A stretch of 25,033 nucleotides of DNA from a virus, in the IMG/VR virus record IMGVR_UViG_3300009431_000131, positions 1-25,033 of that record. One strand, given 5' to 3'. The position numbers and the translations under genes were made by a program. Within the stretch, counting starts at the first letter, position 1; each line of letters starts with the position of its first letter. Below the pieces are notes generated by a model, which worked only from the letters and a program-made list of their open reading frames with translations, was not told the DNA's origin and did not search any database. Shown here one piece after another: positions 1-25,033 of this stretch.

Positions 1-430
1 TCTTAAATCGCTTAGTCGATGGATCTTTAATCCATGAAGCTTCATCAAATGCCATTATACATTTCTTCCACACCAGACCTTTCTTTATTTGTTCAAAGAA
101 CCACTTGACACCTTCATAGTTTATAAGGTAAATATCACGTGGTTTTTTGCTGGCTAACTGTAATAACCAGTTCTTATCAGGTCCATGAAGAATTGAATAG
201 GTTAACTGAGGAGTCCACTTCTTTATCTCAGTAGGCCAAGTAGTATAACATGGCCTGAGCGGAGCAACTACAAATAGCGGAGTAGATGTCTTAAGTCGCT
301 CCTTGATTTTTAGGGTGATTGCTGTCTTGCCTAAACCTGCATCAATTGCAAAGTAGACTGATTTCTTTTTAATACCGAAATTGATAGCTCGTTTTTGATA
401 GTCATGCAGTTCCAATTTAGGCTCTGCCAT
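1..430 (-). CDS. SNF2-type DEAD-box helicase, N-terminal part (cut by window edge)
   Basis: Reading leftward from an ATG at 430, the frame stays open to the window edge, giving 143 residues. They begin MAEPKLELHDYQKRAINFGI. Visible are the SNF2/DEAD entry motif LHDYQ, a Walker A loop DAGLGKT (about residues 30-36), the motif Ia region VVAPLRP, and a Walker B box FDEAS near residue 131. These fit the ATP-binding half of superfamily 2 SNF2-like helicases, which in phage replication cassettes accompany VRR-NUC nuclease and VirE/D5 primase-helicase genes. The C-terminal RecA lobe would lie beyond the left edge. An AAAGGA ribosome site lies 8-9 nt before the ATG. Its likely role is ATP-driven DNA remodelling during phage replication or recombination. 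The family is secure; the exact function is inferred. Confidence 0.88.
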   Translation of the reverse strand, partial: MAEPKLELHDYQKRAINFGIKKKSVYFAIDAGLGKTAITLKIKERLKTSTPLFVVAPLRPCYTTWPTEIKKWTPQLTYSILHGPDKNWLLQLASKKPRDIYLINYEGVKWFFEQIKKGLVWKKCIMAFDEASWIKDPSTKRFK

Positions 431-540
431 GCTCGCATTCCTTTCGTTATTTTTCGTTTTTCAAAACTAATACCTTAGCATAGGGCTGATATATATGGTC
501 GTTTTATTTCGTTATGAAATACAAAATAAACGTGTGCCAT

Positions 541-768
541 TCACTTTTCTTCGTTATCTTCCTTAGTTACTGACTTCGAATCGATATAACCTAAAACATC
601 GCTGACAGCGTATAAACGACACTTACTTGTCGGTCGGAAATGCCGGGATATGAATTTTCCCTGGCTTCTCAAATCCTGAATCCGACGAACATCAACCCCT
701 AAGAAATGGGCAAGCTCCTGCTCGGTGATGTAATGTTCTCTAATTTTCTCAATCCCTGTTTGGCTCAT
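541..768 (-). CDS. Small helix-turn-helix DNA-binding protein (MerR/excisionase-like fold)
   Basis: 75 residues. The segment TEQELAHFLGVDVRRIQDLR is a helix-turn-helix of the short MerR/excisionase (AlpA/HTH_17) kind. It is followed by a wing-like stretch (KFISRHFRPTSKCRLYAV) and a short helix, and then an acidic tail. Its ATG overlaps the stop of the preceding gene as ATGA, so translation is probably coupled. It may be a transcription factor or an excisionase/accessory factor. No integrase is visible in the window, so the excisionase reading cannot be favoured. The 110 nt between it and the helicase are AT-rich with repeated TTCGTT words and no promoter I would defend. Confidence 0.65.
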   Translation of the reverse strand: MSQTGIEKIREHYITEQELAHFLGVDVRRIQDLRSQGKFISRHFRPTSKCRLYAVSDVLGYIDSKSVTKEDNEEK

Positions 769-989
769 GTTATTGGTACCCCCTGTTCATCTGTTATTAT
801 CATCCAATATTGTGGAGTGATATAAGAGTGGCCGGGACCAAATCCCATTGTTGGGTCTTGATCACAAAACCTATCTTCATTCCAGTAGGCTTTATACCAT
901 TCTCTGGTATTCCAGTTTAATACTAAGAACCATCCATTAGTGAAGGGTTGTATGTCTTTGAATTTAAGCCACTGCATTATCTGGCTCAT
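765..989 (-). CDS. Hypothetical protein, DUF551-like
   Basis: 74 residues rich in aromatics. The N-terminal pattern MQWLKFKDIQPFTNGWFLVLNW and a C-terminal tract ending in YWMIITDEQG resemble DUF551, a small phage/bacterial domain with a W...P..G..VL core and a terminal IT-W motif. No function is established for that family. A strong AAGGAGG site precedes the ATG. The gene overlaps the ligase 3' end by 26 bp and shares ATGA with the next gene. The DUF551 assignment is by eye and moderate. Confidence 0.6.
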   Translation of the reverse strand: MSQIMQWLKFKDIQPFTNGWFLVLNWNTREWYKAYWNEDRFCDQDPTMGFGPGHSYITPQYWMIITDEQGVPIT

Positions 990-2178
990 CTTTATCCCTC
1001 CTTATGACTGTATAACGTGGATCACGTAGACTTCCTTCATCAGTGAGTTCTTGATAAAGTACTTCGATAATTCGTCCAACAATAAGGGAAGGTTCCCGCC
1101 AGAAATCCAGTCTTTCTTTATCGCTAAATCCAGTTCCCACGTTCGTAGGTCTCCCTCCAATATTAACAGTAACTCCACCCAAGTGTCCGACGTATTTTCC
1201 TTTTCCCTCATAAATGCCTACTACTTCCAAGTCCAGAGACTCAATGTCTTTTAACTTCATCCAGTCATATGATCGTTTATCTTGATACTTATGCCGAGCT
1301 GATTTAATAATAGAACCATCAAACATTTTGAACTTGTAAAGTTGGTTCTGTAATTGACATGTGGCATAGAATTTGTAGACTTCGTCCAAGGAGTATAACG
1401 GTTCTGAATGGACTAGCTGATGCATCTTTCCGCCAATACCCATATCTTCCAATTCCATACGGGCTTCAAAGTATGGGAGCTTAGAATTGTAGAGAGCAAA
1501 GATATAGTACTTAGCTCCAGGTGTAGGGTTGTGATCATTCACTAAACCGTTAGAAGCCTGGAAAGAGTAGTTAGGGTCTCGCAGTTCACCACAAAAACTT
1601 TGGTTATAATGCCGTAACTCATAAAGAAGATGATCCATACCAAGAATTTCATGACCATTCCTGGAGAAAAACTTCTGTTGTACATGGTTATATACTCCTC
1701 GGTTTCCATGGTATTTCAATTCTCCGAAACATGGAAACCTTACACGATGCTTTTCAAAAGGTCTAGCCAGCATAATTGGATGAGAAGGTATCAGTCCTGG
1801 GAACCTGGCGTTAATACCTTTTGCTGCAATCCCCATCTTCCAATTCTTTGACAATATCATTCTGAAAAGATTAGCAGATTTAGGAGTTAAAGTATTCATG
1901 TATCGTGTGAGTTCTTTAATCGCAGAATGTCCTGTCATGACTCGGCTAGCAAGTATATCTAGAATACCAAAACCATTAAAGAAAGGACCATACATATCTC
2001 CAATATATGCAGTACCTTTACCTTGAGCATGGTGGCTCTCAATGAAAAACCTTTTAAAGGGGTCATATGTGTACTCGAGGTACTGAGCCATAGACTCATC
2101 TAAAAGGTTTCGTTTGGCTAAAGTGCCGGATGTCTTCTTAATCTCTTGTATCCGGTCGTATATTTGATCTGAGTTCAT
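964..2178 (-). CDS. ATP-dependent DNA ligase (T7-like)
   Basis: 404 residues from the ATG at 2178, which has GGAGGA 6 nt upstream; the longer upstream reading lacks a ribosome site. Nucleotidyltransferase motifs run in order: motif I ELKYHGNRG with adenylated Lys155, motif III CGELRD, motif IV DGSIIKS, motif V WMKLK. A C-terminal OB-fold carries DLEVVGIYEGKGKYVGHLGG and GTGFSDKERLDFW, as in T7-type ligases. It seals nicks in replicated phage DNA using ATP. Motif I is unusual: the canonical KxDGxR Asp is His157, and motif IV has D for E. The remaining motifs are intact, so activity is plausible. An N-terminal extension of about 120 residues (aligned helices) precedes the catalytic domain. It overlaps VRR-NUC upstream and the DUF551-like gene downstream. 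Confidence 0.9.
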   Translation of the reverse strand: MNSDQIYDRIQEIKKTSGTLAKRNLLDESMAQYLEYTYDPFKRFFIESHHAQGKGTAYIGDMYGPFFNGFGILDILASRVMTGHSAIKELTRYMNTLTPKSANLFRMILSKNWKMGIAAKGINARFPGLIPSHPIMLARPFEKHRVRFPCFGELKYHGNRGVYNHVQQKFFSRNGHEILGMDHLLYELRHYNQSFCGELRDPNYSFQASNGLVNDHNPTPGAKYYIFALYNSKLPYFEARMELEDMGIGGKMHQLVHSEPLYSLDEVYKFYATCQLQNQLYKFKMFDGSIIKSARHKYQDKRSYDWMKLKDIESLDLEVVGIYEGKGKYVGHLGGVTVNIGGRPTNVGTGFSDKERLDFWREPSLIVGRIIEVLYQELTDEGSLRDPRYTVIRRDKDEPDNAVA

Positions 2179-2482
2179 CAAGTTCCTCCTTCCATATATC
2201 AATGAGTAAGTCAACTTTGGCCCGGTGATCGACAACAAAGACATCCTGTTTTAGTTTACGGAGTCGTCGTATTTCGCGTTCCTGGGCGGGGGTAGGTCGT
2301 TTACCTGTGGCCTTCAACTCTACAAATCGGCAAGGTAATAAAGGAATGACCACAAGTCTATCTGGTACAGAGCGGCGACTTGGGGAAGTAAACTTATAAG
2401 CTACTCCCCCAAGTTTCTTAACCTCTTTGACCAGATGGCTCTCAACAGTAGATTCAGCTTCCCGTTCCATCATAGTTCTCAT
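2138..2482 (-). CDS. VRR-NUC family nuclease
   Basis: 114 residues. The core GGVAYKFTSPSRRSVPDRLV, then FVELKATGKRPTPAQ and a final VFVVD, matches VRR-NUC. These are PD-(D/E)xK nucleases related to Holliday-junction resolvases and typically stand alone in phages. Catalytic candidates are E11/E14, D41 in VPDR, and E54-x-K56 in VELK. A GGAAGGAG site lies about 13 nt before the first ATG; an internal ATG four codons in is the alternative start. It overlaps its neighbours on both sides, so it is co-expressed with ligase and polymerase. It would act on branched or structured DNA in replication and recombination. The family is firm; the substrate is inferred. Confidence 0.9.
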   Translation of the reverse strand: MRTMMEREAESTVESHLVKEVKKLGGVAYKFTSPSRRSVPDRLVVIPLLPCRFVELKATGKRPTPAQEREIRRLRKLKQDVFVVDHRAKVDLLIDIWKEELDELRSNIRPDTRD

Positions 2483-2726
2483 AGAATTCTTTTAGCTCCT
2501 TCCACTGTCGTTGGGTTTCAAGTTTTCGATAGCGAGTGAATAATCGATGAATCATATTCTCACGGCACTTACCTTCAATTTCCAGTTTAATGAGGACAGC
2601 ATACTGGTGAGGAGCAAGCTCTTCGGACTGGAGTATAATAGAAAGATAAGACCAATTACAAATCCAATGAGAATATTCTTCCCGCTCTTGATCTGATACT
2701 TCTAAAGTTTCTATTTGGTCAATCAA
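2454..2726 (-). CDS. Hypothetical helical protein, TTG start
   Basis: 90 residues, predicted mostly helical and Glu-rich, with no domain I recognise. The start is a TTG at 2726 placed 6 nt after a strong AAAGGAGG, inside the 3' end of the preceding gene. Its stop overlaps the VRR-NUC start by about 29 bp. Its place between polymerase and VRR-NUC suggests a replication accessory, but nothing in the sequence proves it. Confidence 0.6.
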   Translation of the reverse strand: MIDQIETLEVSDQEREEYSHWICNWSYLSIILQSEELAPHQYAVLIKLEIEGKCRENMIHRLFTRYRKLETQRQWKELKEFYENYDGTGS

Positions 2727-2901
2727 TGGAAACCTCCTTTTTTGGCTCTTCTATCCAAGGAGTTACATTCCACTCATCCTTAAGATAGTTATACCGGAAT
2801 CCAGATGTTTTAATTTCTCCCACATCAGGATGGTAAATAGTAGTACTACCATCAGGATTGGGTCCTTTAACACTTAAATGCCAATATCCTTTTAATATCA
2901 T
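2719..2901 (-). CDS. Hypothetical 60-aa protein coupled to DNA polymerase
   Basis: 60 residues, with a beta-rich look (GYWHLSVKGPNPDGSTTIYH) and a Gly/Pro-rich middle. Its ATG overlaps the polymerase stop as ATGA. No independent ribosome site is obvious, so it is probably translated by reinitiation after the polymerase. The compact overlaps on both sides support it as a real gene. Function unknown. Confidence 0.6.
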   Translation of the reverse strand: MILKGYWHLSVKGPNPDGSTTIYHPDVGEIKTSGFRYNYLKDEWNVTPWIEEPKKEVSID

Positions 2902-4799
2902 GCTTTTTTATACCTCTTGGCTCGATACCCTCCAGCAGATAAAGGTAGACCTTCCGCCCAGGGTGGGAGTTTACACATTAGTTCTCGCATTTCTTTTAAC
3001 ATTGTATCATCTTGCTGCTTAGGAACTTCAGACATAGTCTCATCATGAATACTTGCAACAAGTTTATACCCATGAGAATCTAACATTTGTTTCCCATGAG
3101 CAAGTATGTCACGAGCTAAGGCTTGAATTATGTTCTCAACAATTCTACCTGGTATCAGTTTTAATCGGCTCCATTTCTTGCTATAAGGATTGATACCCAT
3201 GTGAGTAGGAATAGGACCATAAGTATCATCTCTTACTTCAGGGGAATTATAAAATAAAGCTCGACCTGAGGGTAGAGTTAACTTTAACCATAGAGTATTG
3301 TTCCGGTCTTTGACAACTTTATACTTACTACGGTTACAAGTAAACTCTTTACCAGGATGCTGTATAGCAAAAACAGCGGCATCTTTAGAATCGTACCAGA
3401 AGGAAGGTACAAGATGGTAAAGAGTTCGGTAAGCATTGACAGCACTCTTAGACTGAAGAGCCGTAAGAACTAAGCCGTATCCTTCAGCTGTTCCACGGAA
3501 TCCAATATGACCGAGACCATAGCCACACCCTAAGATAATTATCTTTCCGACCCATCTTTGGTCGGGTGTAACTTGATCATACGACACACCAAATAAATGA
3601 GCAGCCATATCTATATAAGCATCATATCCCTGGCGTACTAAGTCTAGAGCTCGATCATCTCCTGTTTCCCAGATTAATAAGATATACTCTATGGAATCAT
3701 AGTCAATAGCTATAATGTCTTTACCTTCAGGAGCTTTAACCATAGGTCGGATAAGAGCTTTAGCACTGATGATGGGATTTTCTTCAAGGATTGAAAGGTC
3801 AAAGAACTTCTGTATCTCGGATTCAGGGTCTTCAACGGAAGCACGCGGGAGATTATGAATTTGAAAGCCCATACCAGCCCATCGTCCTGTTGATGCTCCA
3901 TAGAATCTTTGGTTGTCATAGACCCTCCCTTTATGGTTAAGCAGATTAATTTTAGTATATTTAGCTACCGATGATTTACCTAATTCCTGCCTCATAATTA
4001 AGAGGTCTTTAAGTTCCTGAGGTAAATCTTTCTTTAACCATTTTTCAACCGTCTCAGCTTGAAGATTAGGTATGGGAAAACCTTTAGAGTTAATGAATTT
4101 TACAATCCGCTGTACCTGAGTAATCTTAGTAACTATATGATCAGTCATATCAGGAAGACGTTGGGCATGTTCTATTTGATATGCTTCACATACTTCTTTG
4201 ATATGAGTCACTGTTTTATAGTCAACAGGTATACCGGTGTCATTCATTTTAACTGTTAATTCCCAGAGCTGTTGTTCATTAGCACTGAGAGTGTCAAGGG
4301 GCAGAGCTGCATGAAGTTCTTGTAAAGAATCAACATCATCTTTGCAGTACATATAAAAGTCACGCAGTTCTTCTGTAGTGTATTCAAATGGCGGTTGAGT
4401 AATCTTTTTGAGTAGTGCTAACTCAGATGCACCTTTCTGTCGTTTAAGATTTAAAACCTTCTCAACAGATGCAAGTTTCTGAGGGTAAGTGTATCGGCCA
4501 CAGATAGCCATGACATCAATACATCGATTTGCTCCAAGCTTATCAAAGCCGTATTTCCGACCAAGGATATTCCATACACGTCGGTCGAATTGGGCATTGA
4601 AAGCTATCCAAGTGTGATCAGCAGGAAAAATAAAACAATCAGGAATAGCCTGTCCTGGTGCCCACAATCTTGTACGATCTCCTTCACGTTTATACCCCAA
4701 GCAGACTATATCACTACTTGGGGTATTGAGGTAGTTCATTGTACCAACCTCTATTGGGAGATCAGATTTAGTTTCAAAGTCAAACCATATTCGGCTCAT
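2898..4799 (-). CDS. DNA polymerase, family A (PolA-type) with 3'-5' exonuclease
   Basis: 633 residues. The exonuclease domain is at the N-terminus: Exo I FDFETKS (D7, E9), Exo II NAQFDR, Exo III YCKDDV. The polymerase palm and fingers follow: motif A AIDYDSIEY, motif B R415-WVG-K419-III-L423-GCG-Y427-G, motif C SIHDET near residue 577. It is the replicative polymerase and lacks the 5' nuclease domain of bacterial Pol I. At the position equivalent to E. coli Phe762 it carries Leu423, a variant known from virioplankton polymerases. The Arg usually present in motif A is replaced by Ile. No strong ribosome site precedes the ATG. It overlaps the upstream 47-aa gene as ATGA, pointing to coupled translation. 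Confidence 0.95.
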   Translation of the reverse strand: MSRIWFDFETKSDLPIEVGTMNYLNTPSSDIVCLGYKREGDRTRLWAPGQAIPDCFIFPADHTWIAFNAQFDRRVWNILGRKYGFDKLGANRCIDVMAICGRYTYPQKLASVEKVLNLKRQKGASELALLKKITQPPFEYTTEELRDFYMYCKDDVDSLQELHAALPLDTLSANEQQLWELTVKMNDTGIPVDYKTVTHIKEVCEAYQIEHAQRLPDMTDHIVTKITQVQRIVKFINSKGFPIPNLQAETVEKWLKKDLPQELKDLLIMRQELGKSSVAKYTKINLLNHKGRVYDNQRFYGASTGRWAGMGFQIHNLPRASVEDPESEIQKFFDLSILEENPIISAKALIRPMVKAPEGKDIIAIDYDSIEYILLIWETGDDRALDLVRQGYDAYIDMAAHLFGVSYDQVTPDQRWVGKIIILGCGYGLGHIGFRGTAEGYGLVLTALQSKSAVNAYRTLYHLVPSFWYDSKDAAVFAIQHPGKEFTCNRSKYKVVKDRNNTLWLKLTLPSGRALFYNSPEVRDDTYGPIPTHMGINPYSKKWSRLKLIPGRIVENIIQALARDILAHGKQMLDSHGYKLVASIHDETMSEVPKQQDDTMLKEMRELMCKLPPWAEGLPLSAGGYRAKRYKKA

Positions 4800-4939
4800 A
4801 CCATCACCGATACATGATGACTATACCAGCCTATATGACACCAACAATTTAAACATGTAGCTTTATATGCTACAGTATTATTGGTGAATTCAACCCTTTT
4901 ATATTCGGGTCGTCGGCTATCACACTTACATTTTTGCAT
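4796..4939 (-). CDS. 47-aa Cys-rich (zinc-ribbon-like) small protein
   Basis: A 48-codon frame opens at an ATG at 4939 with GGAGGG 4 nt upstream. It ends in TGA overlapping the polymerase ATG as ATGA. The peptide begins MQKCKCDSRRPEYKR and contains a CxC pair (C4, C6) and CLNCWC (C29, C32, C34), a spacing typical of a small zinc ribbon. Its placement, a perfect ribosome site and the coupled stop/start make it a convincing real gene despite its size. Zinc binding, and a role in controlling polymerase expression or in replication, are inference. Confidence 0.8.
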   Translation of the reverse strand: MQKCKCDSRRPEYKRVEFTNNTVAYKATCLNCWCHIGWYSHHVSVMV

Positions 4940-4950
4940 AAACCCTCCAG

Positions 4951-5016
4951 GTTGGTGAGTGGGCACCCTCCATCCAACCCCTAAGTCTACTTAACTTCAG
5001 TATCCCACTCACCAAC
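4951..5016 (-). repeat. 13-bp perfect inverted repeat forming an intercistronic hairpin
   Basis: GTTGGTGAGTGGG at 4951-4963 is exactly complementary to CCCACTCACCAAC at 5004-5016, with a 40-nt interval. The interval itself contains a smaller dyad TAAGT-CT-ACTTA (4982-4993). It sits between the SSB stop and the ribosome site of the 47-aa gene on the leftward transcript. There is no T-run, so a mRNA-processing or stability element is likelier than a simple terminator. Confidence 0.75.
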
Positions 5017-5025
5017 AGTTAAAAT

Positions 5026-5601
5026 TTAGAACGGAATGTCGTCATCATCCATATCATTGGGAGACGATTCATCCGGTTCTGAGGCTTGACCGAAGCCGGC
5101 AAAAGCATCTTCTGCATTCATGCGGCCGTCAAGTCGATCGCCGTCGTTAGTCTTCATGATATTATTCAGTCCCACACCAATTCCGACATTGCCAGCCGTA
5201 TTGTATGGAAAGAAATTAATATCAACCCGTGCAAAGCAGCCAGAATAGAAGTCATCCTGATCAATGATCGGCTTGACATTCTTATCCACCATACCCGGAG
5301 GGTTCTTTGAAGAGGCATTAATAAAAAAGTGACCCTTATACTCTGGGCCACGGCTACCCTCTTCAAATTCCGCATCACCATCACGGATAGGAAGACGAAG
5401 CTTAGGGACATGAGCTTTACCGAACTTGTTATTATCAAGTCCCTTTTGGACGGCAGCCTGAATTGCATCATGAACTTCACCGATAGACTCGGTGTCGTCT
5501 TTAGGAATCAGCAGACACATCGAATATTTCATATCACCCGAAGGGGTCTTAGCCGGCTCCCAGACATTTGCGTAAGATACACGCACTTCACCTGTAATCA
5601 T
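5026..5601 (-). CDS. Single-stranded DNA-binding protein, DUF2815 family
   Basis: 191 residues, an OB-fold-like beta-rich protein. Recognisable DUF2815 features are the N-terminal GEVRVSYANVWEPA, the central GHFFINASSKNPPGMVD and the later VDINFFPYN with GVGLNNI. The C-terminus is strongly acidic and ends DMDDDDIPF, the SSB-tip arrangement that binds partner replication proteins. DUF2815 proteins are encoded beside family A polymerases and DUF2800 nucleases in many phages and act like T7 gp2.5. A strong AAGGAG precedes the ATG. Codons are more G/C-ending than those of adjacent genes, as expected of an abundant protein. Confidence 0.88.
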   Translation of the reverse strand: MITGEVRVSYANVWEPAKTPSGDMKYSMCLLIPKDDTESIGEVHDAIQAAVQKGLDNNKFGKAHVPKLRLPIRDGDAEFEEGSRGPEYKGHFFINASSKNPPGMVDKNVKPIIDQDDFYSGCFARVDINFFPYNTAGNVGIGVGLNNIMKTNDGDRLDGRMNAEDAFAGFGQASEPDESSPNDMDDDDIPF

Positions 5602-5657
5602 ACTTAATCTCCTTGTTTGTCGTTTTTGTCAGTTTGCCATTTTTGTATAACAGTTTA

Positions 5658-5867
5658 TCACCCCCCTCGTCTTTCTTTCAGGACTTGCCTGATTTTACGG
5701 TGAACGAATCTTTTACACCGCTGATAAGAAGTTTCACGAATCCCGTCTTCTATCGACAACTTCTGATAGTCAGACAAAGAGACTGTCTCTTCACAGTCTA
5801 TCCTTATAGATTCATAGTTACCGAGGTTGGCTGTTAAGCCATAACTAACTTTCACTTGGTGGTGCAT
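5658..5867 (-). CDS. Hypothetical 69-aa phage protein
   Basis: The start is set at the ATG at 5867 (MHHQVKVSYGLTANLGNYES), 5 nt after AGGAGGG; the longer open frame has no ribosome site. The first half looks like a beta sheet with the pattern SYGLTANLGNYESIRIDCEE, which I have the impression recurs in small phage proteins of unknown role. The second half is a basic helix ending KERRGG. It overlaps the MazG-like gene. Function unknown; nucleic-acid binding is possible from the basic tail. Confidence 0.65.
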   Translation of the reverse strand: MHHQVKVSYGLTANLGNYESIRIDCEETVSLSDYQKLSIEDGIRETSYQRCKRFVHRKIRQVLKERRGG

Positions 5868-6216
5868 TATAGCCCTCCTCAATTCGTTTGTAGTTCTCTT
5901 CCAATTTACGTTCAAACATGGCCACAACTTTCTTTGGATGGAATTCCCAGATTTCCAGGAGACTGCCCAAAAAGAATATTATGTCGACAATCTCTTCCAA
6001 GTAGTTCTCTTGATCAAACATTTGATCTTTTAGTGGCCTCCATTTCTTCCAGGGTAAACTATCACTCAGCTCGGATAGCTCCATGAATAATGCGTGTATA
6101 GTATCCATTGTTGACTGGAGCCGAACTTGTGGGGACGCTGATCTAACAGGATACCCTAGTTTATCGTGATACCGTTTTATGGCATCAAATAAATCTACTA
6201 CGGTAAGTGAATCCAT
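5845..6216 (-). CDS. MazG-like / all-alpha dUTPase-family nucleotide pyrophosphohydrolase
   Basis: 123 residues, all helical. The metal-binding signature of the all-alpha NTP pyrophosphatase superfamily is present: ELSEL (E..E, near residue 46) followed by WKKWRP and then EEIVDIIFF (E..D). The motif EENYKRI near the C-terminus is typical of MazG/dimeric-dUTPase relatives. These enzymes hydrolyse (d)NTPs to monophosphates, for example dUTP to dUMP, the substrate of ThyX. The neighbours are dCMP deaminase, ThyX and DUF5664, so a dUMP-supply pathway is coherent. A GGGAGGA site lies about 10 nt before the ATG. Substrate is inferred. Confidence 0.8.
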   Translation of the reverse strand: MDSLTVVDLFDAIKRYHDKLGYPVRSASPQVRLQSTMDTIHALFMELSELSDSLPWKKWRPLKDQMFDQENYLEEIVDIIFFLGSLLEIWEFHPKKVVAMFERKLEENYKRIEEGYNAPPSES

Positions 6217-6632
6217 GTACCTACATTCCTCCCTTCAAGCCACAAATCTCGTGGCTCAGATTTACTGTGTTCTTTTCTGAAATAAATAGATCTACAAGAT
6301 GTATTTAATATCATCCTCATACACATAATACAAGGGGATAATGTTAAATACATACTGAAGATACTATAAGGGTCAGTACATTTGACAAGAGCATTTTGTT
6401 CAGCATGGGCGGAAGGACATAGGTCTAAATTTCCGAAGACATCTTTAATACATTGACACCGGTCCGTACAATGAGGATAACCACGAGGAGCACCATTATA
6501 CCCAGTTGCCATGATATTTTTATGGACATCAACGATAACACAGCCTACCTGCTTATCAAGGCAGGTAGACCGTGTAGCTACAGTATCTGCAACACTAAGA
6601 AAGTACTCGTGTGTTGTAGGTCTCTTTGTCAT
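6198..6632 (-). CDS. dCMP/dCTP-type deoxycytidylate deaminase
   Basis: 144 residues from the ATG at 6632 (MTKRPTTHEYF), with GGAG 7 nt upstream; the longer open frame reads back into ThyX coding sequence. The zinc site is clear: HAE in SAHAEQNAL and PCIMC in LSPCIMCMRM, with the glycine-rich GYNGAPRGYPHC loop. Extra Cys residues between (TDRCQC, LDLCP) suggest the second zinc site seen in T4-like dCMP deaminases. It converts dCMP to dUMP. It overlaps the 3' end of thyX and the 5' end of the MazG-like gene, forming one translationally linked dTMP-synthesis set. Confidence 0.92.
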   Translation of the reverse strand: MTKRPTTHEYFLSVADTVATRSTCLDKQVGCVIVDVHKNIMATGYNGAPRGYPHCTDRCQCIKDVFGNLDLCPSAHAEQNALVKCTDPYSIFSMYLTLSPCIMCMRMILNTSCRSIYFRKEHSKSEPRDLWLEGRNVGTWIHLP

Positions 6633-7296
6633 AAGGTGCTCCACAGGACATCTTTCCTTGAGTGCATTTATCCATGAAACAATCGGGGCCGATACATTCA
6701 AATAACTCAGGCCACCACTCAACTGCTTCACAACGAATAACTTCAGCCGCATGTCGCATCTCATCAACATTCCGTTTGCAACATCGCAAATTCAAGAAGT
6801 TCATTAAAGACCGAGCATTGATAGTCCACACCATATGAACTGCTGAAGCATTGGGTAAAAGTTGCCGAGCTTCTTGAGGTAATACTCGAGCATCAGCAGC
6901 ATCAACTAAACGTTCATATCGATGTAGAGCTTCAACAAGAGCTGCTCGCATCATAGGATTGTCTTTTTGGTCGGGATGAACAACCATGGGATAGTCTCGG
7001 TAGTCTTGATAATGTTGTGAAGAAGCAGTAAAAGAACATATCCGGTGGCGTGTGATCTGGGCCAAAAAGGATCGGCTTACATTTTGCAAGTAGAAACAGA
7101 TAACTGCATGTTCCAGGAGTGAGGTATGTTTCGCGGTTACAAGGAACTTAGTTAAAGCCGGAGACAAAGTCTCATCTAGCTCCAACAAAGCTTTTCTTTT
7201 CATTGTGACATTCAAAGCCACTTTAACTATATCCTGAGGAAGTGGGGATTTCCAAAGAACAGTAGCCTTCATGTCATCATAGGTCAGTATCTTCAT
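6595..7296 (-). CDS. thyX: FAD-dependent thymidylate synthase ThyX
   Basis: 233 residues from the ATG at 7296 (MKILTYDDMK), with GGAGG 6 nt upstream. The ThyX motif is R83-H-R-I-C-S88 followed by S93-Q-H95-Y. The helix ARSLMNFLNLRCCKRN with EMR and the C-terminal Cys-rich tail (GPDC...DKC...SCG) agree with the family. It makes dTMP from dUMP using methylenetetrahydrofolate, FAD and NADPH. One oddity: the conserved Arg two residues after the motif Ser (Arg90 in Thermotoga ThyX), a dUMP-phosphate ligand, is His95 here. It overlaps the genes on both sides. Confidence 0.93.
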   Translation of the reverse strand: MKILTYDDMKATVLWKSPLPQDIVKVALNVTMKRKALLELDETLSPALTKFLVTAKHTSLLEHAVICFYLQNVSRSFLAQITRHRICSFTASSQHYQDYRDYPMVVHPDQKDNPMMRAALVEALHRYERLVDAADARVLPQEARQLLPNASAVHMVWTINARSLMNFLNLRCCKRNVDEMRHAAEVIRCEAVEWWPELFECIGPDCFMDKCTQGKMSCGAPYDKETYNTRVLS

Positions 7297-7585
7297 TTGG
7301 GTCCTCCAAATAGAATTCAAGCATAAATAAAAACATTACACAGCAGGCTAAATGGCTTAAATGGGGTAATTGACTTTCTTTATCGTGTTGTTGCCCGAGT
7401 CTGTAGCCTAGTAAATGCCTCATTGCTGCTGCATAATACCGGTTTTTACCATCTTTAACTTTTTGCCAATTATCAGCCCCATATTTTTCTGCTCCAAAAG
7501 TTAGGACTCTACCCATAGTTTCAATAAATTCTGGAGGAATAAGATCAAGTCGAAGTTTATCTTCATCAAATTTTTTACCAGACAT
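7277..7585 (-). CDS. DUF5664 (dATP/dGTP diphosphohydrolase N-terminal-like) protein
   Basis: 102 residues. The start KKFDEDKLRLDLIPPEFIE, then LTFGAEKYGADNW, AAAMRHLLGYRLGQ, HDKES and HLSHLACCVMFL, are the conserved blocks of DUF5664, a helical MazG-related nucleotide pyrophosphohydrolase fold. The family includes the MazZ-like enzymes of phages that modify adenine. No purZ or datZ gene is in the window, so no claim of Z-DNA is made. A GGAGG site lies 5 nt before the ATG. It heads the nucleotide-metabolism set just after a strong terminator. Confidence 0.82.
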   Translation of the reverse strand: MSGKKFDEDKLRLDLIPPEFIETMGRVLTFGAEKYGADNWQKVKDGKNRYYAAAMRHLLGYRLGQQHDKESQLPHLSHLACCVMFLFMLEFYLEDPNEDTDL

Positions 7586-7620
7586 AAATCCTCCTACAAC
7601 ATTTGATGATTATTGGGAGT

Positions 7621-7651
7621 GAAAAAGAAAGGTGCCGCCGTAACGGCACCT
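7621..7651 (-). terminator. Rho-independent terminator (leftward)
   Basis: On the minus strand the stem AGGTGCCG / CGGCACCT (8 bp, plus-strand 7630-7637 and 7644-7651) closes a 6-nt loop and is followed at once by TTTCTTTTT. It ends the gene at 7666-8142. The genes beyond must rely on read-through or an unseen promoter, because I see no good one in 7586-7620. Confidence 0.9.
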
Positions 7652-7665
7652 CCCAGGTTGAGGGT

Positions 7666-8142
7666 TTATTCCAACTCATCGTCGCCGGCCGTTTCAACTT
7701 CCTCGGCCTCAGCATCCGCAGCTTCACGGAACTGTACTTCGATTTCGCCTTGCTCGATCTCGGCGATCTTCAGGCTGGCTTTTGCCACCTGAAATTTTAA
7801 AGCTTTGAGCTCGCTGTCCGGGTCGGCTTCCAGGAACTTGGTAGCCTTGTCCAGGGCGGTGGCGGCACGACCGACTTTCTTTTCGGCCTTTTCAATCCGC
7901 TCGGTAGGTGTCAGTTTCGCATCAGAACGGGAGCCGGATGATGCACGGTGTTCGTCCCACTCTTCGCGGGTGATAATTTCATACGTGCCGTCATCCATTT
8001 TCCTAGGGCATGTACCCATAAGACGCAGATACGTCATTTGGGAAGCCAGACCTTTGTCATTGACTTCCGCAGCTTCCATAAGACTCTCTTTGGTGGCTCC
8101 ACCTTCAAGAATCTTTGCCAAAATAATATCACGCTTTGCCAT
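7666..8142 (-). CDS. Probable abundant acidic coiled-coil protein with winged-helix-like N-terminus
   Basis: 158 residues from the ATG at 8142 (MAKRDIILAKILEGG), 6 nt after a strong AAAGGAGG; the longer frame has no ribosome site. Residues 1-60 look like a small helical DNA-binding domain (KILEGGATKESLMEAAEVND). A charged coiled coil (about 80-135) follows, then a very acidic tail (AEAEEVETAGDDELE). Codons are clearly G/C-ending compared with neighbours, like the capsid and SSB genes. It has its own promoter and terminator. This suggests a highly expressed early protein, perhaps a histone-like, SSB-partner or host-takeover factor. I do not recognise a family. Confidence 0.8.
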   Translation of the reverse strand: MAKRDIILAKILEGGATKESLMEAAEVNDKGLASQMTYLRLMGTCPRKMDDGTYEIITREEWDEHRASSGSRSDAKLTPTERIEKAEKKVGRAATALDKATKFLEADPDSELKALKFQVAKASLKIAEIEQGEIEVQFREAADAEAEEVETAGDDELE

Positions 8143-8198
8143 GATAACCTCCTTTATGGCTGTTAATGTTGTGGACACCATGTCCATTGTTCATTTTA

Positions 8199-8227
8199 AA
8201 TATAGCACACTTTTGTGCCAAAGTAAA
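8199..8227 (-). promoter_or_regulatory. Leftward promoter with spacer dyad (for 8142 gene)
   Basis: On the minus strand TTTACT (8227-8222) and TATATT (8204-8199) are 17 nt apart. The spacer carries the dyad GCACA-AAAG-TGTGC (8205-8218), placed where a repressor would block polymerase. The same -35/-10 pair recurs at 10765-10793. Confidence 0.75.
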
Positions 8228-8244
8228 CATAAATTTTACCGGAT

Positions 8245-9384
8245 TTAAGACTTTTTTTCCGGGTCGAAATCCGCGAAGACGGATGTAGCAACGCTGGATG
8301 GATTCACTGAAGGACGGGGATCAGATAGTGATACCATCTTTGTTTTCCCCAGTGGTTTCTCATACAACATTGCAAAGGCAGAATTCTTTTTCAGAGTCTT
8401 GTCAAGTTTCTCTGCTTGAGCCGGAGATATTAATTTCGATTTGTAAATATCTTCAATCTCTGTATTCTGCCCGAGCCACAACGCAGTTTTGGTTTCTGAT
8501 TGTTTCCATTTACGATTTGATTTACCTCTAACTAATTTCTTTCCTGGAAAACTACGGCCATGTTCTAATTCCTGAACCGCAAAGCCATAAAGAGATTTCG
8601 CATAGGCAGTATACCTATCTGCACTATCAAGAGCCTCAGCGATTTCTTCTTTAGTGACATTCTTAGGAAGGTTTTGTGCTGCAGCAAATATCCTGGCCGC
8701 ATCTTCTTGAGCTTGAATATACCGTGCTCTACAAGTTGCAGCATTAGGACACCATTTGCACTGTACTTCCCCAGGGTTAAGAGGTGGGTTTTTAGACTGG
8801 GCCAAGGCTATAGCTTTCGCTAACTTCGAATGCACCCAGTCTCTTAACTCATCAACATCTGTTTTAAACTTACTGAAGTTCTCTACAGCAGGTTGACAGA
8901 CATGAAGAGTTATCGCGTTAAACTTCGTAGGCCACCCAACATAGCCGGCAGCATAAGCAAGCAATTGAGGATTCTCAAACACATTGACCCAGTTATATCC
9001 AAACTTCCAATCTACTATATGTAAGTGGTTTAGAATGTTATTAGATATAGCTAAGTCAAGAGTGCCCCAAACCTCAGGGACACCCCAGGCAGACAAATTA
9101 ACCCTGATCTCTGACGCCTCCGTATATTCAGTATGTCCGAAGGATGAGATGATTGACTGTTTGTAATCTAAACAATCTTGAACCATATCCTTTTGGTCGT
9201 CATCAATATAGGTTATTTGGTTAAGCCCTATGTTCATAGCCTCATCAGTTGCTTGATGGCACAATATGCCAGCTTGAGCAGCGGGTGAAGTAGGGGGGTC
9301 TGGAATCGTGGTCGCTAGCTGTACAGAGCCAGGACATAAAATAATTCGTTCCAAACGCGATGGACTGAAATTACTGTGCTTCAT
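8245..9384 (-). CDS. DUF2800 PD-(D/E)xK nuclease (Cas4/RecB-like)
   Basis: 379 residues from the ATG at 9384, 8 nt after GGAG; a GTG two codons upstream is the alternative. RecB-type nuclease motifs are visible: GTLDLAI, VDWKFG (the D...D-x-K core) and the helix ENPQLLAYAAG with the family Gln/Tyr. One Cys near the N-terminus (ILCPGS) and three in QCKWCPNAATCRAR could hold an Fe-S cluster, as in Cas4/AddB. DUF2800 genes sit with DUF2815 SSBs and family A polymerases in many Gram-positive phages. It probably trims or resects DNA in phage recombination. It ends just before the promoter of the next gene. Confidence 0.9.
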   Translation of the reverse strand: MKHSNFSPSRLERIILCPGSVQLATTIPDPPTSPAAQAGILCHQATDEAMNIGLNQITYIDDDQKDMVQDCLDYKQSIISSFGHTEYTEASEIRVNLSAWGVPEVWGTLDLAISNNILNHLHIVDWKFGYNWVNVFENPQLLAYAAGYVGWPTKFNAITLHVCQPAVENFSKFKTDVDELRDWVHSKLAKAIALAQSKNPPLNPGEVQCKWCPNAATCRARYIQAQEDAARIFAAAQNLPKNVTKEEIAEALDSADRYTAYAKSLYGFAVQELEHGRSFPGKKLVRGKSNRKWKQSETKTALWLGQNTEIEDIYKSKLISPAQAEKLDKTLKKNSAFAMLYEKPLGKTKMVSLSDPRPSVNPSSVATSVFADFDPEKKS

Positions 9385-9587
9385 TTGCACCTCTCCTTTC
9401 TTGTATAAATAAGTTTACCTCTGGTCTTTACGAAGTTTAAAGCTCGTCCGGGGCTATACTTTGCCAATTTAATGACATGGGAAAGGTGGCCAGCATCAAT
9501 TTGGTAAGTATATTCTTTGCCAGAGGCATAGAATGAACATTCCCCGAACGAGCTTGTTGAGAGCAATATGATTTTACTTTTTGGCAT
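9381..9587 (-). CDS. Hypothetical 68-aa basic protein
   Basis: 68 residues with a beta-rich first half (KIILLSTSSFGECSFYASG) and a basic C-terminus (RGKLIYTRKERCK). It overlaps the 3' end of the previous gene by 14 bp and the DUF2800 start by 4 bp, so it is in the operon. The ribosome site (AAGG) is weak. No family recognised. Confidence 0.55.
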   Translation of the reverse strand: MPKSKIILLSTSSFGECSFYASGKEYTYQIDAGHLSHVIKLAKYSPGRALNFVKTRGKLIYTRKERCK

Positions 9588-9804
9588 TTAAAGCCTTATT
9601 ACATGCAGCAATTACAGAGTTTTTAAAAGCAATCAAATATTCAGGTTTTTCCAAGTGGATAGTGATATCTGGATTGGAATGTTTAGAACTTATATGTCTA
9701 TTGATTTTTATTGTTATAGGCCAACTGTCATATTCCTCTTTAGACTTAGAAATATGGGCATAAATTGGTGTTTCACTAAAAAATGAGATTCCATAATATT
9801 TCAT
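9574..9804 (-). CDS. Hypothetical 76-aa protein
   Basis: 76 residues: a beta-rich start (MKYYGISFFSETPIYAHISK) and a helical end (YLIAFKNSVIAACNKALNAKK). The ATG shares one base with the stop of the upstream gene (TAATG) and has GGAGG 6 nt before it. Good translation signals and tight coupling support it. Function unknown. Confidence 0.65.
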   Translation of the reverse strand: MKYYGISFFSETPIYAHISKSKEEYDSWPITIKINRHISSKHSNPDITIHLEKPEYLIAFKNSVIAACNKALNAKK

Positions 9805-10097
9805 TAGAATCCTCCCATTGCCAGAAGTATGAAAGGTACATCTCCCAGACGATCAAATTCATAGATGTCCCTTTCTTCGTTACCATCATTATATTCCTTA
9901 GTATCGTAAATCCCAATGAGGACAGGATCTTCTAGGGTTTCAGGAACACAATGGCCGGCTTGGTGTGTTAGCAGAACTGTGATTTCCTCTTCATCAAATT
10001 GCTTCCACCAAGCGGTACAATTTCCGCCTGTCTGGATTATAGAGTAACCCAGTTTCTCCAAATGAGTTTCAAAACGTTGTTTATTCTGTGAATCCAA
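9804..10097 (-). CDS. Hypothetical 97-aa protein, TTG start
   Basis: The start is placed at a TTG at 10097 (MDSQNKQRFETHLEKLGYSI), because GGGGAGG lies 5 nt before it while the upstream ATG codons lack any site. This start overlaps the stop of the preceding gene. The protein is acidic (pattern ITVLLTHQAGHCVPET, then DIYEFDRLGDVPFILLAMGG). No domain recognised. It is part of the run of small early genes between primase-helicase and nuclease. Confidence 0.6.
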   Translation of the reverse strand: MDSQNKQRFETHLEKLGYSIIQTGGNCTAWWKQFDEEEITVLLTHQAGHCVPETLEDPVLIGIYDTKEYNDGNEERDIYEFDRLGDVPFILLAMGGF

Positions 10098-10455
10098 GAG
10101 CACCTCCCCATCGTTTAATTCCATGCCATTGTTTTTTATCAACAGCATTGATGATTTTATCTTCAAGAGTTTTTAATTGATTACATCGAGCAGCTCGTTC
10201 ATTAAAAGATTTAACTTTCAGGTAAAAGTCTGCTCCGTAAGGCATACATTGATGTTGAGGCTTTGGTGAGACCATAAATGCAACCATTCTCCAGACATAA
10301 TGGGCATCACCAAATGCTTTGCCTGGTGAGGTGGCTTTTAATCGGCCGGTTTGTTTATTAATAACAAGATTAAGAATTACCTGTTCATCATCTGATAAAT
10401 CTGTGATCTTAGCAAGATCAACTTTTGGCATTTTCTGATTTGAGTTATAAGGCAT
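10081..10455 (-). CDS. Hypothetical 124-aa protein
   Basis: 124 residues from the ATG at 10455, with GGAGG 6 nt upstream, overlapping the previous stop. The middle block YVWRMVAFMVSPKPQHQCMP and the C-terminal block QWHGIKRWGGALG look like conserved domain cores, with a basic helical stretch between. I do not recognise the family. Context is early replication genes. Confidence 0.65.
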   Translation of the reverse strand: MPYNSNQKMPKVDLAKITDLSDDEQVILNLVINKQTGRLKATSPGKAFGDAHYVWRMVAFMVSPKPQHQCMPYGADFYLKVKSFNERAARCNQLKTLEDKIINAVDKKQWHGIKRWGGALGFTE

Positions 10456-10717
10456 CTATAACCTCCGCAAGTTGTTGTTGCAAATGATTAACAGCAGTGT
10501 AAAGATCTTCAGGCACCCCACCATGAACTCGTTGATGAGTCTCCATAGCATCACTAAGTTTAGCGAGGAGATGCTCAATACGAGATACAGAGATAAGAAT
10601 GGATTTAACGGGAAACTTTTGGTCAGGGTATGAAGCGACTGAAAGAAGAATATCATCAGCTCTATGACAGGCCGTTTTTACTGCAGAATTAAATTCCTTA
10701 ATATCATCTTGAAGCAT
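10445..10717 (-). CDS. Hypothetical 90-aa helical protein
   Basis: 90 residues from the ATG at 10717 (MLQDDIKEFNSAVKTACHRA), 10 nt after GGAGG. The longer frame would begin at or before the predicted transcription start and is rejected. It is almost entirely helical, with amphipathic heptads at both ends (VSRIEHLLAKLSDAMETH; LQQQLAEVIDAL). It is the first gene after the 10.77-kb promoter, so it is probably well expressed. No known domain. Confidence 0.65.
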   Translation of the reverse strand: MLQDDIKEFNSAVKTACHRADDILLSVASYPDQKFPVKSILISVSRIEHLLAKLSDAMETHQRVHGGVPEDLYTAVNHLQQQLAEVIDAL

Positions 10718-10764
10718 TTTGTTATCACCTCCTTTACTTTGGTGTGTTTTCTTTCCTATATATA

Positions 10765-10793
10765 ATATAGTCACTGTGGGCACCAAAGTAAAG
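10765..10793 (-). promoter_or_regulatory. Leftward sigma70-like promoter (second copy)
   Basis: On the minus strand TTTACT (10793-10788), a 17-nt spacer and TATATT (10770-10765). The first 10 bases (TTTACTTTGG) are identical to those of the 8.2-kb promoter. It lies between the primase-helicase stop and the small-gene run. Confidence 0.75.
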
Positions 10794-10809
10794 TTATTTT
10801 TTACTGATT

Positions 10810-13200
10810 TTAAGTATATTTTTCCTCGTCTTCTTGGAATTTCGTGATTCTTGGTGGCATAAGATATAATTTGCGATCTTTATAATGGAATATTCCATGT
10901 TCAATGAAGCCGGTTACAGGTCTTTGTGTTATCACAGCTTCTTTAGTAGAGCCAGTCCATTCAGCTATTCTTTGTTTAACTGAGTGTCTAAGAGCACCAG
11001 GTTTAATCTTTTTACTTATACCTGCTTGTTCTTGAACTAATGAGGTAAGCTCTTTAAGAGTAAAGAGAATATGTGGGTTGGGGTTAATAGGATTCTTACC
11101 AGATCGTGTAATATAATCCAAAGTAAAAGGATGCTTCCAATCAAACATTTCGTCCAAAATAAAGTCTGCATCTGAACCAGCGAAAAAGCCAGATGATAAT
11201 CTATTGGTCAAGGCTTCCTGAGACTTGGATAAAGTCCAAAGTGTCGTAGACGAAGGATTTTTACTAAGGTCTGCTTTAAGCTCGGTGAGCCATTCTGCCC
11301 AGAGTTGTTGCATATTTATTTTTAAAAGAGCAGAAGTATCAATGTAACTGAGAGGCAAAATGGGAGTTCTTCGATTTCCAAACCTAGAAAGGTTAAAAGT
11401 ATCACTATTAGAACTACCGATGAGAATACATCTTCTGGGGAATATTTTTGTTTGTCTCCCATAGGGTAACCTCACATATATTTTATCATTAGAGATTAAA
11501 GCTTTAAGGGCTGAACTTTTGTCGCCTTTAAGCTGGTTATCAATTTCTTCTATTTCCACAATGGCATATCTTATAAGTTTTAATTCCACATCTTTACGAT
11601 TCCACTTCTCTGTTACTCCTTCTGATATAACTCCAAAGTAATTCTTGCCAAGCTCAGGGCCTAAGAGAAGTCGAATAAAGGTGGATTTATGAATAGCTTC
11701 AGGACCCTGGAGTATAGGCATTAAAGTATCTTGTTGGAAAGGTCCTTGATATTGAAATGATTTCAGTAACTGCATACAAGCTTTCTTTAAGACCTGATTG
11801 AAGAAGTCTGCATGCTTCTCAAAAGCCCGCTGATATGTAAATATCTTAAAGAAATCTCTTTCTATGGACTTACCTTTAAAAGGTTCGGATGTAATCCATT
11901 CATATATAGGATTATAGACATTCCAGGTTGCATTCATATGAGCTCGGAAGAACTCAGTAGCATGTTTAAAAGGAAGTGGTGGAGCCGAAGGATACTCGTT
12001 CTGAACATAAGTGTAATTGAATAACTCAAGTTCTTGGGTTGTATATAATTCCCCTTCTTTCATTCCTTGACGACGCCAATGTTTCTTCTTAACATCTTTA
12101 TCACCTTTAATCCTGAAATGTCCCTCCATATAAGAGTTCTGTTCAAATGAGAGGTTATGATAATCTATTAATGCAGAATAATTATTTATGTGCTTAATCA
12201 CATGACCTTTGCTATCCTGTATAGGCCAGTCCATCTTACATATCTCAGCATACATCTGAACTGTCTTATATGACACAAATGTTTTATCTTTGGCCGGGTC
12301 ATAAGAATCCCATTTTGCTTTTACAGCATCAAAACCAGTTAATCCGGCTGAATCCTTTTCATCATATGAACCAGAAGTATCTTGTTGACTCCAAATATCT
12401 AAAAGTCCGAGACCATCTGTGCCAGATATGTTATTCCTGGAGCAATAGTCTTTTACGGAACATATTATCTTATTCCAGAAGTCATAAGAATCATATCCTT
12501 GTTTCTCAAATCCTTCATAAGCTCGAATAATTCTAGGGTTCGGCCAAGGGGACAGATTCCTTAACATCTCAGTTAATTCTTTAATCCCTCCATGAAACGC
12601 TGTAGCAGGTTGCTGGTATGGTATCTTAGCATCTATGACTTCAGCTTTCTTTAATGAGGGGATTAATTTAGCTAATTCCTGGAATGTGATCTCTGCGATA
12701 TATGGTGTAGATAGATCAGGATGAGGATTGTTAGTGAATATCACAAATCCTTTCTTCACATAAATCTCACCTGTGAACTCCTCTTTCACTTTCTTTATGT
12801 TGAACGGCCATTGTTTCTTATCCTTCACTTTATAATGTAAATGCAAACCTTTCCCTGACTTAGTCTTCTCTATATAAGTGGGAATGTGTTCTATTAAATC
12901 AATGGCTTGAGGAGTAAGGTTTTTCATCGCGGATTTATGAGACCCTTCAGAAGCTACATCAAGGTCCACTATCACATATGGATGACTCGACCTAAACACC
13001 ATCCCAACATACTGGGTTGCAGAACAGGCTTTATAAGCGTCCTGAAATGTCTTTGGTTTCCAATTCGGTTGCTTAGTCCAGTTAGGAGCTGCACCTCGAT
13101 TTAGTTGGGTTTCTATCCAGTTATCACATTCTAATAGTTCCGTAGGGATGTTAAATACATTAGGAGCAATCGGTTTAACGAAAGCATTTGGAGCCATCAT
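10810..13200 (-). CDS. Primase-polymerase / VirE (D5-like) SF3-type helicase fusion
   Basis: 796 residues. The N-terminal archaeo-eukaryotic primase domain shows VIVDLDVA (catalytic Asp pair), SGKGLHLHY and GEIYVKKGFVIFT, in the order of phage prim-pol proteins. Residues about 235-310 (YDFWNKIICSVKDYC ... KWDSYDPA) fit a PriCT linker. The C-terminal half is a VirE/D5 helicase: Walker A QGPEAIHKSTF, Walker B-like YAIVEIEEID, and the sensor ILIGSSNSDTFNLSRFGNRR. It primes and unwinds DNA at the fork. Walker A is unusual: the Gly before the catalytic Lys505 is His504. The ATG at 13200 has AAAAGGA 6 nt upstream; a second ATG follows directly. Confidence 0.9.
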   Translation of the reverse strand: MMAPNAFVKPIAPNVFNIPTELLECDNWIETQLNRGAAPNWTKQPNWKPKTFQDAYKACSATQYVGMVFRSSHPYVIVDLDVASEGSHKSAMKNLTPQAIDLIEHIPTYIEKTKSGKGLHLHYKVKDKKQWPFNIKKVKEEFTGEIYVKKGFVIFTNNPHPDLSTPYIAEITFQELAKLIPSLKKAEVIDAKIPYQQPATAFHGGIKELTEMLRNLSPWPNPRIIRAYEGFEKQGYDSYDFWNKIICSVKDYCSRNNISGTDGLGLLDIWSQQDTSGSYDEKDSAGLTGFDAVKAKWDSYDPAKDKTFVSYKTVQMYAEICKMDWPIQDSKGHVIKHINNYSALIDYHNLSFEQNSYMEGHFRIKGDKDVKKKHWRRQGMKEGELYTTQELELFNYTYVQNEYPSAPPLPFKHATEFFRAHMNATWNVYNPIYEWITSEPFKGKSIERDFFKIFTYQRAFEKHADFFNQVLKKACMQLLKSFQYQGPFQQDTLMPILQGPEAIHKSTFIRLLLGPELGKNYFGVISEGVTEKWNRKDVELKLIRYAIVEIEEIDNQLKGDKSSALKALISNDKIYVRLPYGRQTKIFPRRCILIGSSNSDTFNLSRFGNRRTPILPLSYIDTSALLKINMQQLWAEWLTELKADLSKNPSSTTLWTLSKSQEALTNRLSSGFFAGSDADFILDEMFDWKHPFTLDYITRSGKNPINPNPHILFTLKELTSLVQEQAGISKKIKPGALRHSVKQRIAEWTGSTKEAVITQRPVTGFIEHGIFHYKDRKLYLMPPRITKFQEDEEKYT

Positions 13201-13211
13201 AGTAGTTCCTT

Positions 13212-13433
13212 TTAAATGGGAGTTTTATTCTCGACCAAAGGAAGAGGTTGTACATTAGACAGTTGCGATAATAATCTTCTATTGTACCTTTCTTTGTTGG
13301 TTACTTTGAGCACTCGAATGTATCCATAGATGACTGGTTTGGAAAGGCCTGTTATTCTGGATATTTCAGCACCTGTAAAATGGCATTTCCACAATTCTGT
13401 GATTTCATTTATCTTTTGTTCTGTAAGTTTCAT
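13212..13433 (-). CDS. Small HTH protein (Hin/resolvase-type HTH)
   Basis: 73 residues from the ATG at 13433 (MKLTEQKINEITELW), with AAAGGA 5 nt before it. The longer frame would start inside the promoter and is rejected. A three-helix HTH of the Hin/transposase sort is clear (TGAEISRITGLSKPVIYGYI), followed by a basic stretch. It is the first gene of the main leftward transcript, so it is a candidate regulator, perhaps of the TCTACAAAYGTAGA dyads. That link is inference. Confidence 0.75.
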   Translation of the reverse strand: MKLTEQKINEITELWKCHFTGAEISRITGLSKPVIYGYIRVLKVTNKERYNRRLLSQLSNVQPLPLVENKTPI

Positions 13434-13460
13434 TGTGTCCTTTCTCATTGTTTCATTATC

Positions 13461-13489
13461 ATTATACACTGTTGAAACGTAAAAGTAAA
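13461..13489 (-). promoter_or_regulatory. Main leftward early promoter
   Basis: On the minus strand TTTACT (13489-13484), 17 nt, TATAAT (13466-13461), a near-consensus sigma70 promoter with predicted start near 13454. A GTTTCA...TGAAAC dyad flanks the -10 (13448-13476). It drives the HTH gene and primase-helicase. Confidence 0.8.
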
Positions 13490-13498
13490 CAATAAAGA

Positions 13499-13535
13499 TC
13501 TACATTTTTTGTATATGATCATCTACATTTGTAGT
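13499..13535. promoter_or_regulatory. Dyad TCTACATTTGTAGT plus half-site upstream of early promoter
   Basis: 13522-13535 matches 13 of 14 bases of the dyad found twice at the rightward promoter (14827-14860). A half-site TCTAC lies at 13499. The full dyad is centred about 74 bp upstream of the predicted leftward start. Confidence 0.65.
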
Positions 13536-13548
13536 ATGGGTTGATTTA

Positions 13549-13843
13549 TGTGTGGTTAAAAAGGTACAAGAAAAGCTGAAGGGTACGAAAGAGTACCCCT
13601 TCATCAAATGAATTGTGTAATAAAATCAGTATGTTATGGCTCAAAAGTACAAAAGTACGGATTTTTGATACTTTTCCTAAACTTACTTAAGGGGGGTCCT
13701 TTTGGCGTGTACTTTATATTTTTCTTATATTTTTGTACTTTTGTACCTTTTAGTCATAACATACTGATTTTATTGAATATACGTTTTTTGTAAAAAGTAC
13801 AAATCAAATCAGCAAAAAAGTTTCGTACCTTTTTTACCACACA
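13549..13843. repeat. Nested long inverted repeat, non-coding
   Basis: Outer arms 13549-13567 and 13825-13843 pair in 18 of 19 positions. Inner arms 13619-13638 and 13755-13774 pair perfectly over 20 bp and continue imperfectly inward to about 13660/13733. A further hairpin lies at 13577-13603. GTAC occurs about ten times, often as AAAAGTAC or its complement. No convincing gene lies here. The stretch could be a replication origin, a structured RNA or a MITE-like insertion. Confidence 0.85.
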
Positions 13844-13875
13844 AAAATGACCGAATTAACTCTTTTGGTCGTGCT

Positions 13876-13963
13876 AGCCACAACGTCCACCTTGCCAAGC
13901 TGGATGACAGCCGCAACTTCCATTTTGCTAAGCTGGATGACAGCCACAACGTCTGATTTGCCA
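13876..13963. repeat. 33-bp tandem repeats (2.7 copies)
   Basis: Units at 13876-13908, 13909-13941 and a partial 13942-13963 share AGCCACAACGTC-like starts and the ending AAGCTGGATGAC. On the minus strand the 33-bp period keeps a frame open across 13834-13989 (51 codons) encoding repeated AVIQL-type 11-residue units. That frame has no ribosome site and starts inside the terminator stem, so it is listed as a repeat rather than a gene. Confidence 0.85.
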
Positions 13964-13973
13964 ATAAATGAGA

Positions 13974-14010
13974 GAAATAAAAAACCCATCCTCTTTTCAG
14001 AGGATGGGTT
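13974..14010 (-). terminator. Rho-independent terminator after the winged-helix gene
   Basis: A perfect 12-bp stem (13983-13994 with 13999-14010, core CCCATCCTCT/AGAGGATGGG) with a 4-nt loop. On the minus strand it is followed by TTTTTTATTT. It isolates the winged-helix gene from the early operon. Confidence 0.93.
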
Positions 14011-14032
14011 CCCAGCTGGTTAGTATGTTATT

Positions 14033-14314
14033 CTAATAGGTCCAATCTTCAAGAAACTTTTGACCTTTAGAATTTGTTGCAATACTGTAACCATCTTTTT
14101 TCAAGTAACATAGTTGAGAACTCACATTCTTATTGGAAATGTTAAGTTCTTCAGCAATGTCATAGATTTCAGTAGGTTCTCTCTCAAGAATTGCCAAAAC
14201 CTCTTCTTTCCTTCCAGGACCTGTTTTGGTTCTGCCTGCTTTAAGTTTGGCATTCTCAATCATTAGTGTCTCCACCATTTCGTTCAACTCTCTAATTGTT
14301 CTTTGATACATCAT
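14033..14314 (-). CDS. Winged-helix regulator with N-terminal coiled coil
   Basis: 93 residues from the ATG at 14314 (an adjacent ATG at 14311 is equally possible), just after GGTGGAG. The longer frame begins at the promoter and is rejected. Residues 1-25 form a dimerising coiled coil (RTIRELNEMVETLMIENAKL). A Gly/Lys/Arg linker follows, then a winged helix (KEEVLAILEREPTEIYDIAE, then NISNKNVSSQLCYLKKDGY). It is monocistronic with its own promoter and terminator. A perfect ACCAC-N3-GTGGT dyad lies in its leader and another abuts its -35 box. It is therefore probably autoregulated and the likely binder of the adjacent array (inference). No homologue is named with confidence. Confidence 0.82.
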   Translation of the reverse strand: MMYQRTIRELNEMVETLMIENAKLKAGRTKTGPGRKEEVLAILEREPTEIYDIAEELNISNKNVSSQLCYLKKDGYSIATNSKGQKFLEDWTY

Positions 14315-14328
14315 ACTCTCCACCTTTC

Positions 14329-14722
14329 CACCACTTTGTGGTGCCTTATGTTTGATTGAGATTATTCTCAACCAATTATAATATAGTCATTGATTTGAAA
14401 ATGTAAATACCACAAAGTAGTACTTGTGAAAATAATTATCATTCTTATTATGAATGGGATTCATTGTAAGTACATACCACTTTGTGGTTATATACCACTA
14501 TGTAGTATGGCCATACTATACACCACCATGTGATATACCACAATGTAGTGGAGCCACAACATTTGGTTATATACCACGACGTGGTGTACCACAGTGTGGC
14601 CAAGCCACAACCATTGGTGATAGTGCCACATCGTGGTGTACCACATTATAATAGTACATCAGACTTTGCCTCACCATACCACAACGTGGTGCCGGCCCTG
14701 GGTGGTGGTACCACATTGTGGC
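14329..14722. repeat. Array of ACCAC-N3-GTGGT dyads
   Basis: Dyads are centred at about 14336, 14415, 14482, 14500, 14528, 14543, 14579, 14594, 14631, 14646, 14684 and 14716. Perfect pentamer arms occur at 14336, 14482, 14579 and 14684; the others differ by one or two bases or keep one arm. Sites at 14528/14543, 14579/14594 and 14631/14646 are pairs 15 bp apart repeating every 51 bp, and 14553-14603 and 14604-14654 are clear copies of a 51-bp unit. The region also holds the palindromes TAGTATGGCCATACTA (14503-14518) and GTGGTACCAC (14705-14714). No real gene was found in this stretch. Confidence 0.9.
14380..14407 (-). promoter_or_regulatory. Promoter of the winged-helix gene
   Basis: On the minus strand TTTACA (14407-14402), 16 nt, TATATT (14385-14380). 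An ACCAC-type dyad (14408-14422) touches the -35, and a second (14329-14343) lies in the leader, an arrangement suited to autorepression. Confidence 0.72.
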
Positions 14723-14826
14723 GGGAAATCGGTACGTAGACAAGGGCCCAGGGGCAAGATTTCGTGTCCACACACGCGGGAACGTTCATTTCACATATGC
14801 GCAAAGTTAAAATGATAAAAACCCCG

Positions 14827-14860
14827 TCTACAAATGTAGATGACCTTCTACAAACGTAGA
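14827..14860. promoter_or_regulatory. Paired dyads TCTACAAAYGTAGA upstream of the rightward promoter
   Basis: TCTACAAATGTAGA (14827-14840) and TCTACAAACGTAGA (14847-14860) are perfect or near-perfect dyads whose starts are exactly 20 bp apart, two helical turns. They are centred about 54 and 74 bp upstream of the predicted start, a typical activator position. Confidence 0.78.
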
Positions 14861-14872
14861 TGACTAAAAGGC

Positions 14873-14901
14873 TTTACAAAGCATATATAATGTGGTATGA
14901 T
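14873..14901 (+). promoter_or_regulatory. Rightward (virion gene) promoter
   Basis: TTTACA (14873-14878), 17 nt, TATGAT (14896-14901). The predicted start near 14908 falls on the first useful ATG codons of the small terminase. An alternative -10, TATAAT at 14886-14891, has no well-spaced -35. Confidence 0.6.
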
Positions 14902-14908
14902 GGTATTA

Positions 14909-15421
14909 ATGATGGAAACTCCAACCACAAATTGGGATTTGGTAAGAATTCAATACGAATTATTTGGGACAAGCGTTCCCCAAATAGCTCACGACAATGA
15001 TATCCCTCCCCAGCTTGTAGATCTCAAAATTCAAGAGTGCGAGTGGAAACGTAATAAGCTAGCCCAAGAGTCATTCGATCTAGCTACTGTTGACTCCCTC
15101 GAAAACATAACAGAGGAGCTACTCGAACATATCAAAGAAAGAATTAATGTCGTATCTCTTCTCAAACAAGAGTCCCTCAATCCCCTCTACATCAAACTTG
15201 AAGTTAAGCTTCTTCACAAAGCCATCGAGATTGCGGAACAGATGTCTGCAACAGGCGATAAAGCAGCTAACCAACTCCGCGCCCTCACAGTAGCCTTACA
15301 AAACCTTTTGGCCCAAAATCGGGTTTTGGGGATCGGGCAGAAGACGATTGAGGAATCTGACAATAAATTAGTTGTACAAATTATGAACCAGGTTATGGTG
15401 GCGAAAGATGAAGGCGAGTAA
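14909..15421 (+). CDS. Terminase small subunit
   Basis: 170 residues. The N-terminus holds a helix-turn-helix-like segment (LFGTSVPQIAHDNDIPPQLV), the rest is helical and charged, and the gene sits directly before the large terminase, as small terminases do. It would recognise phage DNA and start packaging. Four in-frame ATGs (14897, 14900, 14909, 14912) compete and none has a ribosome site. The promoter places the transcript start near 14908, so 14909 or 14912 read as leaderless is my choice, with low certainty. The family assignment rests on context plus HTH, not on a recognised signature. Confidence 0.75.
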   Translation: MMETPTTNWDLVRIQYELFGTSVPQIAHDNDIPPQLVDLKIQECEWKRNKLAQESFDLATVDSLENITEELLEHIKERINVVSLLKQESLNPLYIKLEVKLLHKAIEIAEQMSATGDKAANQLRALTVALQNLLAQNRVLGIGQKTIEESDNKLVVQIMNQVMVAKDEGE

Positions 15422-15599
15422 ATGTTCAATAATCGGATGTGAGTTTATGCAGTACCTTGATAGGCTCTTGATCATTAAGAATGAGGAAACCGGAGAAGAG
15501 GAGTCAGCGATACTGGGGCTGTGCAAGACGCATATGAACATGGAGTTAACTAATATTCATGTAGCGGGAACTGATGTCAACAATAAAACTTCCATATAG
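15408..15599 (+). CDS. Hypothetical 63-aa CxxxxC...CxxH protein
   Basis: 63 residues: CSIIGC near the N-terminus and LGLCKTH later form a possible four-ligand zinc site (C6, C11, C39, H42). It overlaps the small terminase end by 14 bp and the large terminase start by 26 bp. The ribosome site is weak (GGTGGCG). The nested overlaps and the Cys/His pattern support a real gene. Function unknown; a packaging or DNA-binding accessory is conceivable. Confidence 0.65.
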   Translation: MKASKCSIIGCEFMQYLDRLLIIKNEETGEEESAILGLCKTHMNMELTNIHVAGTDVNNKTSI

Positions 15600-16974
15600 G
15601 TTTGAGTTACGGGATTACCAAGTAGAACCTTGGAATGCTGTGATAGAAGATGACTTCCATCGAGGGGTTATGGTAGTCCCTCGTAGGAATGGGAAAGATA
15701 TTCTTTGCTGGAATTTGATGATTGCGAAGGCTATGAAACGACGGGCGCTCTACTTCTACATCGGTCCTTTCTATAATCAAATTCGGCAAATCATTTGGGA
15801 GGGTGTAGATAAGACGGGTCGTAGGTTCCTCGACTATATCCCAGACAGTATAGTCGAATCCAAAACGAAACTGGACATGAGGATTACGTTAAGGAACGGA
15901 AGCCAAATCAAGTTGTTAGGCTCGGACAACATTGATGCGATTGTGGGGACCAATCCATTCGGCATCGTTTTTACGGAATTCTCATTACATAAACCTGAGG
16001 CTTGGTCCTATCTACGCCCTATCCTAGCTGAGAATGGAGGATGGGCTTTATTCAATGGAACGCCACGTGGACATAACCACTTCTACGAGAATTATAATTA
16101 TGCTCTCGGAAAGGAGAACTGGTATTCACAGTTTCTTACCCGGGATGATACAGGTATACCTTCTTTGGAAGCGATTCAAGAGGATCGTGAATCTGGTATG
16201 CCTGAGGAGCTCATACAACAAGAATACTACTGTTCGTGGGAAGCAGGCCTTGTGGGCTCGTATTATGCGGATATCATCAATGCTGCCAAGGCAGCAGGTC
16301 GTATCGGACCCGTACCGCATGAGCCCCAATTGCCTGTGTATACCGCCTGGGATTTAGGATGGGATGATTCCACGACTTGTATTTTTTATCAACTCATGGG
16401 GAATAGACGGAATATAATTGATTGTTATACTAATCGCAATAAACTGATTAAGCATTACGCGGGAGTTGTGACCAATAAACCTTATGGTTATCGTGAACAT
16501 GCGTTTCCCCATGATGTTAAAGTACACGAACAGATTGCAGGTATCACTCGGTTAGAAGAGTTTGAGAACCATGGAGTAAAACCAATACTACCAATCAAAC
16601 GTCGTAAATTCTTGGGCGACGCACACCAAGAAGCAATTAATAATGTTCGGGCTTCTTTACAAAAGAGTTGGATTGACGAGGAACTGTGTTATGAGTTCAT
16701 AGAAGCTCTTAAGACATATCGTCGTGAATATGATCCTAAGTTAAAGAAGTTTAAAGATAATCCTGTAAAAGACTGGTCTGTTCATTTTGCAGATGCTAAA
16801 CGTATGATGGCACATGCGTGTGATTTATTACCTAGCTCTACTGCTCCATGGAATCAACCGCATATGATGGACCCCAGAGCTCGACAATTAATGGAGCAAC
16901 AGACTCGAATGAACGAATTATATACGGATCCTAATAATTACGATCCTTTCACCCATGAGGTGCACTATGGCTAG
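15574..16974 (+). CDS. Terminase large subunit
   Basis: 466 residues. The ATPase domain has the phage-type Walker A VVPRRNGKD (about residues 34-42), Walker B GIVFTEFSL with catalytic Glu, and the coupling motif FNGTPRG. The RNase H-like nuclease domain begins AWDLGWDDSTT, and its later acidic residues include HDV and HFADAKR. It powers DNA translocation into the prohead and cuts the genome. The start is weakly supported by GGGA before the ATG. The 3' end overlaps the portal gene by 8 bp. Placement directly before the portal differs from T7, whose large terminase is near the right end. Confidence 0.93.
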   Translation: MSTIKLPYRFELRDYQVEPWNAVIEDDFHRGVMVVPRRNGKDILCWNLMIAKAMKRRALYFYIGPFYNQIRQIIWEGVDKTGRRFLDYIPDSIVESKTKLDMRITLRNGSQIKLLGSDNIDAIVGTNPFGIVFTEFSLHKPEAWSYLRPILAENGGWALFNGTPRGHNHFYENYNYALGKENWYSQFLTRDDTGIPSLEAIQEDRESGMPEELIQQEYYCSWEAGLVGSYYADIINAAKAAGRIGPVPHEPQLPVYTAWDLGWDDSTTCIFYQLMGNRRNIIDCYTNRNKLIKHYAGVVTNKPYGYREHAFPHDVKVHEQIAGITRLEEFENHGVKPILPIKRRKFLGDAHQEAINNVRASLQKSWIDEELCYEFIEALKTYRREYDPKLKKFKDNPVKDWSVHFADAKRMMAHACDLLPSSTAPWNQPHMMDPRARQLMEQQTRMNELYTDPNNYDPFTHEVHYG

Positions 16975-18664
16975 TACGGCCAAAGTAATACAACATAACT
17001 TTCGACCACATATGCCTGAAGATATTGTTACTCGGCATATTACTCGAGGTGACGCTCTTAAATCTGAGCGAGGGGTGTTTGAAACGCAGTGGCAGGAAAT
17101 TGCGGAACGTATATTTCCTGAGAATGCGAATTTCACATATACTGCGTCTATGGGTGAAAAGAGGATGACTCGGATTTTTGATTCTACCCCAATTCACGCT
17201 AATATGCTTTTATCTTCTGGTCTTTTTTCTTTATTGACGAGTTCTGCTAACCAGTGGTTCCAGCTGTCTACTGCTGATCTTATGAGAATGGCAGAAAAAG
17301 AAATTGCCATGTACCTGGATGAAGTATCTAAGATTTTATATCATGAGATTCAACGCCCTGAAGCTGGTTTTACTACAGCTATTCATGAAGGGTATTTAGA
17401 TTATGGTGCTTTTGGTAATCTTATTATGTTTGTATCTGAGTCTATTCGTTCTAATTCTCTACTGTTTACTTCGCTTCCTCTTAATGAGTGTATGTTTGTC
17501 GAGAATGAAGAAAATCGTGTGGACACTTTGTATCGTATTTATAACCGTTCTTGCAAGCAGTTGTACGATAAATTTGGTATGGAAGCTCTTGCACCTCAAG
17601 TCCAAGACCTTTTAGATAAAGGTAAAATGGATCGGAAGATAGATTGTTACCATATCATAATGCCTCGTAAAGATTTTGATTTCACAGCCCCTATCAATAC
17701 ACGAATGCCGTTTGGTTCTATATATATTGATAAAAAACATAAGCATGTAATTGCTGAAAGTGGGTTTCATGAACTACCTTTTATGGCAGCTCGCTTCTAC
17801 AAGGCCTCGCATGAGGTTTATGGGAGAGGTCCTGGCAACACAACTTTGCCTGACGTTAAGATGCTTATGGATGTTGCAAAGACAACAATCAGAGCTGCTC
17901 AGAAATCGATTGATCCACCACTTATGGCCCCAGATCAAGGATTCCTTAACCCGCCTAGAACCACACCGGGAGGGATTAACTTCTATCGACGTGGGACCAC
18001 TGACAGAATTGAACCAATTCAATTTGGTTCCAACCCAGGAATGGGAATTGAGTACTCCCAAAGCCTACATGAGAGGATTAAAGATCATTTCTTCATAGAT
18101 CAGATGCAATTACACCAAGGTCCTCAGATGACTGCAACAGAGGTATTACAGAGGACAGAAGAAAAATTGAGATTGATGGGCCCACTTCTTGGTCGGATAC
18201 AAACGGAACTTCTCGGTCCCATGATACAAAGATGTTATAATTTGTTAAAACGTGCCGGCAAATTACCACCTGTACCGGTTTCTTTAGAAGGCGAACCATT
18301 AAAAATAATTTATACTTCTCCGATTGCTCGAGCCCAAGAGCAGATTGAAGCAAATGGTATTGTTCGTATGCTTCAGGTTATTGAGCCTCTTTTAGACCGA
18401 TCTCCCCAGACTGTAGATGTCATAGACTCAGATGAAATTGCTCGAGGTGTCGGAGATATGTTCAGCGTAAGTCGTAAATATTTTAAAGATCAAACTGAGG
18501 TTGATGCTAAACGAGCAGCTGATGCAAAAGCTATTAAAGATGCTCAAGAAGCTGAGAATCTTGCCAAGGTTGGTAAAGGTCTCCCTGGAGTTATGCAAGC
18601 AGGTAAAGATATGGGAGAAGCAGGTATTGATCCAGCAGAACTACAGAGGGTAATAAGTGAGTAG
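16967..18664 (+). CDS. Portal (head-tail connector, T7 gp8-like)
   Basis: 565 residues from the ATG at 16967 (MASTAKVIQHNF), 5 nt after GAGGTG; the longer start four codons upstream lacks a site. Length and features match the Head-tail_con family of podovirus portals: an ERGVFETQWQEIAERIFPE start, SSGLFSLLTSSANQWFQL, a central GRGPGNTTLPDVKML, and the helical C-terminal part LLGRIQTELLGPMIQRCYNLL. Twelve copies would form the DNA channel at one capsid vertex. The C-terminal region is Ala/Lys-rich and probably coiled coil. The next gene overlaps its end by 8 bp. Confidence 0.93.
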   Translation: MASTAKVIQHNFRPHMPEDIVTRHITRGDALKSERGVFETQWQEIAERIFPENANFTYTASMGEKRMTRIFDSTPIHANMLLSSGLFSLLTSSANQWFQLSTADLMRMAEKEIAMYLDEVSKILYHEIQRPEAGFTTAIHEGYLDYGAFGNLIMFVSESIRSNSLLFTSLPLNECMFVENEENRVDTLYRIYNRSCKQLYDKFGMEALAPQVQDLLDKGKMDRKIDCYHIIMPRKDFDFTAPINTRMPFGSIYIDKKHKHVIAESGFHELPFMAARFYKASHEVYGRGPGNTTLPDVKMLMDVAKTTIRAAQKSIDPPLMAPDQGFLNPPRTTPGGINFYRRGTTDRIEPIQFGSNPGMGIEYSQSLHERIKDHFFIDQMQLHQGPQMTATEVLQRTEEKLRLMGPLLGRIQTELLGPMIQRCYNLLKRAGKLPPVPVSLEGEPLKIIYTSPIARAQEQIEANGIVRMLQVIEPLLDRSPQTVDVIDSDEIARGVGDMFSVSRKYFKDQTEVDAKRAADAKAIKDAQEAENLAKVGKGLPGVMQAGKDMGEAGIDPAELQRVISE

Positions 18665-18911
18665 TTTTTTTAATCGGATAAAAAATAAAAATGTACATCA
18701 AGCATATAGAGATTTGTTTGATATGGATAACCCAACAGTTAGAGCTGTTTTACAAGATATGTGTAAAGCTCATGGAGTTTTTGATGGAGGGTTTGATCCA
18801 GATCCATATGTGCATGCTATGCACGGGGGTGAGCGTAACGTAGTGTTACGTATATTTTCTATAATCAGATCTACACCAGAAGAAATTGTAGATTTATCAC
18901 AGGAGGGATAA
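18657..18911 (+). CDS. Bbp19-like phage protein
   Basis: 84 residues starting with GTG after AGAGGG. The pattern YRDLFDMDNPTVRAVLQDMC, then FDGGFDPDPYVHAMHGGERN with VVLRIFSII, matches the short Bbp19 domain found between portal and scaffold genes of podoviruses such as Bordetella phage BPP-1. The role of that family is not known; position suggests head assembly or the virion. Confidence 0.8.
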   Translation: MSSFFNRIKNKNVHQAYRDLFDMDNPTVRAVLQDMCKAHGVFDGGFDPDPYVHAMHGGERNVVLRIFSIIRSTPEEIVDLSQEG

Positions 18912-18914
18912 TTA

Positions 18915-19751
18915 ATGACACCAGAAGAACAGGCCGCAGCCGACGCTGCAGCAGCCGCTGCAGCAGCCGCAGACGATAACCTGGGTTGGAGAAAAGATTT
19001 ACCAGAAGATATCAGGACAAATGAAACTCTGGCAAAATTTACTGATGTAAATGGCTTAGCTCAAGGATATATTAATGCTGAGCAACTTATAGGCCGGGAT
19101 AAGATTCCAATGCCTAAAACTGATGATGAGTGGGAAAGCACATATACTCGGTTAGGTCGTCCAGAAACTGATGCTGAGTATGCTATGCCTATTAGTGATA
19201 ACTTTGAACCGGCTGTTCAAGAAGCCTTAAAATTGGATATTGATGTTATGAGACCTATGTTTCATAAGTTAGGTCTTAATAACAAGCAAGCTACTAATTT
19301 ATTTACTGAGTATTCTAACTTAGTAGATCAAAAAATTAAAGAAGTTAAGGAAGGCGCTATTACTGCTAAAACAAATGCAGAGGTTGAATTGAAAGCTGAA
19401 TTCGGCCAAGGATATGAAGGTAAAATGGTTTTAGCTAATCGTGCCGCTGAAGCTATTGGTGGAAAAGAACTTCTTGATTTATTTGATTCTACTGAGATTG
19501 GGAGCCATCCAACTATGGTTAAGGCTTTTATTAAGATCGGTGAACGTATGTCTGAAGAGCTCGGTCTTGATAAAGATACTGGAGCACAAACTCAATCTAA
19601 AGAAAGCATGCAAGCTGATATAGATGAATTGATGACAAGTGAAGCATATTTAACTGCTGATCATCCAGGACATGCTGCTGCAGTTCTTAAAGTTAATAAA
19701 CTTATGGGGTACATTCATGGAACTGCCCCTGTTTCAATAAGTTTAACCTAA
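18915..19751 (+). CDS. Capsid scaffolding / assembly protein
   Basis: 278 residues with a strong AGGAGGG before the ATG. It starts with an Ala-rich run (about residues 7-19), then GWRKDLPEDIRTNETLAKF, a conserved phage assembly-protein block AQGYINAEQLIGRDKIPMP and LGRPETDAEYAMP. The rest is helical and acidic. Such proteins lie just before the major capsid gene and shape the prohead, then leave it. Codon use is AT-rich, in contrast with the capsid gene that follows. Confidence 0.87.
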   Translation: MTPEEQAAADAAAAAAAAADDNLGWRKDLPEDIRTNETLAKFTDVNGLAQGYINAEQLIGRDKIPMPKTDDEWESTYTRLGRPETDAEYAMPISDNFEPAVQEALKLDIDVMRPMFHKLGLNNKQATNLFTEYSNLVDQKIKEVKEGAITAKTNAEVELKAEFGQGYEGKMVLANRAAEAIGGKELLDLFDSTEIGSHPTMVKAFIKIGERMSEELGLDKDTGAQTQSKESMQADIDELMTSEAYLTADHPGHAAAVLKVNKLMGYIHGTAPVSISLT

Positions 19752-19765
19752 GCAGATAAGGTTAC

Positions 19766-19844
19766 GGCCCCTGCACTATTTTATTTAGGGCCTCCTTTGT
19801 GGAGACAACCCAACTGTAATTCGGATTAACTCTAACAAAGGAGG
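19766..19844 (+). promoter_or_regulatory. Capsid-gene leader with hairpin covering the ribosome site
   Basis: CCTCCTTTGT (19791-19800) is exactly complementary to ACAAAGGAGG (19835-19844), which contains the capsid ribosome site. A competing stem GGCCC (19766-19770) / GGGCC (19788-19792) shares two bases with the first, so the two foldings are mutually exclusive. Confidence 0.7.
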
Positions 19845-19849
19845 TTATC

Positions 19850-20719
19850 GTGTCGCAAGCGATTACCACAGCAATGGTGCAGCAGTATAAGGCCAATGTG
19901 CAACTGCTGTCCCAGCAAATGGGGTCTCGCCTCCGTAACTCGGTAAGGGTTGAAACCGTTGTCGGGGAGAATGCTTATTTTGAGCAGATCGGTGCAACTG
20001 CTGCTCAGGAAAAAACATCCCGGCATATGGACACGCCTCAGACTGATACACCGCACGCAAGACGTCGGGTATCATTAGTTGATTATGTCTGGGCTGACTT
20101 TATCGATAACGAGGACAAACTGCGAACCCTCATTGACCCGACCAGTGCTTACGCTAAGAATGCTGTAGCGGCATTCGGCCGTTCAATTGACGATGCTCTC
20201 ATTACGGCTTTTAATGGCACTGCATATACCGGGAAAACGGGTTCGACGTCCACTTCCTTCGATTCAAATAATGTAGTTGCAGAAGGAAATACCGGACTGA
20301 CCCTGGCTAAACTGCTTGAAGCCCGGAAAATTTTCTGGGATGGAGACATTGATGAAAGTATTCCGCTTCATATTGTCGTGTCTTCAAAGCAGCTCACCGA
20401 CCTTTTGAACCTGGAAAAGGTTACCAGCTCCGACTATGCCGCCATCAAGGCTTTAGTAAGGGGCGAAATCGATACATATCTCGGTTTCAAATTTCACCGA
20501 TCACAGCGATTGTCTGTTGACGCAAATGATATTCGTTCATGTTTTGCCTGGGCTCAAGATGGAATGCTTTTGGCCCTTGGTGCCGACATCCATACGGAAA
20601 TCAGCAAGCGTCCGGATAAGAACTATTTGACTCAAGTTTGGGTCGGCATGAGTGTTGGTGCCACCCGGATGGAAGAGGCCAAAGTAGTTCAAATCGACTG
20701 TGATGAAACCCCGGATTAA
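19850..20719 (+). CDS. Major capsid protein (Phage_capsid_2-like)
   Basis: 289 residues from a GTG at 19850, 5 nt after AAAGGAGG. It resembles the Phage_capsid_2 family, an HK97-fold group: an N-terminal YKANVQLLSQQMGSRLRNSV, then YFEQIGATAAQEKTSRHMDT, VDYVWADFIDNEDKLRTLID, the loop KTGSTSTSFDSNN, and a C-terminal KNYLTQVWVGMSVGATRMEE. Codons are much more G/C-ending than those of scaffold or tail genes, fitting very high expression. It follows the scaffold gene as expected. Fold assigned by family pattern. Confidence 0.88.
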   Translation: MSQAITTAMVQQYKANVQLLSQQMGSRLRNSVRVETVVGENAYFEQIGATAAQEKTSRHMDTPQTDTPHARRRVSLVDYVWADFIDNEDKLRTLIDPTSAYAKNAVAAFGRSIDDALITAFNGTAYTGKTGSTSTSFDSNNVVAEGNTGLTLAKLLEARKIFWDGDIDESIPLHIVVSSKQLTDLLNLEKVTSSDYAAIKALVRGEIDTYLGFKFHRSQRLSVDANDIRSCFAWAQDGMLLALGADIHTEISKRPDKNYLTQVWVGMSVGATRMEEAKVVQIDCDETPD

Positions 20720-20730
20720 GGAGGTAAGTT

Positions 20731-21213
20731 ATGGCTACTACATATAGCAATGAAATGACCGACCTCCGCGCGACGCCTCGTGTTCCTCAGAATCCTACTG
20801 AATTACACGGTCGTGTCCGTATTGCCTCGGTGACATATACCCAGGTAGCGAACGGAAGCGCTGGGGATATTTTCCAAATGTGCAAACTGCCGGCTGGTCG
20901 AGTTAAAGTACTCGGTGGTTTAAGTCAGCTTTATATCAATTTAACAACCGCTTCAATGAAAGTTGAAATTGGTTGGGCCGCTTATACCAATCTCGCCGGC
21001 ACTGCTGTTGCTGCAGATCCAAATGGTCTTGATGCCACTAAGGACGTCGATACTGCCGGAGTATTTAGTGTTGGCACAGTAGCTGCAGTTCTTGCACTCG
21101 GCCAGAATAAGGTTTTTGAGTCTCAGGATGGAGTTATCCTTACTTTGACCATGACCACAGATACCGTGGCCAGCGATTCTGTTGTCGGCCATATCGCTTA
21201 CGTTCTGGACTAA
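20731..21213 (+). CDS. Probable capsid decoration or head protein
   Basis: 160 residues, 12 nt after the capsid gene, with TAAGGAGG before the ATG. It is beta-rich, Ala/Thr/Val-rich and Cys-poor, with a repetitive look (LNLTT-type strands, IGWAAYTNLAGTAVAADPNG). Its G/C-ending codons match those of the capsid gene, pointing to a highly expressed virion protein. A capsid decoration or cementing protein is the best guess; I recognise no defining motif. Confidence 0.72.
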   Translation: MATTYSNEMTDLRATPRVPQNPTELHGRVRIASVTYTQVANGSAGDIFQMCKLPAGRVKVLGGLSQLYINLTTASMKVEIGWAAYTNLAGTAVAADPNGLDATKDVDTAGVFSVGTVAAVLALGQNKVFESQDGVILTLTMTTDTVASDSVVGHIAYVLD

Positions 21214-21274
21214 TTATTAACACTATTCCTTCCCAGGAGCCAATGTCGCCTCCTGGGAAGCTGAGTGTTAATAA
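21214..21274 (+). repeat. Two-tier intergenic hairpin after the capsid genes
   Basis: Outer stem TTATTAACACT (21214-21224) / AGTGTTAATAA (21264-21274) and inner stem CTTCCCAGGAG (21229-21239) / CTCCTGGGAAG (21250-21260) are each 11 bp and perfect, with a 10-nt loop. No T-run follows, and the next ribosome site abuts the outer stem. Likely an attenuator or mRNA-processing/stability element that reduces tail-gene expression relative to capsid. Confidence 0.88.
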
Positions 21275-21283
21275 GGAGGCAAT

Positions 21284-21850
21284 ATGGCTACATCAGAAGT
21301 TAGTATATGTAATGAAGCTTTAATATCGCTTGGGGAAGATACTATTATTTCCTTAACTGATAATACCAAGAGAGCTCGGACTTGTAATGCTCTTTACGCA
21401 AGTAAACGAGATTCACTTTTACGAAGCCATCCTTGGAAATTCGCTATACGTCGAGTTTCTTTAGCTGCTGATGCAGCAACCCCTCTTAATGAGTTTGATG
21501 CTCAATTTTCCCTTCCTTCTGATTGTCTTCGTTTTTTAGATATATATCCAGGTTCTGGTCAAGTTCCGTACCGGTTAGAAGGACAAAAAATATTAGCTAG
21601 TGAAAGTGAACTTGAAATAAAGTATATCCAACAAATAACTGATGTTACAAAAATGGATATGTCTTTCCGAGAAGCTCTATCAGCTTTGATGGCTAGAGAA
21701 ATGGTTGTTCCTTTAGTCAACAGTGATTCTAAGTTACGGGCCATGGCTGAATTATTTGAAATGAAAATTGGAGAGGCTAGATTTGTTGGGGCTATTGAAG
21801 ATGACCTTTATACTATAGAAGCTGAGGAGTGGCTATTAGCTAGAGAATAA
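21284..21850 (+). CDS. Tail tubular protein A (T7 gp11-like)
   Basis: 188 residues with AAGGAGG before the ATG. The N-terminal block EVSICNEALISLGEDTIISL, then TKRARTCNALYASKRDSLLRSHPWKFAI and the middle FSLPSDCLRFLDIY, with YI...TD plus FREALSALMAREM, are characteristic of gp11-like gatekeeper proteins that attach the tail to the portal. The next gene starts 2 nt after its stop. Confidence 0.9.
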   Translation: MATSEVSICNEALISLGEDTIISLTDNTKRARTCNALYASKRDSLLRSHPWKFAIRRVSLAADAATPLNEFDAQFSLPSDCLRFLDIYPGSGQVPYRLEGQKILASESELEIKYIQQITDVTKMDMSFREALSALMAREMVVPLVNSDSKLRAMAELFEMKIGEARFVGAIEDDLYTIEAEEWLLARE

Positions 21851-21851
21851 T

Positions 21852-23579
21852 ATGCGAGTAGACTTAATACAAAATGCTTTTACAACTGGCGAAGTAAGTC
21901 CTCGGCTAATGGGGCGAACAGACTTAAAGAAGTTTCCCCATGGTCTCGCACGTTTAGAAAATTATATTATTCATCCACATGGCGGAGTAAGTCGTAGAGG
22001 CGGTTTTAAATTTGTCCAAGAAGTTAAAGATAGTACAAAAACAACAATTCTTTATAGTTTTAATTACAAAGACGAGTTTTCATACGTCTTAGAGTTTGGT
22101 CATAATTATATGCGTGTATTTCGGAATCAGGCTTATGTTGCAGGTTCTGAAATTGTAACTACTTATACTCAGACTGAAGTTGAAGATCTCAGGTTTGTTC
22201 AAGATGATACAACTATATATATTGCTCATAAAGACCATGCTCCCGCTAAACTAACTCGATCAGCTCATGATACTTGGGTTCTTGCTAATTTAGTATTTAC
22301 AGCCACTCCTGCTGCTTGGGGTGCAAGTAACTATCCTTCCTTAGTTTGGTTCTACGAACAAAGATTATTTTGGGGAGCGACTCCTTCTGAACCTAATAGG
22401 ATTTGGGGAAGTCAATCAGCTGATTATCTAAACCATACTCTGGGAACTGGATTAGATAATGAAGCTATTGACATAACAGTAAAAGAAGCTACTAAAATTA
22501 GATGGGCTTCTTCAGGTAGTACTTGTTTATTAGGGGCATATAATGGAGAATTTAAATTAGGAGCTGCGTCTTTAAACGAAGTTTTAACTCCTACTAATAT
22601 GCGTCCAGTAAGATATACTGGTTTAGGAAGTGCTTTCATAGCCCCTATCCGAATAGACTCAGATGTTTTATTTGTCCAAAGGGGAGGTCGTAAGCTTCGA
22701 CGGCTTCAATATAGATGGCAATCTGAGACATATAAAGCAGAAGATTTATCTATAATGTCCGAACACATATCAGAAAGCGGAATAACAGATATAGCTTACT
22801 TAAATGAGCCAGATTCACTTTTTTGGGCGGTACGAACAGATGGTAAATTAATAGGTATGACATATGAACCTGATCATGAAGTATATGGTTGGCATAAACA
22901 TATAATCGGTGGAACTGATACTGTACTTAAAAGTATAGCTGTGATAGATGGAGCTACAAATGAAGCTAAAGATGAACTCTGGGCTATTGTTTCTCGTACA
23001 ATAGATGGGAGTACTGTTCAATACATAGAATTTAAAGAACAGGGATTAGGACCAGAAGATGATCAAGAAGACTCTTTCTTTGTAGACTCTGGAATAACAA
23101 CTACTGGAAGTGATTTAGATGAAGTTACCGCTGCTCATCTTGTTGGAGAAACTGTTAGCATATTAGCTGATGGGGCTGTTCAACCCAATCAAACTGTAGG
23201 GGTAGGAGGAGCGGTTTCTATAGATCCAGTAGCTGATAAAGTTCATGTGGGTCTACCCTATACTAGTCTAATGGAAACTTTGCCTTTTGAAGGTGGAAAT
23301 CCTATAGGTTCCTCTTTAGGCCAAATAAAACGAATTAGTAAGATTCATGCTCGAATATATCGAACTTTAGGATTAAATTGTGGTATAGCAGATGGAACTT
23401 TAGATGCTTATGAATTTGGTCCCACTTCTTCTATGAATGATATGATTCCTGTATTTACAGGAGATATTGAGTTATCTTTTGCAGGTGGTTTCGATAAACA
23501 ATCTCGAGTTCATATAACTCAAGAGGATCCTTTACCCCAAACAATTTTAGCTTTAGTATATGAGGTAAGTGTTAAATGA
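21852..23579 (+). CDS. Tail tubular protein B (T7 gp12-like nozzle)
   Basis: 575 residues. The N-terminus QNAFTTGEVSPRLMGRTDLK and GGVSRRGGFKFV are the standard opening of gp12-like podovirus nozzle proteins, followed by long beta-propeller-like repeats (for example VWFYEQRLFWGATPSEPNRI). It forms the tail tube beneath gp11-type adaptors. It is shorter than T7 gp12 (about 790 residues). The ribosome site is weak (GAGAATA), so translation may be coupled to the preceding gene. It overlaps the next gene as ATGA. Confidence 0.9.
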   Translation: MRVDLIQNAFTTGEVSPRLMGRTDLKKFPHGLARLENYIIHPHGGVSRRGGFKFVQEVKDSTKTTILYSFNYKDEFSYVLEFGHNYMRVFRNQAYVAGSEIVTTYTQTEVEDLRFVQDDTTIYIAHKDHAPAKLTRSAHDTWVLANLVFTATPAAWGASNYPSLVWFYEQRLFWGATPSEPNRIWGSQSADYLNHTLGTGLDNEAIDITVKEATKIRWASSGSTCLLGAYNGEFKLGAASLNEVLTPTNMRPVRYTGLGSAFIAPIRIDSDVLFVQRGGRKLRRLQYRWQSETYKAEDLSIMSEHISESGITDIAYLNEPDSLFWAVRTDGKLIGMTYEPDHEVYGWHKHIIGGTDTVLKSIAVIDGATNEAKDELWAIVSRTIDGSTVQYIEFKEQGLGPEDDQEDSFFVDSGITTTGSDLDEVTAAHLVGETVSILADGAVQPNQTVGVGGAVSIDPVADKVHVGLPYTSLMETLPFEGGNPIGSSLGQIKRISKIHARIYRTLGLNCGIADGTLDAYEFGPTSSMNDMIPVFTGDIELSFAGGFDKQSRVHITQEDPLPQTILALVYEVSVK

Positions 23580-24046
23580 TAACTTTTACTGTAGAAGGAA
23601 AAGAATGTATCCAAGATATTATAGATATGTGTGAGTTATGGTGGTATGATTCTTTATTTTATGAAACTCATGGTGTTAAATATTCTCCAGATAAAGCAAT
23701 GTATGAAACTCTTATGGATTTAGGAATATGCTTTGCTTTATGTGGAAGATCAGAAACTGGGAAACTAGTAGCTTGTTATGTTTCTATGTTAACACCTTAT
23801 CAATTTAATCCGCAAATTTTAATGTCTTCTGAAGTAGTATGGTGTGTCCATCCTGACCATCAAAAAAGTAGTATACTATTCCGGTTACTCATTAGTATGG
23901 AAAAAGAACTTAAAGCTCGTAATGTAAATTTTACATCATTAGCTGTACCTAACATAGATAAATATCAAGGACTGCAAAAACGAATAGAAAAGCAAGGTTT
24001 CACATATATGGATAATATGTATATCAAGGAGATGATTAATGGCTAA
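23576..24046 (+). CDS. GNAT-like protein at the internal virion A position
   Basis: 156 residues; ATGA overlap with the nozzle gene. The fold pattern, ending with a helix-strand (KGLQKR..KQGFTYMDNMYIKE style) and the segment VVWCVHPDHQKSSILFRLLI, resembles the acetyl-CoA-binding core of GNAT enzymes (the V..V.P..Q..GIG block, here less canonical: HQKSSI). A small GNAT-like gene occupies this slot in many podoviruses, before the gp14-like protein. Acetyltransferase activity is uncertain since the Q/RxxGxG/A loop lacks its glycines. Confidence 0.72.
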   Translation: MITFTVEGKECIQDIIDMCELWWYDSLFYETHGVKYSPDKAMYETLMDLGICFALCGRSETGKLVACYVSMLTPYQFNPQILMSSEVVWCVHPDHQKSSILFRLLISMEKELKARNVNFTSLAVPNIDKYQGLQKRIEKQGFTYMDNMYIKEMING

Positions 24047-24773
24047 AATACCAGCAGTAGTTTATTATGCTGTAACAGCAGTTGCTGCTGTTGCTGCTGC
24101 AGCTATGAGTCATGAATCTTCACGAAAACAAGCTTCTATGCAAGCTGATGCTGCAAAAGCCGAGGCTGAACGTGAAAAAGAACGAGTTCAAGCTGCAGTA
24201 GAAGCTGAAGAACGGAAACAAGAGGCTATACGACGTGAAATAGAAATAGATAGAGAACAGCGAGCTTTTGAAGTTGGAATTCTTGAGAAACAAAAAGGAA
24301 TTGAGCAAGAGCAATTTGATTTTGAAAACACGCTTCTTCAAGAAAATATAAATAAACTTGTAGCTACTCAAACGGCAGGACTTGCAGCTGCAGGGATAGA
24401 TGTGCGAACTGGTTCCCCATTGGCTGATATAGTTGCTACGAAGAAACAGGGTGAACGTGAAACTGATTTTTTACGTCGTGGAAGAGATATTAAAATAGAA
24501 CAGTTAGAAGCACAACAAGAACGGATGACAACAGCTACTGATGTTTCTATAGAACGACTAAATAGAGACTTTGTGGAAAGTCAAAAAGGAGTGCAGCAAA
24601 TCAAAGAAGAAGGTGCCCATACTATTGCTTCTCTTAGCCGAGATGCTTCTTTATATTTACAGAAAGCTTCTGCTGCAAAAAAGATGGGAGCTCTTAAATC
24701 AGGAACATCATTATTATCAGGATATTCAACCTATAGAACTGATAGAAAAACCGGTTCAGGGTTCTTTGCTTAA
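24039..24773 (+). CDS. Internal virion (ejection) protein, T7 gp14-like
   Basis: 244 residues with AAGGAG before the ATG. A hydrophobic N-terminal segment (residues 4-22, Val/Ala-rich) is followed by a long charged coiled coil (about 25-110), the motif GLAAAGIDVRTGSPLADI seen in gp14-like ejection proteins, and a second coiled coil. These proteins leave the virion first and form a channel in the host envelope for DNA entry. Overlaps the GNAT-like gene by 8 bp. Confidence 0.87.
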   Translation: MAKIPAVVYYAVTAVAAVAAAAMSHESSRKQASMQADAAKAEAEREKERVQAAVEAEERKQEAIRREIEIDREQRAFEVGILEKQKGIEQEQFDFENTLLQENINKLVATQTAGLAAAGIDVRTGSPLADIVATKKQGERETDFLRRGRDIKIEQLEAQQERMTTATDVSIERLNRDFVESQKGVQQIKEEGAHTIASLSRDASLYLQKASAAKKMGALKSGTSLLSGYSTYRTDRKTGSGFFA

Positions 24774-24782
24774 GGACATACT

Positions 24783-25033
24783 ATGACTACAAAAGGAAGA
24801 ATACCTACATATTCTACATCCGGCAAAGATATTACTGGTCGTGTTAGTTATGATGACCCATCTGCCGGAGCTCGACTACCTAGTAAAGTAAATGTAGCTA
24901 GAGGTCGAGGACCTCGAAACTTTGACGACGGGTCAATGTTAATAGCTCGGGGTTTAGCAGGTATCGCAGCAGATTTGGATAGCATACGAGAAGACCATGA
25001 TCGACGTGGCAGACATGTAGCTAAAGTACAGGC
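24783..25033 (+). CDS. Probable internal virion protein, 5' part (cut by window edge)
   Basis: 83 codons are visible from the ATG at 24783 (MTTKGRIPTYSTSGKDITGR), which has AAGGA about 7 nt upstream, to the right edge with no stop. The start is Gly/Ser/Arg-rich and probably flexible; a helix begins near MLIARGLAGIAADLDSIRED. The position after the gp14-like gene predicts a large gp15/gp16-like internal virion protein, but nothing diagnostic is in view. Confidence 0.72.
   Translation, partial: MTTKGRIPTYSTSGKDITGRVSYDDPSAGARLPSKVNVARGRGPRNFDDGSMLIARGLAGIAADLDSIREDHDRRGRHVAKVQ

What the first reader, a model, noticed from the sequence alone, without database searches (positions are those of the whole stretch)
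4796..4939. Overlooked 47-aa zinc-type gene coupled to DNA polymerase
Below usual ORF-length cut-offs, yet with an ideal ribosome site, CxC...CxxCxC ligands and an ATGA overlap with the polymerase, which has no ribosome site of its own. Polymerase translation probably depends on it.
Basis: partly seen in the sequence, partly recalled or inferred. Interest (0 to 1): 0.5.

Follow-up and report, generated by a model that had tools for sequence, protein, structure and literature searches.

The report
Orphan mini-gene overlapping phage DNA polymerase
A 47-residue, cysteine-bearing mini-gene really does overlap the start of this phage's DNA polymerase gene, but no relative of it was found and the arrangement is an ordinary kind of phage gene overlap, with a predicted RNA hairpin over the polymerase start that would fit coupled translation.

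Summary
The 47-aa frame is real and correctly placed (minus strand, 4939-4796), with a good ribosome site, C4/C6/C29/C32/C34 and an ATGA overlap with a family-A DNA polymerase. It beats chance modestly: 0.54% of shuffled gaps give such a frame with such a ribosome site. The claim that the polymerase lacks its own ribosome site is wrong as stated: GGTGAT lies 3 nt before its ATG (-9.1 kcal/mol). That site and the ATG are, however, within a predicted 20-bp interrupted hairpin whose other arm is the end of the mini-gene, as RNA-unfolding coupling would need. No relative of the peptide was found in the collections searched. Across 26 related viruses the SSB-polymerase gap is a turnover slot: 13 of 26 hold an ORF overlapping the polymerase start, and the polymerase ribosome site is no weaker there. 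Verdict: an orphan, probably translated small ORF, plausibly coupled to the polymerase by a textbook mechanism; zinc binding unproven. A strong hairpin after the SSB gene proved common to intergenic gaps of these viruses (13 of 24 against 17 of 51, p=0.13).

The parts
4796..4939 (-). 47-aa mini-ORF, CxC...CxxCxC
   Evidence: an in-frame upstream GTG at 4966 would give 56 aa
4943..4948 (-). Shine-Dalgarno GGAGGG of the mini-ORF
   Evidence: duplex -9.8 kcal/mol
4796..4799 (-). ATGA overlap: stop TGA of mini-ORF, start ATG of polymerase
4803..4808 (-). GGTGAT, SD-like site of the polymerase
   Evidence: sequence; duplex -9.1 kcal/mol; forms the 3' arm of the apical stem of the predicted hairpin below
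4785..4838 (-). predicted 20-bp interrupted hairpin holding polymerase SD and two bases of its ATG; 5' arm lies in the mini-ORF
   Evidence: -21.3 kcal/mol in 60 nt, 4 of 1000 shuffles as stable
2898..4799 (-). family-A DNA polymerase with RNase_H_2-type exonuclease region, 633 aa
4951..5016 (-). predicted stem-loop after the SSB gene, 13-bp stem (5016-5004 / 4963-4951), ends 2 nt before the mini-ORF SD
5026..5601 (-). SSB of the Enc34_ssDNA-bd (PF10991) family
   Evidence: E=9.5e-60; phrog_112

Best explanation
The mini-ORF is a young or fast-turnover small gene in the variable slot between the SSB and DNA polymerase genes. It is probably translated from its own GGAGGG site. A ribosome finishing the mini-ORF opens the hairpin that holds GGTGAT and the polymerase ATG and terminates on that ATG (ATGA), so that the polymerase is started by reinitiation or by a newly admitted 30S subunit. 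Translation of the polymerase is thus raised by, though perhaps not wholly dependent on, translation of the mini-ORF. Shown: the frame, its SD, the overlap, the SD-like site, the slot turnover. Predicted only: the hairpin. Inferred: that the frame is translated, that the hairpin forms in the cell, that coupling occurs. The peptide's own role is unknown; its cysteine spacing would suit a small metal-binding beta peptide.
For: ATGA overlap. Frame plus SD exceed chance (0.54% of 5,000 shuffles). Polymerase-start hairpin -21.3 kcal/mol, 4 of 1000 shuffles as stable; opening energy 16.0 against a mean of 9.6 for 30 other assigned starts in the window. Related viruses repeatedly hold some ORF overlapping the polymerase start (13 of 26, window included). 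Overlapping pairs are a known site of coupling: an abstract passage (cut in my view) speaks of 13 of 14 tested pairs, and a passage names 3 of 5 E. coli pairs with predicted structure at or near the downstream start (PMC6728339, passages); both coupling models are set out in PMC12548453 (passages).
Against: No relative of the peptide was found, so no conservation supports coding. Codon usage is intermediate. Three plus-strand starts in the window (19850, 20731, 21284) have opening energies of 15.5-17.3, and 8.8% of 250 random ATGs reach 16.0, so a buried start is not by itself telling. Of the 25 relatives none has so high an opening energy at the polymerase start (4.7-13.0), so the hairpin is not conserved; the G+C-rich phages BPP-1 and Mae-Yong1326-1, which also have an overlapping small ORF, reach 15.7 and 16.4. 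The polymerase SD-like site could work alone.
Confidence: 0.5

Rival explanations
1. The mini-ORF is translated but coupling is incidental: the polymerase initiates on its own from GGTGAT, and the overlap only reflects compact packing of a phage operon.
For: GGTGAT at a proper distance, duplex -9.1. In relatives with an overlapping ORF the polymerase SD is as strong as in those without. The polymerase stop itself overlaps the next ORF by 4 nt (2898-2901), and 541-768/765-989 overlap likewise, so 4-nt overlaps are routine here.
Against: Here the SD and ATG are in a strong predicted hairpin.
Confidence: 0.25
2. The peptide is a functional small zinc-binding protein of the replication module, kept next to the polymerase because it acts with it.
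For: Five spaced Cys; other Cys-rich small ORFs overlap the polymerase start in L010, L014, L016, L101 and in Bordetella phage BPP-1 (bbp41, 3 Cys). Small ORFs with at least 4 Cys and a CxC/CxxC motif: 3 of 12 within 60 nt of the polymerase start, 5 of 123 elsewhere in 26 loci, Fisher p=0.024.
Against: The window is one of the three; without it 2 of 11 against 5 of 123, p=0.10. The Cys-rich ORFs do not align with the mini-ORF: 11 comparisons, best uncorrected p=0.015 with L014, not significant after correction. On the polymerase tree the Cys label needs 5 changes for 5 rows, no fewer than shuffled labels. The BPP-1 type also occurs away from the polymerase (L107:68-337).
Confidence: 0.15
3. 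The frame is not translated; the open frame and cysteines are chance, and the sequence is constrained as RNA (two hairpins) rather than as protein.
For: The 271-nt stretch folds better than all 200 shuffles, z=-4.1. No peptide relative; weak codon signal.
Against: Good SD at the right distance and a frame ending exactly at ATGA, 0.54% by chance.
Confidence: 0.1

Closest known systems
ATGA/TGATG overlapping gene pairs with termination-reinitiation (PMC6728339; reviewed in PMC12548453; passages of both seen)
   Same: 4-nt overlap, SD inside the upstream gene, predicted structure at the downstream start
   Different: No experiment here; the upstream gene is an orphan of 47 codons and the downstream gene a phage polymerase
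Bordetella phage BPP-1 bbp40-bbp42
   Same: bbp40 (22% identical to the window SSB in an alignment), then a small Cys-bearing ORF (bbp41, 62 aa) whose last base is the first base of the polymerase start
   Different: bbp41 does not align with the mini-ORF (shuffle p=0.30); polymerase about 30% identical
Microcystis phage Mae-Yong1326-1 SSB/small ORF/polymerase
   Same: small ORF (76 aa) with ATGA overlap with the polymerase
   Different: no cysteines; not compared directly with the mini-ORF

Membership tests
Translationally coupled overlapping gene pair | stop and start codons overlap (ATGA or TGATG) | tested here: met
Translationally coupled overlapping gene pair | downstream start hindered unless the upstream gene is translated | tested here: inconclusive
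   predicted hairpin over SD and ATG, opening 16.0 kcal/mol, but 8.8% of 250 random ATGs reach that value; not tested in cells
Translationally coupled overlapping gene pair | downstream expression falls when upstream translation is stopped | not testable with these tools
   needs a reporter experiment
Zinc-ribbon / zinc-finger protein | match to a known zinc-binding family | tested here: not met
   no family in Pfam (47-aa form E<=1; 56-aa form E<=10) or NCBIfam (both forms E<=10); in PHROGs none for the 47-aa form (E<=5) and only phrog_30280, function unknown, E=0.025, for the 56-aa form
Zinc-ribbon / zinc-finger protein | two Cys pairs able to form a metal site | tested here: inconclusive
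   C4, C6, C29, C32, C34 present; all-beta single-sequence model, mean pLDDT 75.7, no solved fold at E<=0.001; metal binding untested
Homolog of BPP-1 bbp41 | sequence similarity | tested here: not met
   score 23 against shuffle mean 21.1, p=0.30

The most novel reading that the evidence does not exclude
The SSB-polymerase junction of this phage group is an RNA control point. A stem-loop of freely changing sequence sits just after the SSB stop and next to the following ribosome site, setting the ratio of SSB to polymerase; small ORFs dropped into the slot, such as this one, take over the post-hairpin ribosome site and hand ribosomes on to the polymerase. One search shows that hairpins are common in other intergenic gaps of these viruses too, so this may be one case of a general intergenic design rather than something special to SSB.
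Probability: 0.15. Interest if true: 0.45.

Novelty: new member of a known kind. Interest (0 to 1): 0.22.

Why it matters
If the coupling holds, polymerase dosage in this phage depends in part on a 47-codon frame of the size that length cut-offs skip. More broadly, the gap between SSB and polymerase in this group offers natural variants (empty slot, Cys ORF, other ORF) for testing how phages balance SSB against polymerase.

Tried and rejected
A hit of the 56-aa form in viral contigs (L090, 34% identity) was rejected: it lies in a stretch whose own longer open frames are unrelated. That it was seeded by the extension residues is my inference.

The fold search of the single-sequence model gave 78 matches at E<=10 and none at E<=0.001; nothing was drawn from it.

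Possible kinship with Cys-rich slot ORFs of L016 (KCYC...CDKCGLC) and L101 (KCLCG...CKRC) looked tempting by eye but failed shuffles (p=0.32, 0.34). L014 gave uncorrected p=0.015 among 11 tests and is not claimed.

A restriction-alleviation (Lar-like) zinc-ribbon identity was considered from memory for L016 and dropped: no such family in the Pfam, PHROGs or NCBIfam scans.

The post-SSB hairpin as a special RNA element: with controls after the polymerase stop (0 of 38 at z<=-3) and inside the SSB gene (0 of 94) it looked special (23 of 48). Against a fairer control, the first 90 nt of other intergenic gaps of 40-400 nt in the 26 rows, it is 13 of 24 against 17 of 51 (Fisher p=0.13; z values lower by Mann-Whitney p=0.006). 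As a plain terminator it fits only some: a T-run follows it in L103, L107 and L017, not in the window.

Twelve named phage regions were read. A CDS annotated upstream overlaps the polymerase start in 4 of 12 (BPP-1 by 1 nt; Mae-Yong1326-1, DoCa5 and Leszy by 4 nt); in the other 8 none on the same strand does.

Full report
Setting. The window is a 25,033-base virus record (the same output explains how IMG/VR classes such records). Its minus-strand half is a replication module: DUF2800, Thy1, dCMP deaminase, Enc34-type SSB, the mini-ORF, a family-A DNA polymerase, a weak VRR-NUC match below Pfam's cut-off, an ATP-dependent ligase match, and a VapE-like gene. Frames that I take for structural genes lie on the plus strand (those names are my reading, not a search).

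The observation. The frame, its five cysteines and the ATGA overlap are as described, on the minus strand. The SD GGAGGG scores -9.8 kcal/mol. Among 5,000 dinucleotide shuffles of the 226-nt SSB-polymerase gap, 1.94% give an ORF of 47 or more codons ending at the ATGA and 0.54% give one that also has an SD at or below -8. Codon usage lies between that of genes and of open off-frame stretches: 8.7% of 149 gene pieces score lower, 6.7% of 60 off-frame pieces score higher. The frame is thus probably, not certainly, a gene.

The polymerase ribosome site. The statement that the polymerase has none is not right: GGTGAT lies 3 nt before the ATG, with duplex energy -9.1, reached by 3.2% of 250 random minus-strand ATGs. 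But those six bases are the 3' arm of the apical stem of a predicted 20-bp interrupted hairpin (4838-4785) that also pairs two bases of the ATG and whose 5' arm is made of mini-ORF codons. It is worth -21.3 kcal/mol in 60 nt, and 4 of 1000 shuffles match it; 32 of 2,498 minus-strand 60-nt windows are as stable. The opening energy at the polymerase start is 16.0 kcal/mol, against a mean of 9.6 for 30 other assigned starts; three plus-strand starts (19850, 20731, 21284) lie at 15.5-17.3 and 8.8% of 250 random ATGs reach 16.0. The structure is the one that coupling by RNA unfolding requires, but its presence is not proof.

Relatives of the peptide. None found: tblastn in 50,697 phage records at E<=1; Pfam, PHROGs and NCBIfam (one PHROG of unknown function at E=0.025 with the 56-aa form); viral contigs (one false hit); 25 records of relatives at E<=10, while the same tool finds the window itself at 7e-34.

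The slot. The nearest polymerase is 51% identical. I compared 26 rows (window plus 25), leaving out near-copies (L020, L022, L091, L102, L108, L111), second loci of one contig, fragments without a polymerase start (L100, L106), and the more distant polymerases (L024-L047, L061-L073, L109, L110 and the named phages). An ATG-started ORF of at least 30 aa with SD <= -5 overlaps the polymerase start by 1-52 nt in 13 of 26. Neighbours on the tree differ: L016 and L017, L014 and L019, L092 and L095 are sister pairs with different slot content, and L018, L019, L058, L092 and L093 have a gap of only 45-76 nt with no ORF listed. The window sits on a long branch, so its place is unsure. The polymerase's own SD is no weaker under an overlap (medians -10.7 and -9.3, p=0.72). 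So overlap with an upstream ORF is common and dispensable across the group.

Cysteine-rich neighbours. ORFs with four or more cysteines overlap the polymerase start in L010 (60 aa), L014 (69 aa), L016 (80 aa) and L101 (about 70 aa), and one with three in BPP-1 (bbp41). By a fixed rule (at most 100 aa, at least 4 Cys, a CxC or CxxC, ending within 60 nt of the polymerase start) 3 of 12 qualify against 5 of 123 elsewhere in the same 26 loci, p=0.024; L010 fails the motif part, and L101 is not among the 12 rows, I think because its called form exceeded 100 aa. The window is one of the three and prompted the test; without it p=0.10. Labels on the polymerase tree need 5 changes for 5 Cys rows, with no clustering, and the BPP-1 type occurs in L107 away from the polymerase (19 of 48 identical). 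At most this is a weak tendency of the slot to hold small Cys proteins.

The post-SSB hairpin. The mini-ORF SD begins 2 nt after a predicted 13-bp stem (5016-5004 / 4963-4951). The 90 nt after the SSB stop were folded in 48 loci with an SSB match (near-copies dropped, some close pairs remain): z<=-3 in 23 of 48, z<=-2 in 31 of 48. Stretches after the polymerase stop gave 0 of 38 at z<=-3 and stretches inside the SSB gene 0 of 94 (fewer shuffles for the controls). A fairer control weakens this: in the 26 rows, 17 of 51 other intergenic gaps of 40-400 nt also reach z<=-3, against 13 of 24 SSB gaps (Fisher p=0.13; Mann-Whitney on z p=0.006; the first sign was). Hairpins are thus common in the true intergenic gaps of these viruses, and the SSB gap is at most a strong example. 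In L018, L019, L058 and L093 the hairpin is framed by a leading CCTT- or TCTT-type stretch that can pair with the SD of the polymerase. Two literature searches (listings only) showed me no report of such an element; that is not a claim of absence.

Comparison with the known. Coupling of overlapping pairs is well established. PMC6728339 (abstract and passages) tested 14 pairs, reports a result for 13 of 14 (the sentence was cut in my view), and predicts structure at three named E. coli downstream starts. The review PMC12548453 (passages) describes RNA unfolding and ribosome scanning, the MS2 example, and short upstream ORFs whose only role may be to deliver ribosomes. The window's arrangement is a new instance of this kind, not a new kind. 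A search for phage polymerase genes coupled to an upstream ORF gave no obvious precedent in its listing of 8 of 9 papers (listing only).

Verdict. Interest 0.22.

Noticed in passing
window 4951-5016 (minus), and after the SSB gene in relatives (L010, L011, L018, L019, L058 and others): Strong predicted stem-loop directly after the SSB stop: 23 of 48 loci at z<=-3. Other intergenic gaps of these viruses show the like in 17 of 51, so it looks like a general intergenic habit.
   Followed up: partly
L107:68-337 and L005:2313-2501: BPP-1 bbp41 has a relative (19 of 48 identical, VTCKxCG...HxC) in L107, away from the polymerase.
   Followed up: partly
window 14407-14721: Cluster of degenerate repeats around ACCAC...GTGGT between the two gene blocks; candidate operator or origin.
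   Followed up: no
   Followed up: no
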